This document shows, one piece after another, positions 1 to 64,000 of a stretch of DNA of 64,000 nucleotides (positions within the stretch are counted from its first letter, which is position 1; the number at the start of each line of letters is the position of its first letter). The translations under genes were made by a program, and so were the position numbers. Below the pieces are notes generated by a model that searched no databases, had not been told where the DNA came from, and saw only the letters and a list, made by a program, of their open reading frames with translations. Source of the stretch: Actinomadura rayongensis (lineage in GTDB: Bacteria > Actinomycetota > Actinomycetes > Streptosporangiales > Streptosporangiaceae); NCBI RefSeq assembly GCF_009831215.1, contig NZ_WUTW01000004.1:186001-250000 (forward strand). The letters are read 5' to 3'.

Positions 1-502
1 CGTCCCACAGCTTCACCACCGGCGTCGACAGCTCCAGGAGCTGCTCCGCCTGGTCGACGATCACCTGCTCGCGCTCGGCGGCGTAGGTCTCGAAGGTGAC
101 GAGGCCGAGGTCGTCCACGAACGCGGAGAACGGGACGAAGCCCGCATATCCGGCGCCGTCGGCCTCGATCGCCTCCAGCACGGCCTGCTTGAGCGCGAAC
201 ACGCCGACGGCCGTCTCGGTCGGACTGAAGCCCTGCCGCGCCCGGCCGCGCGAGATCTCCGCCAGCGCGGCCCGCAGCTCGCCGCGCTCGGCGCCGTCCG
301 CGTCGTCCAGGGCGCGGACGAGCAGGTCGAACAGCTCGGCCAGCTCGGCCCGCAGCTCCCGCTCGGTGATCCGGCCGCGCACGTTCCCTGCGACCAGTTC
401 CACCCACCGGTCCAGGACGCGCCCGGCGTCGGCCCGCAGGAGCTTCGCCATCGGGGCCGTCGCACCCGCCGCCTCTGTCGCCAAACCCCGCTCCTCCGCC
501 AT
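1..502 (-). CDS. RsbR-like stress-response protein, C-terminus cut off by the window edge
   Basis: The reading frame starts at ATG 502 and runs off the left edge, giving about 167 residues. The visible part is an all-helical N-terminal domain (from RADAGRVLDRWVELVAGNV to AAEREQVIVDQ), like the RsbT co-antagonist RsbR N-terminal region. It is followed by the linker LLELSTPVVKLWD, which in RsbR-type proteins leads straight into a STAS domain; that domain lies outside the window. Family knowledge places such proteins in stressosomes that control RsbT and alternative sigma factors. It is divergent from the flavoprotein oxidase at 715. A second in-frame ATG lies at 451. The family call is fairly firm; the exact role is unknown because the STAS part is missing. 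Confidence 0.7.
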   Translation of the reverse strand, partial: MAEERGLATEAAGATAPMAKLLRADAGRVLDRWVELVAGNVRGRITERELRAELAELFDLLVRALDDADGAERGELRAALAEISRGRARQGFSPTETAVGVFALKQAVLEAIEADGAGYAGFVPFSAFVDDLGLVTFETYAAEREQVIVDQAEQLLELSTPVVKLWD

Positions 503-526
503 TTCGTCCGTTCTGTCCGGACACGC

Positions 527-558
527 TCTCCGGCGGGAAGCGTACCGCCCGCCGGAGA
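527..558. repeat. 11-bp perfect inverted repeat in divergent intergenic region
   Basis: TCTCCGGCGGG at 527-537 and its reverse complement at 548-558 are separated by 10 nt. It lies in the 212-bp region between the divergent RsbR-like and oxidase genes. It could be an operator or just an RNA hairpin in the untranslated leader. There is no T-tract, so a terminator is less likely. Confidence 0.4.
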
Positions 559-714
559 CCGTCCGGTCCGACGTCCTTCTCTCCACCTCGTGCGTTTTCA
601 CACCTCTCGCCAGGGAACACTTCCCGATCCGCACGTCCCGGAAGCCTGCGGTTGCCCCGTGCGTCCCGAGGGCATCATCCGGACGGTCCCACCCCAGGGA
701 AGGCGGGTCACGCC

Positions 715-2280
715 GTGATCGAGGAACAGGCGCCCCCGGACACCGTCGTGCCGCCGGGCGACAAGCGGTACCCGGCGCTCAGCCGGGGGTTCAACCAGCG
801 CTGGATCGCCGCGCCGGAGTACGTCCGGCTCGTCCGGTCGCCGGAGGAGGTGCGCGTCGCGCTGGCCGACGCGCTGCGCGAACGCCCGCGCGACCCCCGG
901 CGCACCCGGATCACCGTCCGGTCGGGCGGGCACTGCTACGAGGACTTCGTCTGCGGCGACGACGTCCGCGTCATCCTCGACGTCAGCCCGATGTGCGGGA
1001 TCGCGCACGACCCCGTCATGGACGCCTACATGGTCGAGGCGGGCGCGACGAACTGGCACGTCTACAGCCATCTGTACCCGCTGAGCGGCACCGCGCTGCC
1101 GGGCGGGTCGTGCTACTCGGTCGGGCTCGGCGGGCACATCACCGGCGGCGGGTTCGGGCTGCTGTCCCGGCAGCACGGGCTCACGGTCGACTACCTGTAC
1201 GCGGTGGAGGTCGCGGTCGTCGGGGCGGACCGGTCGGTCCAGCTCGTCACCGCCACCCGCGACGACGACGGCGACCTCGGCGAGCTGTTCTGGGCGCACA
1301 CCGGAGGAGGCGGCGGGAACTTCGGGATCGTCACCCGGTTCTGGTTCCGGGACCTGCCCGAGCCGCCCGAGCGCGTCCTGCTCACCGGCCTCGCCTGGGA
1401 CTGGGCCGACTTCACCGCCGAGGACTTCACCGCCCTGCTCACGGCGTACGGCGAGTACTTCCGCGACCACCAGGACCCGCGCGACGCGTCCGGACGGCTG
1501 TTCGCGCTGCTCAAGCTCAACCACGTCAGCAACGGGCAGATCGGGCTCATCGCCCAGGTCGACCTGGACGACGGCACCGGCGCGGACGCGATGACCGAGT
1601 TCCTGGAGGCCGTGGACGGCCGGATCCGTCCGCCCGCCGGGGCCATGTTCGCGCCGATGGGCGAGCACGCGCCGGTCGCGCACGCCGCGCTCCCCCGCGT
1701 CATGCCCTGGCTGACGGCCACGCAGGCGCTCAACGCCAGCGGGGAGAACCGCTGCGGGAAGTACAAGTCGGCGTACTTCCGCGAGCCGTTCGGCGAGGGG
1801 CACATCGCGGCCATGTGGGATTACCTCGGCCACGAGAAGTTCCGCGACTACCGCAATTCCCAGGCGCTCATCCAGGTGGACTCCTACGGGTCGGCGATCA
1901 ACACGCCCCGGTACGACACGGCCGTCCGGCAGCGCGACTCGATCCTCAAGCTCCAGTACCAGGTGTACTGGACGCGCGGCGATCCCGCCGAGGCCCACCA
2001 CGTCGACTGGATCCGGCAGACGTACCGGGCGACGTTCGGCGACACCGGCGGCGTCCCGGTCGTGGGGGACGTCACCGACGGCTGCTACATCAGCTACCCG
2101 GACGCCGACCTGAGCGACCCTTCGTGGAACGCCTCCGAGCAGCCTTGGTCGACGCTCTACTACAAGGACGGCTACCGGCGGCTGCAGCGCGTCAAGGAGC
2201 TGTGGGACCCGCTCGACGTGTTCCGGCATCGGCAGTCCGTCCGGCCCCGCGCCCGCTCCCCGCACGCCGCCGGACGGTAG
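715..2280 (+). CDS. FAD-dependent oxidoreductase of the berberine-bridge/GOOX type, bicovalent flavin
   Basis: A 521-residue oxidase of the FAD_binding_4/BBE superfamily. The GTG at 715 follows a GGGAAGGCGGG-type Shine-Dalgarno sequence and is preferred over an in-frame TTG at 652. His73 in RSGGHCYEDF and Cys133 in GGSCYSVGLGGHITGGGFG fit the two residues that carry 8-alpha-histidyl, 6-S-cysteinyl FAD in GOOX and AknOx-type enzymes, and their 60-residue spacing is the family's. The C-terminus (YYKDGYRRLQRVKELWDPLDVFRHRQS) is the BBE motif. There is no signal peptide, so it is probably cytoplasmic. Relatives oxidise sugars or alcohols of natural products; the substrate cannot be read here and no biosynthetic core enzyme lies nearby. 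Confidence 0.88.
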   Translation: MIEEQAPPDTVVPPGDKRYPALSRGFNQRWIAAPEYVRLVRSPEEVRVALADALRERPRDPRRTRITVRSGGHCYEDFVCGDDVRVILDVSPMCGIAHDPVMDAYMVEAGATNWHVYSHLYPLSGTALPGGSCYSVGLGGHITGGGFGLLSRQHGLTVDYLYAVEVAVVGADRSVQLVTATRDDDGDLGELFWAHTGGGGGNFGIVTRFWFRDLPEPPERVLLTGLAWDWADFTAEDFTALLTAYGEYFRDHQDPRDASGRLFALLKLNHVSNGQIGLIAQVDLDDGTGADAMTEFLEAVDGRIRPPAGAMFAPMGEHAPVAHAALPRVMPWLTATQALNASGENRCGKYKSAYFREPFGEGHIAAMWDYLGHEKFRDYRNSQALIQVDSYGSAINTPRYDTAVRQRDSILKLQYQVYWTRGDPAEAHHVDWIRQTYRATFGDTGGVPVVGDVTDGCYISYPDADLSDPSWNASEQPWSTLYYKDGYRRLQRVKELWDPLDVFRHRQSVRPRARSPHAAGR

Positions 2281-2325
2281 GGTTGCGGGGTTTCGTTCGT
2301 CGGCGGGCGTCGTGCCGGGAGGGCC

Positions 2326-3995
2326 ATGAGGCGGGAGTGGCTGCGGGTGCCGATCGGCCCGCAGGCCGCCCGGTGGGCCACCCGCCGCCCGGAGCGGACC
2401 GTTCTCGCGGTCGTCCACAACGTGACGTCGTTGACGCGGCTGCTGGACGTCCTCGACGTCTTTTCTCCCGATCCTCGGGTGCAGGTCGTCTTCACCTGGA
2501 CGGGGTCGTCGCCTTTCACACACGACGTCTCGGGTTTTCTCGCCGATCTCGGTTCGCTGGTCGTCCCGTGGGACCAGGCGCTCGCCGAGACGTTCGACCT
2601 CGCGGTGACCGCGAGTTATGGCGGGGATCTGCACCTCGTCCATGCGCCGATCATCGCCGTTTCGCATGGAATTGGCTACAATAAAACGCTCGCCACAGAA
2701 CACAGAACACAGAACACAGAACACAGAACACAGAACACAGAACACAGAATCCGGTGTTCGGCCTTTCGGCGGAATGGCTGCTGGCGGACGGGCGGCTCGT
2801 CCCGTCCTCGATCGTCCTGTCGCATCCCGAGCAGCGCGTCCGGCTCGCCCGCGCCTGCCCCGAGGCGGTGGACGCGGCCGTCGTCGCCGGGGACCCGTGC
2901 TTCGACCGCATCCTGGCGAGCCTGTCCCACCGCCGCGCCTACCGGGCCGCGCTCGGCGTCCCGGACGGCCGCCGGCTCGTCCTCGTCAGCTCCACCTGGG
3001 GCCCGCGCTCGCTGCTCGGCCGCGCGCCCGGGCTCGTCGCGCGGCTGCTCGCCGAGCTTCCGGCGGACGAGTACGCGGTCGCGGCGGCGCTGCACCCCAA
3101 CATCTGGCACGGCCACGGCCCCTGGCAGGTCCGGGCGTGGCTCGCGGACGCCCTGCGCGCCGGGCTCCTGCTGCTCCCGCCGCGCGACGGCTGGCGGGCG
3201 GCGCTCGTCGCGGCCGACGCGGTCGTCGGGGACCACGGCTCGGTGACGTTCTACGGCGCGGCGCTGGACCGTCCCGTCCTGCTCGGCGCGTTCCCGCACG
3301 ACGACCTGGACCCGGACTCGCCCGTCGCGGCGTTCGGCCGCACCGCCCCGGCTCTGGATGCGGACCGCCCGCTGCGCCCGCAGCTCGACCGCGCCGTCGC
3401 CGAGCACACGCCGGGCCGGTACGCCGAGGTCACCGCGTCCACGACGGCCGTGCCGGGACGCTCCGCCGCGCTCCTGCGCACCGAGATGTACCGATTGATG
3501 GCCCTGGACGAGCCCGCCGCGCCGCCGGTCGTCCGCCGCCTGGACGAGCCCGGACGCCCGGAGTCCGCCGACGTCACGGCGCTGCTCACCGAGGTCGCGT
3601 GGCGCGGCGCGACGGCCGTCCTGCGGCGCCTGCCCGCCGCCGTCGCGCTCGACCGCGCCGACGCGGCGAAGGGCCACCTCGCCACCGACCTGCGCGAGAC
3701 CGACGAGCGGCTGCTGAAACTGGCCGACGTCCTGCACGGCGGCCCCGCCGACGACCCCGCCGACGTCCTCGCGGCGTTCCCCGGCTGCCATGTGGCGGCG
3801 TCGGGCCCGGTGGACGGCGCGTGCCGGATCCGGGTGCGCGACGCGCCGCCGCTGACCTGCCGCACGGACGCGCCGGGCCTCGCCGCGTCGGCCGTCTACG
3901 CCTGGCTGGCGGCGGGCCGCCCCCTCGCCGCGCTCCCGAAAACGGCCGTCCTCGTCACCGGGACGGAACGCCGCACGGCGACGTTCACCTGCTGA
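2326..3995 (+). pseudogene. TagF/CDP-glycerol-glycerophosphotransferase-like gene, out of frame because of a heptanucleotide repeat
   Basis: The gene is in two frames. From ATG 2326 (after GGGAGGG) the protein reads through SHGIGYNKTLA to the repeat at 2694-2749. The homologous continuation (VFGLSAEWLLADGRLVPSS and onward) is in another frame to the stop at 3995. As sequenced, translation from 2326 ends at 3246 after 306 residues, the last part nonsense. With 3, 6 or 9 repeat units, or none, one protein of about 550 residues results. The downstream half has features of a GT-B transferase of the TagB/TagF type (LHPNIWHGHGPWQ, then GDHGSVTFYGAALDRPVLL). Family knowledge suggests transfer of polyol-phosphate or a related group to a surface polymer; the substrate is unknown. 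It overlaps the convergent STAND gene by 11 bp. It may be a phase-variable gene caught in the OFF state, a dead gene, or an assembly error in the repeat count. Confidence 0.72.
2694..2749. repeat. Heptanucleotide tandem repeat (CACAGAA)x8
   Basis: Eight perfect copies of CACAGAA, 56 bp, are followed by a T that breaks the array. Base composition is far below the GC of the surroundings, and a short AT-rich lead-in (TTGGCTACAATAAAACG) precedes it. Because 7 is not a multiple of 3, every gain or loss of a unit moves the frame by one. All three frames of the array are stop-free and encode the same cyclic heptapeptide TEHRTQN. It sits inside the coding region at residue 123 of the transferase gene, so copy number decides which downstream frame is read. 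Confidence 0.97.
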
Positions 3996-6081
3996 GAACG
4001 TCCAGCCGCACCCGGACGGCCTCCGCGCGCGGCTTCCCCGCCAGCAGCTCCAGCGCGGCTTCCAGCGCCGCGACGGCGGTCGCGCGGTCGCCGTCCCGCT
4101 CGGCGAGCGCGCTCAGCGTCTCCAGCACCGTCGCCCGCTCGGCCGCGTGCCGTTCGGCGGGCAGCAGCTCCAGCGCCGCGTCCAGTGCCGCGCGGGCCTC
4201 GGCGGACCGTCCGGCGCGCACCAGCGCCTGCCCGAGGTCCCCCAGCGCCTTGCCCGCGTTGTAGGTGTCGCCGAGCGCCGTGAGCAGGTCGTGCGCCCGC
4301 CGCAGATGCGCGACGGCCGCGTCGTGATCCCCGGTCGCGCCGAGCGCGCGGCCCCGGTGCCGCCAGGCCAGCGCGACGGCCCGGTCGTCGTCGGCCGCCT
4401 CGCTCATCGCGAGGTTCAGCCGCAGGTTGTCGGTGAGCAGGTCCAGGGCCTCGGCGGCGAGGTCCGGGCGCGTCGCCGTCAGCGCGGGCGGCTCCTCGGC
4501 CCCGCACCGCCGGAGCTGGAGCAGCCCCAGCGACTCGACGGCGGTGGCCTCGCCGCGCGCGTGCCCGGCGGCCCGGTCGGCGGCGCGGGCGGCGGTGAAC
4601 GCGGCGGCGGCCTCGTCCGGACGGTCCAGCTCCAGGTAGGCGAAGCCGAGCTGGCAGCGGACCCGTCCCTCGAACCGGGCGTCGGACGCGTGCGGCGCGA
4701 CCGCCGCGGCCCGCCGGTGCGTGTCGAGCCAGTGCTCGTAGTGCTTGCGCTGGAAGCACAGCGCCCACTGCGCCTCGACGAGCTGGACGGCGAGATCCGC
4801 CCACCCGCGGTCCGCCGCCGCCCGGACGGCCGCCCGCAGCTCGGCCCGGTGCCCCTCCAGCCACGCGCCCGCCGCGTCCGGGCCGAGTTCCGGCGGACGG
4901 CCGAGCAGCGGCGCGAACGCGGGACCGAGCCGCCACCGGCCCGGCATGAGCGCGTGGTCGGCGACGGCGGCGCGGTGCAGGTACCAGCCGAGGAGACGGC
5001 GCAGCGCCGCGTCCCGTTCGGCGGGCGCGGCGAGCGCGCGGGCGTGGTCGCGGGCCAGCTCGTGCAGCCGGTACCGGCCGGGGGCCGCCTCGGTGATCAG
5101 CCCGGCGCGGCGCAGGTCGTCCAGCAGCGGGACGGAGTCGGCCGCACCGGTCAGCGCGGCGGCCGTCTCCACCGTGACCTCGGCGCCGAACAGCACGCCG
5201 AGCGCCCGGTACAGCGCGGCGGACGGCTCCGGAAGCTCCTCGTACCCGGTCGACAGGACGGCGGTCACGGCGTCCCGTGTGCCCGGCCCGGCGGGCGTCA
5301 ACCGCCGGATCTCGTGCGCGACGTCGGCGGCCGGGCGCGACGCGAGCCGGCTCCCCGCCGCGCACAGGCTGAGCGGACGGCCCGCGCACAGCTCGGCGAG
5401 CGCGTCGAAGGCCGCGTCGTCGGCGCTGGCGGGCTCACCGGCGAGGTCGCGCAGCAGGCTGCGGGCCGCGTCCCCCGCCAGTGGCGGCACCGGGACCTCC
5501 ACCGCGCCGGGCAGGTTCGGCAGCGGCTCGCGCGCGGTCACCGCGAGGACGCTCCCCGGCGCGGCGGGCAGCAGGCTCCGCACCTGCGCCGCGACCGTGA
5601 CGTTTTCCAGCAGGACGAGCGCGGGCTTTTCGCTGGTGCGCGTCCGGAAATGCCCGACCATCTCCGGGAAGGCGCGCGGAATGTCGGCGGCGGGCATCCC
5701 GAGCGCCCGCAGGAATCCGCGCACGACGTCGTCGGCGGTGCGCGGTCCGCCGAGCGCCATGTCGTCCCAGAAATGCGGGCCCTCGGCCGTTTTCCCGAGC
5801 GTTTTCAGCCACCGGTACGCCAGTTCGCTCTTGCCGATCCCGCCCGGCCCGGTGAGCACGACGACGAGCGGCGCCCCGGCCCGCACGGCCCGCTCGTGCG
5901 CCCGTTCCAGGCGGCGCAGCGGCTCCTCGCGGTCGGTGAAGTACAGCGTCGGCGCGGGCAGTTGGCGGGGCAGCGGGACGGCCGGGGCGAGGGAGCCGAT
6001 GTTGATGTCGCGCCCTTGGATGACCAGATGGGCGGACGACGCGTCGATCCGGTTGTGCGTGCCGTCGCCGGGCTGGGACAC
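3985..6081 (-). CDS. NB-ARC-type STAND ATPase with TPR repeats and N-terminal beta module
   Basis: A 698-residue protein. I place the start at GTG 6081 because GCGGAGG lies 5 nt before it; longer in-frame GTG starts at 6117 and 6210 lack such a site. Residues 11-29 (RIDASSAHLVIQGRDINIG) form a short beta-strand motif like those that precede STAND ATPases in actinomycetes. GPGGIGKS (78-85) is Walker A, followed by NB-ARC features and a winged-helix stretch (YRLHELARDHAR). The C-terminal 300 residues are helical TPR-type repeats (ALGDLGQALVRAGRSAEARAALDAALELL). Family members act as nucleotide-dependent switches in transcription control or defence. No effector domain or DNA-binding domain is visible. 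It is divergent from the FhuF-like gene 122 bp away. Confidence 0.82.
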   Translation of the reverse strand: MSQPGDGTHNRIDASSAHLVIQGRDINIGSLAPAVPLPRQLPAPTLYFTDREEPLRRLERAHERAVRAGAPLVVVLTGPGGIGKSELAYRWLKTLGKTAEGPHFWDDMALGGPRTADDVVRGFLRALGMPAADIPRAFPEMVGHFRTRTSEKPALVLLENVTVAAQVRSLLPAAPGSVLAVTAREPLPNLPGAVEVPVPPLAGDAARSLLRDLAGEPASADDAAFDALAELCAGRPLSLCAAGSRLASRPAADVAHEIRRLTPAGPGTRDAVTAVLSTGYEELPEPSAALYRALGVLFGAEVTVETAAALTGAADSVPLLDDLRRAGLITEAAPGRYRLHELARDHARALAAPAERDAALRRLLGWYLHRAAVADHALMPGRWRLGPAFAPLLGRPPELGPDAAGAWLEGHRAELRAAVRAAADRGWADLAVQLVEAQWALCFQRKHYEHWLDTHRRAAAVAPHASDARFEGRVRCQLGFAYLELDRPDEAAAAFTAARAADRAAGHARGEATAVESLGLLQLRRCGAEEPPALTATRPDLAAEALDLLTDNLRLNLAMSEAADDDRAVALAWRHRGRALGATGDHDAAVAHLRRAHDLLTALGDTYNAGKALGDLGQALVRAGRSAEARAALDAALELLPAERHAAERATVLETLSALAERDGDRATAVAALEAALELLAGKPRAEAVRVRLDVLSR

Positions 6082-6203
6082 GTCGACCTCCGCTTGAAGA
6101 CACGAGCCGTCCCGCACGATACCGCGAAATACGGGGCCCGTTTCGGTCGTTGTTTCCGCTCGAATTACCGTCCGTCCCTTTTCCCGGCTACGCTCGGACG
6201 GCG

Positions 6204-6881
6204 ATGACACCGGGAATGACGACGCGGACGCTCGGGCCGTACTTCGCGTTCGAGACGGACGGCCCGGAACCGGGCTGGCGGACGCTCGGCGCGCTGTTCG
6301 CCGACGTCCCGTGGACGGCGCGACGGGTCGCGGACGTCGCGGACGTTCTCGGCACCGAGGACCTGCGCGTCGCCGCGTCGATCTGGCAGCTCGGCATGGC
6401 CGCGCGGCTGTGGAGCCCGGTGGTCGGCGCGCTCGTCGCCGAGGGCGTGCTCCTGGACCTGGACCCTGGACGGGTGTGGTGGCGGCCCGTCGCGTCCGGG
6501 CCGCTGCCGCTGCGGATCCCCGCGCCGACGGTCCGCGCGGGGACGTCGACCGCCGACGTCGCCGACGTCATGACCGGCCTGCTGGACCCGCTGGCCGCGC
6601 TCACCGGACGCGTCGCGCGCCTCGCGCCGGGCCTGCTGCGCGGGAACGCCGCGTCCGCGCTCGCCGGGGCCGTCCGGACGGTGTCCGCCGCCCGCCCCGA
6701 CCTCGCCCCCGCCGCGCACGACCTCGGCCGCCGACTGCTCGGCCACGGGACGCTGCGCGGCACGGGAACGTTCGCCGACGGGTCGTTCCGCCGCCGGAGC
6801 TGCTGCCTCTACTACCGCGTCCCGGGCGGCGGGACGTGCGGCGACTGCCCGCTGACGGGCCGTCCGGTCACGCGCGCCTGA
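6204..6881 (+). CDS. FhuF-like (2Fe-2S) protein, probable ferric-siderophore reductase
   Basis: A 225-residue protein. Its C-terminus has Cys200-Cys201, then ten residues, Cys212, two residues, Cys215. This is exactly the CC-x10-C-x2-C pattern that holds the 2Fe-2S cluster in FhuF. The body matches the ferric iron reductase FhuF-like layout (LGPYFAFE at the start, helical middle). FhuF-type proteins reduce siderophore-bound ferric iron in the cytoplasm. No siderophore biosynthesis or uptake genes are adjacent, and no iron box was found just upstream. ATG 6204 and ATG 6216 are both possible starts. It converges on the methyltransferase gene with a 14-bp overlap. Confidence 0.75.
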   Translation: MTPGMTTRTLGPYFAFETDGPEPGWRTLGALFADVPWTARRVADVADVLGTEDLRVAASIWQLGMAARLWSPVVGALVAEGVLLDLDPGRVWWRPVASGPLPLRIPAPTVRAGTSTADVADVMTGLLDPLAALTGRVARLAPGLLRGNAASALAGAVRTVSAARPDLAPAAHDLGRRLLGHGTLRGTGTFADGSFRRRSCCLYYRVPGGGTCGDCPLTGRPVTRA

Positions 6882-7626
6882 CGCCCACGCCGACGAGCCC
6901 GGCGAACCGCTCGGTGTCGGGCGGCCCCGGCTCGGGACGCCACGCGTTCGGCCCGACCAGCCCCGGTTCCAGCAGCTCGAACCCGGCGAAGAACGACAGG
7001 ATCTCGGCGCGGGTGCGGGCGCCGAGCGGGACGTTCGTCCCCTGGTAGACCCGCTCGGCCCGCGCCATCTCGTCCGGGAAGGCGTCCGAGGCGAGGTGCG
7101 ACAGGACGAGGTGGCTGCCGGGCGCGCACGCGTCGCGGCAGGTCGCGACGATCCGGGCCGTCTCGGCGGTGTCGGCGACGAAGTGCAGGACGGACACGAA
7201 CAGGATCGCGACCGGCTCGCGCAGGTCCAGCAGCTCGTTCACGTCGGGGCGCGCGAGGATCGCCTCCGGCTCGCGCAGGTCCGCCTCGATGAACCGGACG
7301 CCCGGCGCCGTCGCCAGCAGCGCCCGCCCGTGGGCCGCGACCGCCGGGTCGTTGTCCACATAGACGACGCGGGCGCCGGGCCCTACCGCCTCGTGGACGT
7401 TCTCGCGCGTCGGCAGCCCGGACCCGAGGTCGAGGAACTGCCGGACCCCGGCCGCCGCGGCCGTCCGCACCGCGCGCCCGAGGAACGCCCGGTTCAGCCG
7501 CACGCCGCGCAGCACCTTCCCGCCGGAGATCCGGACGATCTCGTCCGCGCTCTCCCGGTCCGCCGCGAAGTGGTCCTTGCCGCCTAACCAGTAGTCGTAC
7601 ATACGGGCGATGTTGGGGGTGTCCAT
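6868..7626 (-). CDS. SAM-dependent methyltransferase of the actinomycete Methyltransf_19 (DUF574) family
   Basis: A 252-residue protein starting at ATG 7626. The N-terminus MDTPNIARMYDYWLGGKDHFAADRE is the hallmark of this actinomycete-specific family. FLDLGSGLPTRENVHE (around residue 63) is the SAM-binding motif I, and VVYVDNDPAV is the acidic motif II. The substrate is unknown for the whole family, which is strongly expanded in streptomycetes and relatives. It is downstream of, and 9 bp from, the alpha/beta-fold gene, so the two are probably one operon. Confidence 0.88.
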   Translation of the reverse strand: MDTPNIARMYDYWLGGKDHFAADRESADEIVRISGGKVLRGVRLNRAFLGRAVRTAAAAGVRQFLDLGSGLPTRENVHEAVGPGARVVYVDNDPAVAAHGRALLATAPGVRFIEADLREPEAILARPDVNELLDLREPVAILFVSVLHFVADTAETARIVATCRDACAPGSHLVLSHLASDAFPDEMARAERVYQGTNVPLGARTRAEILSFFAGFELLEPGLVGPNAWRPEPGPPDTERFAGLVGVGVRRA

Positions 7627-7635
7627 ACCCGATTC

Positions 7636-8700
7636 CTACCGGACGGCCGCCCATTCCGCGTCCAAACGGGCGCGGTCGGCCGGATCCGCGCCGGGCCACA
7701 TCCGCAGCACCTCCCGCAGGCTCCACGCGCGGACCTCGGCGAGCCGGGTCGGCGTGCCGTGGACGTCGTCCTGCTCGACCAGGCGGAGTTCGGGCGTCGC
7801 GCAGCGGATCCGGTCGAAGTCGAACGGCGGGACGATCTCGTCGCGGCGCGCGGTGACCATCGCCAGCGGGACGGTCAGCGAGCGCAGGTCGTCCTCGCCG
7901 AGCGGCCAGTCGCGCAGGTGCTCGAAGACCTCCTCGGCGGGCACGCGGGTCAGGTGCGCGAGCGTGTCGCGCGTGGAGCGCGGAATCTGCGCCTGCCAGA
8001 CCGGGTCGGTGAAGAACGTGTCGACCGGCGGACCGTTCCCGACGACGCCCCGGATCCGGGGGTCGCGCAGCGCCGCGAGGATCGCCGCGTGCCCGGCGAA
8101 CCCGGACGCGAGCAGGTACGTCTCGGCGGTCCGGGCGCGGTCGGCGAGCGCGTCGAGAATGGCCGAGAGCTGCCGGTGCGGGGTCTCCCAGTCGTAGCGC
8201 AGTGGGTTCTCCCCCACGCCGGGCAGCTCGGCGACGACGCCGGCCAGGCCGAGGTCCGCGACGCGCGGCAGGATCGGCGCCCACAGCTCCTTGGGGCTCT
8301 GCAGCCCGCCCACGACGACGAGCAGCGGCCGGGGCTCCGCGCGCGACAGCCCGGTCGTCCAGACGCGGACGTCCACGCCGTCGACCGCCACGGCCTCCGG
8401 CTCGATCCCGCGACCGCGCCGCCAGCGGTCGAACGCCTCGACGGCGCGGGTCTGGGCGCGCTTGCGGCCGGGGCCGTCCACGAACGGGAAGCGTCCGCGC
8501 AGGTAGCACTGGAGCGCGGCGAGCGGCTCGCCCGCCGCGTCGTAGGCCTCGCCCGCGCGGATCCACTCGTGCGGCCAGGAGCCCGGCTCGTCGCCCGCGT
8601 CGGCGACGATGCGGGCGAGCACGGGGCCGTCGCCGGTGTCCGGCTCGGTGACGACGGTGTGGCCCGTCACCAGGCGTTTCAGCTCGTCCAGGTCGTTCAC
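7636..8700 (-). CDS. FrsA-like alpha/beta-hydrolase-fold protein lacking the serine nucleophile
   Basis: A 354-residue protein starting at ATG 8700. A helical N-terminal part (WIRAGEAYDAAGEPLAALQCYLRGRFPF) precedes the alpha/beta core, as in DUF1100/FrsA-like enzymes. LLVVVGGLQSPKELW fits the oxyanion-loop region, and the C-terminus has MVTARRDEIVPPFDF and a late His (EQDDVHGTP). The nucleophile elbow reads GFAGH at 200-204, with Ala at the position that is Ser in GxSxG. Hydrolysis by the usual mechanism is therefore not expected. It may be a binding protein, a lyase-like enzyme or a pseudoenzyme. It is co-directional with the methyltransferase downstream (9-bp gap), which suggests a joint role. 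Confidence 0.72.
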   Translation of the reverse strand: MNDLDELKRLVTGHTVVTEPDTGDGPVLARIVADAGDEPGSWPHEWIRAGEAYDAAGEPLAALQCYLRGRFPFVDGPGRKRAQTRAVEAFDRWRRGRGIEPEAVAVDGVDVRVWTTGLSRAEPRPLLVVVGGLQSPKELWAPILPRVADLGLAGVVAELPGVGENPLRYDWETPHRQLSAILDALADRARTAETYLLASGFAGHAAILAALRDPRIRGVVGNGPPVDTFFTDPVWQAQIPRSTRDTLAHLTRVPAEEVFEHLRDWPLGEDDLRSLTVPLAMVTARRDEIVPPFDFDRIRCATPELRLVEQDDVHGTPTRLAEVRAWSLREVLRMWPGADPADRARLDAEWAAVR

Positions 8701-8835
8701 CGGGGCCGTCCTTCCGCAAGCGCGCGGACGGCGCGCCCCGCCCGCGGTCCCGACGTCGCGCGACGTCCGGTCACGCTAGGCGGCCCATCTTAAGGAATTC
8801 TGAAGTGGATTGGTAGGAAATACTAGGGTGAGGGC

Positions 8836-9258
8836 ATGTCCGACGTCTTCACCGTGCCCGTCACCGTCCGGGGCTACGAACTCGACACGCAGGGCCACCT
8901 CAACCAGGCCGTCTACCTCCAGTACGCCGAGCACGCCCGCTGGGAGTGCCTGCGCGCGGCGGGCGTCAGCCTGGACGCGCTCCGTGCGACCGGGGCCGGG
9001 CCGGTGGTGCTGGAGACGACGGTCAAGTACCGGCGGGAGCTGCGCGGCGGGGACGCGGTGACGGTGAGCTGCCGGTTCACCGCCGAAAACGGAAAGACGT
9101 TCCGGATCGTCCAGGAGATCGTCAAGGCGGACGGGACGCTCGCGGCCGAGGTGACCGGCGTCGGCGGCCTGCTCGACCTGACCGAGCGGCGGCTCGTCCC
9201 CGACCCGGCCGGACGGCTGCGGAGCCTCGCGTCCGATCCGGCGGTGCTCGGTCTGTAG
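8836..9258 (+). CDS. Acyl-CoA thioesterase, 4HBT hotdog fold
   Basis: A 140-residue single hotdog domain starting at ATG 8836 with AGGGTGAGGG just upstream. RGYELDTQGHLNQAVYLQYAEHARW is the YbgC/4HBT signature, with Asp17 as the likely catalytic acid. FRIVQEIVKADGTLAAEVTG is the central helix-strand region. It should hydrolyse acyl-CoA thioesters in the cytoplasm; chain-length preference cannot be told. It stands alone between divergent and independent genes. Its last four codons plus stop are duplicated just downstream. Confidence 0.85.
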   Translation: MSDVFTVPVTVRGYELDTQGHLNQAVYLQYAEHARWECLRAAGVSLDALRATGAGPVVLETTVKYRRELRGGDAVTVSCRFTAENGKTFRIVQEIVKADGTLAAEVTGVGGLLDLTERRLVPDPAGRLRSLASDPAVLGL

Positions 9259-9270
9259 CTCGGTCTGTAG
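9247..9270. repeat. 12-bp tandem duplication containing the thioesterase stop codon
   Basis: CTCGGTCTGTAG occurs twice in a row. The first copy supplies the end of the thioesterase gene (Leu-Gly-Leu-stop) and the second repeats it, which looks like a recent small duplication in the 3' end. Confidence 0.85.
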
Positions 9271-9320
9271 CGGCCGTCCCGGACGGCGGACGTTCACCCG
9301 CCGACCGTAAGCTTTCCGTC

Positions 9321-9854
9321 ATGTCCCCCGGCGGTCCGCCCTGCAACTGCGTGCTGTGCCACGACTACGGCGACCGGCACCGGATGGACACGTTCCTGCT
9401 CCGGACGATCGTGCACATCAGCGAGTACGGCTGGAGCGTCGTGCTCGTCCAGCCCGGGCGCGACCGCCCCGGCTGGGCGTACACGATCGGCCTGTGGCAC
9501 AGCCACCGCACCCCCGAACTCGCGATGTTCGGCGCGGACGTCTACGAGACCGAGGAGATCCTGAACACGCTGGGCCGCGCGTCCGCCGCCGGCGCGGGCC
9601 CTCTGGACGGCGAGCGCCGCCCCGACACGGTCCGCGGCCACGACGCCGTCTTCCGCTCGGTGGACGCCCGCTGGTACCACCCGCTGTTCCCCGGCGCGGT
9701 GTCGTTCCACCGCCGCCCGCCGCTCCCCTTCCTCCAACTCGTCTGGCCCGACGAGTCGAACGCCTTCCCCTGGGACCCGGACGCCGAGCGCGACACCCAG
9801 CCCTGGACCTGGCTGCCCCCGGCCCACCACCCCCCGTCCCCCTGGCTCCCCTGA
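9321..9854 (+). CDS. DUF4262 domain protein
   Basis: A 177-residue protein starting at ATG 9321. CNCVLCHDYGDRHRMDTFLLRTIVHISEYGWSV, GWAYTIGLWHSHRTPELAMFG and the Trp/His-rich end fit DUF4262. The N-terminal Cys-x-Cys-x2-Cys could bind a metal. The function of the family is not known. The stop is 5 bp from that of a convergent membrane-protein gene. Confidence 0.75.
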   Translation: MSPGGPPCNCVLCHDYGDRHRMDTFLLRTIVHISEYGWSVVLVQPGRDRPGWAYTIGLWHSHRTPELAMFGADVYETEEILNTLGRASAAGAGPLDGERRPDTVRGHDAVFRSVDARWYHPLFPGAVSFHRRPPLPFLQLVWPDESNAFPWDPDAERDTQPWTWLPPAHHPPSPWLP

Positions 9855-9859
9855 CGGCG

Positions 9860-10255
9860 TCAGGTGCGGACGGCGGTGGCGAGGACCAGGACGAGGGTCA
9901 GGGCGGCGCCGAGGCCGTGGACGAGGACGGCGGCGGCCGGGAACGGCGCGCCGCGCGCGTGGCGGCCGTCGGGGCCGACCAGCCAGCGCGTGAACAGGAC
10001 GAAGCCCTGGAGAGCGGTCGCGACGAGGACGGCGAAGGCCGCCCAGGCGCACCAGCGCGTCCCGGCGGTCAGGTGGACGGCCCATAGCGCGAAGCCCGCC
10101 AGCGCGGCCGGGGGGTGACCGCCGAGCAGCAGCAGCGGATGGCGGGTCACCTTCGCCGCCGGGCCGCGCAGCCCGCCGTCGCGGACGAGCCGGGCCAGCA
10201 GGTGCGCGCCGGTGGCGGCCGTCAGCAGCCAGGCGATGAGCGCGGCGACGTCCAC
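9860..10255 (-). CDS. Small integral membrane protein, unknown function
   Basis: A 131-residue hydrophobic protein with GTG start 10255 and GGAGGG 6 nt upstream. Four membrane segments are likely: around residues 3-22, 40-62, 66-90 and 106-128. A short loop (TRWLVGPDGRHARGAPF) lies before the last segment. No family was recognised and there are no clear catalytic residues. Confidence 0.65.
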   Translation of the reverse strand: MDVAALIAWLLTAATGAHLLARLVRDGGLRGPAAKVTRHPLLLLGGHPPAALAGFALWAVHLTAGTRWCAWAAFAVLVATALQGFVLFTRWLVGPDGRHARGAPFPAAAVLVHGLGAALTLVLVLATAVRT

Positions 10256-10339
10256 GGCCCTCCCTCCCCGGCGGCGCCGAGGGCCAGTGTGCCGCGCGGC
10301 GGCGGCCGGGCACGGCGGTTCCGGCGAAGTCGGGGTCGA

Positions 10340-11038
10340 TCAGCGCAGCCGATACCGGAGGAAAAGGACGCCCTCATCCTCGTACACGGCGGCCGGACGT
10401 ACCGGGATCTCTTCGTCCAACGCACCCAGAAGCGGCGTGTGGTGGGTGCTTCCGTGCAGCGCGGGCGCGAGGTTGAGGCACAGCTCGTCGACCAGCCCGG
10501 CGCGCACCAGGGACGTCGTCAGCCCGGGGCCGCCCTCGCACAGCAGCCGGTCCAGCCCGTGGTCGTCGCGCAGCGCCCGCACGGCCGCGCCGAGGTCCAC
10601 CGCGTCCTCGCCCGCCACCACGACGGGCACCGGGAGCCAGCGGCCGGACAGCGCGGACGCGCACGTCACCACGAGCGTCGGCGTCTCGGCGGCGGTGAAC
10701 AGCGGCAGCGTCCAGTCCAGGTCCAGCGACCGGCTCACCACGACGATCGGCGCGGGCGGGCCGCCCCGGCGCTCCCGCAGCTCGGCGCTCAGCCGCGCCG
10801 GGCCGAGCCGCCGCGTCCGGACGGTCGACGCCCCGACGAGGATCGCCCCGGCGAGCGCGCGCAGCACCCGGAACACGCGGAAGTCGGCGGCGCCGCCGAG
10901 GCCGTCGGTCCAGCCCTCGGCGTCGGTGACCGTCCCGTCGACGCTCGCGACCATCCCGATCCGCAGCGGCGGGACGCCCGCGCCGTACTCGTCGTAGGGG
11001 TCGACGGACGCGGCGGGCGACGGGAGGAGACGGCGCAT
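10340..11038 (-). CDS. RibD C-terminal-type pyrimidine reductase / dihydrofolate-reductase-fold protein
   Basis: A 232-residue protein starting at ATG 11038. LRIGMVASVDGTVTDAEGWTDGLGGAADFRVFRVLRALAGAILVGASTVR is the RibD_C opening. LLCEGGPGLTTSLVRAGLVDELCLNLAPAL is the NADPH-fold signature of the same family. RibD_C proteins reduce the ribosylamino-pyrimidine of riboflavin synthesis, but free-standing paralogues like this one, away from rib genes, often have unassigned reductase roles. It is divergent from the DNA ligase with 64 bp between starts. Confidence 0.83.
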   Translation of the reverse strand: MRRLLPSPAASVDPYDEYGAGVPPLRIGMVASVDGTVTDAEGWTDGLGGAADFRVFRVLRALAGAILVGASTVRTRRLGPARLSAELRERRGGPPAPIVVVSRSLDLDWTLPLFTAAETPTLVVTCASALSGRWLPVPVVVAGEDAVDLGAAVRALRDDHGLDRLLCEGGPGLTTSLVRAGLVDELCLNLAPALHGSTHHTPLLGALDEEIPVRPAAVYEDEGVLFLRYRLR

Positions 11039-11102
11039 GACCTGCAAGGTTAGCCGAGCCCCGGTGCGGCGTTCTGTCGGTGGCAGGGCGCAGGATGGAC
11101 GC

Positions 11103-12185
11103 ATGGACCTGCCGATCAGCCTGCCGCTCGAACCGATGCTCGCCAAGGCCGTCGCGACGATGCCGGAGGGCGACGTCCTGTACGAGCCGAAGTGGGACGG
11201 TTTCCGGTGCATCGTCTTCCGCGACGGCGACGAGGTCGAACTCGCCAGCCGGGGCAAGAAGCCGCTGACCCGCTACTTCCCCGACGTCGTCGAGGCGGTG
11301 AAGCGCGAGCTGCCCGAGCGCTGCGTCGTGGACGGCGAGATCGTCATGCGGCACGGCACCCGGCTCGACTTCGACCGGCTCCAGCAGCGCATCCATCCGG
11401 CGGCGTCGCGGATCCGGCTGCTGGCCGAGGAGACCCCGGCGTCGTTCGTGGCGTTCGACCTGCTCGCGCTCGGCGACGAGAACCTGATGGACGTCCCGCT
11501 CGGCGAACGGCGCCGGCGGCTCACCGAGGCGCTGGCCGGCGCGAACCCGCCCGTCCACGTGACCCCGGCGTCCGACTCGCACGCGCTGGCGCTGCGGTGG
11601 TTCGAGACGTTCGAGGGCGCGGGCCTGGACGGCGTCATCGCCAAGCCCCTCGACCTGCGCTACCAGCCGGGCAAGCGGCTGATGTTCAAGGTGAAGCACG
11701 AGCGCACGGCCGACTGCGTGGTCGCGGGGTTCCGCTGGCACAAGTCCGGCCCGATCGTCGGGTCGCTGCTGCTCGGCCTCTACAACGACGACGGGCGGCT
11801 CCAGCACGTCGGCGTGTCCGCGTCGTTCACGATGAAGCGCCGCGCGGAGCTGGTGGACGAGCTGGCCCCCTACCGGATGGACGACTTCACCGGCCATCCG
11901 TGGGAGGAGTGGGCGCGGCAGTCCGAGGCCACGGCGGACCGGATGCCCGGCGCGATCTCGCGCTGGTCGGGCGGCAAGAACCTGGACTGGGTGGCGCTGC
12001 GGCCCGAGCTGGTGGTGGAGGTCGCCTACGACGCGATGGAGGGCGACCGGTTCCGGCACACGGCCAGGTTCCGCCGGTGGCGGCCCGACCGTGTGCCGGA
12101 GTCCTGCACGTACGGGCAGCTGGAGGTGCCCGTCGCCTACGACCTGGACGCGATCTTCTCCGATCCGCATCCCCGGCCGGAGTGA
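11103..12185 (+). CDS. ATP-dependent DNA ligase, LigC type
   Basis: A 360-residue protein starting at ATG 11103. EPKWDGFR gives the adenylation lysine (Lys30); RGKKPLTRYFPD, CVVDGEIV, ASFVAFDLLAL, GLDGVIAKPLDLRYQPGKR and MFKVKHERTADCVV follow as motifs Ia/III/IIIa/IV/V. The C-terminal 120 residues form the OB fold. The length and the absence of polymerase or nuclease domains fit actinobacterial LigC, a backup ligase linked with Ku/LigD end joining or base-excision repair. A separate LigD polymerase-domain gene occurs at 25364. The stop abuts the stop of convergent phoD. Confidence 0.9.
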   Translation: MDLPISLPLEPMLAKAVATMPEGDVLYEPKWDGFRCIVFRDGDEVELASRGKKPLTRYFPDVVEAVKRELPERCVVDGEIVMRHGTRLDFDRLQQRIHPAASRIRLLAEETPASFVAFDLLALGDENLMDVPLGERRRRLTEALAGANPPVHVTPASDSHALALRWFETFEGAGLDGVIAKPLDLRYQPGKRLMFKVKHERTADCVVAGFRWHKSGPIVGSLLLGLYNDDGRLQHVGVSASFTMKRRAELVDELAPYRMDDFTGHPWEEWARQSEATADRMPGAISRWSGGKNLDWVALRPELVVEVAYDAMEGDRFRHTARFRRWRPDRVPESCTYGQLEVPVAYDLDAIFSDPHPRPE

Positions 12186-13880
12186 TCAGACCGGCTGGGT
12201 CTCGTTCGCGATCGTCTCGCGGATGATCTGCTCGTCGGTGCGGCGGTCGGCGGCGCGCACCGACTCGTACGGGCGCAGGTACGTCCGGTGGACGCCGGGC
12301 ACCCGGTCGTGGATGACGAAGGTGGCCTTGGTGGACGCGGCGGCGGTGTGCGTCCGGACGGTCGGAACGGTCCGGAAGTCGGCCTTGATCTGGTCCTTGC
12401 CGATCTTCGTGATCACGTAGCCGCGCTGGTTGTTGTAGAACTTCAGGTGCGGGTTGATCTTGAGGTACGGGTGGTCGGCGGGGTCGGAGTCCCGGCCGTC
12501 GCCGCCCGAGGTGATCGACGAGCAGACCAGCTCCGACCCGACGGTCCTGGAGTGCGGGTCGTCGTAGTTCAGCTTGAGGTCGCTCGCCCAGTGCGCGTGG
12601 ACGTCGCCGGTGAGCACGACGGCGTTGCGGACCTTGGCGTTCACCCAGCCCCTGGTGATGCGGGCGCGGGACGCGACGTAGCCGTCCCAGGCGTCCATGC
12701 TGGTGATCTTGGCGGGGCCCGCGTCGCTGTCGCGCTGGGCGAAGAAGACCTGCTGGCCGAGGATGTCCCACCGGGCGGCGGACCGGCGGAAGCCGTCCAC
12801 CAGCCACTTCTCCTGCCGGGCGCCGGTGATGGACCGGCTCGTCGCCGCCGCCTCCGGGCAGTTCTTGTTGCCGTCGCCGCACGCCTGGTCGTCGCGGAAC
12901 TGGCGGGTGTCGAGCATGTGGAAGTTCGCGAGCCGTCCCCACGCGACGTTGCGGTAGAGCTGCATCCCGGCGCCGCGCGGGATCGACGTGCGGCGCAGCG
13001 GCATGTTCTCGTAGTACGCCCGGAACGCGGCGGCGCGGCGCCGGACGAAGTCGGCCGTGTTCGGGGTGTCCGATCCGGCCTCGGGGACGTCCCCGGCCCA
13101 GTTGTTCTCGACCTCGTGGTCGTCGAACACGACGAGCCAGGGCGCGACGGCGTGCGCGGCCTGGAGGTCGGCGTCGGCCTTGTACTGGGCGTGCCGCTGC
13201 CGGTAGTTGGCGAGCGTGACGGTCTCGGGCCCGGCGTGGTCGCGGACGTTGCCGCCCGGCGCCACGTAGGTGCCCTTCTTGTACTCGTACTGGTAGTCGC
13301 CGAGGTGCAGGACGAGGTCGGGGTGCTGCTCGGCGAGCCGCCGGTACGACGTGAAGTAGCCGTGCTCGTACTGGGCGCACGACACGAACGCCATCACGAG
13401 CGCGGACCCGAACGTGTCGGCGCGCGGCGCGGTGCGGGTGTGGCCGGTGCGCGAGAGGAACGTTCCGGTCTTGAACCGGTACCAGTACTGGGCGCCGGGC
13501 CGCAGGCCGTGGACCTCGACGTGGACGCTGTGCGCGGACGCGACGGACGCACCCACCGTCCCCCGCTTGACGATCTTCTTGAAGCGCGCGTCCGAGGCGA
13601 CCTGCCACTCGACGGTCACCGTGCCGGACGGCATCCCGCCGAGCCCGTTCTCGGCCAGCGGGTCGAGGGCGAGCCGGGTCCAGAGCACGAACCCGTCGGG
13701 CGCCGGGTCGCCGGACGCGACGCCGAGGGTGAACGGGTTCTTCTTCAGCGCCCGGCTGCGCAGCGGCGCGGCGTCGGCGGTTCCGGGGAGCAGGAGCGGG
13801 CCCGCCGCCGCGGTGCCCGCCGTGAGCCCGGTCGTGACGAGGAAGGATCTACGGTCGAACGACTGGGGCGTTTCGGCCAT
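12186..13880 (-). CDS. phoD: Tat-exported alkaline phosphatase D
   Basis: A 564-residue protein. ATG 13880 is chosen because it gives a compact Tat signal (FDRRSFLVTTG at 8-18, hydrophobic stretch, ADA cleavage site near 37); an in-frame ATG at 13913 only adds 11 residues. An N-terminal PhoD_N Ig-like domain (FTLGVASGDPAPDGFVLWTRL) precedes the metallophosphatase core. FVSCAQYEHGYF, HLGDYQYEY, VFDDHEVENNW and LTGDVHAHW carry metal ligands. It should release phosphate from phosphodiesters and monoesters outside the membrane with Ca/Fe. Phosphate-dependent control by PhoP would be usual, but no clear PHO box was seen. Confidence 0.92.
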   Translation of the reverse strand: MAETPQSFDRRSFLVTTGLTAGTAAAGPLLLPGTADAAPLRSRALKKNPFTLGVASGDPAPDGFVLWTRLALDPLAENGLGGMPSGTVTVEWQVASDARFKKIVKRGTVGASVASAHSVHVEVHGLRPGAQYWYRFKTGTFLSRTGHTRTAPRADTFGSALVMAFVSCAQYEHGYFTSYRRLAEQHPDLVLHLGDYQYEYKKGTYVAPGGNVRDHAGPETVTLANYRQRHAQYKADADLQAAHAVAPWLVVFDDHEVENNWAGDVPEAGSDTPNTADFVRRRAAAFRAYYENMPLRRTSIPRGAGMQLYRNVAWGRLANFHMLDTRQFRDDQACGDGNKNCPEAAATSRSITGARQEKWLVDGFRRSAARWDILGQQVFFAQRDSDAGPAKITSMDAWDGYVASRARITRGWVNAKVRNAVVLTGDVHAHWASDLKLNYDDPHSRTVGSELVCSSITSGGDGRDSDPADHPYLKINPHLKFYNNQRGYVITKIGKDQIKADFRTVPTVRTHTAAASTKATFVIHDRVPGVHRTYLRPYESVRAADRRTDEQIIRETIANETQPV

Positions 13881-14066
13881 CAGGGCGACCTTTCGGTGTC
13901 CGGGGTTGATCACCGGACAGCCTCACCAGGGCCGATGGCCAGCACATTGTGCATGGGTGTCCGCTTCCTCAACACGAGAGATCGAGTACGCGCGGACGAT
14001 GCTACGCTGAGAGTTCGTCTCGACGAGCGACAACACACCCAGCTTGATGAGGAGATTAGCAGACAT

Positions 14067-16448
14067 ATGCGAGCCGGTCAAGTCAAGCCCCCGTCCGGAA
14101 ATAATTCCGAAGCGGCCCGTGCCGCGGCCCTGGCCACCGAGCAGCAGCAGGTCGCACGTGTCTACGCCCGTCTCGACGCCGAGCGCCGCACCGCCGAGCA
14201 CGCCGTCGCGGCCGGACCCGGCCAGGGCGGCGGCGCGGGCTTCCAGGCCAAGGTGGAGCGGGAGACGGCCGTGACCGAGGCCGCGCGCCGCCTCGCCCGG
14301 CTGAACGGCGTCGAGCGCGCGCTCTGCTTCGGCCGCATCGACCACCGCGGCACCGCCGAGGAGCCCGGCGACACCTTCTACATCGGCCGGATCGGCCTGC
14401 GCGACGACGACCGCGAGCCGTTGCTCATCGATTGGCGCGCGGCGGCGGCGCGGCCCTTCTACACCGCGACCGCGAGCGACCCGGGCACGCTCGCGCGCCG
14501 CCGCCACCTGCATTTGCGCGACCGGACCGTCCGGCGCGTGGACGACGAGGTGTTCGACCTGGACGGCCTGCGCCCCGGCGACCGGTCGGCGATCGTCGGC
14601 GAGGCGGCGCTGCTGGCCGCGCTGCGCCGGGGCCGCACCGGGCGGATGGGCGACGTCGTCGCGACGATCCAGGAGGAGCAGGACCAGGTCATCCGGTCCG
14701 GGCTGCAAGGAGTGCTGGTCGTCCAGGGCGGGCCGGGCACCGGGAAGACCGTCGCGGCGCTGCACCGCGCGGCGTACCTGCTCTACACCTACCGGGACGT
14801 GCTGGAGCGGCGCGGCGTCCTGATCATCGGGCCGAACACGACGTTCCTGCGGTACATCGAGCAGGTGCTGCCGGGGCTCGGCGAGACCGACGTCGCGCTC
14901 GCGACCGTCGGGGAGCTGTACCCGGGCGTGCGGGCCGTCGCCGAGGACGCGCCCGCCGTCGCCGTCGTCAAGGGCGACGCGCGGATGGCCGGTCTGATCG
15001 AGACGGCCGTGCGGGAGCGGCAGCGCGTCCCCGACGGCGGGCTGACCGTCGACGCGGACGGGCTGACGCTGCACGCCGACGAGGACGCCTGCCGCCGCGC
15101 GCGGGACCGGGCGCGGGCGCTGCGCGCGGCGCACAACGTGCAGCGGCGGATGTTCGTCAACGAGGTCCTGGACGCGTTGGCGGCCGACCGGGCGCGGCAG
15201 TACGACGCGCTCGCCGACGAGCCGATCGAGCAGATGAAGCGGGAGGGGAACGTCCCGGCATGGCTGCTGGAGCTGATCGTCAACGCCGACGAGAACCCCA
15301 TCCTGGACCCCGAGGACGTGCGGCTGTCCAAGGAGATGCTGTGGGAGCAGCCCGCCGTCCGGTCCGCGATCGACGCGCTGTGGCCGGAGCTGACGCCCGA
15401 GCGCCTGCTGACGACCCTGTTCGCCGACCCCGCCGCGCTGCGCCAGGCGGGTGGCGCGTTCGATGCTTCCGAGCTGGAGCTGCTGCACCGCGACCCGTCC
15501 GCGCCGTGGACGGTCGCGGACGTCCCGCTGCTGGACGAGGCCGCCGAACACCTTGGGCACGACGACCCGGAGGAGCGCGCCCGCGCCCGCGCCGCCGCCG
15601 CCGAACGCGCGGCCGACGAGCGGTACGCGCGCGAGGTGCTGGAGTCGGCGGGCGTCGACGCCGACCTGGTGGACGCCGCCGAGCTGGCCGCCCGCAACGC
15701 CGACGACGGCCCGCAGCGGACGACCGCCGAGCGCGCCGCCGCCGACCGCTCGTGGGCGTACGGCCACGTGATCGTGGACGAGGCGCAGGAGCTGTCGGCG
15801 ATGGCGTGGCGCGCGGTGATGCGCCGCGTTCCCACCCGCTCTTTGACGGTCGTCGGCGATGTGGCGCAGACCGGGAGCCCGGCGGGCGCTGCGTCCTGGG
15901 GCGAGATGCTCGACCCGTACGTGCCGGGCCGCTGGCGCGAGCACCGGCTGACCGTCAACTACCGGACCCCGGCGGCGATCATGCGCCTGGCGACTCGTCT
16001 GCTCGCCCAGGTCGCCCCCGACCAGACCCCGCCGGCCCCGGTCCGCGACGACGGCCCGCCCCCGGCCCTGATCCCCGTCTCCCCCGCCGACCTCCCCACC
16101 CGTCTCCCCGAACTCGTCACCGCCGAGCTGGCCGAGATCATCAGCGAGGGCGACGACACGGCGGGCCGCCTGGCCGTCATCGTCTCCCCGGCCCACCACG
16201 CGGCCGTCCTCGCGGCCCTCCCCGAAGCCGGCGCGGGCACGACCCCCGAAGCCCTGGACGCCCCCGCCGTCGTCCTCACCCCGTCCGAGGCGAAGGGCCT
16301 CGAATTCGACTCGGTGATCGTCGTGGACCCGGCGGGGATCCTGGCGGCGTCCGCGCGCGGCGGCCAGGACCTCTATGTGGCCCTGACCCGCCCCACCCGC
16401 CGTCTGACGATCGTCCACGACGACGACCTTCCCGACGTGTTGGGCTGA
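14067..16448 (+). CDS. helD: HelD-like UvrD-family helicase, RNA polymerase recycling motor
   Basis: A 794-residue protein. ATG 14067 is chosen because the N-terminal coiled coil typical of HelD (LATEQQQVARVYARLDAER) begins 23 residues later and GAGGAG lies 12 nt upstream; an earlier ATG at 13953 is possible. GGPGTGKT (221-228) is Walker A, VIVDEAQELS Walker B, VVGDVAQTGSP motif III, and LTVNYRTP with AKGLEFDSVIV and LYVALTRPTRRL are later SF1 motifs. HelD proteins pry DNA and RNA from stalled RNA polymerase with ATP and in some actinobacteria protect against rifampicin. An AT-richer leader (13985-14066) lies in front, fitting a regulated promoter. It converges on the small STAND-partner gene over a strong hairpin. 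Confidence 0.87.
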   Translation: MRAGQVKPPSGNNSEAARAAALATEQQQVARVYARLDAERRTAEHAVAAGPGQGGGAGFQAKVERETAVTEAARRLARLNGVERALCFGRIDHRGTAEEPGDTFYIGRIGLRDDDREPLLIDWRAAAARPFYTATASDPGTLARRRHLHLRDRTVRRVDDEVFDLDGLRPGDRSAIVGEAALLAALRRGRTGRMGDVVATIQEEQDQVIRSGLQGVLVVQGGPGTGKTVAALHRAAYLLYTYRDVLERRGVLIIGPNTTFLRYIEQVLPGLGETDVALATVGELYPGVRAVAEDAPAVAVVKGDARMAGLIETAVRERQRVPDGGLTVDADGLTLHADEDACRRARDRARALRAAHNVQRRMFVNEVLDALAADRARQYDALADEPIEQMKREGNVPAWLLELIVNADENPILDPEDVRLSKEMLWEQPAVRSAIDALWPELTPERLLTTLFADPAALRQAGGAFDASELELLHRDPSAPWTVADVPLLDEAAEHLGHDDPEERARARAAAAERAADERYAREVLESAGVDADLVDAAELAARNADDGPQRTTAERAAADRSWAYGHVIVDEAQELSAMAWRAVMRRVPTRSLTVVGDVAQTGSPAGAASWGEMLDPYVPGRWREHRLTVNYRTPAAIMRLATRLLAQVAPDQTPPAPVRDDGPPPALIPVSPADLPTRLPELVTAELAEIISEGDDTAGRLAVIVSPAHHAAVLAALPEAGAGTTPEALDAPAVVLTPSEAKGLEFDSVIVVDPAGILAASARGGQDLYVALTRPTRRLTIVHDDDLPDVLG

Positions 16449-16453
16449 TCCGC

Positions 16454-16488
16454 GCGTCCCCGTCCGGCGCTCGGCCGGACGGGGACGC
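16454..16488. terminator. Bidirectional terminator hairpin between helD and the STAND partner gene
   Basis: Arms GCGTCCCCGTCCGGC (16454-16468) and GCCGGACGGGGACGC (16474-16488) form a perfect 15-bp stem with a 5-nt loop exactly between the two convergent stop codons. There is no T-tract, as is common in very GC-rich actinomycetes. Confidence 0.75.
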
Positions 16489-16833
16489 TCACGGCCACAG
16501 GTTCATCAGCGCGGCCGTCACCACGCCCCCGGCGCCGCCCTCCAGGACGGCGCGCAGCGAGTTCCCGAGCGCGCGCAGCCGTCCCCGGTCGGGCGCGGGC
16601 TCCTGCGCCTCGGCGACGATCCGCTCGGCGATCTGCCGGGCGATGTCCTCCGACGGGCCGAGGTCCAGTTCCGGCAGCCGGTCCCGGACCGTCCGCGCGA
16701 AGGCGGCCAGCGCCTCCGTGTCGTCGCCCGCCGCGTTCATGACGACGTCGTTGCCGTCGCCGACGACGATCTGCGCCCGCTGCACCGGGCCGTCGATCCG
16801 CACGCGGTGCCCGCGCGGTTCCCGCTCCGTCAT
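16489..16833 (-). CDS. Small partner of the STAND ATPase, shared N-terminal beta module
   Basis: A 114-residue protein with ATG 16833, 17 bp after the STAND gene, so co-transcribed. Residues 12-34 (RIDGPVQ then RAQIVVGDGNDVVMNA) closely match residues 8-24 of the upstream ATPase (RVDGQVVVGDYNCVINA). Residues 40-80 are helical and acidic (ALAAFARTVRDRLPELDLG), and the end (LRALGNSLRAVLEGGAGGVV) recalls helical tails of small actinomycete proteins found next to predicted NTP-dependent conflict genes. No catalytic residues are seen. It is probably an adaptor or regulator that binds the ATPase through the shared module; this is inference. Confidence 0.65.
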   Translation of the reverse strand: MTEREPRGHRVRIDGPVQRAQIVVGDGNDVVMNAAGDDTEALAAFARTVRDRLPELDLGPSEDIARQIAERIVAEAQEPAPDRGRLRALGNSLRAVLEGGAGGVVTAALMNLWP

Positions 16834-16850
16834 TCGTTGCCCTCTTCCTC

Positions 16851-19265
16851 TCACGGGGTCGCGCTCGGACGCGGCTGGACGTGGAGCGCAACGTCGGTCT
16901 TGCGGCCCGACGCCCACTGTGAGATGTGGACGTCGAGTCTCCCGTTCCGCGCGTCGTCGGGCACGTGGAGCATGAACTCGATCGTGCCGTCGTCGCGTGC
17001 GGACGTCGTGAGGCCGAAGCCGGAACAGCTCCACTCGACGTTCCAGCCGGGAGCGAAGCCGGTCCCGGTGATCGTGACCGTGTCGCCGGGATGCACGGGG
17101 TCGCGGTCGGCCCGGGCGGCAAGTCGTCCGATCCCCTGCACCGGCCGGTAGTGCGCGGTCGCGGCGGCCTCGCGTTTCGAGGTCAGCCCTTCGGCATGGA
17201 CCATCACATTCCGGTTCCCGTTCGCCCATCCGTCGCCGAACACGGCGACCGCGACGCCCGAGGCGTTCGCCTCGGCATCGCCGCCCGCGCCGCCGTGCCC
17301 GTAGCGCGTCATGCCCATGTAGAAAATGACGGTTTCGCCGGGTTTGAAGCCCGACGCGGTCGCCTGGATCGGGTCGCCGAACCGGGGCGCGGACGGGCTC
17401 AGCCGCAGCGCCGGAGCGCCGAGGTCGGCCGCGCCCTCGACGGTCAGCGGGGCCGACGCGTCGCGGCCGGACCGCTGCCCCGTCGCCCGGATCGTGTAGC
17501 GGCCCGGGTCGGTCGCCGCGCGGACGTCCGCCTCGGCGGTCCCGTCGCGGTCGGCCGTGAGCGTCTCGGCCCGGCCCGACGCCGGTCCCGTCCACGAGAG
17601 GACGACCGTTTCGCCCGGTTCCATCCCGCCGACGCGCGCCCCGTAGTGAGCCCCGGCCTTCACCGACGCGACCGACAGGCGCAGCCACGCGTCCGACGGG
17701 CTCATCGTCGCGGACGGCGTCGTCCGCGACCAGGACGGCACCGGCGCCGCCACGGGGCCGTGGACGCGCGGCGGGGGTCCGTCGTCGCGCGCGGCGGCGG
17801 CCACGCCGAGCCCGGCGACCGTCAAGGCCAGGACGGTCGCCGCGCCGAACGCCACCGGGTGCGCCGACACCACGCCGCCGCCCTTCGCGCCGAGCAGCGC
17901 GAGCAGGCCCCCCGCCGCCGCGCCGCCCGCCGCCGTCGCGCCCGCCAGGCCCAGCACGCGCTTGCGGACGTTCTCCTCGTGCCGGAAGTAGTGCAGGTCG
18001 TCGGCCGAGTTCAGCTCCCGCGCGGCGACGAGCCCGAGCGCGAGGACCGTCCGCCACGACCCCCAGCGCAGCGACCGCTGGAGCGCGGGGGCGGCGGCGC
18101 GGGCGAGGTCGCGGGCCGCCTCGTGCGCGCCGCGCTCGACCGCCGCCGCCAGCAGCCGCGTCACGACCGCCGCCTCGTCGGCGATCTCGCGCGCGGACGC
18201 CGTGGCCGCCCAGTCCGCGAGCCGCCGGAAGTACAGCGCGAGGTCGTCGGCGGACGGGCTCGGCCGGTCGGTTCCGTCGTCGTCGGGCGGTGGGACGCTC
18301 CGGTACGCGCCCCGGGTGGGCACGGCGAGTTCGGCGGCGGCCAGCCGCTCGAGGATCCGGCCGGCGTCCTCGGCCTCCGCGCCGGTCAGCGCGGCGAGCA
18401 GCGCGGCCGACAGCGGCGCGGCGTCCAGCAGCGACAGGACGAGCAGGGCCTCGCGGGCCGCGCCGTCCAGCCCGTCCACCAGCGCGCGGGTCACGACGGC
18501 CGGGTCGGGCTCGAACGCGGGCCCGCCGTCCGCGCCGCGGGCCGCGTCGACGGCCCGGCGCAGCGCCCGCGGATGGCCGGACGCGGCCCGGCACAGGTCC
18601 CGTGCGGGCGCGCGCTCCTCGTCCCGCAGCGAACGGCCCAGTTCCGCCTCGATCAGGGCGAGCGCGGCGTCCTCGCCGAGTCCGGTCAGTTCCAGCGACG
18701 CGCCGCTGCCGCCCAGGCACGGACGGCGCGTCGCGAGGACCAGGTCGCCCCCGGGCGTGGCGGCGAGCAGCCGGTCGACGTTCTCCGCCGAGCCCGCGAA
18801 GTCGTCGACGAGGAACAGCGCGTCCACCTCGCCCATCAACCGGCCCAGCCGCGCCGGGTCGGGCTGGTAGTCGTCCGCGTCATAGCAGGCGACGAACAGC
18901 TTGCGCAGCACGTCGTCCACCGGAAGACCCGACGCCGACAGATACACCACGTGCCGTCCCGCGGCGCGGCGGGCCTCGGCGAGTTCGCGCAGCAGCGCGG
19001 ACTTGCCGACGCCGGGCACGCCCCGAATCTCGACGGGCCGGTCGGCGGCGAGCCAGGCGTCCACCCGCGCGATCTCCACGTCCCGGCCGTGCGGCATAGC
19101 GCCCGTGCGAGGCAACCGATCCCCGCCAAGCTCGTCCCGAAGCGCCACCGGAGGCGGGCCGCCCCGGTGGACGGTCACCGTGGAGCCCTTCGCGGCGTTG
19201 ATGACGCAGTTGTAGTCGCCGACGACGACCTGGCCGTCGACACGACCGGTCCTGACCTTCGCCAT
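16851..19265 (-). CDS. Membrane-anchored STAND/AAA ATPase with three exported Ig-like repeats
   Basis: An 804-residue protein starting at ATG 19265. Residues 8-24 form a beta module (RVDGQVVVGDYNCVINA). GVPGVGKS (82-89) is Walker A, VDALFLVDDFAGS Walker B, and DLVLATRRPC a sensor-like strand, followed by winged-helix and helical parts. Two membrane segments (about 436-458 and 469-489) divide it. The rest (490-804) should lie outside and contains three beta-sandwich repeats with the pattern PGExV in the first two (VGGMEPGETVVLSW; ASGFKPGETVIFYM) and GTGFAPGWNVEW in the third. Such an inside-ATPase/outside-sensor layout suggests signalling across the membrane. It is followed by the small partner gene. 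Confidence 0.72.
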   Translation of the reverse strand: MAKVRTGRVDGQVVVGDYNCVINAAKGSTVTVHRGGPPPVALRDELGGDRLPRTGAMPHGRDVEIARVDAWLAADRPVEIRGVPGVGKSALLRELAEARRAAGRHVVYLSASGLPVDDVLRKLFVACYDADDYQPDPARLGRLMGEVDALFLVDDFAGSAENVDRLLAATPGGDLVLATRRPCLGGSGASLELTGLGEDAALALIEAELGRSLRDEERAPARDLCRAASGHPRALRRAVDAARGADGGPAFEPDPAVVTRALVDGLDGAAREALLVLSLLDAAPLSAALLAALTGAEAEDAGRILERLAAAELAVPTRGAYRSVPPPDDDGTDRPSPSADDLALYFRRLADWAATASAREIADEAAVVTRLLAAAVERGAHEAARDLARAAAPALQRSLRWGSWRTVLALGLVAARELNSADDLHYFRHEENVRKRVLGLAGATAAGGAAAGGLLALLGAKGGGVVSAHPVAFGAATVLALTVAGLGVAAAARDDGPPPRVHGPVAAPVPSWSRTTPSATMSPSDAWLRLSVASVKAGAHYGARVGGMEPGETVVLSWTGPASGRAETLTADRDGTAEADVRAATDPGRYTIRATGQRSGRDASAPLTVEGAADLGAPALRLSPSAPRFGDPIQATASGFKPGETVIFYMGMTRYGHGGAGGDAEANASGVAVAVFGDGWANGNRNVMVHAEGLTSKREAAATAHYRPVQGIGRLAARADRDPVHPGDTVTITGTGFAPGWNVEWSCSGFGLTTSARDDGTIEFMLHVPDDARNGRLDVHISQWASGRKTDVALHVQPRPSATP

Positions 19266-19659
19266 GGCATCCGTTCCCGGCTGGGCCGCGAGTCGAGAGC
19301 CACCCATGCTCGCAGCGCGCCCACCGGCCGGCGCCCACGTGGCCGCATCCGGAAACGCCGCCGACGCGTTCCGGCCGCCGCCAACCTCCCCAAGCCCCCA
19401 CCCCGTCACGGCACCGCGGTGGCCGGGCCGCGCGGGACCAGCGCGAGAGCAGCGCGAGACGCCGAGGGGACCCGGCGGCCCGTCGGGTCGGCGCAGGCGC
19501 GGAGCGGCCCGTCCGGCGGCGCAGGCGCGAAGCGACCCGCCGGCGGAAGCCGACGCCGACCGTGGGCAGCGCGGGACGTCGGCGGGAGTCGGTGGCCGGG
19601 CTGGGCGGCGCGGGGGCGGGCGTCCGGGGCGGGCGTTCGCGCGTGGTGTCGCGGGTGGG
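19266..19659. other. 394-bp gap without recognisable gene
   Basis: It lies between the start of the STAND gene and the stop of the CDF transporter gene, both on the minus strand, so it holds the STAND promoter. It is G/C-rich throughout. No convincing start with Shine-Dalgarno site, no RNA gene and no clear operator were seen. Confidence 0.6.
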
Positions 19660-20592
19660 TCAGGCCCCGGACGGGGACGGGATGTCGGTGCGGTCCAGGC
19701 CCGTGTCGGCGTAGGAGACCGGGTCCTCGATGGGTTCCAGGTGGGTCAGGACGGTGATGTGCGGGAGGGCCGTGCGGAGGGCCGCTTCCACCTCTTCGGC
19801 CTTGTCGTGGCCGCGTTGGACCGTCCAGGCGCCCGGGACGAGCAGGTGCAGCGACACGAAGCCTCGGCTGCCCGACTGGCGGGTGCGGACGGCGTGGAAG
19901 GCCACGCCCTCGCGCTCGAAGGCGGCCAGGACCTCGTTGATGCGGTCCTGTTCGTCGGTGTCCAGGGCGCGGTCCATCAGGCCCGCGCCCGAGCGGCGGA
20001 TCAGGTCCGTGCCCGTCCGGACGATGTTGACCGCTACCGCCAGCGCGATGAGCGGGTCCAGTTGGGACCAGCCTGTCAGGGCTACTGCGCCTACCGCCGC
20101 TACGACGCCTACCGACGTCCAGACGTCGGTGAGCAGGTGTTTTCCGTCGGCCTCCAGGGTGATCGAGCGGTGGCGGCGGCCGGCGCGCACCAGCAGCAGG
20201 CCCACCGCGAGGTTGAGCACGGACGCGGCCGTCGACACGAGCAGGCCGAGGCCCACCTGGTCGATCGGGTGCGGGTGCAGCAGGCGTTCCACGGCGGTGC
20301 CCGCGATCGCGACCGCCGCGACGAAGATCATCATGCCCTCGGCACCCGCCGAGAAGTACTCGGCCTTGGTGTGGCCGTGCGGGTGCTCCTCGTCGGCGGG
20401 CTTGCTCGCCCAGCGCAGCGCGCCGAGCGCGACCACGGCCGCGACCAGGTTGACGACGGACTCCAGCGCGTCCGACAGCAGCCCGACCGAACCGGTCACC
20501 AGGTAGGCGACGGTCTTCAGCGCGATCGTCGCGACGGCCGCCGCGACCGACAGCCACAGCAGCCGGAACAGTCGGCTCTCCGAACGGTCCAT
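19660..20592 (-). CDS. Cation diffusion facilitator family metal transporter
   Basis: A 310-residue protein starting at ATG 20592. It has six predicted membrane segments. SDALESVVN in the second and GKHLLTDVWTS in the fifth supply the metal-site Asp/His residues, and EEHPHGHTKAEYFSAG is the conserved loop of the family. The C-terminal cytoplasmic domain (about 215-300) has the alpha-beta fold used for dimerisation (HAVRTRQSGSRGFVSLHLLV). It exports divalent cations (Zn, Co, Fe or Mn) against protons. It starts 3 bp after the GNAT gene, so it is in the same transcript. Confidence 0.92.
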   Translation of the reverse strand: MDRSESRLFRLLWLSVAAAVATIALKTVAYLVTGSVGLLSDALESVVNLVAAVVALGALRWASKPADEEHPHGHTKAEYFSAGAEGMMIFVAAVAIAGTAVERLLHPHPIDQVGLGLLVSTAASVLNLAVGLLLVRAGRRHRSITLEADGKHLLTDVWTSVGVVAAVGAVALTGWSQLDPLIALAVAVNIVRTGTDLIRRSGAGLMDRALDTDEQDRINEVLAAFEREGVAFHAVRTRQSGSRGFVSLHLLVPGAWTVQRGHDKAEEVEAALRTALPHITVLTHLEPIEDPVSYADTGLDRTDIPSPSGA

Positions 20593-20595
20593 GGC

Positions 20596-21126
20596 TCAGC
20601 CCACGCCCGCGATCGTGCTGCGGCGCTCCAGGTACACGACGTCGCGCCAGACGGACCGACCGCCGAAGTCGTGCCGCCCCATCCGCTCGCGCACGCCGAC
20701 GTGCCGGAAGCCGAGTTGTTCGTGCAGCCGCAGGCTCGCGACGTTCTCCGGGAAGATCCCGGCGAGGATCGACCAGATCCCGGCCCGCTCGCTGGAGTCG
20801 ATCACCGCCTCCAGCAGCGCGCGGCCGACGCCCCGCCCGCACGCCTTCGGATGGACGTACACCGAGTTCTCCACGACGCCCCAATACACCGGGCGCCCGG
20901 ACGTGGGCGCGAGCGCGACCCAGCCGAGCACCTCGGCGCCGTCGAGCGCGACGAACCGGTGGTCGGGCAGTTTCCCGGCCGAGAACTCGGCCCAGTCCGG
21001 CGCGGCGTCCTCGAACGTCGCGTTCCCCCCGTCGATGCCGTGCTGGTAGATCGCGAGCACGTCGGGGCCGTGCTCGGGAAGCATGGGCGCAATCTCCACG
21101 CCGTTCACTTTACGGACGTCCGCCAC
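20596..21126 (-). CDS. GNAT N-acetyltransferase, phosphinothricin/methionine-sulfoximine type
   Basis: A 176-residue protein starting at ATG 21126. The N-terminus (EIAPMLPEHGPDVLAIYQHGIDGGNATFE) and WVALAPTSGRPVYWGVVENSVYVHPKACGRGVGRALL fit the PAT/MddA group, with the acetyl-CoA loop at ACGRGVG. NVASLRLHEQLGFRHVGVRERMG is the C-terminal acceptor part. Relatives acetylate phosphinothricin, methionine sulfone or sulfoximine as detoxification. It lies 40 bp after the GntR gene and 3 bp before the CDF gene. Confidence 0.82.
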   Translation of the reverse strand: MADVRKVNGVEIAPMLPEHGPDVLAIYQHGIDGGNATFEDAAPDWAEFSAGKLPDHRFVALDGAEVLGWVALAPTSGRPVYWGVVENSVYVHPKACGRGVGRALLEAVIDSSERAGIWSILAGIFPENVASLRLHEQLGFRHVGVRERMGRHDFGGRSVWRDVVYLERRSTIAGVG

Positions 21127-21166
21127 CAGCGCGAACCCCGTGTCCAGACTGTGGATAACTCCTGTC

Positions 21167-21850
21167 TCAGGCGCCCAGCGCGGCCATCGTGCGGCGGAGT
21201 TCGGCCGTCAGGACGGCGCCCGCGGCGGCCGGGTCGCCCGCGCGGACCGCGGCGACGAGGTCCGCGTGCGCGGCGGCCCCGTGGACGGCGTCGTCGGCGC
21301 GCGCGTCGATCATCCGGACGAGGTCGAGCAGCCCGTCCCGCAGTACCGGGACGAACCCGGCGAACAGGTCGGCGAGCAGCGGATTTCCCGCCGCCGCGAC
21401 GACCGCGGCGTGCAGCGCGATGTCGGCGTCGACGAACTCCTCGTCGGTGCCGTCCGCGACGGCCGCCGTCCGGGCCGCGAGCGCCCGGTCCAGCGCGGCG
21501 AGGTCGGCGTCCGTGCGCCGCCGCGCGGCCCGTTCCGCCGCCCCGACCTCGATCATCAGCCGGATCTCGTAGACCTCGGCGACCGAGGCGCGGCGCAGCC
21601 GGTCGCGCCAGTCCTCGTCCGGCTCGGCGGCCAGCACGAACACCCCGGCGCCCTGCCGCGCGCGCACCAGCCCGGCCCCGGCGAGCGCGCGGATCGCCTC
21701 CCGGACGGTGGACCGGCCGACGCCGAGGTCGCGGGCGAGCGTCGTCTCGCCGGGCAGTTTCGCGCCGACCGGCCAGCGGCCCGCCGCGATCTGTTCGCGC
21801 AGGTGGGCGATGGCCTGTTCGACCAGCGGGCTGGGACGGAGCGGAGCCAC
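21167..21850 (-). CDS. GntR-family regulator, FadR subfamily
   Basis: A 227-residue protein. GTG 21850 follows GAAGGG and gives the expected short N-terminus. Residues 10-70 are the winged helix (VEQAIAHLREQIAAGRWPVGAKLPGETTLARDLGVGRSTVREAIRALAGAGLV). The C-terminal FCD helical domain carries the metal/ligand residues (EIRLMIEVGAAERAAR; DADIALHAAVVAAAGN; AAHADLVAAV). It is divergent from leuA and may also lead the GNAT-CDF transcript. Its ligand and targets cannot be deduced. Confidence 0.88.
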   Translation of the reverse strand: MAPLRPSPLVEQAIAHLREQIAAGRWPVGAKLPGETTLARDLGVGRSTVREAIRALAGAGLVRARQGAGVFVLAAEPDEDWRDRLRRASVAEVYEIRLMIEVGAAERAARRRTDADLAALDRALAARTAAVADGTDEEFVDADIALHAAVVAAAGNPLLADLFAGFVPVLRDGLLDLVRMIDARADDAVHGAAAHADLVAAVRAGDPAAAGAVLTAELRRTMAALGA

Positions 21851-21902
21851 GTGCGACCCTTCAGGTTGTCTGAGGAGCTGAGTTGTGCCTATCCTACCGT
21901 CG

Positions 21903-21947
21903 ATGTCGCAGCGCGTTCTTCTTCTCGGTCGCCGCGGCGGGGCCTGA
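21903..21947 (+). CDS. leuL: Leu-containing leader peptide upstream of leuA
   Basis: A 14-codon reading frame reads [14 protein letters not shown]. Three consecutive Leu codons are CTT CTT CTC, of which CTT is rare in this GC-rich genome. GAGGAG lies about 24 nt upstream, too far for an ideal site, so initiation may be weak or leaderless. Its stop overlaps the first arm of an 11-bp stem. Position, Leu run and following hairpins fit ribosome-mediated attenuation of leuA, known in actinobacteria. Confidence 0.6.
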
Positions 21948-22003
21948 ACCGACCGGCACCCCGCCGCGGGGTCCGGCGCTGCCGGTCGTCCGAGCCACGA
22001 CCG
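21932..22003 (+). promoter_or_regulatory. leuA leader hairpins (attenuator candidate)
   Basis: Three stems follow one another. CCGCGGCGGGG (21932-21942) pairs with CCCCGCCGCGG (21959-21969). CCGGC (21973-21977) pairs with GCCGG (21981-21985). CGGTCGT (21983-21989) pairs with ACGACCG (21997-22003), ending just before the leuA ribosome site GAGGAA. The second and third share bases and so exclude each other, as in a switch. Stalling at the Leu codons would cover the first arm. No T-tract is seen, so control could act on translation as well as on transcription. Confidence 0.55.
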
Positions 22004-22017
22004 ACGAGGAAGAACCC

Positions 22018-23697
22018 ATGTTCCCCAGTCTGCGCACCCCGACCGGGCCCGTCGCCGACGACGCGCCCTTCTGGAATCCACAGCGCGCGAGTTCCATGCC
22101 GTCCCATCGGTACCGGTCGGTGTACGACCGCGTCCCGGTACCCGAGTTCGAGCGCGCCTGGCCGACCCGGCGGCTGGAGACGCCGCCGCTGTGGGTTCCG
22201 GTGGACCTGCGCGACGGCAACCAGGCGCTGGCCGACCCGATGGACCCGGACCGCAAGCGCCGCTTCTTCGACCTGCTCGTCACGATGGGCTTCAAGGAGA
22301 TCGAGGTCGGTTATCCGTCGGCCAGCCGCGACGACTTCGCGTTCGTACGGCACCTGGTGGAGAGCGACGCCATCCCGGACGACGTCACGATCGTCGTTTT
22401 CACCCCCGCCCGACACGACCTCATCGAGCGGACGTTCGCCTCGATCGAGGGACTGCCGCGCGCGGTCGTCCACCTCTACACCGCGACGGCCCCGACCTGG
22501 CGCGACGTCGTCCTGCGGCGCGGGCGCGACGAGCTGCACCGGCTCGTCCTGGACGCGGCGGCGCTGGTCGCGCGGCTCGCCGGGGACCGGCCGGGCGTCC
22601 GGTTCGAGTTCTCGCCCGAGGTGTTCAACCAGACCGAGCCCGACTACGTCCTGGCGGTCTGCGACAGCCTGACCGAGCTGTGGGACGCGTCGCCGGACCG
22701 TCCCGTCATCCACAACCTGCCCGCGACGGTGGAGATCGCGTCCCCGAACGTGTACGCGGACCAGATCGAGTACATGCACCGCAATCTGGCCCGTCGCGAC
22801 GCGGTCATCCTGTCGGTGCATCCGCACAACGACCGGGGCACCGGCGTGGCGTGCGCGGAGCTGGCCGTCCTCGCCGGGGCGCAGCGAGTGGAAGGGTGCC
22901 TGTTCGGTAACGGCGAGCGCACCGGCAACGTCGACCTGGTGGCGCTGGCGCTGAACCTCCATGCGCAGGGCGTCGATCCCCGGATCGACTTCTCGGACAT
23001 CGACGTCATCCGCGCCACGGTCGAGCACTGCAATCGGATCGGCGTGCATGAACGGCACCCGTACGGTGGCGACCTGGTCTACACGGCGTTCTCCGGGACG
23101 CACCAGGACGCCATCAACAAGGGCCTCGCGCACCACGACGAGCAGGCCCGCGCCCTCGGCGTCGCCCCGGACGAAGCGCCGTGGAACGTCCCGTACCTGC
23201 CGATCGACCCGCACGACGTGGGACGGTCGTACGAGGCCGTCATCCGCGTGAACAGCCAGTCCGGCAAGGGCGGCGTGGCGTACGTGTTGAAGACCGAGCA
23301 CGGGTTCGACCTGCCGGTCCGGCTGCGGGCCGAGGTCTCGCGGCGCGTCCAGGCGGCGGCCGACGACAGCGGCGCGGAGGTCTCCGCGAAGGAGATCGGC
23401 GACCTGTTCCGCGCCGCGTACGTGGACGTCGCCGGACCCGTCGCGGTGGTCGACGCCGCGGACGGCTCGGTGACCGTCCGGATCGGGGACGCCTCCCACA
23501 CCGGCACAGCGGACGATCCGGTCGCCGCGCTCGTCCGCGCCCTGCGCGCCGCCGGGACGGACGTCGAGGTCACCGAGCACGCCGTCCGCGCGGGCGTCGC
23601 CTACGCCGAGTGCCGGGTGGCCGGCCGCACCGCGTGGGGCGCCGCCCCCGCCCCGCTCACAGCGGTGCTGAACGCGGTGAACCGCCTGCTCGGCTAG
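22018..23697 (+). CDS. leuA: 2-isopropylmalate synthase
   Basis: A 559-residue enzyme with ATG 22018 behind [20 protein letters not shown] (62-71) is the first catalytic signature and [37 protein letters not shown] the second, with the metal-binding His pair. A C-terminal regulatory domain (from about residue 435; [16 protein letters not shown]) binds leucine. It condenses acetyl-CoA with 2-oxoisovalerate, the first committed step to leucine. The length and layout are those of the actinobacterial type. A leader peptide and hairpins lie in front. Its 3' end overlaps the convergent LysR gene by 41 bp. Confidence 0.96.
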
Positions 23698-24523
23698 CGG
23701 CGGCGACCCCGGCGGCGCACCGGACGAACGCGGCCAGCTCCGGCGACCGCGCGCCCTCGGCCCAGGCCAGGACGAGCGTCGTCGGCGGCGCGTCGGTCAC
23801 CGGGACGGCCGTCAGGTCCCGGCGGAGCTGGTCCTGGAACGACTCCGGCACGACCGCCACGGCGCGGCCGAGCGCGACGAGCTGCGACAGATGGCCGGTC
23901 TCGGTGACCTCGGGACCGGCCGCGTCGCCGGGCGGCGACCCGGGGTAGCGCGGGACCGGCTCGCCGCGCAGGTCGTCCAGCCGGACGGCGGCGCGCCCCG
24001 CCAGCCGGTGGCCGGGCGGCAGCAGCACGACCTGCCGCTCGACCAGCAGGTCCTCCCAGGCCAGGCCGGTCAGGTCGTTGCGCGGACGGTGCAGGAGCGC
24101 GGCGTCGGCGCGGCCGTCGCGCAGCATCTCGGCCCGCTCGCCGAAGCTGAACCGGACGTCCACCGGGACGGCGCCGGGCAGCGCGCGGTAGGCGTCCAGG
24201 ACGTCGCGCAGCAGCCCGCCGCCGTCCCCGCCGGGCTTCATGACGAGGACGAGCCCCGGTGCTGCGGCCCGCCGGGCGCGCCGCACGGCCGCGTCCGCCG
24301 CGTCCAGGACGGCGCGGCTCTCGCGCAGGAACACCGCGCCGGCGCGGGTGAGCGCGACGCGGCGGCTCGTCCGTTCCAGCAGCGGGGCGCCCACCTGCCG
24401 TTCCAGCTTCTGGACGGCCCGCGACAGCGGCGGCTGGGCGATGCCGAGCCGTTCGGCGGCCCGGCCGAAGTGCAGTTCCTCGGCGACCGCGACGAAGTAC
24501 CGCAGCTCGCGCATCTCGACCAT
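23657..24523 (-). CDS. LysR-family transcriptional regulator
   Basis: A 288-residue protein starting at ATG 24523 (an in-frame ATG at 24514 is possible). Residues 4-62 are the winged helix-turn-helix ([56 protein letters not shown]). The rest is the periplasmic-binding-like ligand domain ([24 protein letters not shown]). It is divergent from a short-chain dehydrogenase gene with 69 bp between starts and a candidate LysR box there, so it likely controls that gene and itself. Confidence 0.92.
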
Positions 24524-24536
24524 ACTTTGAAGGTAT
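24522..24536. promoter_or_regulatory. LysR box between LysR and SDR genes
   Basis: ATACTTTGAAGGTAT is an imperfect 15-bp inverted repeat (ATAC-N7-GTAT, T-N11-A type) that overlaps the LysR start codon. Its position in the short divergent region fits autoregulation and control of the SDR gene. Confidence 0.55.
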
Positions 24537-24592
24537 CAATCGGCGTCGCATCGGTGTTGGTGCCCGGAGCGTCGCGTGGTGGTCTTGGGGCC

Positions 24593-25363
24593 ATGACCGA
24601 ACATCGGATCGCGCTAGTGACCGGCGCGAACAAGGGCATCGGGTACGAGGTCGCGGCGGGGCTCGCCGCAGGGGGCATGACCGTCCTGCTGGCGTCGCGG
24701 GACCCCGAGCGCGGCGCGAAGGCCGCCGCCGACCTGGGCGGGCGCGTCGAGCCGATCACGCTGGACGTCACCGACGACGCGTCCGTCGCCGCCGCCGCGC
24801 GGCTGGTCGCGGACCGGTACGGCGTGCTGGACGTGCTCGTCAACAACGCCGGGATCTCCGGCGGTCACGCGCCCGCCCGGCCGGGCGACGCGGACGTCGC
24901 GGCGCTGCGGGACGTCTTCGAGACGAACGTGTTCGGCGTCGTCCGCGTGACCGAGGCGCTGCTGCCGCTGCTCCGGCGCTCGTCCGCCGGACGGATCGTC
25001 AACGTCGGCAGCGGCGTCGGCTCCCTGACCCGGATGAGCGACCCCGCCGACTACCTCACCCGCCTTGCGCCGAACGTCGGCTATGCACCGTCCAAGACCG
25101 CGCTCAACGCGCTGACCGTCCAGTACGCCAAGGAGCTGCGGCCCCACGGCGTGCTCGTCAACACCGCCGACCCCGGCCCGTGCGCGACCGACTTCGCCGC
25201 CGGCGTCACGCAGCACCTCGCGGGAGGCTCGGCCGCCGCGCCGCACCCCGGCTTCTCCCGCACCGCCGCCGACGGCGCGACGATCGTCCTGCGGCTCGCC
25301 ACCCTGGACGACGACGGCCCGACCGGCGGTTACTTCAACGAGGCCGGCCCCGTCCCCTGGTGA
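24593..25363 (+). CDS. Short-chain dehydrogenase/reductase
   Basis: A 256-residue classical SDR starting at ATG 24593. TGANKGIG (10-17) binds the nucleotide, NNAG is at 84-87, and the catalytic residues are Ser140, Tyr164 and Lys168 (YAPSK). The layout, including the ADPGPCATDF loop, resembles carbonyl-reductase-like SDRs that use NADPH. The substrate is unknown. It is divergent from and probably controlled by the LysR gene. The stop is immediately adjacent to that of the LigD-like gene. Confidence 0.88.
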   Translation: MTEHRIALVTGANKGIGYEVAAGLAAGGMTVLLASRDPERGAKAAADLGGRVEPITLDVTDDASVAAAARLVADRYGVLDVLVNNAGISGGHAPARPGDADVAALRDVFETNVFGVVRVTEALLPLLRRSSAGRIVNVGSGVGSLTRMSDPADYLTRLAPNVGYAPSKTALNALTVQYAKELRPHGVLVNTADPGPCATDFAAGVTQHLAGGSAAAPHPGFSRTAADGATIVLRLATLDDDGPTGGYFNEAGPVPW

Positions 25364-26416
25364 CTAGTCGCGGCGGGCCTTGCTCGGCTGGACGCGGCGC
25401 GGCTCGCCCTCCATCTTCGGGTAGTTCGGCGGGTAGGGCATGTCGCCGAGGCCGTGGTCGTTCTCGTCCCGGTCGGCCATCTCCAGCAGCGGTTCGAGGG
25501 AGAAGGCGCGGTCGTCGATGGCGGCGTGGACGTCGCCCAGCTCGGCGAACCGGGCGGGCATCGTCGCGATCGTGAAGTCCTCGGTGGCGACGTCGGGCAG
25601 CTCGTCCCAGGTCACCGGCGCCGACACCGTCGCGGCGGGCACCGGACGGACGCTGTAGGCCGACGCGATCGTCCGGTCGCGCGCGTTCTGGTTGAAGTCC
25701 ACGAAGATCTGCTCGCCGCGCTCCTCCTTCCACCACTTCGTCGTGATCTCGCGCGGCGCGCGGCGCTCGATCTCCCGGCCGAACGCCAGCGCCGCGCGGC
25801 GGACCTCGGTGAACGTCCAGCGCGGCTCGATCCGGACGTAGATGTGGACGCCGTTCTTGCCCGACGTCTTCACGAAGCCGGTGTAGCCCAGCTCGTCCAG
25901 CAGGTCGCGGGCGGGGCCGAGCGCGACCCGCACCGCGTCGGCGAACCCGGTGCCGGGCTGCGGGTCCAGGTCGATCCGCAGCTCGTCGGGACGGTCGACG
26001 TCATCGGCGCGGACCGGCCACGGATGGAACGTCAGCGTCCCGAGGTTGGCCGCCCACGCGATCACGGCCGTCTCCGTCGGGCACACCTCGTCGGCCGACC
26101 GGCCGGACGGGAAGTCGATCCGCGCCGTCGCCACCCAGTCCGGCGCGCCCTTCGGCACGCGCTTCTGGTAGAACGCGTCGGCATTGCGCCCGTCGGCCCG
26201 CGTCGCGAGCCGCGCGCCCTCGAACACCCCCGACGGCCACCGCTCCAGCGTCGTCGGGCGGTTCCGGGTGGCGCGCAGGATCCCGTCGCCGACCGCCAGG
26301 TAGTACTCCACCACCATCCGCTTGGTGAAGCCGTGCTCCGGGAAGTAGACGCGGTCGGGGTTGCTCACCTTGACGAGCCGCTCCCCGACCGGGATCTCGA
26401 TGAAGGGCGAAGCCAT
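25364..26416 (-). CDS. LigD polymerase-domain protein (end-joining primase-polymerase)
   Basis: A 350-residue stand-alone polymerase domain starting at ATG 26416. VSNPDRVYFPEHGFTKRMVVEYYL is the family opening, DLD at 149-151 provides metal ligands, and KTSGKNGVHIYV (183-194, His191) is the nucleotide-binding motif; WWKEERGEQIFVDFNQNARDRTIASAYSVRPVP completes the AEP fold. Such proteins fill gaps with ribonucleotides during Ku-dependent end joining. Ligase and nuclease domains are absent, so this is a split-LigD arrangement; LigC at 11103 could seal nicks. Ku is not in the window. There is no obvious Shine-Dalgarno site before the ATG. Confidence 0.9.
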   Translation of the reverse strand: MASPFIEIPVGERLVKVSNPDRVYFPEHGFTKRMVVEYYLAVGDGILRATRNRPTTLERWPSGVFEGARLATRADGRNADAFYQKRVPKGAPDWVATARIDFPSGRSADEVCPTETAVIAWAANLGTLTFHPWPVRADDVDRPDELRIDLDPQPGTGFADAVRVALGPARDLLDELGYTGFVKTSGKNGVHIYVRIEPRWTFTEVRRAALAFGREIERRAPREITTKWWKEERGEQIFVDFNQNARDRTIASAYSVRPVPAATVSAPVTWDELPDVATEDFTIATMPARFAELGDVHAAIDDRAFSLEPLLEMADRDENDHGLGDMPYPPNYPKMEGEPRRVQPSKARRD

Positions 26417-26502
26417 AAGGGCACGTTAACCCACGGGTCCGACGTTTCCCGGGACCGCCCTCGGCCGCCGCCGCGCCCGGCCCGCGAGGTACCGTCGGAC
26501 GC

Positions 26503-26904
26503 ATGGAGAAGATCCGCAAGACCGACGCGGAGTGGCGGGCGCAGCTCAGCCCGGAGGAGTTCCACGTCCTGCGCGAGGCCGGTACCGAACGTCCGTTCAC
26601 CGGCGAGTACACCGACACCAAGACCGTCGGCGTCTACCGCTGCCGCGCGTGCGGCGCCGAGCTGTTCCGCTCGGACGCCAAGTTCGACTCGCACTGCGGA
26701 TGGCCGTCGTTCTTCGAGCCCTCGAAGTCCGAGGCGGTCGTCCTGCTGGAGGACAACTCGCTCGGCATGACGCGCGTCGAGGTCCGCTGCGCCCGGTGCG
26801 ACTCCCACCTGGGCCACGTCTTCCACGGCGAGGGCTACGAGACCCCGACCGACGACCGCTACTGCATCAACTCGGTCTCCATGACCCTGGAGCCCGCCGA
26901 GTGA
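26503..26904 (+). CDS. msrB: Peptide-methionine (R)-S-oxide reductase
   Basis: A 133-residue enzyme with ATG 26503. Zinc cysteines are Cys47/Cys50 and Cys96/Cys99. [10 protein letters not shown] and RYCINS, with Cys121 as the catalytic residue, are the MsrB signatures. It reduces methionine-R-sulfoxide in proteins using thioredoxin. Length is normal. A strong hairpin follows 3 bp after the stop. Confidence 0.95.
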
Positions 26905-26907
26905 CAC

Positions 26908-26945
26908 CCGCGCCGCGCGACCCCCGGCGGGGTCGCGCGGCGCGG
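26908..26945. terminator. 17-bp stem terminator after msrB, with a partial second copy
   Basis: Bases 26908-26924 pair perfectly with 26929-26945 around a CGGC tetraloop (core CGCGCGACCCC / GGGGTCGCGCG). A direct repeat of CCCCGGCGGGGTCGCGCGGC follows within 40 bp (from 26955), so the right arm is duplicated. It should stop transcription from both msrB and the convergent hemQ. Confidence 0.75.
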
Positions 26946-27052
26946 CTGGGCGATCCCCGGCGGGGTCGCGCGGCGCAGGTGGGCGATGCCGCGCGCGGAC
27001 GGACACCCGCCCGGAAGCGCAGGTCAACGACGAGCACGCGGCGTGCGCGGGG

Positions 27053-27751
27053 TTACGGGAGGGACGCGACGAGTTCGCCGATCTCGCGGCGGCGGCCGGT
27101 GTAGAAGGGCACCTCCTCGCGGACGTGCAGGCGGGCGCGGGAGCCGCGCAGGTGGCGCATCAGGTCCACGATGCGGTGCAGTTCGTCGGCCTCGAAGGCG
27201 AGCATCCACTCGTAGTCGCCGAGCGCGAAGGACGACACCGTGTTCGCCCGCACGTCGGGGTAGCCGCGCGCCATCTTGCCGTGCTCGGCGAGCATCGCGC
27301 GGCGCTCCTCGTCCGGCAGCAGGTACCAGTCGTAGGACCGCACGAACGGGTACACGCACACGTACGCGCGGGCCTCCTCCTCGGCGAGGAACGCCGGGAT
27401 GTGGCTCTTGTTGAACTCGGCGGGCCGGTGCAGCGCCATCTGCGACCACACCGGGTCGCTGGCGCGGCCGACGGACGTCCGCCGGAACCGGGTGTAGACC
27501 TCCTGGAGGTCCTCGGCGGTCGGCGCGTGCCACCAGAACAGGTAGTCGGCGTCGGCGCGCAGGCCCGAGACGTCGTAGGCGCCGCGCGTCACCACGTCCT
27601 TCTCGGCGGCCTGGTCCAGGACGGCCTGGACCTCGGCCGCGTCCCGCTCGCCGAACTCACCGGGCGTCCTCACTCGGAAGACCGACCACATCGTGTAGCG
27701 GATGACCTGGTTGAGGTCCCGCGCCTTCGGCCTGGCCGGCTGCTCGCTCAT
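27053..27751 (-). CDS. hemQ: Coproheme decarboxylase (HemQ/ChdC)
   Basis: A 232-residue chlorite-dismutase-family protein starting at ATG 27751. [58 protein letters not shown] holds the catalytic Tyr and the heme-ligand His of the actinobacterial HemQ type. It oxidatively removes two propionates from coproheme to give heme b, the last step of the coproporphyrin-dependent route. It overlaps the end of hemG by 95 bp in another frame, so the two are translated from one message. Confidence 0.93.
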
Positions 27752-29153
27752 GCTCGTCTCCTCGACGTTCCAGGAATTCCAGTATCCGCCCGGCCGCCGC
27801 CTCGGCGGACGCGACGCAGGCGGGGATGCCGACCCCGTCGTAGGCGGCGCCCGCGACGGCCAGGCCGGGCTGGGCCGCGACGGCGGAGCGGATCCGCGCC
27901 ACCCGGTCGCCGTGCCCGACGTTGTACTGCGGGAGCCCGCCGCCCCACCGCGTGACGCGGGCGTCCACCGGAAGCTCGGTCACCCCGGACGTCCGGGCGA
28001 GTTCGGCCAGCGCCGCCGCCTTCAGCTCGTCGTCGCCGCGCTGCAGCGCCCGCTCGTCGCCGAACCGGCCGATCGAGCACCGCACCGCGACCAGGCCGGG
28101 CGCGCGGTCGCGCAGGTGCGGCCACTTCACCGAGCTGTAGGTGACGGCCTTGACCTCCCGCCCCTCGACGGCGGGCACGAGGTATCCGCTGCGGGACGGC
28201 GCCTGCGGGAACGCCGTCGGCCGGTAGACGAGCGTCACGATCGCCATGCTCGCGTACTCGATCGCCGACAGCGCGCGGGCGGCGCCCGGGACGTCGTCGG
28301 CCAGCAGCCGCGCGGCGGGCGCGGCGGGCAGCGCGAGCACGACCGCGTCGGCGGTGAGCACCTCGGGGTCGCGCGCGGACCCGACGACGAGCCGCCACCC
28401 GTCCGGGCGGCGGCGCAGCTCCCGCACCGGCGCCCCGGTCCTGACCGTGCCGCCGGAGCGCTCCACGGCCGCCGCGACCAGCGGCGGCAGCGTGCCCATC
28501 CCGCCCGGCAGCGTCGCGAACACCGGGCCTGGGGACGCGGGCGCGGCGGCCCGCACGCTCCGCACCGCCGTGATCAGCGACCGGTGGGCGCGGGCGGCGG
28601 ACGCGACGGCGGGCAGCGCGGACTCGAACGACAGCAGATCGGCCCGGCCCGCGTAGACGCCGCCGAGCAGCGGTTCGACCAGCCGGTCCACGACCTCGCG
28701 GCCGAGCCGGGCCCCGACGAACCCCGCGACCGACACGTCCCGGCCGCGCCGGGTGGCGGGCAGCGCGAGGTCGAGCGGGACGCGGGCGAGCCCGGCCGCC
28801 GACAGCACCCCCGACGACGCGAGCGCGCCGAGGTCGGCGGGCACGCCCATCACCTGCCCGGCGGGCAGCGGACGCAGCGCGCCCCGGCTGAGGATCGCCG
28901 ACGAGGCCGCCCCGGGATGGACGAGGTCCGCCCCGAGCGCGCCCGCCAGCGCCACCCCCTCGGGCCTGCGGGCGAGCATCGACTCGGCGCCCTCGTCCAC
29001 GGGGAGCCCGGCGACCTCGCTGATCCGGAGCTTTCCGCCGACGCGCGGCGAGCCTTCCAGGACGGTCACCCGCACGCCCCGCGCGGCGAGCGACCGGGCC
29101 GCGGCGAGGCCCGCGATCCCGCCCCCGACGACGGCGACATGCGAGCTGGTCAT
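27657..29153 (-). CDS. hemG: Coproporphyrinogen III oxidase / protoporphyrinogen oxidase (HemY/CgoX type)
   Basis: A 498-residue FAD enzyme. ATG 29153 ([25 protein letters not shown]) puts the dinucleotide-binding motif at the N-terminus; a longer frame to 29219 is unlikely. [25 protein letters not shown] and the C-terminal [26 protein letters not shown] bind FAD. In actinobacteria this enzyme oxidises coproporphyrinogen III to coproporphyrin III. It lies between hemE and hemQ; the ferrochelatase is not in the window. The last 32 residues, after the conserved FAD helix, run into hemQ and may be poorly conserved. Confidence 0.92.
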
Positions 29154-29234
29154 GCCTCCAGCCTTCCAGACGCCGCCGCGTTCCGCGCACCGGGTCGCCA
29201 CCTGTGGATAACCCCACACGGCGGCGGACGGACG

Positions 29235-30311
29235 TCAGCGCGCCGACAGCTCGTGGACGAACTCGGTGAGCCGCGTCAGCTTGTCGGGGTCGGTGCCCGG
29301 GTGGACGCCGTGCCCGAGGTTGAAGATGTGCCCCTCGGCGGCCTGCCCCTTGGCCAGCACGCGGCGGGCGCGGCGCTCGACGATCTCCCACGGCGTGAAC
29401 AGCGTCGCCGGGTCCAGGTTGCCCTGCAGCGCCTTGCCGGGGCCGACGCGGCGGGCGGCCTCGTCCAGCGGGACGCGCCAGTCCACGCCGACGACGTCCG
29501 CGCCCGCCTCGCCCATCATCGGCAGCAGCTCGCCGGTGTTGACGCCGAAGTGGATGCGCGGGACGCCGTACTCCGCCACCGCGTCGAAGATCCGCCGCGA
29601 GTAGGGCAGGATCGACGTCCGGTAGTCCACCGGCGCGACCGCCCCGGCCCAGGAGTCGAAGAGCTGGACGGCGCTCGCCCCGGCCTCGATCTGCAGCCGC
29701 AGGAACGTGATCGTGATGTCGGTGAGCCGTTCCATCAGCTCGGCCCACAGCTCGGGCTCCCCGTACATGAGGGCCTTGGTGCGGTCGTGGCTCTTGGACG
29801 GCCCGCCCTCCACCAGGTAGGACGCGAGCGTGAACGGCGCCCCCGCGAACCCGATGAGCGGCGTCGCGCCCAGCTCCCCGACCAGCCCGCGCACGGACTC
29901 GGCCACGTAGCCGACGTCGCCGGGCTCCAGCGGACGCAGCACCGACAGCCCGCCCTTGTCCCGGATCGGGTCGGCGATGACCGGGCCGACGCCCGGCTTG
30001 ATGTCCAGGTCGACCCCGACCGCGAGCAGCGGCACCATGATGTCGCTGAACAGGATCGCGGCGTCCACGCCGTAGCGGCGGACGGGCTGGAGCGTGATCT
30101 CCACCACCATCTCCGGGCGGCGGCACGCCTCCAGCATCGGCACGCCCTCGCGCACCCGCAGGTACTCGGGCAGCGCGCGGCCCGCCTGGCGCATGAACCA
30201 CACCGGGGTGCGGTCGACGGCCTCACGTCGGCAGGCTCGCAGGAAGGGGCTCTGCCGCAGGGCCTCGGACGGCGCGGGCGCGAGAGTGGAATCGGCACGG
30301 TGGTCTGCCAC
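29235..30311 (-). CDS. hemE: Uroporphyrinogen decarboxylase
   Basis: A 358-residue enzyme. Both UroD signatures are present: [15 protein letters not shown] and [33 protein letters not shown] is the C-terminal active-site loop. It converts uroporphyrinogen III to coproporphyrinogen III. I choose GTG 30311 because homologues start shortly before the [10 protein letters not shown] region; GTG 30380 would add 23 residues. The hemG gene follows 81 bp downstream. Confidence 0.95.
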
Positions 30312-30660
30312 CCACCGATCGTCCCACGAGGGGCCGGGTGATCGGGTACGACCCCCGGCGCTGAACGAAGTTCCGGACACGCCGAGCGAAGTCCCGCATT
30401 CTGTCGTCCCGGCGTGCGAACGTGATGCGTGTCATAGCGAGGGAGGCCCCCGTGTTCCGCTTCACCTGCGGTGATGAACGCCCCGCGGCGCCCGGCCGGC
30501 GCCCTCTCGCACCCGTCCCCCGCCCCCTGCCGTGCCACGCCGATCGGGCCGCGGCCTGACGGCCCGGTCCTTGAAACGAAAACCCCGTGTTGTGCCTGCA
30601 TCCCCACTCACTCCCCCGATGGCCCCGGCGGTCCGGCCCGTGCCGCCGCCCGGTGCGGCC
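30312..30660. other. Divergent intergenic region hemE / DUF3000 gene
   Basis: This 349-bp stretch must hold promoters for hemE (leftward) and the DUF3000-RNase D unit (rightward). It includes a moderately AT-rich patch (about 30570-30595, TTGAAACGAAAACC). No reliable operator or RNA structure was seen. Part of its right end may be coding if an upstream start of the DUF3000 gene (ATG 30619) is used. Confidence 0.5.
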
Positions 30661-31299
30661 ATGACCCCGCCCATGAACCCGCCCATGAACCCGCCCATGA
30701 ACCCGCCGCCCGACCGCCGCCCCGCCGAGGCGGCCGTCCCCGACGAGTTCCGCCGCGCCGCCGACACGCTGCGCTCCGTCCTGTCCGGCCCGCCGCTGCG
30801 GCCCGAGCTGGACCTGGAGGAGATGCCCGCGCCCCAGCGCCTCGCCCCGTACGCGGCGGCGCTGTCGGGCAGCGTGTGGCGCGACGACGACACCGAGGCC
30901 GCCACCGGGCGGCTGATCCTGCTGTACGACCCGGCCGGCCGCGAGGGCTGGACGAACGGGTTCCGCGTCGTCGCCTACATCCAGGCCGACCTGGAGCCCG
31001 ACATCGCCGCCGACGAGCTGATCGGCCCGGTCGCGTGGAGCTGGCTGCTGGAGGCGCTGGAGCCCGCCGGGTACGCGGGCGAGTCCGGGACGATCACCCG
31101 GGCCGTCTCGGAGAGCTTCGGCGACAAGAGCGGCGAGCCGTCCACGACCGAGCTGGAGCTGCGCGCCTCGTGGTCGCCCACCGGCGACGACCTCGCGGGG
31201 CACGTCGCCGCGTGGTGCGAGGTCATGTGCACGACGGCGGGGCTGCCCCCGGCGGGCGTGAGCGCGCTGCCGGACCGCGAGGGCGGTTTCGGGCGTTGA
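30661..31299 (+). CDS. DUF3000 domain protein
   Basis: A 212-residue protein if the first of four tandem in-frame ATGs (30661, 30673, 30685, 30697) is used; ATG 30619 is a further option. No clear Shine-Dalgarno site singles one out. The conserved core (FRRAADTLRSVLSGPPLRPELDLEEMPAPQRLAPYAAALSGSV; EGWTNGFRVVAYIQADLEPDIAADELIGPVAWSWLLEAL) is the DUF3000 family, found almost only in actinobacteria and usually next to RNase D and hemE, as here. Function unknown. The rnd gene follows 19 bp downstream. Confidence 0.85.
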   Translation: MTPPMNPPMNPPMNPPPDRRPAEAAVPDEFRRAADTLRSVLSGPPLRPELDLEEMPAPQRLAPYAAALSGSVWRDDDTEAATGRLILLYDPAGREGWTNGFRVVAYIQADLEPDIAADELIGPVAWSWLLEALEPAGYAGESGTITRAVSESFGDKSGEPSTTELELRASWSPTGDDLAGHVAAWCEVMCTTAGLPPAGVSALPDREGGFGR

Positions 31300-31318
31300 G
31301 CGACGTACGGTAGGAGAC

Positions 31319-32596
31319 GTGGGTAGTACAGCGTCCGAGACCGATGCGGCCGGCGAGAGCACCGCGACGACGCCCGTCGCCGCGGCCGTCGAGGCCGTCC
31401 CCCTGCTGGAGCCGCGCGAGGGCGTCCCGCCGGTGCTGACCGCGCCCGCCGAGCTGGAGCGCGCCATCGCGGCGTTCGCGGCCGGGACCGGTCCCGTCGC
31501 GGTCGACGCCGAGCGGGCCTCGGGCTACCGCTACGGCCAGCGCGCGTACCTGATCCAGCTCCGCCGGGCGGGCGCAGGGACGGCCCTGATCGACCCCGTC
31601 GCGCTGCCCGACCTGTCCGGCCTGGACGCGGCGCTGGCGGGCACCGAGATGGTGCTGCACGCCGCGAACCAGGACCTCCCGTGCCTCGCCGAGGTCGGGA
31701 TCGTCCCGCACCGCCTGTTCGACACCGAGCTGGCCGGGCGGCTGCTCGGCTACCCGCGCGTCGGGCTCGGCTCGATGGTGGAGAACGTCCTCGGGTTCCT
31801 GCTGGAGAAGGGGCACTCGGCGGCCGACTGGTCGACGCGCCCGCTCCCCGAGGACTGGCTGAAGTACGCCGCGCTGGACGTGGAGCTGCTGGTCGAGCTG
31901 CGCGACGCGCTGCACGAGCAGCTCGCGGCGGCCGGCAAGCTGGACTGGGCCGTCGAGGAGTTCGAGGCGATCCTGGACGCGCCGCCGAAGACGCCGCGCG
32001 CCGACCCGTGGCGGCGGACGTCGGGGATCCACCGCGTCCGCAACCGGCGGGCGCTCGCGATCGTCCGCGAGCTGTGGGAGACGCGCGACCGCATCGCCCA
32101 GGAGCGCGACCTGTCGCCCGGCCGGGTGCTGCAGGACGCCGCGATCATCGAGCTGGCGACCAACCCCCCGCGCACCCCGGCGGAGCTGCAGGCGCTGGCG
32201 TCCATGCGGAACCGGGGCGCGCGGCGGCACCAGTCGCAGTGGCTGCGCGCCGTCCACCGGGCGCGGGCGCTGCCCGACCAGGCGCTGCCCGAGGCGAGCG
32301 TCCCCGGGGAGGGCCCGCCGCCCGCGCACCGCTGGGCCGAGCGCGACCCGGTCGCGGCGGCGCGGCTCACCGCGGCGCGCGCGGTCGTGACGGGCCTGGC
32401 GGAGGAGCACGGGATGCCGGCGGAGAACCTCGTCCAGCCGGAGGCGATCCGGCGGCTGGCCTGGACGCCGCCCGCCGAGCCGTCGGCCGCGACGGTCGGG
32501 GACGCGCTGCGCGGCCTCGGCGTGCGGGCGTGGCAGATCGGGCTGGTCGCCGAGCCGCTGGCCGCCGCGCTGGCCAAGCCGTCGCCCGCCTCGTGA
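31319..32596 (+). CDS. rnd: Ribonuclease D-like 3'-5' exonuclease with HRDC domain
   Basis: A 425-residue protein; GTG 31319 follows GTAGGAGAC. The DEDDy exonuclease motifs are VDAERASGYRYGQRAYLIQL (Exo I, Asp and Glu), HAANQDLPCL (Exo II) and YAALDVELLVEL (Exo III, Tyr and Asp). An HRDC domain (about 230-310; RRALAIVRELWETRDRIAQERDLSPGRVL) follows. It trims structured RNA 3' ends such as tRNA precursors, with two metal ions. It forms a unit with the DUF3000 gene. Confidence 0.92.
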   Translation: MGSTASETDAAGESTATTPVAAAVEAVPLLEPREGVPPVLTAPAELERAIAAFAAGTGPVAVDAERASGYRYGQRAYLIQLRRAGAGTALIDPVALPDLSGLDAALAGTEMVLHAANQDLPCLAEVGIVPHRLFDTELAGRLLGYPRVGLGSMVENVLGFLLEKGHSAADWSTRPLPEDWLKYAALDVELLVELRDALHEQLAAAGKLDWAVEEFEAILDAPPKTPRADPWRRTSGIHRVRNRRALAIVRELWETRDRIAQERDLSPGRVLQDAAIIELATNPPRTPAELQALASMRNRGARRHQSQWLRAVHRARALPDQALPEASVPGEGPPPAHRWAERDPVAAARLTAARAVVTGLAEEHGMPAENLVQPEAIRRLAWTPPAEPSAATVGDALRGLGVRAWQIGLVAEPLAAALAKPSPAS

Positions 32597-32656
32597 GGCT
32601 GTGACGAACGTCCCGTAGGTCCGGTTTGCCACTGGCCTTGCCCCGGCCGACGGTAA

Positions 32657-32675
32657 TAAGGTTTGGTTTACCTAA
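32657..32675. promoter_or_regulatory. DtxR/IdeR iron box upstream of the FTR1 permease
   Basis: TAAGGTTTGGTTTACCTAA matches 15 of 19 positions of the actinobacterial iron-box consensus TTAGGTTAGGCTAACCTAA and lies 30 bp before the permease start. Iron-loaded IdeR/DmdR bound here would repress the permease when iron is plentiful. Confidence 0.85.
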
Positions 32676-32704
32676 GTCTGTCGTCCGGGGAAGGATCCGC
32701 GCCG

Positions 32705-33574
32705 ATGCTCGGCAACTATCTCATCGGCCTGCGCGAGGGCCTGGAGGCGGCGCTCGTCGTCACGATCCTCATCGCCTACCTCGTGCGGACCGGCCGCCGG
32801 GACGCGCTGCGGCCGGTGTGGGCCGGGGTCGGCGTCGCCGTCGCGCTCAGCGTCGGCTTCGGGATCGCGCTGTCGGCGGCGTCGGCGGAGATGCAGTTCA
32901 AGACGCAGGAGTTCTTCGGCGGGACGCTCTCGATCCTCGCGGTCGGGCTCGTCACCTGGATGGTCTTCTGGATGCGGCGCACCGCCCGGTTCATGAAGGC
33001 CGAGCTGGAGGGCCGGCTGTCGGACGCGCTGAGCGTCGGGCCGGTCGCGCTCGCCGTCGTCGCGCTGCTCGCCGTCGGCCGCGAGGGGCTGGAGACGGCC
33101 CTGTTCCTCTGGACGAACATCAACAGCTCCGCCGACGGGTCCGCCGTCCCGATCACCGGGGCGCTGCTCGGGCTCGCGACGGCCGTCGTCATCGGCTACC
33201 TGCTGTACCGGGGCGGGCTCAAGCTCAACCTGACGCGGTTCTTCACCTGGACGGGCGCGGCGCTGATCGTCGTCGCCGCCGGGGTCTTCGGGTACGGGTT
33301 CCACGACCTCCAGGAGGCGGACGTCCTGCCCGGCCTGACGTCGGTCGCGCTGCGGCCCGGCCTGTTCTTCGCCGACTACGGGACGTTCGGGGACTGGGTG
33401 CAGCACCTGCTCCAGGGCGTCCTCAACGTCACGCCGCAGATCACGTGGCTGCAGCTCGCCATGTGGGCCGCCTACCTCGTGCCGGTGATGACCGTGTTCC
33501 TGTGGAGGTCGGGGACGCCCGCGCCCAGGTCCCGGCCCGCCGCGCAGCGAACCGAGAGCGCCGCGTCGTCCTGA
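32705..33574 (+). CDS. efeU: FTR1-family iron permease
   Basis: A 289-residue membrane protein starting at ATG 32705. It has seven predicted membrane segments and two iron-binding REGLE motifs, LREGLEAAL in segment 1 and GREGLETAL in segment 4. FTR1/EfeU permeases move ferric iron inward after oxidation by a partner. The usual partners EfeO and EfeB are not adjacent, so it may work alone or with unlinked genes. The iron box upstream gives strong support for iron control. Confidence 0.92.
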   Translation: MLGNYLIGLREGLEAALVVTILIAYLVRTGRRDALRPVWAGVGVAVALSVGFGIALSAASAEMQFKTQEFFGGTLSILAVGLVTWMVFWMRRTARFMKAELEGRLSDALSVGPVALAVVALLAVGREGLETALFLWTNINSSADGSAVPITGALLGLATAVVIGYLLYRGGLKLNLTRFFTWTGAALIVVAAGVFGYGFHDLQEADVLPGLTSVALRPGLFFADYGTFGDWVQHLLQGVLNVTPQITWLQLAMWAAYLVPVMTVFLWRSGTPAPRSRPAAQRTESAASS

Positions 33575-33575
33575 C

Positions 33576-33935
33576 CTACAGGTCCGGCAGGGGGTCGCGG
33601 GGCAGGCTGTCGGGCTCGAACGCCTCGGCGTCGGCCGCGTTGACGACCGGGACGTACTGGTCGTCGATCTCGAAGTACGAGCCGTCGAACTCGAACACGC
33701 CCTCGCCGGGCCGCACCGGGCCGATCCGCGACTCGCGCGGATAGGTGCCCCAGACGCTCTTCGGCTTCTCCCGGCCGAGGCCGCCGGTGGTGAGGACGCT
33801 GATCTGGTCGTCGGTCACCACGAAGAAGAAGCCCGCGCCGCCGCCGCGCGCCGCGGCCGGGAACAGATAGCGGATACCGTCCCCGACTCCGAGGAACTCG
33901 CGGCAGCGGTCGCGCGCCGGGCGTGACACGGGCAT
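33576..33935 (-). CDS. Small hypothetical protein, possible bacterial PH-like domain
   Basis: A 119-residue protein starting at ATG 33935; GGGGGAGG lies about 13 nt upstream. The pattern FFFVVTDDQISVLTTGGLGREKPKSVWGTYPRESRIGPV and FEFDGSYFEIDD reads as consecutive beta strands like bacterial PH-like domains. The end is acidic. The stop is 2 bp from the permease stop (convergent). No role can be given. Confidence 0.6.
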   Translation of the reverse strand: MPVSRPARDRCREFLGVGDGIRYLFPAAARGGGAGFFFVVTDDQISVLTTGGLGREKPKSVWGTYPRESRIGPVRPGEGVFEFDGSYFEIDDQYVPVVNAADAEAFEPDSLPRDPLPDL

Positions 33936-34263
33936 GGCGGACGGGCACCTCCCCCGAAATCGGACGGCATCGGCCAGCCCCATCATGCACCGGACCCGCC
34001 GGACGTGACCAGTGTCCGTGCGGCGTACCTGTCCGGCCGATCTGGGACGTCCGCGCCGTGTTCCGTTCTCATAACCGTTGCCGGTCGTTCATGGGGCGTC
34101 CGGGCGTTGCCGCGCGGAAGTTTCACAGCACTCGCGGACGGACTTCCCGCGCGTCGTTCCGGCGTTCTCCGCCGGAACCTGTTGCCCAGGTGACAAATCG
34201 GGTGCCAGAAGACATGAACCAATCTCAATACAGACGTCCGTACATGCCGCAATAATCCGTTCG
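33936..34263. other. Intergenic region upstream of the sigma-like membrane protein gene
   Basis: A 328-bp region. It holds a 9-bp hairpin (GTTCCGGCG at 34156-34164 with CGCCGGAAC at 34170-34178) and then an AT-richer stretch (34190-34260) with a 13-codon frame just before the large gene. A promoter is likely in it but no consensus -35/-10 pair is convincing. Confidence 0.5.
34214..34255 (+). CDS. Possible 13-residue upstream peptide
   Basis: ATG 34214 to TAA 34255 encodes MNQSQYRRPYMPQ, with a weak AGAAG site and the rare codon AGA. Its stop is 8 nt before the GTG start of the large sigma-like gene, which itself lacks a Shine-Dalgarno site. Translational coupling is possible. It may equally be chance. 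Confidence 0.3.
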   Translation: MNQSQYRRPYMPQ

Positions 34264-37110
34264 GTGTCCAGCCAAACTGGGGCGCCGCCGTCCGACGACG
34301 ACGTCCGGCTGACCGAAGCCCTCCGCGCACGGCGTCCAGGGGCGGTCGGCCACGTCTACAACGTTTACGGCCCTTGGCTCTTCGCCTACGCCCAGGAGAT
34401 CATCGGGGACCGCGACCAGGCCGTCGAGGCGGTGCGGGCCGCCCTGCTCACCGCGCGCTCGCAGCCCGACCGCATCCCGCCGCCCGAGCAGTTCCAGCAC
34501 TGGCTGACCGACCTGGTGCGGGCCGAGTGCCGCAAGGCCGTGGCGGACGCCGCGGACACGCCGGAGCCGTCCGCGCCCGCCGACCCGCCCGCTCCGTCGC
34601 CCGCGGCCGAGACGCCCACGCCCGCCGCCCCTGCCGCGCCCGCCGCGCCGTCGGCGCCGGAGGAGGCGTTCGACGAGCCGCAGGAGCGGCAGAAGCGGCT
34701 GCGGATGCGGGCGATGCGCGCGCTGCTGCCGAAGAAGGCCACGCCTCCGCCGCCGCCCGCGCCGCCCGCCGCGCCCCCGGCCGCCGAGCAGACCCCGGCG
34801 GACCGCGACCCGGCGCCGGACCCGTCCGCTCCCCCGCCGCCGCTGCGGTCGCCGCTGGCGTTCCGTCCGATCCCGGTCGTCCAGCCCGGCCCCGAGTCGC
34901 GCCCCGCGCCGCAGGACACGCCGCCCGCCGCGCGTCGTCCGGCGCCGCCGCAGGACACGCCGCGCCGCCCGGCGAGCACGTTCGGCGCGTCCGCGTCCGC
35001 GGAGGTGCCGCTGTTCAGCGCCGTCCCCGAGGTCAGCGACCCCGAGACCCCCAGCGCGGGCGCCTCCCTGTGGGACGACGAGCCCGCACAGCCCGCCGAC
35101 CGCCGGGACGACCCGCCGTTCCACGCGGCCCCCGTCCCGACGGCCCTCCCCTACACCGACGCCGACGTGGAGGCCGAAGAGGCGCTTCTCTTCGACGCGT
35201 CCCCGCCCACCGCGCCGCCCGTCCCGGAACCCCCGGCCGCGCCGCCCGCCGTCACGGCCTTCGACCTCCCGCGACCGACCGAGCCCGCCGAGCCGGTCGC
35301 CGAAGAGGCGGTCGAGACACCGCCGACGGCCGACACCGCGACCGACATCCCCGTCGTGGACACGCCCGCCGCCGAGACACCGGACGTCCCGGCGGAATCG
35401 CCCGCGCCGCCCGACGCCGAGAGCACCCCGGCGGCTGCCGCCACCGTGTTCGACGTGCCTGTGGCCAAGGCCCCCGACGCGGATGCGCCTACGGAAGAGG
35501 ACCCGTCCGCAGCGACCGCCGCTGCGGGCCCCCTGGAGTCCGAAACGCCGGTCGCGGACGCGCCCGAGAGCGAGACCCCCGCGCCGACCGATGAGGCCTC
35601 ACCCGAGGCCCCGGTCGCGGACGCGCCCAAGGGCGAAACTCCCGCGCCGGAAGACGAGGACTCCTCCGCGAAGACCGGCGCCGCCGTTGCGGCGGGCGCG
35701 GGCGTCGCGTTCGGGGCGGGCGTCGCTGCGGGCGCCTTGGCGGCCGAAGGCGCCGAAGCTTCGGACGCGGATGCGTCCAAGAGCGAGACCCCCGCGCCGG
35801 CGGACGAGGACTCCCCCGCGAGTGCCGCAACCACTGCGGACACGGGCGCCGTCGCGGACGCCCCGGCCGAAGGCTCCGAGGTCGGCGCTCCGGGCGCGGA
35901 CGCGCCCGATGGCGACGCTCCCGCACCTGCGGACGAAACGCCTGCCGCCGACGACACGTCCGCACCCTCGGGCGAAACGCCTGCCGGTGCGGCTCCCGTG
36001 CCCACGGACGAGACGGCTCCGGCTGACGCCCCCACCGCTGCGAGTGAGACGCCTGCCGCTGAGGCTTCCGCGCCTGCGGACGCGACGCCCGCGAGCGACG
36101 CACCCGCGCCTGCGGACACCACGCCTACGGGCGACGCTTCTGCGCCTGCGGACGAAACGCCTGCTGGTGAGACGCCTGCGGGCGAGACGCCTGCGGGCGA
36201 GACGGCTGCGGGCGAGACGGCTGTTAGTGAGACGGCTGTTAGTGAGACGGCTGCGGGTGGCGTGGCTGCTGGTGCTGCGTCCGGGGCGGGCGTGGACGCG
36301 CCTGTGGCGGATGAGCGGAATGCGGACACCGCGCCCATCACGGTCGTCGATCTGCCTGTGGCGGGGGCGGGCGCGCCAGAGGCGAAGCCCAGTGAGTCCC
36401 CGGCGGGCGGGACGCCGATCTTCGCGCCGAGGCCGCCGGCCGGTGGCGCGGGCGACGACGGGCCGGACGGCTCCACCACCGTGCTTCCGGTTCCGCCGGG
36501 GGACGAGGAGAAGAAGCGGCGGCGGCCCGCCGCGCTCGGCGTCGGGCAGGCGCGGCTGCTGCTGGTCGCCGGGGCCGTGCTCCTGGTGATCATCCTCGGG
36601 CTCGTCGTGCTGCTGCCCGGCGACGGCGGCAAGCCCCGGGAGGGGGCGGCGAGCCCGGTGGCGACGCAGAGCCCGGACGTCCCGACGCTCACGCCGTCCC
36701 CGGCACCGTCGCCGAAGAAGGCGGAGAAGAAGCCCACGGGCAAGAAGAAGAAGCCGGCGCCGAAGAAGAAGAGTTCGCCCAAGAAGAAGCGGTCGGGCGG
36801 CGGCGGGCACGGACGCCTGTCGGTCAACTCGGCCGGCTGCCAGGGCGTCCACGCGACGTCGCTCGGCGCGACGTGCCGGATCGTCGTCACCGCGCGCGGC
36901 GGGACGGTCCGCTGGTCCGTGCGGGGCGTCTCGGGCCGCATGACGGCGTCCGGCGGCGGCACGCTGCGGTCGGGCCAGTCGGCGGGCGTGACGGTCCGGA
37001 TCTTCGCGCCGGTCAGTTGCGCGTTCGGCGGCAGCGGGCGCGGCACGGTGTCCTTCTCGCCGAGCGGCGCGGGGTCGGTCAGCTACCGGTGCCGCTTCGG
37101 AGGGTTCTGA
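34264..37110 (+). CDS. Membrane protein with sigma-70 region-2-like domain, long Ala/Pro/Thr/Glu-rich linker and exported C-terminal domain
   Basis: A 948-residue protein from GTG 34264. Residues 14-92 (LTEALRARRPGAVGHVYNVYGPWLFAYAQEIIGDRDQAVEAVRAALLTA) resemble region 2 of ECF sigma factors, but no region 4 follows. Residues 100-750 are disordered, rich in Ala, Pro, Thr, Glu and Asp, with degenerate pentapeptide repeats. A single membrane segment lies at about 764-786 (LLLVAGAVLLVIILGLVVLL). A Lys-rich stretch (KKAEKKPTGKKKKPAPKKK) and a compact Cys-containing domain (about 855-948) follow, probably outside. No enzyme motif is seen. The order suggests a signal-linked transcription factor or anti-sigma partner at the membrane, but this is inference. 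An OmpR/kinase pair follows 60 bp later. Confidence 0.7.
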   Translation: MSSQTGAPPSDDDVRLTEALRARRPGAVGHVYNVYGPWLFAYAQEIIGDRDQAVEAVRAALLTARSQPDRIPPPEQFQHWLTDLVRAECRKAVADAADTPEPSAPADPPAPSPAAETPTPAAPAAPAAPSAPEEAFDEPQERQKRLRMRAMRALLPKKATPPPPPAPPAAPPAAEQTPADRDPAPDPSAPPPPLRSPLAFRPIPVVQPGPESRPAPQDTPPAARRPAPPQDTPRRPASTFGASASAEVPLFSAVPEVSDPETPSAGASLWDDEPAQPADRRDDPPFHAAPVPTALPYTDADVEAEEALLFDASPPTAPPVPEPPAAPPAVTAFDLPRPTEPAEPVAEEAVETPPTADTATDIPVVDTPAAETPDVPAESPAPPDAESTPAAAATVFDVPVAKAPDADAPTEEDPSAATAAAGPLESETPVADAPESETPAPTDEASPEAPVADAPKGETPAPEDEDSSAKTGAAVAAGAGVAFGAGVAAGALAAEGAEASDADASKSETPAPADEDSPASAATTADTGAVADAPAEGSEVGAPGADAPDGDAPAPADETPAADDTSAPSGETPAGAAPVPTDETAPADAPTAASETPAAEASAPADATPASDAPAPADTTPTGDASAPADETPAGETPAGETPAGETAAGETAVSETAVSETAAGGVAAGAASGAGVDAPVADERNADTAPITVVDLPVAGAGAPEAKPSESPAGGTPIFAPRPPAGGAGDDGPDGSTTVLPVPPGDEEKKRRRPAALGVGQARLLLVAGAVLLVIILGLVVLLPGDGGKPREGAASPVATQSPDVPTLTPSPAPSPKKAEKKPTGKKKKPAPKKKSSPKKKRSGGGGHGRLSVNSAGCQGVHATSLGATCRIVVTARGGTVRWSVRGVSGRMTASGGGTLRSGQSAGVTVRIFAPVSCAFGGSGRGTVSFSPSGAGSVSYRCRFGGF
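36169..36255 (+). repeat. 15-bp coding tandem repeats (GETPA-type)
   Basis: Seven consecutive degenerate 15-bp units encode GETPA, GETPA, GETPA, GETAA, GETAV, SETAV and SETAA in the linker of the large membrane protein. Being multiples of three, they can expand or shrink without loss of frame. T in third positions (CCT, GCT, GTT, AGT) is more common here than in nearby genes. Confidence 0.85.
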
Positions 37111-37170
37111 GCCTTACCCTCGCTTAACGCCCGGCGCGCCATGCTCGTCCCGTTCAGGGAGGGGACTGGC

Positions 37171-37824
37171 ATGCGCGTGCTGATCGTCGAGGACGAGCGG
37201 GTGCTCGCGGACGCGATCGCGGAGGGCCTCCGGGAGGAGGCCCTCGCGGTGGACGTGGTGTACGACGGGGACGAGGCGCTGGAGCGCACGTCCCACACCG
37301 ACTACGACGTGATCGTCCTGGACCGGGACCTGCCGACCGTCCACGGCGACGACGTCTGCCGGGACCTGGCCGACCGGCGGCACCCGGCCAGGATCCTCAT
37401 GCTGACGGCGGCGGCGGACGTCACCGAGCGGGTGGACGGCCTGTCCCTCGGCGCCGACGACTATCTGCCGAAGCCGTTCGTGTTCGGCGAGCTGGTGGCG
37501 CGGATCCGGGCGCTCGGCCGCCGTTCGTCGCCGCCCGTCCCGCCCGTGCTGGAGCGATCCGGGGTGCGGCTGGACCCGCACCGGCGTACGGTCCACCGTG
37601 ACGGCCGCCTGATCCGCCTGACCCGCAAGGAGTTCTCGGTGCTGGAGGAGCTGCTGCGCGCGCAGGGCGGGGTGGTGAGCGCGGAGCTGCTGCTCGCGCG
37701 GGCGTGGGACGAGCATCTGGACCCGTTCAGCAACGTCGTCCGCGTCACGATGGCGACGCTGCGCCGCAAGCTCGGCGAGCCCGCCGTCATCGAGACGGTC
37801 ACGGGTGCGGGGTACCGCCTGTGA
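37171..37824 (+). CDS. OmpR-family response regulator
   Basis: A 217-residue protein. ATG 37171 follows GGGAGGGG; an upstream ATG at 37141 would put non-conserved residues in front. The receiver domain has Asp8, the phospho-acceptor Asp51 (VIVLDRDLP) and Lys101 (YLPKPF). The C-terminal winged helix (RLTRKEFSVLEELLRAQGGVVSAELLLARAW; FSNVVRVTMATLRRKLG) binds DNA. Its stop overlaps the start of the kinase gene, so they are a matched pair. The signal is unknown. Confidence 0.95.
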   Translation: MRVLIVEDERVLADAIAEGLREEALAVDVVYDGDEALERTSHTDYDVIVLDRDLPTVHGDDVCRDLADRRHPARILMLTAAADVTERVDGLSLGADDYLPKPFVFGELVARIRALGRRSSPPVPPVLERSGVRLDPHRRTVHRDGRLIRLTRKEFSVLEELLRAQGGVVSAELLLARAWDEHLDPFSNVVRVTMATLRRKLGEPAVIETVTGAGYRL

Positions 37825-38987
37825 TGCCGAGGATGAGCGTCCGGACGCGGCTGTCGGTCGTATACGGAACATTGTTCCTGATCTCCGCGGGGCTGCTCGT
37901 CGGCGTGACGTACCTGCTGACCGTCCGGGCGATCGACAGCTCGCTCGGCAAGCCCCTCGTCCAGGTGACCTACCGGGGCGACGGATCGACCGTGGCCGAC
38001 CCGCTGAACGGGGTCAACATGATGGCCACGGCGCAGCGCGAGGTCGACTCCGAGCTCGCCGCGCGCAAGCAGGCCGTCCTGGACAACCTGCTGCGCAGCT
38101 CGGTGCTGCTCCTCATCGCCCTCGGACTGCTCGCGGTGCTCATCGGCTACGTGATGGCGGGCCGGATGCTGCGTCCGCTGCACACGGTGACCGAGACCGC
38201 GCGCCGCCTGTCCGAGAGCACCCTCCACGAGCGGATCGCGCTCAAGGGCCCGCAGGACGAGATCAAGGACCTCGCCGACACCTTCGACCGCATGCTGGAC
38301 CGCCTGCACCGGGCGTTCGACGCGCAACGCAGGTTCGTCGCGAACGCCTCGCACGAGCTGCGCACCCCGCTGACGATCAACCGGACGGTCCTGGAGGTCG
38401 CGCTCGCCGGCCGCCGCAACCCGCCCGAGACCAAGGCCCTCGCCGAGGTGCTGCTCGGGAACACGGCCCGGCACGAACGCCTCATCGAGGGATTGCTGCT
38501 GCTGGCGAAGTCCGAGCGGGAGCTGGCCACGGCGGCGCCGGTCTCGCTGCCGGACGTCGCCCGCACCGCCGTCGACCAGGTCGAGGTCCCGCCCGGCCTG
38601 AAGATCACCACCGACCTGGACGACGCCGCGACGTTCGGCGACCCGGTGCTGCTGGAGCGCTGCGCGGTGAACCTGCTGGAGAACGCCGTCAAGTACAACA
38701 TCGCGGACGGGCGCGTCGAGATCGTCACCGGCCGCGCGGACGGCGACGCGTTCCTGCGGGTGTCCAACACGGGCCGTCCGGTGCCGCCGTACGAGATCGG
38801 GCGGATCTTCGAGCCGTTCCGGCGGCTGCGCAACGACCGGACGGGCTCGGCGGAGGGCGCGGGCCTCGGCCTCTCGATCGTCGCGGCGGTCGTGCGGGTG
38901 CACGGCGGGACGGTCGAGGCCGTCCCCCGCGACGGCGGCGGCCTGATCGTCACGCTGCGGCTGCACGCGCCCCCCTCGTCAGCCTGA
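37824..38987 (+). CDS. Sensor histidine kinase
   Basis: A 387-residue protein starting at ATG 37824, overlapping the regulator stop (TGATG). Membrane segments at about 9-33 and 91-112 flank a short 57-residue outside loop, followed by a HAMP linker (RMLRPLHTVTETARRL). The phospho-acceptor is His177 (ANASHELRTPL). N, G1 and G2 boxes of the ATPase domain are NLLENAVKYN, IGRIFEPF and GAGLGLSIV. The small outside domain suggests sensing in or near the membrane. The stop overlaps that of the convergent acyl-CoA synthetase by 9 bp. Confidence 0.95.
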   Translation: MPRMSVRTRLSVVYGTLFLISAGLLVGVTYLLTVRAIDSSLGKPLVQVTYRGDGSTVADPLNGVNMMATAQREVDSELAARKQAVLDNLLRSSVLLLIALGLLAVLIGYVMAGRMLRPLHTVTETARRLSESTLHERIALKGPQDEIKDLADTFDRMLDRLHRAFDAQRRFVANASHELRTPLTINRTVLEVALAGRRNPPETKALAEVLLGNTARHERLIEGLLLLAKSERELATAAPVSLPDVARTAVDQVEVPPGLKITTDLDDAATFGDPVLLERCAVNLLENAVKYNIADGRVEIVTGRADGDAFLRVSNTGRPVPPYEIGRIFEPFRRLRNDRTGSAEGAGLGLSIVAAVVRVHGGTVEAVPRDGGGLIVTLRLHAPPSSA

Positions 38988-40691
38988 CGGCGTCTCGGTC
39001 GGCTGGCGGATCACCGGCCAGCTCACCTTGCCCTCGGGCTGCTGCGACTGCCGGGGGCTCGCGACGAGCCACCGGTGGACGACCTTGCCGACGGCGTTGC
39101 GCGGCAGCTCGTTGATGAAGTGGACGTCGCGCGGCGCCGCGTACCGGGCGACGCGGTCGCGGACGTGCTGCCGGACGGCCTCGGCGTCCAGTTCCGCGCC
39201 GGGCCGCAGCACGACGTAGGCGGCCAGCCGCTGCCCCCAGGTGTCGTCGGGCACGCCGAGCACGGCGACCTCGTGGATCTGCGGCAGCTCCAGCAGCGCG
39301 TCCTCGACCTCGCCCGGCACGACGTTCTCGCCGCCGGTGACGACCATGCCGTCCTTGCGGCCGTCCACGAACAGCAGGCCGTGGTGGTCGATGTGCCCGA
39401 GGTCGCCGGTGGCGAGCAGCCCGTCCCGGACGGTCACCGGGTCGCCGCTGGTGTAGCCCTCGAAGACCAGTTCGTTGGCCGCGTGGATCTCTCCGATCGT
39501 GGAGCGCCCGACGGGCTTGCCCGCGTCGTTGAGCACGGCGATCGAGGTGTTGCGCGGCGCGCGGCCCGCCGTCCGGGGGTCGATGCGCAGGTCGCGCGGG
39601 GTCGCGATGGACACCCAGGACGCCTCGGTGGAGCCGTAGACGTTGTAGAGGCAGTCCCCGAAGGCGTCCATGAAGCGGGTCGCGAGGTCGCCGGGCAGCG
39701 CCGAGCCGCTCAGCGCGACGATCTTCAGCCCGGACGCGTCGTAGACGTCCCGGACGTCCGGCGGCAGGTCCAGGATGCGCTGGAGCATCACCGGCACGGC
39801 GAACAGCACGGTGCTGCCGTACGCGGTGATGGACGCGAGCGTCCGCGACGGGTCGAACCGGCGGTGCAGCACGACCGGCGCCCGCAGCGCCCACGCCATC
39901 TGGAGCGCTGCATATCCCCACGTGTGGAACAGCGGCGCCTCGATGATCATGGTGTACCGGGCGCGGAGCGGGATCCGGGACGTCATCGACGCGAGCGGCC
40001 ACAGCCCCGGCCGGGGCGGACGGCGGGCGCCCTTGGGCCGTCCGGTCGTGCCGGAGCTGAGCATGATCGTCCGGGGTTGCGTGTCCGGAACGGCGATCCG
40101 GCTGACCGGCGTGGCGTTGACGATGTCGTTGATCGTCGGCCCGGCGCCGGGGACGGGCGAGCGGTCCGTCCAGACGATCGTCCGGCGCAGAGAGTGCGGG
40201 ACGGCGCGCAGCAGGTACGCGAACTCGGCGTCGGCGACGATGAGGTCCATCCGCATCTCGGTGAGCACGTTGCGGACCTGCCCGGCGCCGAAGCCGGTGT
40301 TGAGCAGGACGACCTCGACGCCGCGCTTGCCGCACGCGACGAGCGCCTCCACGATCCCCCGGTGGTTGCGGCACAGGATCCCGACGCGCGGACGCGGCCC
40401 GGTGAGCGGCAGCCCGGCGGCGAGGCGGGTGGTGCGGTCGTCCAGCTCGGCGAAGGTGAGCGTGCCGGAGTCGTCGATGATCGCGGTGCGTCCGGGGTTG
40501 CGGGCGGCGGCCGAGACGACGATGCCCGCGAGCGTCGTGCCCCAGCGGCGCAGTTCGCGGATCTGGCGGAAGCCGCCGAGCGGGTTGCCGGAGAAGGCGA
40601 CGCCCGTCCGGAGCAGGAGGGCCAGCACGTCGCGCAGGAGCCACACCCGGCGGCGAGGCCCCGGATGATAAACGGGCCTGGCGTGCGCCAC
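38979..40691 (-). CDS. Acyl-CoA synthetase (AMP-forming)
   Basis: A 570-residue enzyme; GTG 40691 follows GAGGAGG. ANL-superfamily motifs are MLSSGTTGRPKGARR (P-loop), YGSTEASW, TGDLGHID and GRKDGMVVTGGENVVPGEVE; Lys in RNAVGKVVHRW near the end is the adenylation lysine. It activates fatty or related acids to CoA esters in the cytoplasm. It is divergent from thiolase-fadB across a region with paired inverted repeats, fitting a joint fatty-acid use module. Mycobacterial FadD-type proteins are its likely relatives. Confidence 0.88.
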   Translation of the reverse strand: MAHARPVYHPGPRRRVWLLRDVLALLLRTGVAFSGNPLGGFRQIRELRRWGTTLAGIVVSAAARNPGRTAIIDDSGTLTFAELDDRTTRLAAGLPLTGPRPRVGILCRNHRGIVEALVACGKRGVEVVLLNTGFGAGQVRNVLTEMRMDLIVADAEFAYLLRAVPHSLRRTIVWTDRSPVPGAGPTINDIVNATPVSRIAVPDTQPRTIMLSSGTTGRPKGARRPPRPGLWPLASMTSRIPLRARYTMIIEAPLFHTWGYAALQMAWALRAPVVLHRRFDPSRTLASITAYGSTVLFAVPVMLQRILDLPPDVRDVYDASGLKIVALSGSALPGDLATRFMDAFGDCLYNVYGSTEASWVSIATPRDLRIDPRTAGRAPRNTSIAVLNDAGKPVGRSTIGEIHAANELVFEGYTSGDPVTVRDGLLATGDLGHIDHHGLLFVDGRKDGMVVTGGENVVPGEVEDALLELPQIHEVAVLGVPDDTWGQRLAAYVVLRPGAELDAEAVRQHVRDRVARYAAPRDVHFINELPRNAVGKVVHRWLVASPRQSQQPEGKVSWPVIRQPTETPSG

Positions 40692-40734
40692 CGCGACCTC
40701 CTCGGCGATTGTGCCGACACGTTACCCAGCCAGC

Positions 40735-40817
40735 GTCCACTGGACAAGAGTCCAAAACCGGACGTGACACGGCCAGTGGTTACTGACGGGTAGCATCAAC
40801 GGTTACCAGCGAGTAGC
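40735..40817. promoter_or_regulatory. Operator-like repeats between the divergent fatty-acid genes
   Basis: GTTACTGACGGGTAGC (40779-40794) and GTTACCAGCGAGTAGC (40802-40817) are two imperfect copies, 23 bp apart, each with TTAC/GTAG ends. Nearer to the synthetase gene lie GTCCACTGGAC (40735-40745, a palindrome with one central base) and GGAC-AAGA-GTCC (40742-40753). TetR-type repressors of fatty-acid degradation use paired sites of this sort; the regulator is not in the window. Confidence 0.55.
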
Positions 40818-40917
40818 ATCTTCGGTGTGGGTACTCGTGCCGTCCGCTCCGGACGGCACGAGGCTCAACCACTCGATCATCCACAGATCGACCCCATTCC
40901 CGAGGGAGGGACGACCC

Positions 40918-42120
40918 GTGCCTCGCACCGCACGTGACGTCGTGTTCGTCGACGGCGTACGCACGCCGTTCGGCAAGGCGGGCCCGAAGGGCCTGTACGC
41001 CGAGACCCGCGCCGACGACCTGGTCGTGCGCGCCATCCGCGAGCTGATGCGCCGCAACCCGTCCCTCCCGCCGGAGCGGGTGGACGAGGTCGCCATCGCC
41101 GCGACCACCCAGACCGGCGACCAGGGCCTGACCATCGGACGGTCCGCCGCCGTCCTCGCCGGGCTGCCCAAGAGCGTGCCCGGCTACGCCATCGACCGCA
41201 TGTGCGCGGGCGCGATGACGGCCGTCACGACGACCGGGGCCGGGATCTCCTTCGGCTCCTACGACGTCGTGATCGCCGGCGGCGTCGAGCACATGGGACG
41301 GCACCCGATGGGCGAGGGCGTCGACCCGAACCCGCGCTTCCTCGCCGACCGGCTCGTGGACCCGTCCGCGCTGGTCATGGGCTCCACCGCCGAGAACCTG
41401 CACGACCGGTTCCCCGGCATCACCAAGGAGCGCGCGGACGCCTACGCCGTCCGCAGCCAGCAGAAGGTCGCCGCCGCCTACGCCGCCGGGAAGATCCAGC
41501 CGGACCTGGTGCCGACCGCGATCCGCTCGGTGGAGAAGGGCTACGGCCTCGCGACCGCCGACGAGCCGCCGCGTCCGGGCACCACGCTGGAGGACCTGGC
41601 CAAGCTCAAGACGCCGTTCCGGCCGCACGGCAACGTCACCGCCGGCAACGCGGCGGGCCTGAACGACGGCGCGACCGCGTGCCTGCTCGCCGCCGAGGAC
41701 GTCGCCCGCGAACTCGGCCTCGCGCCGAAGATGCGGCTGGTCGACTTCTCCTTCGCGGGCGTCGAGCCCGAGGTCATGGGCGTCGGGCCGGTCCCGGCGA
41801 CCGAGAAGCTGCTCGCCCGCAACTCACTGACGATGGACGACATCGGCCTCATCGAGATCAACGAGGCGTTCGCCGTCCAGGTGCTCGCGTTCCTGGAGCA
41901 CTTCAAGATCGCCGACGACGACGCGCGGGTGAACCCGTGGGGCGGCGCGATCGCGCTCGGCCACCCGCTGGCCTCGTCCGGCGTCCGGCTGATGAACCAG
42001 CTCGCGCGGCTGTTCGAGGAGCGCACCGACGTCCGGTACGGCCTCACCACCATGTGCGTCGGCATGGGCATGGGCGGGACCGTCCTCTGGGAGAACGTGA
42101 ACTGGGAGGGCGCGAAGTGA
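40918..42120 (+). CDS. fadA: Acetyl-CoA acyltransferase (thiolase)
   Basis: A 400-residue enzyme; GTG 40918 follows GGGAGGGAC. Catalytic residues are Cys96 (DRMCAGAM), His349 (ALGHPLASSG) and Cys380 (TMCVGMGMGG). NEAFAVQVLAF is the fourth conserved block. It cleaves 3-ketoacyl-CoA to acetyl-CoA and a shortened acyl-CoA in beta-oxidation. Its stop overlaps the GTG start of fadB by three bases of a GTGA, so the two form the alpha/beta pair of a trifunctional-like complex. Confidence 0.94.
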   Translation: MPRTARDVVFVDGVRTPFGKAGPKGLYAETRADDLVVRAIRELMRRNPSLPPERVDEVAIAATTQTGDQGLTIGRSAAVLAGLPKSVPGYAIDRMCAGAMTAVTTTGAGISFGSYDVVIAGGVEHMGRHPMGEGVDPNPRFLADRLVDPSALVMGSTAENLHDRFPGITKERADAYAVRSQQKVAAAYAAGKIQPDLVPTAIRSVEKGYGLATADEPPRPGTTLEDLAKLKTPFRPHGNVTAGNAAGLNDGATACLLAAEDVARELGLAPKMRLVDFSFAGVEPEVMGVGPVPATEKLLARNSLTMDDIGLIEINEAFAVQVLAFLEHFKIADDDARVNPWGGAIALGHPLASSGVRLMNQLARLFEERTDVRYGLTTMCVGMGMGGTVLWENVNWEGAK

Positions 42121-44231
42121 GTACCGTCGAGACGTGGCGCTCGCTGCTGGCGAGCGAGGATCGCAACGCGGACGAAGTCGTTACGCACGCCCGCGTGCGC
42201 GACGTCGAACTGCCGTTCGGCGCGGGGACCCTCGCGCTGATCACGCTGGACAACGGCTTCGACCACACCAAGCCGAGCACGTTCGGTCCGCGCGGCCTGC
42301 TCGCGCTGAACGACGCCCTCGACCAGATCGAGGCCCGCGACGACCTCGTGGCGGTCGGCGTCACGGGCAAGCCGTTCATCTTCGCCGTCGGCGCCGACCT
42401 CAACGGGGTCCCGTCCGTGCGCGACAAGGACGAGGCCCGTCTCGTCGCCCGGCTCGGGCACGACGTGTTCCGGCGGCTGGGCGAGCTGAGCGTCCCGTCG
42501 TTCGCGTACTACAACGGCGCGGCGATGGGCGGCGGCGTCGAGATCGGCCTGCACTGCACCTACCGGACGATCTCGGCGGGCGTCCCGGCGTTCGCGCTGC
42601 CCGAGGCGTTCCTCGGGCTCGTCCCGGGCTGGGGCGGGACGTACCTGCTGCCGAACCTCGTCGGCGCCGAGAAGGCGATCAAGGTCGTCATCGACAACCC
42701 GCTCGCGCAGAACCGCATGCTCCGCGGCAAGCAGGCGTACGAGCTGGGCATCGCGGACGCGATCTTCGAGTCGGCCGACTTCCTGGAGGAGTCGCTGACC
42801 TGGACCGCCCGCGTCCTGAAGGGCGAGATCGAGGTCACGCGCCCCGAGGTCGACAAGGGCAAGGCGTGGGACGACGCCGTCGCGCTCGCCCGCTGGAACC
42901 TGGACGGCAAGCTGCACGGCGCCGCGCCGTCCTACGTCCGGGCGATCGAGCTGATCGCGGCGGCCAAGGACCGCAGCCGCGACGAGGGCTTCGCCGCCGA
43001 GGACGAGGCCCTGGCCGACCTCATCCTGAGCGACGAGCTGCGCGCCGGGCTGTACGCGTTCGACCTGACGCAGAAGCGCGCCAAGAAGCCGGCGGGCGCG
43101 CCCGCCAAGGAGCTGGCCCGCAAGGTCACCAAGGTCGGCGTCGTCGGCGCGGGCCTGATGGCGTCCCAGCTCGCGCTGCTGTTCGCGCGGCGGCTTGAGG
43201 TCCCGGTCGTCCTGACCGACCTGGACCAGGAGCGGCTGGACAAGGGCGTCGGCTACGCGCACGGCGAGGTCGACAAGCTGCTCGCCAAGGGCCGCGTGTC
43301 GGCCGACAAGGCGAACCGGCTGAAGGCCCTCATCACCGGGTCGCTGACGAAGGACGCGTTCGCCGACGCCGACTTCGTCATCGAGGCGGTCTTCGAGGAG
43401 ATGTCGGTCAAGCAGAAGGTGTTCGCCGAGGTCGAGGAGCACGTCTCCCCCGAGTGCGTCCTCGCGACCAACACCTCGTCGCTGTCGGTGTCGGAGATGG
43501 CGTCCAAGCTCGCGCACCCCGAGCGGGTCGTCGGCTTCCACTTCTTCAACCCGGTCGCGGTGCTGCCGCTGCTGGAGATCGTCCGGGGCGAGCGGACCGA
43601 CGACGCGGCGCTGGCGACGGCGTTCGCGGTCGGAAAGCAGCTCAAGAAGTCGTCGGTGCTGGTCAAGGACGCCCCGGCGTTCGTGGTCAACCGGATCCTG
43701 CTGCGCCTGATGGCCGAGATCATCCAGACCGTGGACGAGGGCACGCCGATCGACGTGGCCGAGCGCGCCGCCGCGCCGCTCGGGCTGCCGATGCCGCCGT
43801 TCGTCCTCATGGGGCTGGTCGGCCCGGCGATCGCGCTGCACGTCAACGAGACGCTGCACGGGAAGTTCCCCGAGCGGTTCCCGCTGTCGGAGAAGTTCGC
43901 CAAGTTCGTCGCGGCGGGCAAGCGCGGCGTGTACCAGCCGGACTTCACGCTGGACCCGGAGGCGGTCGCGCTGTTCGGCGGCGGGACGAACCCGTCCACC
44001 GAGGAGCAGGTGCTGGAGCGGGCGCTGAACGGGCTCGCCGAGGAGATCCGGATCATGCTGGACGAGGGCGTCGTCGCGGCGCCCGAGGACATCGACCTGT
44101 GCATGATCCTCGGCGCGGGCTGGCCGTTCCACCTCGGCGGCATCACCCCGTACCTGGACCGTGCGGGGATCGCGGAGAAGGCGGCGGGCGGCCGGTTCCT
44201 GGAGCCGGGCGTCGCATCGGTTTCGCGATAA
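42117..44231 (+). CDS. fadB: Multifunctional enoyl-CoA hydratase / 3-hydroxyacyl-CoA dehydrogenase
   Basis: A 704-residue fusion from GTG 42117 with GGGAGGG upstream. Residues 1-330 are the crotonase domain (GKPFIFAVGADLN; NGAAMGGGVEIGLHC; LPEAFLGLVPGWGGTYLLP, whose Glu is the usual acid/base). From about 340 the NAD domain begins (VGVVGAGLMASQLALLFARR), with the catalytic His in VVGFHFFNPV, then two C-terminal 3HCDH domains (DAPAFVVNRILLRLMAE; GVYQPDF). It hydrates and oxidises acyl-CoA intermediates for the adjacent thiolase. A strong terminator follows. Confidence 0.95.
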   Translation: MSTVETWRSLLASEDRNADEVVTHARVRDVELPFGAGTLALITLDNGFDHTKPSTFGPRGLLALNDALDQIEARDDLVAVGVTGKPFIFAVGADLNGVPSVRDKDEARLVARLGHDVFRRLGELSVPSFAYYNGAAMGGGVEIGLHCTYRTISAGVPAFALPEAFLGLVPGWGGTYLLPNLVGAEKAIKVVIDNPLAQNRMLRGKQAYELGIADAIFESADFLEESLTWTARVLKGEIEVTRPEVDKGKAWDDAVALARWNLDGKLHGAAPSYVRAIELIAAAKDRSRDEGFAAEDEALADLILSDELRAGLYAFDLTQKRAKKPAGAPAKELARKVTKVGVVGAGLMASQLALLFARRLEVPVVLTDLDQERLDKGVGYAHGEVDKLLAKGRVSADKANRLKALITGSLTKDAFADADFVIEAVFEEMSVKQKVFAEVEEHVSPECVLATNTSSLSVSEMASKLAHPERVVGFHFFNPVAVLPLLEIVRGERTDDAALATAFAVGKQLKKSSVLVKDAPAFVVNRILLRLMAEIIQTVDEGTPIDVAERAAAPLGLPMPPFVLMGLVGPAIALHVNETLHGKFPERFPLSEKFAKFVAAGKRGVYQPDFTLDPEAVALFGGGTNPSTEEQVLERALNGLAEEIRIMLDEGVVAAPEDIDLCMILGAGWPFHLGGITPYLDRAGIAEKAAGGRFLEPGVASVSR

Positions 44232-44271
44232 CGGCCAAAGTGCCATTTAATCGGCGCCGAATTGCGCGAGG

Positions 44272-44305
44272 AAGAGGCGTTCCGCCATCAGCGGAACGCC
44301 TCTTT
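44272..44305 (+). terminator. Rho-independent terminator after fadB
   Basis: AAGAGGCGTTCCGC (44272-44285) pairs with GCGGAACGCCTCTT (44291-44304) around the loop CATCA, with a short T run at the end. It closes the thiolase-fadB transcript. Confidence 0.9.
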
Positions 44306-44402
44306 CCCGTCATATCGCCGCGTTCCGGCCGTGTCGACGTTTGGCCCTCCTTCCTCGGGTGATCAAGACTGCGACGGCGGTCCCCGGACGAAGGAGGGCG
44401 CG

Positions 44403-45932
44403 GTGCAACTCCTGCGCACCAAGACGGTCGAACAGTCGATCCGCGACACCGAGGAGCCCGAGCACCGGCTCCGCCGCGATCTGTCGGCGCTCGACCTGAC
44501 CGTCTTCGGCGTGGGCGTCATCATCGGCACCGGGATCTTCGTCCTCACCGGCCAGGTCGCCAAGGAGAAGGCCGGGCCCGCCGTCGCGATCTCCTTCATC
44601 CTCGCCGCCGTCGTCTGCGGCCTGGCCGCGCTCTGCTACGCCGAGTTCTCCTCGACCGTCCCGGTCGCCGGATCGGCCTACACGTTTTCCTACGCCACGC
44701 TCGGCGAGTTCCCCGCCTGGATCATCGGCTGGGACCTCATCCTCGAACTGGCCCTCGGCGCGGCCGTCGTCGCCGTCGGCTGGTCCGGGTACGCCGCGTC
44801 GCTGCTGGACACCATCGGGGCGCCGCTGCCCGCCGCGATCAGCCATCCGCCCGGCGAGCACGGCGGCGTCGTCAACGTCCCGGCGATCCTGCTGGTCTTC
44901 GCCGTCACGATCCTGCTGGTCACGGGCACGAAGGTGTCCTCGCGGGTCAACGCCGTCGTCGTCGGGATCAAGGTCGCGGTGGTCTTCCTCGTGATCATCG
45001 CCGGGCTGTTCTTCGTCAAGGGCGCCAACTACACGCCGTTCATCCCGCCGGAGAAGACCACCGGTTCGGTGTCGGGCGGCGGGGCGCCGCTGATCCAGGT
45101 CCTGTTCGGGATCCCGCCGGTCGCGTTCGGCTGGCTCGGGATCTTCGCCGCCGTCGCCGTCGTGTTCTTCGCCTACATCGGGTTCGACGTCGTCGCGACC
45201 GCCGCCGAGGAGGCCCGCAACCCCCAGCGCGACGTCCCGATCGGGCTGATCGGCTCGCTCGTCGTCACGGCCGTGCTGTACGCGGTCGTGTCGCTCGTCG
45301 TGGTCGGGATGCAGAACTACAAACAGCTCAGCGCGGACGCGCCGCTCGCGGACGCGTTCCGGGCCGTCGGCCACCCCGGGTTCGCGACGGTCATCAGCAT
45401 CGGCGCGGTCGCGGGCCTCACGACCGTCGTGCTCATCCTGCTGCTCGGGCAGAGCCGGGTGTTCTTCGCGATGAGCCGGGACGGGCTGCTGCCCGCCTGG
45501 CTCGCCACCGTCCACCCCCGGTTCGGCACGCCCTACCGCTCCACGATCCTCATGGGCGCGATCGTCGCGGTGCTGTCGGGCTTCATCCCGCTCGCCAAGC
45601 TCGCCGAACTCGTCAACATCGGGACGCTGTTCGCGTTCTGCCTGGTGTCGGTGGGCGTGGTGATCCTGCGCCGCACCCGTCCCGACCTGCACCGGGCGTT
45701 CCGCGCGCCGTTCGTCCCGGTGGTGCCCGCGCTCGCCATGCTCGGGTGTCTTTTCGTGATGCTCAACCTTCCCCTGGAGACATGGTTGCGGTTCGTGGCC
45801 TGGATGGTCCTCGGGACCGTCCTGTATCTCGCGTACGGCTACCGGCACAGCCGTGTGGGGCTTGCGCGCACCCCCGCCGCCACCCCCACCGACCCGCTGA
45901 GCGGCACATCTCCCATCGACCCGGTCGGTTGA
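44403..45932 (+). CDS. APC-family amino acid permease
   Basis: A 509-residue membrane protein; GTG 44403 follows AAGGAGGG. It has about 12 membrane segments. The first has the substrate motif GVGVIIGTGIFVLTG; FFAYIGFDVVATAAEEARNPQRDVP in segment 6-7 is typical of the cationic amino-acid transporter (YfnA/CAT) group. The order of segments and length are normal. It probably imports amino acids by proton symport; the substrate cannot be named. It stands alone between a terminator and fprA. Confidence 0.9.
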   Translation: MQLLRTKTVEQSIRDTEEPEHRLRRDLSALDLTVFGVGVIIGTGIFVLTGQVAKEKAGPAVAISFILAAVVCGLAALCYAEFSSTVPVAGSAYTFSYATLGEFPAWIIGWDLILELALGAAVVAVGWSGYAASLLDTIGAPLPAAISHPPGEHGGVVNVPAILLVFAVTILLVTGTKVSSRVNAVVVGIKVAVVFLVIIAGLFFVKGANYTPFIPPEKTTGSVSGGGAPLIQVLFGIPPVAFGWLGIFAAVAVVFFAYIGFDVVATAAEEARNPQRDVPIGLIGSLVVTAVLYAVVSLVVVGMQNYKQLSADAPLADAFRAVGHPGFATVISIGAVAGLTTVVLILLLGQSRVFFAMSRDGLLPAWLATVHPRFGTPYRSTILMGAIVAVLSGFIPLAKLAELVNIGTLFAFCLVSVGVVILRRTRPDLHRAFRAPFVPVVPALAMLGCLFVMLNLPLETWLRFVAWMVLGTVLYLAYGYRHSRVGLARTPAATPTDPLSGTSPIDPVG

Positions 45933-45974
45933 CCCGGGGTGCGGTGACGCTCTGCGCCTGTGCACAATGCCCGC

Positions 45975-47324
45975 ATGGTGGATCCTGTGCGCGTCGCAGT
46001 CATCGGGTCGGGCCCGGCTGGGCTCTACTCCGCCGAAGCACTCGTCAAGCAGTCCGGGGGGACGGTCCGCGTCGACGTCATCGACCGGCTCCCGACGCCG
46101 TACGGCCTCGTCCGGTACGGCGTCGCCCCCGACCACACCTCGATCAAGTCGATCGCCCGCTACCTCCAGCGCGTCCTGGAGGACAACGCCGTCCGGTTCC
46201 TCGGCTGCCTCGAACTCGGCACCGACATCACCCGTGAGGACCTGCTGAGCTGCTACGACGCCGTCGTCTACGCGACCGGCGCGATGGTGGACCGGCGCCT
46301 CGGCGTCCCCGGCGAGGACCTGCCCGGCAGCGTCGCCGCCACCGACTTCGTCAACTGGTACTGCGGCCACCCCGACGCCGCCGACCACGCCTTCGACCTC
46401 GGCGTCGAGGACGTCGCGGTCATCGGCGTCGGGAACGTCGCCGTGGACGTCGTGCGGATCCTCGCCAAGTCCGCCGACGAGCTGCGCTCCACCGACGTCC
46501 CGCAGCAGGTGCTCGACGCCCTGGCCGCCAGCCGCGTCCGGCGCGTCCACCTCATCGGGCGGCGCGGCCCCGCGCAGGCCAAGTTCACCACCAAGGAGGC
46601 CCGCGAGCTGGGCGAACTGCCCGGCGCCGGGATCCACGTCGACCCCGCCGACCTCGCGCTCGACCCCGCCGACGCGGCGCACGCCGAGCGGGACCGCAAG
46701 GTGCGCGGCAACCTCGCCGTCCTCGCCGGGTGGACCGGCGAGCCGCCGGCGGACCGGCCGCGCCGCATCGACGTGCGGTTCTGGCGCGCGCCCGTCGAGA
46801 TCGTCGGCACCGGCCGCGTCGAGGCGCTGCGGCTGGAGCGCACCCGCCCCGACGGCGCCGGACGCGTCGTCGGCACCGGGGAGTTCGAGACGCTGCCCGC
46901 CGGGCTCGTGCTGCGCTCGGTCGGGTACCAGAGCGTCCCGCTGCCGGGCGTGCCGTTCGACGAGCGGGCGTCGATCGTCCCCAACGACGGCGGGCGCGTC
47001 GTCGGCCCGGACGGCGCGCCCGTCCCCCGCGAGTACGTCGCGGGCTGGGTCAAGCGCGGCCCGACCGGCGTCGTCGGCACCAACAAGTCCGACGCGGCCG
47101 AGACCGTCGCCCGCCTGCTCGCCGACCTGGAGAAGGAGCGGCCCGCCGCGCCCGTCCGCAGCGTCGAGGACCTGCTCGCCGAGCGCGGCCTCGCCACGGT
47201 CGCCTACCGGGACTGGCTGAACCTCGACGCGGCCGAGCAGGAGCTGGCCCGCTCGCTCGGGCGCGGCGAACGCGTGAAGCTCGCCCGCTGGGACGCCATG
47301 CGCGCCGCGTGCACCCCGACCTGA
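45975..47324 (+). CDS. fprA: NADPH-ferredoxin reductase, FprA type
   Basis: A 449-residue flavoprotein starting at ATG 45975. VAVIGSGPAGLYSAEAL (7-23) binds FAD, and VAVIGVGNVAVDVVRIL is the NADPH-binding fold. RLPTPYGLVRYGVAPDHTSIKSI, RGPAQAKFTTKEARELGEL and WVKRGPTGVVGTNKSDAAETV are blocks shared with mycobacterial FprA and adrenodoxin reductase. It passes electrons from NADPH to ferredoxins, for example for P450 or Fe-S enzymes. A 17-bp inverted repeat and GC-rich direct repeats follow. Confidence 0.94.
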   Translation: MVDPVRVAVIGSGPAGLYSAEALVKQSGGTVRVDVIDRLPTPYGLVRYGVAPDHTSIKSIARYLQRVLEDNAVRFLGCLELGTDITREDLLSCYDAVVYATGAMVDRRLGVPGEDLPGSVAATDFVNWYCGHPDAADHAFDLGVEDVAVIGVGNVAVDVVRILAKSADELRSTDVPQQVLDALAASRVRRVHLIGRRGPAQAKFTTKEARELGELPGAGIHVDPADLALDPADAAHAERDRKVRGNLAVLAGWTGEPPADRPRRIDVRFWRAPVEIVGTGRVEALRLERTRPDGAGRVVGTGEFETLPAGLVLRSVGYQSVPLPGVPFDERASIVPNDGGRVVGPDGAPVPREYVAGWVKRGPTGVVGTNKSDAAETVARLLADLEKERPAAPVRSVEDLLAERGLATVAYRDWLNLDAAEQELARSLGRGERVKLARWDAMRAACTPT

Positions 47325-47330
47325 GCCCCG

Positions 47331-47420
47331 TCCGAGCCGCGTGCGGGCCGCAGTCCGAGCCGCAGTCCGAGCGCCGTCCGAGCCGCGCCCGGGCCGCAAT
47401 TCGAGCGCCGTCCGGGCGGC
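47331..47420. repeat. GC-rich degenerate direct repeats
   Basis: TCCGAGCCGC occurs at 47331, 47354 and 47377, with the variants TCCGAGCGCC at 47366 and TTCGAGCGCC at about 47400. Spacing is 11-12 bp or its double. It lies just after the fprA stop. No function is evident. Confidence 0.6.
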
Positions 47421-47465
47421 GGCCGAGGCGCGTTCCGCGCGGGGGACGGCGACACGCCGGTCCCG

Positions 47466-47513
47466 GCCGTGGATCGGTCGGCCGGACGGGCGCTCCGCCG
47501 ACCGATCCACGGC
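47466..47513. terminator. 17-bp perfect inverted repeat, probable terminator
   Basis: GCCGTGGATCGGTCGGC (47466-47482) and GCCGACCGATCCACGGC (47497-47513) form a perfect stem with a 14-nt loop. It lies between fprA and the small gene at 47567, both rightward. It lacks a T-tract; it could also be a large operator for the downstream gene, whose start is 53 bp away. Confidence 0.6.
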
Positions 47514-47566
47514 GCGCCAGCGGGGAACATGTGACGTGGACCGCACCAGGGCGCTACGGTGCGCGT

Positions 47567-47932
47567 GTGACCGACGGTCCAGAGCTGCTCGGATTTCCGC
47601 CGCCCGCCGCGCTGCCCGACCTGCGCTGGCTCGGCCCGGACTATGTCGCCGTGCTGGTCGGCGACCTGACCCGGGGCCTGCTGCGCCAGGACGCCGGCAC
47701 GCGCGTCATGGGCGTGCGGTGCGCAGGCGAGCCCGACCTGCGCGCGTCCGTCGACGCGGCCGGGGTGATCCGGTCCCACGACGCCCGCTTCGAGCTGCAG
47801 GTGTTCGTCCAGGACGGCGCGGGACGCCCCTGGCGGCTGCGCGGCCACTGGACGTACTCCGGCCGCGACCTCGGCACCGAGGCCGCGTCCGTCACCCACT
47901 CCTGGCGGCTCAGCGACGCCGAGGGCGTGTGA
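47567..47932 (+). CDS. Hypothetical protein
   Basis: A 121-residue protein from GTG 47567; no strong Shine-Dalgarno site is seen. The N-terminus is Pro/Leu-rich (LLGFPPPAALPDLRWLGPDYVAVLVGDL). The middle and end read as alternating strands (FELQVFVQDGAGRPWRLRGHWTYSGRDLG). No family was recognised, and no membrane segment or signal is present. It converges on dxs with 38 bp between stops. Confidence 0.55.
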   Translation: MTDGPELLGFPPPAALPDLRWLGPDYVAVLVGDLTRGLLRQDAGTRVMGVRCAGEPDLRASVDAAGVIRSHDARFELQVFVQDGAGRPWRLRGHWTYSGRDLGTEAASVTHSWRLSDAEGV

Positions 47933-47970
47933 GCGGCCCGCGGGACGCGTCCGTCCCGCGGGGCACCGGC

Positions 47971-49896
47971 TCACTCGTGGGCGGCCGACGCGCGCTCGCT
48001 GTCCTCCCCGGTGTCGGCGAGCTGCGTGGCGGCCTCGGTGACGTCCCGGGCGAGGCCCTGCGGGGTCAGCCCGAGGTCGGCGAGGATCTGCGCCCGCGAC
48101 GCGTGGTCCAGGAACTCCTGCGGGATGCCGAACGTCCGGACGGGCACGTCGTTGCCGCGGTCGCGCAGCAGCCGCGCCACCGCGTCCCCGACGGCGCCGG
48201 TGCGGCCGTTGTCCTCCACGACCGCGACGAGCGAGTGCGCGGCGGCCAGCGCGACCAGCGCGTCGTCCAGCGGCTTCACCCAGCGCGGGTCGACGACCGT
48301 GACGCCGATGCCCTGCGCGGCGATCAGCTCGGCCGCGGCGACCGCCGTCGTCGCCATCGCGCCCGCCGCGACCAGCAGCACGCGCATCCCGTTGGTGCCG
48401 TCGTGCCGGGCGAGGACGTCCAGCGCCCCGATCCGCTCCAGCGCGGGCAGGTCGTCGGCGGCGGCGCCCTTGGGGTACCGGATGGCGGTCGGGCCGTCGG
48501 TGACGGCGACGCACTCGCGCAGCAACTCGCGCAGCCGCGCCCCGTCGCGCGGCACCGCGATCCGCAGGCCGGGCACGAGGTTCAGGATCGACAGGTCCCA
48601 CATGCCGTTGTGGCTGGCGCCGTCGTCGCCGGTCACGCCGGAGCGGTCGAGCGCGAACGTGACGGGCAGGCGGTGCAGCGCGACGTCCATGAGCACCTGG
48701 TCGAACGCGCGGTTCAGGAACGTGGCGTACAGCGCGACGACCGGGTGCAGGCCCCCGGCGGCCAGGCCCGCGGCGGACGTGGCGGCGTGCTGCTCGGCGA
48801 TGCCGACGTCGTACACGCGGTCGGGGTAGGCCTCGGCGAAGGGCGCGAGCCCGACCGGGTGCAGCATCGCGGCGGTGATCGCGACGACATCGGACCGTTC
48901 CGCCCCGATTTCCACCATCTCGGCGCCGAACACCGACGTCCAGGACGGCCCGCCGCCCTTGCTGACGGACCGGCCGGTGGCGGGGTCGAACGCGCCGCCG
49001 CCGTGCATGCAGTCCTCGGTGTCGTTCTCGGCGGGCGCGTAGCCCCGGCCCTTCTGGGTGATCGCGTGGACGATCACCGGCCGGCCGAAGTCGCGGGCGC
49101 GGCGCAGCGCGTCCTCGACGGCCGCCGCGTCGTGGCCGTCGATCGGGCCGACGTACTTCATGCCGAGGTCCTCGAACATCGCCTGCGGCTGCAGGACGTC
49201 CTTGAGGCCCTTCTTGATGCCGTGCAGCGCCTCGTAGGCGGCGTGCCCGACGACCGGCGCGCGCGGGACGGTCTTCTTGATCAGGTCCAGGGCCTGCTCG
49301 TAGCCCCGGGTGACGCGCAGCCCCGCCAGGTGGCTGGCGAGCCCGCCGATCGTCGGCGAGTAGGAGCGGCCGTTGTCGTTGACGACGATGATCACCGGCC
49401 GGTCCACGCCCGCCGCGATGTTGTTCAGCGCCTCCCAGCACATGCCGCCGGTGAGCGCGCCGTCGCCGACGACGGCGACCACGGCCCGGTCGGTCTCGCC
49501 GCGGAGCTGGAACGCTTTGGCAAGGCCGTCGGCGTAGGACAGCGCGGTCGAGGCGTGGGAGTTCTCGATCAGGTCGTGCTCGGACTCGGCCCGGCTCGGA
49601 TAACCCGAAAGGCCGCCGCGCCGACGGAGGTCCGTGAAGTCGTGGCGGCCGGTCAGCATCTTGTGAACGTAGGCCTGGTGACCGGTATCGAAAAGGATCT
49701 TGTCGTGCGGCGAGGAGAAGACGCGGTGCAGGGCGATCGTCAGCTCGACGACCCCGAGGTTGGGTCCGAGGTGGCCGCCGGTCCTGGCGACGGCGCTCAC
49801 CAGGGCCTCCCGTATCTCCGCCGCGAGATGAGGCAGTTGCGTGGCGTCCAGTCGTTTGAGGTCGCGCGGACCTTTGATCGACTCCAGCAGGGTCAC
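47971..49896 (-). CDS. dxs: 1-deoxy-D-xylulose-5-phosphate synthase
   Basis: A 641-residue enzyme. GTG 49896 ([16 protein letters not shown]) is chosen because this is where homologues begin and GGAG lies 9 nt upstream. [23 protein letters not shown] is the thiamine-diphosphate motif; [20 protein letters not shown] and [21 protein letters not shown] (with the catalytic Glu) are typical blocks. The C-terminal transketolase domain is complete. It condenses pyruvate with glyceraldehyde-3-phosphate, the entry of the MEP isoprenoid pathway. It is divergent from idi, the pathway's isomerase. Confidence 0.96.
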
Positions 49897-50049
49897 GCGT
49901 TTCAACTCCTCCAGCAGGGCCTCGTCGGCCTCTGTTCGTCGGGCCGTTTCGAGTTTAGTCCGGTCACGTCCGCGCGGTGTCCCTGGCCACTGGGCCGCCG
50001 GGATCACCACACATCATCCGCATAACAACGATGAGGTCGGGGAACGCAT

Positions 50050-50625
50050 ATGGATGTAGAAGAAATCGTTCTGCTGAACGAGGCGGACGAAGCGGTCGGA
50101 ACCGCTCCCAAGCTCGCGAGTCACCATCAGGAGACGCCGTACCATCTGGCGTTCTCGGCCTACGTGACCGACCCGGCGGGCCGCGTCCTCATCACGCGGC
50201 GGGCGCTCGGCAAGAAGACCTTCCCCGGCGTCTGGACCGGGAGCTGCTGCGGCCACCCCGCGCCCGGCGAGCGGCTGCGCGCGGCGGTCGCCCGGCGGCT
50301 CGGCGAGGAGCTGGGGGTGACCCCGGACACGATCACCCCGGTTCTTCCCGCCTTCCGTTACCGCGCCGTGGCGGAGGACGGGACGGTCGAGTACGAGCGC
50401 TGCCCGGTCGTCCGCGTCACCACCGCGGGGACCGGCGTCCGGCCCAACCCCGACGAGGTGGAGGACGCCGAGTGGTGGCCGTGGGACGAGTGCGTCGCGC
50501 TGGTCGGCCGTCCCGAGTCGTCGCCGTGGTACCGGCTGCAGATGGCCGAACTCGTCCCGCTCGGCCCGCCCGCGCGGTGGCCCGACCCGGGGACGGAGGG
50601 CCTGCCGCCCGCCGTGCTGTGGTGA
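50050..50625 (+). CDS. idi: Isopentenyl-diphosphate delta-isomerase, type I
   Basis: A 191-residue Nudix-fold enzyme starting at ATG 50050 after GAGGTCGGGG. TGSCCGHP holds the catalytic Cys67 and a metal His; the Nudix-like helix AAVARRLGEELGV and EYERCPVVR with the catalytic Glu follow. It interconverts IPP and DMAPP. Its place opposite dxs, with 153 bp between starts, groups two isoprenoid steps for joint control. Confidence 0.95.
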   Translation: MDVEEIVLLNEADEAVGTAPKLASHHQETPYHLAFSAYVTDPAGRVLITRRALGKKTFPGVWTGSCCGHPAPGERLRAAVARRLGEELGVTPDTITPVLPAFRYRAVAEDGTVEYERCPVVRVTTAGTGVRPNPDEVEDAEWWPWDECVALVGRPESSPWYRLQMAELVPLGPPARWPDPGTEGLPPAVLW

Positions 50626-50946
50626 GCGCGGGCTGAGGAGCGGGGGCCGCGCGCCGTCCGTCCGGGGCGCCGGGCGGACGGCCGGGGCCGTCGGTGAATC
50701 GACGGCGGGAGCGGCGGGGCGAAGGGTTTTTCGGCACCGCCCGGCGGACGGCGGCGGGGTGCGCCCTCTTGCCAGGGACGCGTAAGGTGTGAGAAATCAT
50801 CTTATGCATGATTTGCCGTTCGGAAGTGATTTTCCGACGTGACCTTTCCCAACGGACACACCGTCCCCGCCGGTCGGAGCGTTTTGCCCTACCTTTCCGG
50901 CCGAGCGCCCGACGACGGAAGCCCGCCCAGCCCCGGAGGTGACCGC
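50626..50946. other. Intergenic region with AT-rich inverted repeats before the ASCH gene
   Basis: The first 130 bp are GC-rich with no gene. From 50790 there is an AT-rich island: AAATCAT (50794-50800), a 7-nt spacer and ATGATTT (50808-50814) form an inverted repeat. TCGGAA (50820-50825) and TTCCGA (50832-50837) form a second. These look like a promoter/operator for the ASCH gene at 50947. A GTG at 50839 is an alternative but poorer start of that gene. Confidence 0.5.
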
Positions 50947-51387
50947 GTGCAGGCGATCAGTGTCCAGCAGCCGTGGGCCTTCGCCATCGCGCGCGGCGGC
51001 AAGCCGGTCTCCAACCAGCCGGTGCCGACCGCGTACCGGGGGCCGCTGCTCGTCCACGCGTCCATGCGGGTGGACCTCAAGGCGTGCGACTCGCCGCTCG
51101 TGCAGGGCGCGGGCTGGGACCCGCGCGACCCGCTGGCGACGATCGGCGCCGTCATCGCGGTCGCCGAGCTGACCGGCGTCTGCGCCAGCGCGGCGCGGGG
51201 GCTCGGCGTCTGCCGGTGCGGGCCGTGGGCCGACGACGACGCCTACCACTGGCAGCTCGGGGACGTCCGTCCGCTCCCCCGGCCGATCGTCGCGCTCGGC
51301 CGGACGGACCTCTGGGAGCCGACGGCGACGCTGGTCGCCGAGGTCCGGGCGATGCTCGCGGCGGCGGCCGTCCCGCGCGTCCTCTAG
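50947..51387 (+). CDS. ASCH-domain protein
   Basis: A 146-residue protein; GTG 50947 follows GGAGGTGA. VQAISVQQPWAFAIARGGKPVSNQPVPTAYRGPLLVHAS is the ASCH (PUA-like) signature with the usual PW pair, and a strand-rich end (AVIAVAELTGV; PLPRPIVALGRTDLW). ASCH domains bind RNA or modified nucleosides; some cleave N4-acetylcytidine. The exact role is open. An AT-rich operator-like region is in front. The stop overlaps that of mug by 4 bp (convergent). Confidence 0.75.
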   Translation: MQAISVQQPWAFAIARGGKPVSNQPVPTAYRGPLLVHASMRVDLKACDSPLVQGAGWDPRDPLATIGAVIAVAELTGVCASAARGLGVCRCGPWADDDAYHWQLGDVRPLPRPIVALGRTDLWEPTATLVAEVRAMLAAAAVPRVL

Positions 51388-51959
51388 CCGGCGGCGGCGC
51401 GCAGCCGGGAGAACTCGGCGACGAGCGAGCCCCGGAACGCGCGGGGCGACGGCTCCAGCGTCCAGCCCGCGTTGAGGCCGCTCGGGTTCGGCAGGATCCA
51501 CAGCCGGGCGTTCCCGATGCGCTCCTCCTGCGGGCCGATCTTCGCGCGGGGGCGGCCGAACGCCGTCCGGTAGGCCGTGACGCCCGCGATCGCGATCCAG
51601 TTCGGCGCGTGCTCGGCGACGAGCGCGGCGAGGCGTTCGGCGCCCGCGCGCAGCTCGTCGTCGGTCAGCTCGTCGGCGCGGGCAGTGGCGCGCGGCGCGA
51701 TGTTGGTGATGCCGAGGCCGAGCGCGGGCAGCAGGTGCTGCTCGGCGGGCGCGAACTGGCGGGGCGTGAAGCCCGAGCGGTGCAGGGCGGGCCAGAAGCG
51801 GTTGCCGGGCCGGGCGAAGTGCAGCCCGGTCGCGGCCGAGTACAGGCCGGGGTTGATGCCGCTGAACAGGACGTGCAGGGGCTCGCCGGCGGCGGGCAGG
51901 ACGTCCGGGACGAACCGGCCGTGCGCGGCGGCGATCTCCGCCTTGGTGGGGGGCGTCAC
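51384..51959 (-). CDS. mug: G/U mismatch-specific DNA glycosylase
   Basis: A 191-residue enzyme from GTG 51959. GINPG (34-38) with Asn36 is the catalytic motif of the MUG/TDG family, and NPSGLNAGW is the second motif. It removes uracil and thymine or ethenocytosine opposite guanine. Its start overlaps the stop of the upstream TSUP gene by 4 bp, so they share a transcript; a functional link is not obvious. Confidence 0.92.
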   Translation of the reverse strand: MTPPTKAEIAAAHGRFVPDVLPAAGEPLHVLFSGINPGLYSAATGLHFARPGNRFWPALHRSGFTPRQFAPAEQHLLPALGLGITNIAPRATARADELTDDELRAGAERLAALVAEHAPNWIAIAGVTAYRTAFGRPRAKIGPQEERIGNARLWILPNPSGLNAGWTLEPSPRAFRGSLVAEFSRLRAAAG

Positions 51960-52678
51960 CCGGCCAGACTACGCACGATCAAGGTCACCGCCGACGTGCC
52001 GACGACGACCAGCACCGCGATCCGCATCCGTCCCGCGTCCAGGTACCGCCGGACGGGCCCGGCGAGCACGAACCCGGCGAGCACGAACGGCGTGAGCGCC
52101 AGCCCGGCCGTCACCTGCCGCGCCGGCAGCTGCCCGACCGCGCCGAGCGTGAGCAGCGAGACGAGCGCGCCGACCGTGAAGAACACCGCGAGCGTGGCGC
52201 GGACGCGCGGCCCGCTGTCGCGCTGGTAGAGCAGCGCGATGGGCGGCCCGCCGATCCCGGACGCCGTCCCGGTCGCGCCCGCGACGAGCCCGGCGGCGCC
52301 GAGCGTGCCGGGGTTGCGCGGGACGGTCGCCGTCCACAGCGTCGCGGCGAGCGCGGCGAGGACGACCCCGCCGATCATCGCCTCCAGCGCCCGGTCCGGC
52401 ACCGCCGCGACCACCCAGACGCCGAGCGGCGTCCCGGCGGCGCGCCCGGCGAACGCCCAGCGGAGACCGCGCAGGTCGGCGTGCCGGACCTCGCGGGTCA
52501 GGGTCGCGAGCGGCAGGAACACCGCCGCGACGAGGATCGCGCCCGGCATCAGGTCCGGGAAGACGAGCGTCACCACCGGCGTCGCGACCAGGCCGACGCC
52601 GAGGCCGACGCTGCTCTGCACGATCGCGCCGAGCAGCGCGGCCAGGCCGCCCACCAGCAGGAATTCCAGAGTCGGCAT
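51956..52678 (-). CDS. TauE/SafE (TSUP) family membrane transporter
   Basis: A 240-residue membrane protein starting at ATG 52678 with seven or eight predicted segments. LLGAIVQSSVGLGVGLVATPVVTLVFP and GLVAGATGTASGIGGPPIALLY are the two halves of the TSUP internal repeat. Relatives export or import sulfite, sulfoacetate or other organic anions. The substrate is unknown. It is followed by mug with overlapping codons. Confidence 0.87.
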   Translation of the reverse strand: MPTLEFLLVGGLAALLGAIVQSSVGLGVGLVATPVVTLVFPDLMPGAILVAAVFLPLATLTREVRHADLRGLRWAFAGRAAGTPLGVWVVAAVPDRALEAMIGGVVLAALAATLWTATVPRNPGTLGAAGLVAGATGTASGIGGPPIALLYQRDSGPRVRATLAVFFTVGALVSLLTLGAVGQLPARQVTAGLALTPFVLAGFVLAGPVRRYLDAGRMRIAVLVVVGTSAVTLIVRSLAG

Positions 52679-52727
52679 AACGCCGCAGGACAGTACACCC
52701 TCGGCTTACCGACCAGATGGACAGGGA

Positions 52728-53666
52728 TCAGGCGGACGCCGCGGTGAGCGCGTCCACCTCCTCCGCCGTCAGCTCGATCTCCGGGAACGCGAGCAGCGGG
52801 CCGAGCTGCTCGACCGTCCGCGCGGACGCGATCGGCGCCACGACGGTCGGCCGCGTCGCCAGCCACGCCAGCGCGATCGACGGGACCGGGACGTCCCGCT
52901 CCCGGGCGATGGCGTCCAGCGCCGCGAGCACCTTCGGCCCGCGCTCAGTCTCCAGGTACTGGGCGGCGCGGCCCGCGCGGGCGCTGTCCACGGTCTGGCC
53001 CGGACGGTACTTGCCCGTCAGGAACCCCGCCGCCAGCGCGAAGTAGGGCAGCGACACGAGCCCGAGCCGGGCGGCGGTGTCCAGCGGCGGCCCCTCGTAG
53101 GCGTCGCGCTCGACGAGGTTGTAGTGCGGCTGGAGCGCGACGTAGCGGGCCCTGCCCTCGGCCTCGCTGAACGCGACGGACGCGGCCAGCCGGTCCGGCT
53201 CGATGTTGGACGCGGCGATCTCGCGGACCTTCCCGGCCCGGACGAGGTCGTCCAGCGCCGTGACGATCTCCTCCACCGGCACGTCCGGGTCGTCGAAGTG
53301 CGTGTAGAGCAGGTCGATCCGGTCGGTCCCGAGGCGCCGCAGCGAGGCGTCGGCGGCGGCCTTCAGCGTCTCGGGCTTCAGCCCCATGAAGTCGGGGTGC
53401 CGACCGACCTTGGTCGCGATGACCACGTCGTCGCGGTTGCCGCGCGCCGCCAGCCACTCGCCGATGATCGTCTCGGACTCGCCGCCCCGGTTGCCGGGCG
53501 CGAACGCGCTGTAGACGTCGGCGGTGTCCACGAAGTTGCCGCCGCCCGCGACATAGCCGTCCAGCACGGCGAAGGACGTCGCGCGGTCGGCCGTCCAGCC
53601 GAACACGTTGCCGCCGAGCGCGAGCGGGAAGACGTTCAGGGATCCTATGGTTTTCAGGTCTGCCAT
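52728..53666 (-). CDS. Aldo/keto reductase
   Basis: A 312-residue TIM-barrel enzyme. ATG 53666 is preferred, with GGAGA about 12 nt upstream; a TTG at 53678 is possible. The catalytic tetrad is Asp47, Tyr52, Lys86 and His123 (DTADVY, IATKVG, YTHFDD). The C-terminal half has the NADPH-binding SALAWL-like helix. It reduces carbonyls with NADPH; the substrate is unknown. It lies 41 bp downstream of the TetR gene, so the two are likely co-transcribed. Confidence 0.92.
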   Translation of the reverse strand: MADLKTIGSLNVFPLALGGNVFGWTADRATSFAVLDGYVAGGGNFVDTADVYSAFAPGNRGGESETIIGEWLAARGNRDDVVIATKVGRHPDFMGLKPETLKAAADASLRRLGTDRIDLLYTHFDDPDVPVEEIVTALDDLVRAGKVREIAASNIEPDRLAASVAFSEAEGRARYVALQPHYNLVERDAYEGPPLDTAARLGLVSLPYFALAAGFLTGKYRPGQTVDSARAGRAAQYLETERGPKVLAALDAIARERDVPVPSIALAWLATRPTVVAPIASARTVEQLGPLLAFPEIELTAEEVDALTAASA

Positions 53667-53707
53667 ACCTGGATCCAATCTCCGGAACCGGACCGGTTAT
53701 TCCGCCC

Positions 53708-54307
53708 CTACCCGTCCGCCGCCCCGCGAAGCTGGCGGACGAGCCCGGCCGCGAGCCGGTCGGCCACCGGGTCGTCCAGCGGCGCGCTACCGACCAGGCA
53801 GCGGTACCACAGGACGCCGAAGACCTGGTCGACGGCGAGGTCGAGGTCGGCGTCCGGCCCGATCTCGTCCCGGGCGGCGACCAGGACGTCCCGCAGCGCC
53901 CGGCGGCGGCGCGCGACGAACTCCTCCATCAGCGCGCGGGCGGCGGGGTCGCGCTGCGCCTCGGCCATCGTCGCGCGCAGCGCCGCCCGGGTGCCGTCCG
54001 GCCCGGCCGCGCGGAACGTCGCGCGGACGAACGCGGCGAGGTCGCCGGCGAGCGTCCCGGTGGCGGGCGCGGGGACCTCGGCCGCCGCGCGCTCGGCCAG
54101 GGCCTCCAGCAGCATCGCGCCCTTGGACGGCCACCACCGGTAGATCGTCTGCCGCCCGACCCCGGCGGCGGCGGCGATGGTGTCGACCGTCACCGGGCCG
54201 CCGCCGGACCGCCCGAGCTGGTCGACCGCGACGTCGAGGATGGCGCGCCGGGCGGCCTCGTTGCGGCGCCGGCCGGTGTGCGGACGGCGCTCCGCGTCCT
54301 TCTCCAT
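53708..54307 (-). CDS. TetR-family regulator
   Basis: A 199-residue protein starting at ATG 54307. Residues 17-63 are the TetR helix-turn-helix (ARRAILDVAVDQLGR; VTVDTIAAAAGVGRQTIYRWWPSKGAML). The C-terminal helical ligand domain (TetR_C_11-like) has the pattern ALMEEFVARRRRALRDVLVAARDEI. Two copies of an inverted repeat lie in the 78 bp between its start and that of the divergent SDR, so it likely represses that gene and its own operon. Confidence 0.92.
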   Translation of the reverse strand: MEKDAERRPHTGRRRNEAARRAILDVAVDQLGRSGGGPVTVDTIAAAAGVGRQTIYRWWPSKGAMLLEALAERAAAEVPAPATGTLAGDLAAFVRATFRAAGPDGTRAALRATMAEAQRDPAARALMEEFVARRRRALRDVLVAARDEIGPDADLDLAVDQVFGVLWYRCLVGSAPLDDPVADRLAAGLVRQLRGAADG

Positions 54308-54324
54308 GCGGAGATCCTAATTGA

Positions 54325-54341
54325 CGAGACCAGAAGTCTCG
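54325..54341. promoter_or_regulatory. TetR operator, copy 1
   Basis: CGAGACCAGAAGTCTCG is a perfect inverted repeat with 6-bp arms and a 5-bp spacer, 18 bp from the TetR start codon. Confidence 0.75.
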
Positions 54342-54353
54342 GTGAATACTTGT

Positions 54354-54370
54354 CGAGACGCTAAGTCTTG
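54354..54370. promoter_or_regulatory. TetR operator, copy 2
   Basis: CGAGACGCTAAGTCTTG repeats copy 1 with one mismatch between its arms; flanking TTGT/ACAA extends the symmetry to 10 bp per arm. It is 29 bp from copy 1 (nearly three helical turns) and 16 bp from the SDR start codon. Confidence 0.75.
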
Positions 54371-54385
54371 ACAAAGGGGGATCCG

Positions 54386-55087
54386 ATGACCGCACGACGC
54401 GTACTGATCATGGGCGGCGGCTCGGGGATCGGCGCGGCCACCGCCGCGCTGTTCGCCGCGCGGGGCGCCGAGGTCGTCATCACCGGGCGCGACGAGGCCC
54501 GCCTCGCCGCGACCGCCGGCGAAAAGATCACCGCGCGGCGCCTGGACGCCGCCGTCGACGACGACGTCACCGCGTTCTTCGCCGGGGACGCCGAGTACGA
54601 CGACCTGGTCCTCGCGCTCAGCGGCGGCGCGGGCGCCGGCCCGTTCGCCGACCTGGACCTGGCCGGGCTGCGCCGAGCGTTCGATGAGAAGTTCTGGCTC
54701 CACCTGGGCGTCCTTCAGGCGGCCCTGCCCCGGTTGCGCGGTTCGGTCACGTTCATCACCGCGTCGTCGGCGCGCGCCGCGCTGGCCGGGACGGCGGGCC
54801 TGGCGGCCGTGAACGGGGCGCTGGAGGCGATGGTCGGGCCGCTGGCGACCGAGCTGGCCCCGCTGCGGGTGAACGCGGTCTCCCCCGGCGTCGTCGCGAC
54901 GCCGTGGTGGGACGGGCTGCCCGCCGACCAGCGGGAGGCGATGTTCGCCGAGCACGCCGCCAAACTGCCGGTCGGCCGGATCGGACGTCCCGAGGACGTC
55001 GCCGAGGCCGTCGTGTTCGCCGCGACCAACGGGTTCACGACCGGGCAGGTCATCGCGGTCAACGGCGGGCTGTCGCTCGCGTCCTGA
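54386..55087 (+). CDS. SDR-fold protein lacking the catalytic Tyr and Lys
   Basis: A 233-residue protein from ATG 54386 (AAAGGGGG upstream). The nucleotide motif GGGSGIG is at 10-16 and a C-terminal SDR end is present (GRPEDVAEAVVFAATNGFTTGQVIAVNGG). Where YxxxK is expected the sequence reads LAAVN (139-143), so both Tyr and Lys are gone, while ITASSAR keeps the Ser strand. Normal oxidoreductase chemistry is doubtful. Some SDRs of this look act in other ways or as NAD(P)-binding regulators. It is divergent from TetR-AKR and probably repressed by the TetR protein. Confidence 0.85.
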   Translation: MTARRVLIMGGGSGIGAATAALFAARGAEVVITGRDEARLAATAGEKITARRLDAAVDDDVTAFFAGDAEYDDLVLALSGGAGAGPFADLDLAGLRRAFDEKFWLHLGVLQAALPRLRGSVTFITASSARAALAGTAGLAAVNGALEAMVGPLATELAPLRVNAVSPGVVATPWWDGLPADQREAMFAEHAAKLPVGRIGRPEDVAEAVVFAATNGFTTGQVIAVNGGLSLAS

Positions 55088-55095
55088 GAAGGCGG

Positions 55096-55129
55096 AAGGG
55101 CCGCCCCCCGCGATCGGGGGGCGGCCCTT
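55096..55129. terminator. Bidirectional terminator between SDR and acnA
   Basis: AAGGGCCGCCCCCCG (55096-55110) pairs with CGGGGGGCGGCCCTT (55115-55129) around the loop CGAT, a perfect 15-bp stem 8 bp after the SDR stop and 13 bp before the acnA stop. Confidence 0.9.
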
Positions 55130-55142
55130 CGGCGTTCGGTGG

Positions 55143-57908
<2,766 letters not shown>

Positions 57909-58114
57909 GGACTCCTCCTCCGTCACCACCGCGCGGTCCGGTCCGGGACACGACGGCGCGGCGCAATCTCTGGCTGTGGCGACCCCGCGAGCGGCCCGGG
58001 TCCCGGGGGGCGTTCCTCCGGGCCTCGGCCGCAGGGCCTCGTCTCTTCCCTGCATCCTGCCGTAGTCGCGGTCCCGGACATGACCCGGGTCCGCCTAACT
58101 TCCGCAGGAATTCT

Positions 58115-58153
58115 CTTGACGTCAAGCTATCTCTGATTTATCTCGACATCAAG
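58115..58153. promoter_or_regulatory. Paired palindromes upstream of acnA
   Basis: CTTGACGTCAAG (58115-58126) is a perfect 12-bp palindrome, and CTCGACATCAAG (58142-58153) matches it at 10 of 12 positions; their centres are 27 bp apart. They lie in the acnA/PadR divergent region. In Streptomyces the MarR-family TamR is known to act on an aconitase gene; that such a protein binds here is only a suggestion. Confidence 0.6.
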
Positions 58154-58205
58154 TTACCCGGTGGGGCGGGGATCCCGGGAACTCCTCTTCCGTTCCGAGC
58201 GCTGT

Positions 58206-58215
58206 CGATATATCG
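58206..58215. promoter_or_regulatory. Candidate PadR operator
   Basis: CGATATATCG is a perfect palindrome, followed by the partial match TGTATCGCG, 49 bp before the PadR start. PadR-type repressors often bind AT-rich palindromes in their own promoters. Confidence 0.5.
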
Positions 58216-58263
58216 TTACTGTATCGCGAAGGCTCACAGACGGATCGAGAGAAGGAGACGACG

Positions 58264-58944
58264 ATGCGCGGATCCCGCGGCGCCGGTCCCGACCCGTGGC
58301 AGGCCCTGGGCGCGTTCGCCCTCGGCGCCAAGGCGGCCCGGCACCTGCACGGCCACGTCCACGGACCCGGGGCCCACGAGGGCGGCTTCGGGATCGGGGT
58401 CGGCGGCCCGTTCGGCTTCGGCGGGTTCGGGGGCGGACGTCCGTCCAAGGCCCCGCGCGGGAACGTCCGGGCGGCGATCCTCAGCCTGCTCGCCGAGGAG
58501 CCCCGCAACGGCTACCAGATCATCCAGGAGATCGAGGAGCGCAGCGGCGGCGGCTGGCGGCCGAGCCCCGGCGCCGTCTACCCGGCGCTCCAGCAGCTCG
58601 CCGACGAGGGCCTGATCGAGGGCGAGGAGGAGGGCGGACGCCGCACCTTCCGGCTCACCGACGCGGGCCGCGCCCACGCCGCCGAGCACGCCGACGAACT
58701 GGCCGAGCCGTGGGCGGCGATGACGCCCGCGTTCGGGGAGAACGTCCCGGACCTGTTCAAGGAGGCCGCGCAGACGGGCGCGGCGGTCATGCAGGTCGTC
58801 CGGTCGGGCTCGCCGGACCAGGTGGCGCGGGCGGGCGCGGTGCTCGCCGACGCGCGCCGCGACCTCTACCGCATCCTCGCCGGGGACGCCCCCGCCGACG
58901 GCACCCCCGACGCCCCCGCCGCGGACCCGGAGGAGCACCCGTGA
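58264..58944 (+). CDS. PadR-family transcriptional regulator
   Basis: A 226-residue protein starting at ATG 58264 after GAGAAGGAG. A Gly/His/Phe-rich N-terminal extension (about 25-60, FGIGVGGPFGFGGFGGG) precedes the winged helix (NVRAAILSLLAEEPRNGYQIIQEIEERSGGGWRPSPGAVYPALQQLADEGLIEGEE). The C-terminal helices (58740-58880) serve dimerisation. It is followed, with GTGA overlap, by a DUF1707 protein, so the pair is one operon. A CGATATATCG palindrome upstream suggests self-control. Confidence 0.92.
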   Translation: MRGSRGAGPDPWQALGAFALGAKAARHLHGHVHGPGAHEGGFGIGVGGPFGFGGFGGGRPSKAPRGNVRAAILSLLAEEPRNGYQIIQEIEERSGGGWRPSPGAVYPALQQLADEGLIEGEEEGGRRTFRLTDAGRAHAAEHADELAEPWAAMTPAFGENVPDLFKEAAQTGAAVMQVVRSGSPDQVARAGAVLADARRDLYRILAGDAPADGTPDAPAADPEEHP

Positions 58945-59435
58945 GCACCGACGACCTGCGCATCGGGGACGCCGAGCGCGACGCCGTCGCGACGGCCCTG
59001 CACGACCACTTCGTGCAGGGCCGGCTGGACCGCGAGGAGCTGGACGAGCGGCTGGACGGCGTCCTCTCCGCCAGGACCACCGGGGACCTGCGGCGCATCG
59101 TCGCGGACCTGCCCGAGCCGAACGGCCTGCCCGAGCCGGAGTTCCCCGCGTTCCCGTGGGGGCCGCTGGCCGGACGCGAGATGCAGCACGCGATGCGGCA
59201 GGCCATGCGCGCGCAGGCGCGGGCGCAGCGCGACCTGCACCGGGGCATGCGGCACGGGCACCCGCACGGGCGACGGCGCGTGATGTTCCCCGTCATGGCG
59301 CTGGTGTTCACCGCGCTGCTGTGGACGGCCGGGATCGGCACGGCGTTCGCCGCCGTGTTCACGCTCGCGCTGGTGGCCTGGACGGGACGCGCGTTCGCCC
59401 ACGCCCGGCGGCACCACGGCTCGCAGCGGGTCTAG
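58941..59435 (+). CDS. DUF1707 (SHOCT-like) membrane protein
   Basis: A 164-residue protein from GTG 58941. Residues 5-57 are the DUF1707 domain (LRIGDAERDAVATALHDHFVQGRLDREELDERLDGVLSARTTGDLRRIVADLP). A basic, Met/Arg/His-rich helix follows, then one or two membrane segments (about 114-150). DUF1707 domains are thought to act as interaction modules in membrane proteins of actinobacteria; the precise role is unknown. It is translationally coupled to the PadR gene and converges on the LuxR-type gene. Confidence 0.85.
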   Translation: MSTDDLRIGDAERDAVATALHDHFVQGRLDREELDERLDGVLSARTTGDLRRIVADLPEPNGLPEPEFPAFPWGPLAGREMQHAMRQAMRAQARAQRDLHRGMRHGHPHGRRRVMFPVMALVFTALLWTAGIGTAFAAVFTLALVAWTGRAFAHARRHHGSQRV

Positions 59436-60052
59436 AGCCCCGCCGCGAAGGCGAGCAGCCCCGCCTCGACCCGGTCGGCGCACCCGAGCCGGCCGACGAC
59501 GCGGGCGACGTCCCGGTCGGCGGATCCGCGCCGCAGCCGCAGGCACCGCGCGATCTGCCGATCGGACAGGCCCTCCCCGAGACAGGCGAGCACGGCGGCG
59601 TCCGCCTCCGACAGCGCCCGCACCCGGCCGAGCGCGGCCGGGCCGGGCGGCTCGCCGGGACCGAGCACGATCCGTCCGACCGCCGCCGCGCGGACCGCGT
59701 CGGCGAGCGCGGCCCCGGTGAGCGCACCGGGCACGAACCCGCGCGCGCCCGCGCGCAGCGCCCGCAGGACGTGCCGGTCGGGCCGCTCGCCCGTCAGCAC
59801 GAGCACGGCGGGCGCCCGCTCCCGGCCGAGCAGCCCGGCGAGCACGGCCAGCCCCTCGCGGGGCGGCCCGAGGTCGAGCAGGACGACGTCGGGCGGCTCG
59901 TCGGACGTTTCGGCCAGCCCGGCATCGGTCAGCGCAGCGGCCAGCCGTCCGGCGACCGCCGGGTCGCGCGCGGCCACCCGGACCCGGGGGACGGACGGTG
60001 CGGACGAAGCGGGCGGGGTCCCGCCCGTACGACGGAAGGGCACGCCGACCAC
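59432..60052 (-). CDS. Degenerate NarL/LuxR-type response regulator
   Basis: About 206 residues from GTG 60052; GTG 60043 is also possible and neither has a good Shine-Dalgarno site. The receiver-like half keeps DVVLLDLGPP but the acidic pair at the start of the fold is not clear. The C-terminal helix-turn-helix (LSEADAAVLACLGEGLSDRQIARCLRLRRGSADRDVARVVGRLGCADRVEAGLLAFAAGL) keeps the LuxR outline without the usual TV-x-TH segment. There is no adjacent kinase. It may act without phosphorylation. It converges on the DUF1707 gene with 4-bp overlap. Confidence 0.65.
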   Translation of the reverse strand: MVGVPFRRTGGTPPASSAPSVPRVRVAARDPAVAGRLAAALTDAGLAETSDEPPDVVLLDLGPPREGLAVLAGLLGRERAPAVLVLTGERPDRHVLRALRAGARGFVPGALTGAALADAVRAAAVGRIVLGPGEPPGPAALGRVRALSEADAAVLACLGEGLSDRQIARCLRLRRGSADRDVARVVGRLGCADRVEAGLLAFAAGL

Positions 60053-60108
60053 GGTAGACGTCGCGCCGGAGAACACAACCCCTCCGCGGGGGAACGTCCC
60101 GGTGACCG

Positions 60109-60729
60109 TCAGCGGAGCGCGGCGGCGGCCCGGGCCAGCTCCTCGATCCGCGCCCAGTCCCCGGCGGCGATCGCGTCGCGCGGCGTCAGCCACGTCCCGC
60201 CGACGCAGCCGACGTTCGGCAGCGCGAGGTAGCCGGGCGCGTTCGCGACCGTCACGCCGCCGGTCGGGCAGAACCGGACCTGGGGCAGCGGGCCGCCGAG
60301 CGCCTTGAGGTACGGAATGCCGCCCGCCGCCTCGGCGGGGAAGAACTTCAGGGCCGTCACGCCCTCTTCGAGCAGGGCCAGGGCCTCGGACGCCGTCGCG
60401 ACGCCCGGCAGGAACGGCACGCCGGTGTCGGCCATCGCGGCGCGCAGCGCGGGCGTGCAGCCGGGGCTGACGAGGAACCGGGCGCCCGCCTTGGCGGCCT
60501 GCTCGGCGTCCGCGCGGCGCACGACGGTGCCCGCGCCGACGACCGCGTCCGGGACCTCGGCGGCGACGCGCTCGATCGCGGGCAGCGCGGCGGGCGTGCG
60601 CAGCGTCAGCTCGATCACCGGCAGGCCGCCCGCCACGAGGGCGCGGGCGAGCGGGACGGCGGCGTCCGCGTCGTCCAGGACGACCACCGGCACCACCGGG
60701 GCGAGGTCGAGCAGAGAGTCGGCGTTCAC
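60109..60729 (-). CDS. eda: 2-keto-3-deoxy-6-phosphogluconate aldolase
   Basis: A 206-residue TIM-barrel enzyme starting at 60729. Catalytic residues are Glu40 (VIELTLRTP) and the Schiff-base Lys128 (ALKFFPAE); GAGTVV, FLVSPG and CPTGGV are the other family blocks. It cleaves KDPG to pyruvate and glyceraldehyde-3-phosphate. Its start overlaps the glucokinase stop by 4 bp, at the end of the edd-glk-eda operon. Confidence 0.95.
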
Positions 60730-61682
60730 GCGGCCTCCAGGGCGAGTTTGGCGGCGGCCCCGGCGAGCGCCGGGCCGGGATGGACGATCAGCCGGGTCGG
60801 GATCGCGGCCACGTAGTCGCCGACCGGCGGCTTGGCCTCGAACCGCGTCCGGAACGCGGACGCGCGCAGCGCCCCGGCGATGCGCGGCAGGATGCCGCCG
60901 CCGAGGTAGACGCCGCCGCGCGCGCCGAGCGTCAGCGCGACGTTGCCCGCGTACGAGCCGAGCAGCGCGCAGAACGTCGCGACGGCCTCCGCGCAGCGCG
61001 GGTCGTCCTCGCGCGCGCAGATGTGCGCGGCGGTGAGCGGACGGGCCGGGTCGCCGTCGAGCACCGCCAGATACCGGTACAGGCGGGCGAGTCCGTTACC
61101 GGACAGCAGCAGCTCGGCGGCGCCCGACCCGTGCTCGGCGCGCAGCAGCCGCACGACCTCGATCTCGCGGTCGGTGGCGGCGGGCGCGTCGACCTGGCCG
61201 CCCTCGCCGGGCAGCGGCACCCAGCCGGACGGCGTGCGCACGAGGCCCGCCGTGCCGAGCCCGGTGCCGGGGCCGACGACGGCGAGCGGCCCGTCGCCGG
61301 ACGGGACCGGCGGGCCGATGTCCGTCACGTCGGACGGCCCGAGGACGGGCAGCGCGCGGGCGAGGGCCTCGAAGTCGTTGATGACGTCCACGTGCGGGAT
61401 GCCGAGCCGGACGGCGACGCCTTCGGCGGTGTCGGCGGGCCAGCCCGCGTTGGTGAGCCGGAACCGTCCGCCCGCGACGGGACCCGCGACGGCCAGGCAC
61501 GCGGCGGCGGGCCGGACCCCGGACGCGTGCCGCTGCAGGTAGGCGGCGGCGGTCTCGGCGAGCCCGGCGTGCCCGGCGGTGGGCAGGACGGCGAGGCGCT
61601 CGGGCGGGGCGCCGGGGCCGTCCAGCAGCGCGAAGCGGGCGTTGGTGCCGCCGATGTCGGCGACCAGCCAGGGGCGCGTCAC
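60726..61682 (-). CDS. glk: Glucokinase (Glk family)
   Basis: A 318-residue kinase from GTG 61682, which overlaps the edd stop (GTGA). [11 protein letters not shown] (9-19) is the phosphate motif of the hexokinase fold, [13 protein letters not shown] holds the catalytic Asp, and [11 protein letters not shown] binds ATP. GEGGQ replaces the more usual GEGGH. It phosphorylates glucose, feeding 6-phosphogluconate to the Entner-Doudoroff enzymes coded on either side. Actinomycetes often use ROK-type kinases; this PF02685-type enzyme suits the ED operon. Confidence 0.92.
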
Positions 61683-63493
61683 CGGAACGTCGCCCCGCCC
61701 AGCTCGGCGGGGCCGACCGCGGCGCGGAACGCGGCGAACAGCTCGCGCCCGGTGCCGGCCGCCGGCCCGGGAGCGCCCCCGGCGGGCTCCCGGGCGGCCA
61801 GTTCGTCGTCGGGGACGAGCACTTCGAGCAGGCCCTTGTCGGCGTCGAGCCGGACGACGTCGCCGTCGCGGACCTTCGCCAGCGGCCCGCCCGCCGCCGC
61901 CTCGGGCGACACGTGGATCGCGGCGGGCACCGAGCCGGACGCCCCCGACATCCGCCCGTCGGTGACGAGCGCGACGCGGTGCCCCCGGTCCTGGAGGACG
62001 GCCAGCGGCGGGGTGAGCTTGTGCAGCTCGGGCATCCCGTTGGCGTGCGGCCCCTGGAAGCGGACGACGGCCACGAGGTCGTGCTCCAGCTCGCCCGCCC
62101 TGAACGCGCGCTGCAACTCGTCCTGCGACGAGAACACGCGGGCGGGCGCCTCCACGACGCGGCGCTCGGCCGCGACCGCCGACACCTTGACGACCGCGCG
62201 GCCGAGGTTGCCGGTCACGGTGTGCAGGCCGCCGTGCTCGTCGAACGGGTCGGCGACGGGACGCAGCACGGCCGGGTCGCCGGACTCGGCGGGGACGGGC
62301 GTGTAGGCGAGGGCGTCGCCGTCCAGCGCGGGGACGGAGCGGTAGTCCTCCAGCGTCGCGCCGCCGACCGTGCGGGCGTCGGCGTGCAGCAGGCCCGCGT
62401 CGATCAGCTCGCCGATGAGGAACGCCGTTCCGCCCGCGGCGTGGAAGTGGTTCACGTCGGCGGTGCCGTTGGGGTAGAGCCGGGTGAGCAGCGGCGTGAC
62501 GCGGGACAGCTCGTCGAAGTCGTCCCAGGTCAGCTCCAGGCCCGCGGCGGCGGCCATCGCGACCAGGTGCAGCGTGTGGTTGGTGGACCCGCCGGTGGCC
62601 AGCAGCGCGACGACGGCGTTGGCGAACGCCCGCTCGTCCAGCAGCTCCCCGACCGGCGTGTAGGCGTCGCCGAGCGCGGTCAGCTCCAGGACGCGGCGCC
62701 CGGCGGCGTCGGTGAGCGCGTCGCGCAGCGGGGTGCCCGGCGGGACGAAGCTCGCGCCCGGCAGGTGCAGGCCCATGACCTCCATGAGGAGCTGGTTGGA
62801 GTTCGCGGTGCCGTAGAACGTGCAGGTGCCCGGCGAGTGGTACGACTTGGCCTCGGCGGCGAGCAGCTCGTCGCGGCCGATCTCCCCGGCGGCGTGGCGC
62901 TTGCGGACGGCGGCCTTCTCGGCGTTCGGCAGCCCGGACGCCATCGGCCCGGCCGGGACGAGGATCGCGGGCAGGTGCCCGAAGCTCAGCGCCCCGATCA
63001 CCAGCCCGGGGACGATCTTGTCGCAGACGCCGAGCAGCAGCGCCCCGTCGAACATGTCGTGCGACAGCGCGATCGCGGTGGCCATCGCGACGACGTCCCG
63101 GCTGAACAGCGACAGCTCCATGCCCGCGCGGCCCTGGGTGATGCCGTCGCACATCGCGGGCACGCCGCCCGCGAACTGCGCGGTGCCGCCCGCCGCCGCG
63201 ATCGCGGCCTTGAGCCGGTCGGGGTAGTCCTTGAGCGGCTGGTGCGCCGACAGCATGTCGTTGTAGGCGGACACGATCGCGATGTTCGGGGTGGCCGCGC
63301 CGCGCAGCAGCAGCTTGTCGCCGGGCGAGCAGGCGGCGAAGCCGTGGGCGAGGTTGGCACAGCCGAGCGCGCCGCGCGCGGGCCCGGCCAGGCGGGCGTC
63401 CGCTATCCGGTCCAGGTACGCGGCGCGGGTCGCGGCGCTGCGCTCGGCGATCCGGGCGGTGACGCGGGCGAGGACGGGATGCGGACTGCTCAC
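61679..63493 (-). CDS. edd: 6-phosphogluconate dehydratase
   Basis: A 604-residue enzyme; GTG 63493 follows GAGGAG. Cys in AMCDGITQG and in GVCDKIVPG bind the 4Fe-4S cluster; [15 protein letters not shown] and [22 protein letters not shown] are IlvD/Edd family blocks, and the Edd-specific length and [18 protein letters not shown] block separate it from IlvD. It makes KDPG from 6-phosphogluconate. It leads the edd-glk-eda operon and is divergent from a ROK repressor, which probably controls it. Confidence 0.95.
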
Positions 63494-63617
63494 GGGTGAC
63501 GCTCCTCGGGGCGGGATCGGGCGGCGTGCCGCAACCTACCGAGACATCGGCGATCGCGACAAGCGTACTTTCGCAGCCCAGCTGACAAAAGACCCGAACT
63601 TGCACCAAATGGACGAA

Positions 63618-63627
63618 CCGAATTCGG
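63618..63627. promoter_or_regulatory. Candidate operator of the Entner-Doudoroff operon
   Basis: CCGAATTCGG is a perfect 10-bp palindrome, 19 bp before the ROK repressor start and about 125 bp from edd. It sits in a lower-GC stretch (63560-63630), the likely promoter area for both directions. Confidence 0.5.
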
Positions 63628-63645
63628 CCGTGCTTCACTGGCGGC

Positions 63646-64000
63646 ATGACCAGACGTCCGGCCACCGGCGGCGACCTGCTGCGCCTCGTCCGCGTCGAGG
63701 GCATCGGCACGCGCGCCGAACTCGGCCGCGTCACCGGCCTGTCGCGGCCCGCCGTCGCCGCGCGCGTCGCCGCGCTGCTCGCCGCCGGGCTGCTCACCGA
63801 GCGCGCGGACGGGCCGTCCACCGGCGGCCGGCCGCCCGCGCGGCTGGAGTTCGACGCGTCCGGCGGGACGGTCCTGGTCGCCAACCTCGGGCACTCGCGC
63901 GGCCAGCTCGCCGTCTGCGACCTCGCCGGCCGGGTCGTCCTCAGCGCCGACGCCGACCTGCCGCCCGGCGCGTCCCCGGCGGCGGCGCTGCCCCGGCTGC
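63646..64000 (+). CDS. ROK-family transcriptional repressor, C-terminus cut off by the window edge
   Basis: The first 118 residues from ATG 63646 are visible. The winged helix (GGDLLRLVRVEGIGTRAELGRVTGLSRPAVAARVAALLAAGLLTE) is followed by the start of the ROK sugar-binding fold (GGTVLVANLGHSRGQLAVCDLAGRVV). ROK repressors (NagC/XylR type) sense sugars or sugar phosphates. Its divergent place beside edd-glk-eda points to control of that operon. Confidence 0.88.
   Translation, partial: MTRRPATGGDLLRLVRVEGIGTRAELGRVTGLSRPAVAARVAALLAAGLLTERADGPSTGGRPPARLEFDASGGTVLVANLGHSRGQLAVCDLAGRVVLSADADLPPGASPAAALPRL

What the first reader, a model, noticed from the sequence alone, without database searches (positions are those of the whole stretch)
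16489..19265. Two-gene STAND cassette: ATPase and small partner share the same N-terminal beta module
The ATPase begins RVDGQVVVGDYNCVINA and the 114-residue partner RIDGPVQ-RAQIVVGDGNDVVMNA. Such a match between neighbouring genes in one operon suggests homotypic binding, as with adaptor domains in predicted NTP-dependent conflict systems of multicellular bacteria. No known effector domain is present, so this may be an undescribed sub-type, with the small protein or a distant gene as effector.
Basis: partly seen in the sequence, partly recalled or inferred. Interest (0 to 1): 0.68.

Follow-up and report, generated by a model that had tools for sequence, protein, structure and literature searches.

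The report
Membrane NLR receptor with RHIM-like partner
Two neighbouring bacterial genes encode a membrane-anchored NLR-type switch and a small partner that share a short motif related to the one used in animal necroptosis, and across relatives the motif pairs the switch with interchangeable cell-death-type effectors, so the small protein is probably its effector.

Summary
A STAND ATPase of 804 aa (16851-19265, -) and a 114-aa protein (16489-16833, -) share a short N-terminal motif. That motif occurs only twice in this genome, once in each protein. Relatives of the ATPase in at least 27 actinobacterial genomes sit beside a gene with the same motif. The partner gene varies: the small helical protein seen here, a second helical type, a Bell-like bundle, a cyclase-like protein, a Ser/Thr kinase, a nucleoside phosphorylase (PNP_UDP) or a TIR protein. 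In two genomes the cyclase-like domain is fused to the ATPase. Cognate motifs co-vary (permutation p <= 5e-6), and one residue is identical in 15 of 18 pairs against 20% for mismatched pairs. Where the receptor motif is eroded, the partner motif is missing (26/27 against 1/14). The motif resembles the BASS3/RHIM amyloid signalling motif but lacks its conserved glutamines. The receptor probably crosses the membrane and carries tandem Ig-like domains outside, so it would sense from outside to inside. The best reading is an NLR-effector pair coupled by homotypic, probably amyloid-type, templating. It is a new variant of the BASS kind of system. Amyloid formation, ligand and killing are untested.

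The parts
16851..19265 (-). STAND/NLR receptor gene, 804 aa
   Evidence: Open frame with ATG start and conserved homologues. Sub-threshold Pfam AAA/STAND/NACHT hits. Fold match to STAND protein 6mfv.
19194..19256 (-). Receptor-side motif, residues 4-24 (VRTGRVDGQVVVGDYNCVINA); co-varying residue V9
   Evidence: Profile hit E 3.1e-8 genome-wide; co-variation test.
18291..19088 (-). STAND NTPase core plus winged helix, residues 60-325; Walker A GVPGVGKS (82-89), Walker B LFLVDD (150-155)
   Evidence: Sequence; Pfam sub-threshold hits; AlphaFold pLDDT about 80-90; 6mfv.
17928..18251 (-). Helical domain, residues 339-446, with conserved RSLRWGSWR motif
   Evidence: Alignment A2; AlphaFold.
17892..17948 (-). 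Gly/Ala-rich hydrophobic segment, residues 440-458 (borderline, KD 1.62)
   Evidence: Hydropathy.
17799..17855 (-). Predicted transmembrane segment, residues 471-489
   Evidence: Hydropathy 2.06. Relatives have a strong hydrophobic segment at the same place followed by a P/S/T-rich linker.
16878..17687 (-). Tandem Ig-like beta-sandwich C-terminus, residues 527-796, predicted outside the cell
   Evidence: AlphaFold beta strands; Foldseek best hits are bacterial adhesin Ig-like repeats, E 1e-10; NCBIfam NF058597 below cut-off.
16841..16850 (-). Ribosome-binding site GAGGAAGAGG of the small gene
   Evidence: Sequence.
16489..16833 (-). Small partner gene, 114 aa, predicted effector
   Evidence: Open frame; homologues beside NLR relatives.
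16732..16806 (-). Partner-side motif, residues 10-34 (RVRIDGPVQRAQIVVGDGNDVVMNA); co-varying residue V17
   Evidence: Profile hit E 6.2e-6 genome-wide; disordered in AlphaFold.
16504..16722 (-). Four-helix C-terminal domain, residues 38-110, with hydrophobic Gly-rich last helix (VLEGGAGGVVTAALMNLW)
   Evidence: AlphaFold pLDDT 84-93 for most of it. Distant kinship to DUF5955-like domains, hhalign 92.7%.

Best explanation
A two-gene NLR-effector signalling pair. The receptor is an NLR-type STAND switch anchored in the membrane. Its C-terminal Ig-like domains face outside and sense a ligand or wall damage, its STAND core lies inside, and its N-terminus carries a RHIM/BASS-like motif. Activation would drive STAND oligomerisation, which brings several motifs together. 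The clustered motifs would nucleate the identical-type motif of the 114-aa partner by homotypic beta stacking, probably amyloid templating. The partner's helical domain would then be clustered at the membrane and act as the effector, most likely by disrupting the membrane and ending in cell death or dormancy. Shown here: the pairing, the shared motif, co-variation within pairs, exchange of the partner among recognised effector domains, fusion of one effector to the receptor, and loss of the partner motif when the receptor motif erodes. Predicted: membrane topology and Ig-like fold. Inferred: amyloid nature, ligand, direction of signalling and the membrane-killing step.
For: Fixed pairing: a motif profile built from receptor N-termini only finds the motif in the adjacent ORF in most loci, at 7-30 bits against 3.7 for reversed ORFs, and further cases follow. 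Partner exchange: kinase PF00069 2.9e-33, PNP_UDP_1 2.6e-28, TIR_2 4.9e-14, Bell-like bundle with C-terminal motif and cyclase-like proteins. Fusion: G010 and G042 carry the cyclase-like domain in front of the STAND core with a vestigial motif. Co-variation: p <= 5e-6 over 18 pairs, and residue -7 identical in 15/18, with matched switches between sister lineages. Erosion: intact motif with partner 26/27, eroded 1/14. Motif resembles a BASS3 peptide that was shown to form amyloid. Extracytoplasmic C-terminus: transmembrane segment, P/S/T linker, even Cys count in all 26 relatives counted. In this genome the motif is found only in these two proteins.
Against: No fibril, interaction or toxicity data. 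The core is G-x-phi-x-phi-G, not the RHIM/BASS3 G-phi-Q-phi-G, and both conserved BASS3 glutamines are missing. The small protein's helical domain has no fold match in the PDB and its hydrophobic helix is too short for a confident transmembrane segment, so it could be an adaptor. The window receptor has one ectodomain cysteine, and a second borderline hydrophobic segment leaves the topology open. Its own pair ranks only 7th of 18 by overall motif similarity.
Confidence: 0.7

Rival explanations
1. The small protein is an adaptor or regulator that scaffolds the receptor oligomer, and the real effector is another protein or the receptor's own membrane segment.
For: Type-a and type-b helical domains have no recognised catalytic or pore fold. 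Some partners are little more than the motif (G298, G109). Related helical domains occur fused to winged-helix-like proteins away from NLRs.
Against: In relatives the same slot holds complete effector domains and no third conserved gene is seen. This genome shows no other clear motif carrier.
Confidence: 0.22
2. The motif is a conventional folded or beta-arch adaptor that binds homotypically without forming amyloid.
For: The BASS3/RHIM glutamines and exact core spacing are missing. A single strongly co-varying residue would also suit a defined dimer interface.
Against: The motif is about 23 residues, Gly/Asn/Val-rich and predicted disordered alone. It resembles peptides that bind Congo red.
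Confidence: 0.25
3. Toxin-antitoxin-like pair: the small protein restrains the receptor through the shared motif.
For: Small co-transcribed gene; in several relatives the small gene comes first.
Against: Partners in the same slot are enzymes typical of immune effectors, and gene order and orientation vary (divergent in G019 and G295).
Confidence: 0.06
4. Cytoplasmic receptor: the hydrophobic segments form a hairpin, so the Ig-like domains lie inside and sense an internal ligand.
For: Two hydrophobic segments in the window protein and several relatives.
Against: Many relatives have one strong segment only, P/S/T-rich linkers and even numbers of cysteines, up to 12, beyond it.
Confidence: 0.15

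Closest known systems
BASS (bacterial amyloid signalling sequence) NLR-effector pairs, especially BASS3, Dyrka et al. 2020 as described in PMC7889193, PMC8086366 and PMC9815663
   Same: Adjacent NLR and effector genes share a short motif at the NLR N-terminus. Filamentous actinobacteria. Effectors include Bell-like helical, TIR and other domains. The motif scores like a BASS3 peptide.
   Different: Here the partner's motif is N-terminal and no Bell domain is present. The core has one extra residue and lacks both conserved BASS3 glutamines. The receptor is membrane-anchored with an extracytoplasmic Ig-like sensor. The 2020 paper was not held, so overlap with the other nine families could not be tested.
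RHIM of RIPK1/RIPK3 and fungal PP motif (HELLP/PNT1; PMC7885112)
   Same: Short Gly/Val/Asn motif coupling receptor to effector; a motif-kinase partner in G084 has RIPK-like content.
   Different: RHIM/PP core is G-phi-Q-phi-G; here G-x-phi-x-phi-G with no conserved Gln.
Predicted NTP-dependent conflict systems with effector-associated or TRADD-N/Death domains (PMC7159879, PMC8195603)
   Same: STAND ATPases, multicellular bacteria, exchangeable effectors brought in by homotypic modules.
   Different: Those adaptors are folded domains with their own families; no such domain was found here.
DUF5955 (PF19380) small actinobacterial helical proteins
   Same: Short N-terminal motif region followed by a helical domain with hydrophobic last helix; profile similarity to type-a domain.
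   Different: The window protein itself does not hit PF19380; function of DUF5955 unknown, and the term gave no held paper.

Membership tests
NLR/STAND ATPase | P-loop STAND core with Walker A and B, winged helix and helical region | tested here: met
   GVPGVGKS and LFLVDD; AlphaFold secondary structure; 6mfv match E 6e-8; Pfam hits stay below cut-off.
BASS-type NLR-effector pair | Same short motif at NLR N-terminus and in the protein of the adjacent gene | tested here: met
BASS-type NLR-effector pair | Effector is a Bell domain with C-terminal motif (the usual form) | tested here: not met
   Window partner has N-terminal motif and no profile similarity to the Bell-like relatives. Four relatives do carry a Bell-like bundle with C-terminal motif, but kinship to published Bell was not testable.
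BASS-type NLR-effector pair | Motif forms amyloid and cross-seeds | not testable with these tools
   Needs peptides or prion assay.
BASS3 / RHIM motif | Core G-phi-Q-phi-G with conserved glutamines (two in BASS3) | tested here: not met
   29-motif profile shows G-x-phi-V-phi-G-D-x-N; no conserved Gln at either BASS3 position (PMC9815663).
BASS3 / RHIM motif | Sequence similarity beyond chance to a proven BASS3 peptide | tested here: met
   Frankia peptide scores 23 bits with one column deleted, 1e-4 of background.
BASS1, 2, 4-10 | Match to family profiles | not testable with these tools
   Profiles and source paper not held.
Effector-associated, Death-like or TRADD-N adaptors | Folded adaptor domain recognisable by Pfam | tested here: not met
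   No such hit; motif region disordered.
DUF5955 | Pfam hit above cut-off | tested here: not met
   No PF19380 hit for P0002 up to E 1; only profile-profile similarity of type-a domains, 92.7%.
Known anti-phage defence system (PADLOC) | Profile hit to a system component | tested here: not met
   Only weak ATPase matches.

The most novel reading that the evidence does not exclude
A family of outside-in NLR receptors in filamentous actinobacteria: variable extracytoplasmic Ig-like or disulfide-rich sensors, a transmembrane STAND switch, and a RHIM-like motif with a co-evolving specificity residue that selects its own effector from a shared toolkit of helical killer, kinase, TIR, PNP and cyclase-like proteins, so that parallel pathways do not cross-fire.
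Probability: 0.5. Interest if true: 0.86.

Novelty: new variant of a known kind. Interest (0 to 1): 0.73.

Why it matters
Typical NLRs sense inside the cell. Here an NLR switch seems to be wired to an external sensor and to a RHIM-like templating motif, a layout that would place cell-surface recognition and amyloid-type death signalling in one bacterial pair. The large natural set of co-varying motif pairs makes the open question of how amyloid signalling motifs keep pathways apart directly testable by swapping one residue. The exchange of kinase, TIR and phosphorylase effectors on one receptor family supports an ancient link between bacterial and eukaryotic immune signalling.

Tried and rejected
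Pfam, NCBIfam and PADLOC did not name either protein. Scanning the GTDB-based contig collection with the small protein alone found nothing; the receptor profile worked. Foldseek of the small protein gave no significant match. A PDB search with the motif profile found no RHIM structure, only chance hits. The cyclase-like partner has no Pfam or PDB relative, so 'cyclase-like' rests on sequence pattern by eye. A weak motif-like hit at 44313-47705 (7.6 bits) was dropped as chance, since reversed controls reach 6.5 bits in another set. The idea that the module is a folded adaptor domain was dropped after the AlphaFold models. A first co-variation run had three pairs out of register and was replaced. 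One whole-family receptor search failed on the server and was repeated on 201 genomes.

Full report
Check of the observation. The ATPase gene runs from ATG 19265 to the stop at 16851 on the minus strand (804 aa) and the small gene from 16833 to 16489 (114 aa), separated by 17 nt with a good ribosome-binding site. Their N-termini align as RVDG-----QVVVGDYNCVINAAKG over RIDGPVQRAQIVVGDGNDVVMNAAG (score 45, 2e-4 of shuffles). A profile made without any sequence from this genome or its nearest relative still ranks them first and third among 734 ORFs of the window. A genome-wide search with the motif profile (which includes both sequences) finds exactly these two genes, E 3e-8 and 6e-6, and then noise at E 1.4.

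What the proteins are. Neither protein has a family hit above cut-off in Pfam, NCBIfam or PADLOC. The ATPase has Walker A GVPGVGKS and Walker B LFLVDD. AlphaFold gives a P-loop core, a winged helix and a helical region, then a low-confidence stretch with the predicted transmembrane segment 471-489, then beta-sandwich domains. Foldseek matches the C-terminus to tandem Ig-like repeats of bacterial adhesins (E 1e-10) and the core to the STAND protein 6mfv. The small protein is predicted disordered over residues 1-36, motif included, and forms helices from 38 to 110, with no PDB fold match. Its helical part is distantly related to DUF5955-like domains by profile comparison (hhalign 92.7%).

Relatives. 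Homologues of the small protein occur in 11 of 65 genomes of the genus and, by profile, in 31 of 343 of the family. Homologues of the receptor core occur in 28 of 299 genomes of the order and 15 of 395 of the class at E <= 1e-30. In this genome and the near relative G039 the pair lies between a cation-efflux gene and a HelD-like helicase gene. In G003 the same place holds an aldehyde dehydrogenase and no receptor, so the pair is accessory.

Fixed pairing and partner exchange. A motif profile built only from receptor N-termini finds the motif in the neighbouring ORF at 7 to 30 bits, while reversed ORFs reach 3.7. The neighbour differs between loci. It is the helical type seen here (G000, G039, G038, G037, G019, G072, G007); a second helical type (G295, G085, G122, G193, G196, G194, G191, G041, G441); a Bell-like bundle with C-terminal motif (G136, G133, G218, G210); a cyclase-like protein (G014, G016, G051, G109, G334); a Ser/Thr kinase (G084, PF00069 2.9e-33); a PNP_UDP phosphorylase with C-terminal motif (Kibdelosporangium, PF01048 2.6e-28); or a TIR protein with C-terminal motif (G537, PF13676 4.9e-14). 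In G010 and G042 the cyclase-like domain is fused in front of the receptor, whose motif is vestigial. Kinase, TIR and PNP_UDP are recognised effector domains of immune-type systems, so the slot occupied by the 114-aa protein is an effector slot. This is an inference by position, not a demonstration for this protein.

Specificity. Over 18 cognate pairs the motif similarity is 51.4 against 40.2 for mismatched pairs (200,000 permutations, p <= 5e-6). The residue two places before the glycine that opens the core (column -7; V9 of the receptor, V17 of the partner) is identical in 15 of 18 pairs against 20% of mismatched ones, in six states V, L, M, I, A and N. A tree made without the motif shows matched switches between sister lineages, such as N/N in G218 against V/V in G136 and A/A in G016 against V/V in G051, and effector classes scattered over the tree. 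Two pairs found later, not used in that test, gave one match (G537, L/L) and one mismatch (G441, I/V). A possible further pair in G037, split over two contigs, would be a mismatch (L/A). The window pair itself ranks only 7th of 18 by overall similarity, so the signal comes from the family more than from this pair.

Erosion. Receptors with an intact motif have a motif-bearing neighbour in 26 of 27 loci; receptors with an eroded motif in 1 of 14 (Fisher p 1e-8). The eroded group consists largely of one Streptomyces-like clade (genus name inferred, not shown), so the number of independent losses is small and the p-value overstates the evidence. The intact/eroded calls were made by hand from profile scores.

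Kinship of the motif. The profile consensus is I-x-V-G-G-D-phi-x-G-x-phi-V-phi-G-D-x-N. The proven amyloid peptide of BASS3 (Frankia ORT49035, PMC8086366) scores 23 bits, 1e-4 of background and 2e-4 of its own shuffles, if one column is deleted. The archaeal BASS3-like peptide AEB69175 scores 11.6 bits without any gap. Sigma-type controls score like noise. Yet the defining RHIM/PP core G-phi-Q-phi-G (PMC7885112) and the two BASS3 glutamines whose proline mutants abolish foci (PMC9815663) are not conserved. I therefore call it BASS3/RHIM-like, not BASS3. The source paper with the ten BASS families is not held, so identity with one of the other nine is not excluded.

Topology. Relatives have a strong hydrophobic segment, a P/S/T-rich linker and a C-terminal region whose cysteine count was even in all 26 relatives counted, from 0 to 12, as expected for disulfides outside the cell. 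The window protein has one cysteine there and a second, borderline hydrophobic segment, so its own topology is less sure. The C-terminal regions differ strongly between lineages while the inner part is conserved, as expected for sensors.

Mechanism. Ligand or damage outside is proposed to trigger STAND oligomerisation inside. Clustered receptor motifs would template the partner's motif, and the partner's helical domain, gathered at the membrane, would act. The first and last steps are inferred; the coupling by homotypic motif is strongly supported; its amyloid nature is likely but untested. What it defends against is unknown, and no defence assay or defence-island context supports phage specifically.

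Noticed in passing
window 19660-20592 and 14432-16448; L024 2703-5000; L167 7437-9070: The interval between the cation-efflux gene and the HelD-like helicase is variable: receptor pair here, XRE-type plus DUF397-type genes and the pair in G039, aldehyde dehydrogenase in G003.
   Followed up: partly
L146 6433-7272; L147 5645-7417; L148 2810-3772; L143 and L145 (fused): A cyclase-like domain without Pfam or PDB hit recurs as motif-bearing partner or as a fusion to the receptor; possibly an undescribed nucleotidyl-cyclase-related effector.
   Followed up: partly
L122 6887-7836: A Ser/Thr kinase with the RHIM-like motif at its N-terminus next to an NLR, reminiscent of RIP kinases.
   Followed up: partly
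L182 1958-2683; L154 3930-4850: TIR and PNP_UDP proteins carrying the motif at their C-termini, beside receptors with the N-terminal motif.
   Followed up: yes
L028, L031, L062, L064, L066, L067: The type-a helical domain also ends larger proteins with winged-helix-like N-termini and a degenerate motif; no relative of this receptor was found beside them, so they may be regulators.
   Followed up: no
L183-L192: Ten related receptors from a large Streptomyces-like genus (name inferred) keep only a remnant (LVAGDYLLTVNPVDGSEIEP) of the motif and have no motif-bearing neighbour; their effector is unknown.
   Followed up: partly
L118 7011-7857: A cyclase-like partner gene appears split over two overlapping frames; may be a frameshift or sequencing error.
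   Followed up: no
G000 genome: Twelve NACHT-type matches elsewhere in this genome, none of them this receptor; not examined further.
   Followed up: no
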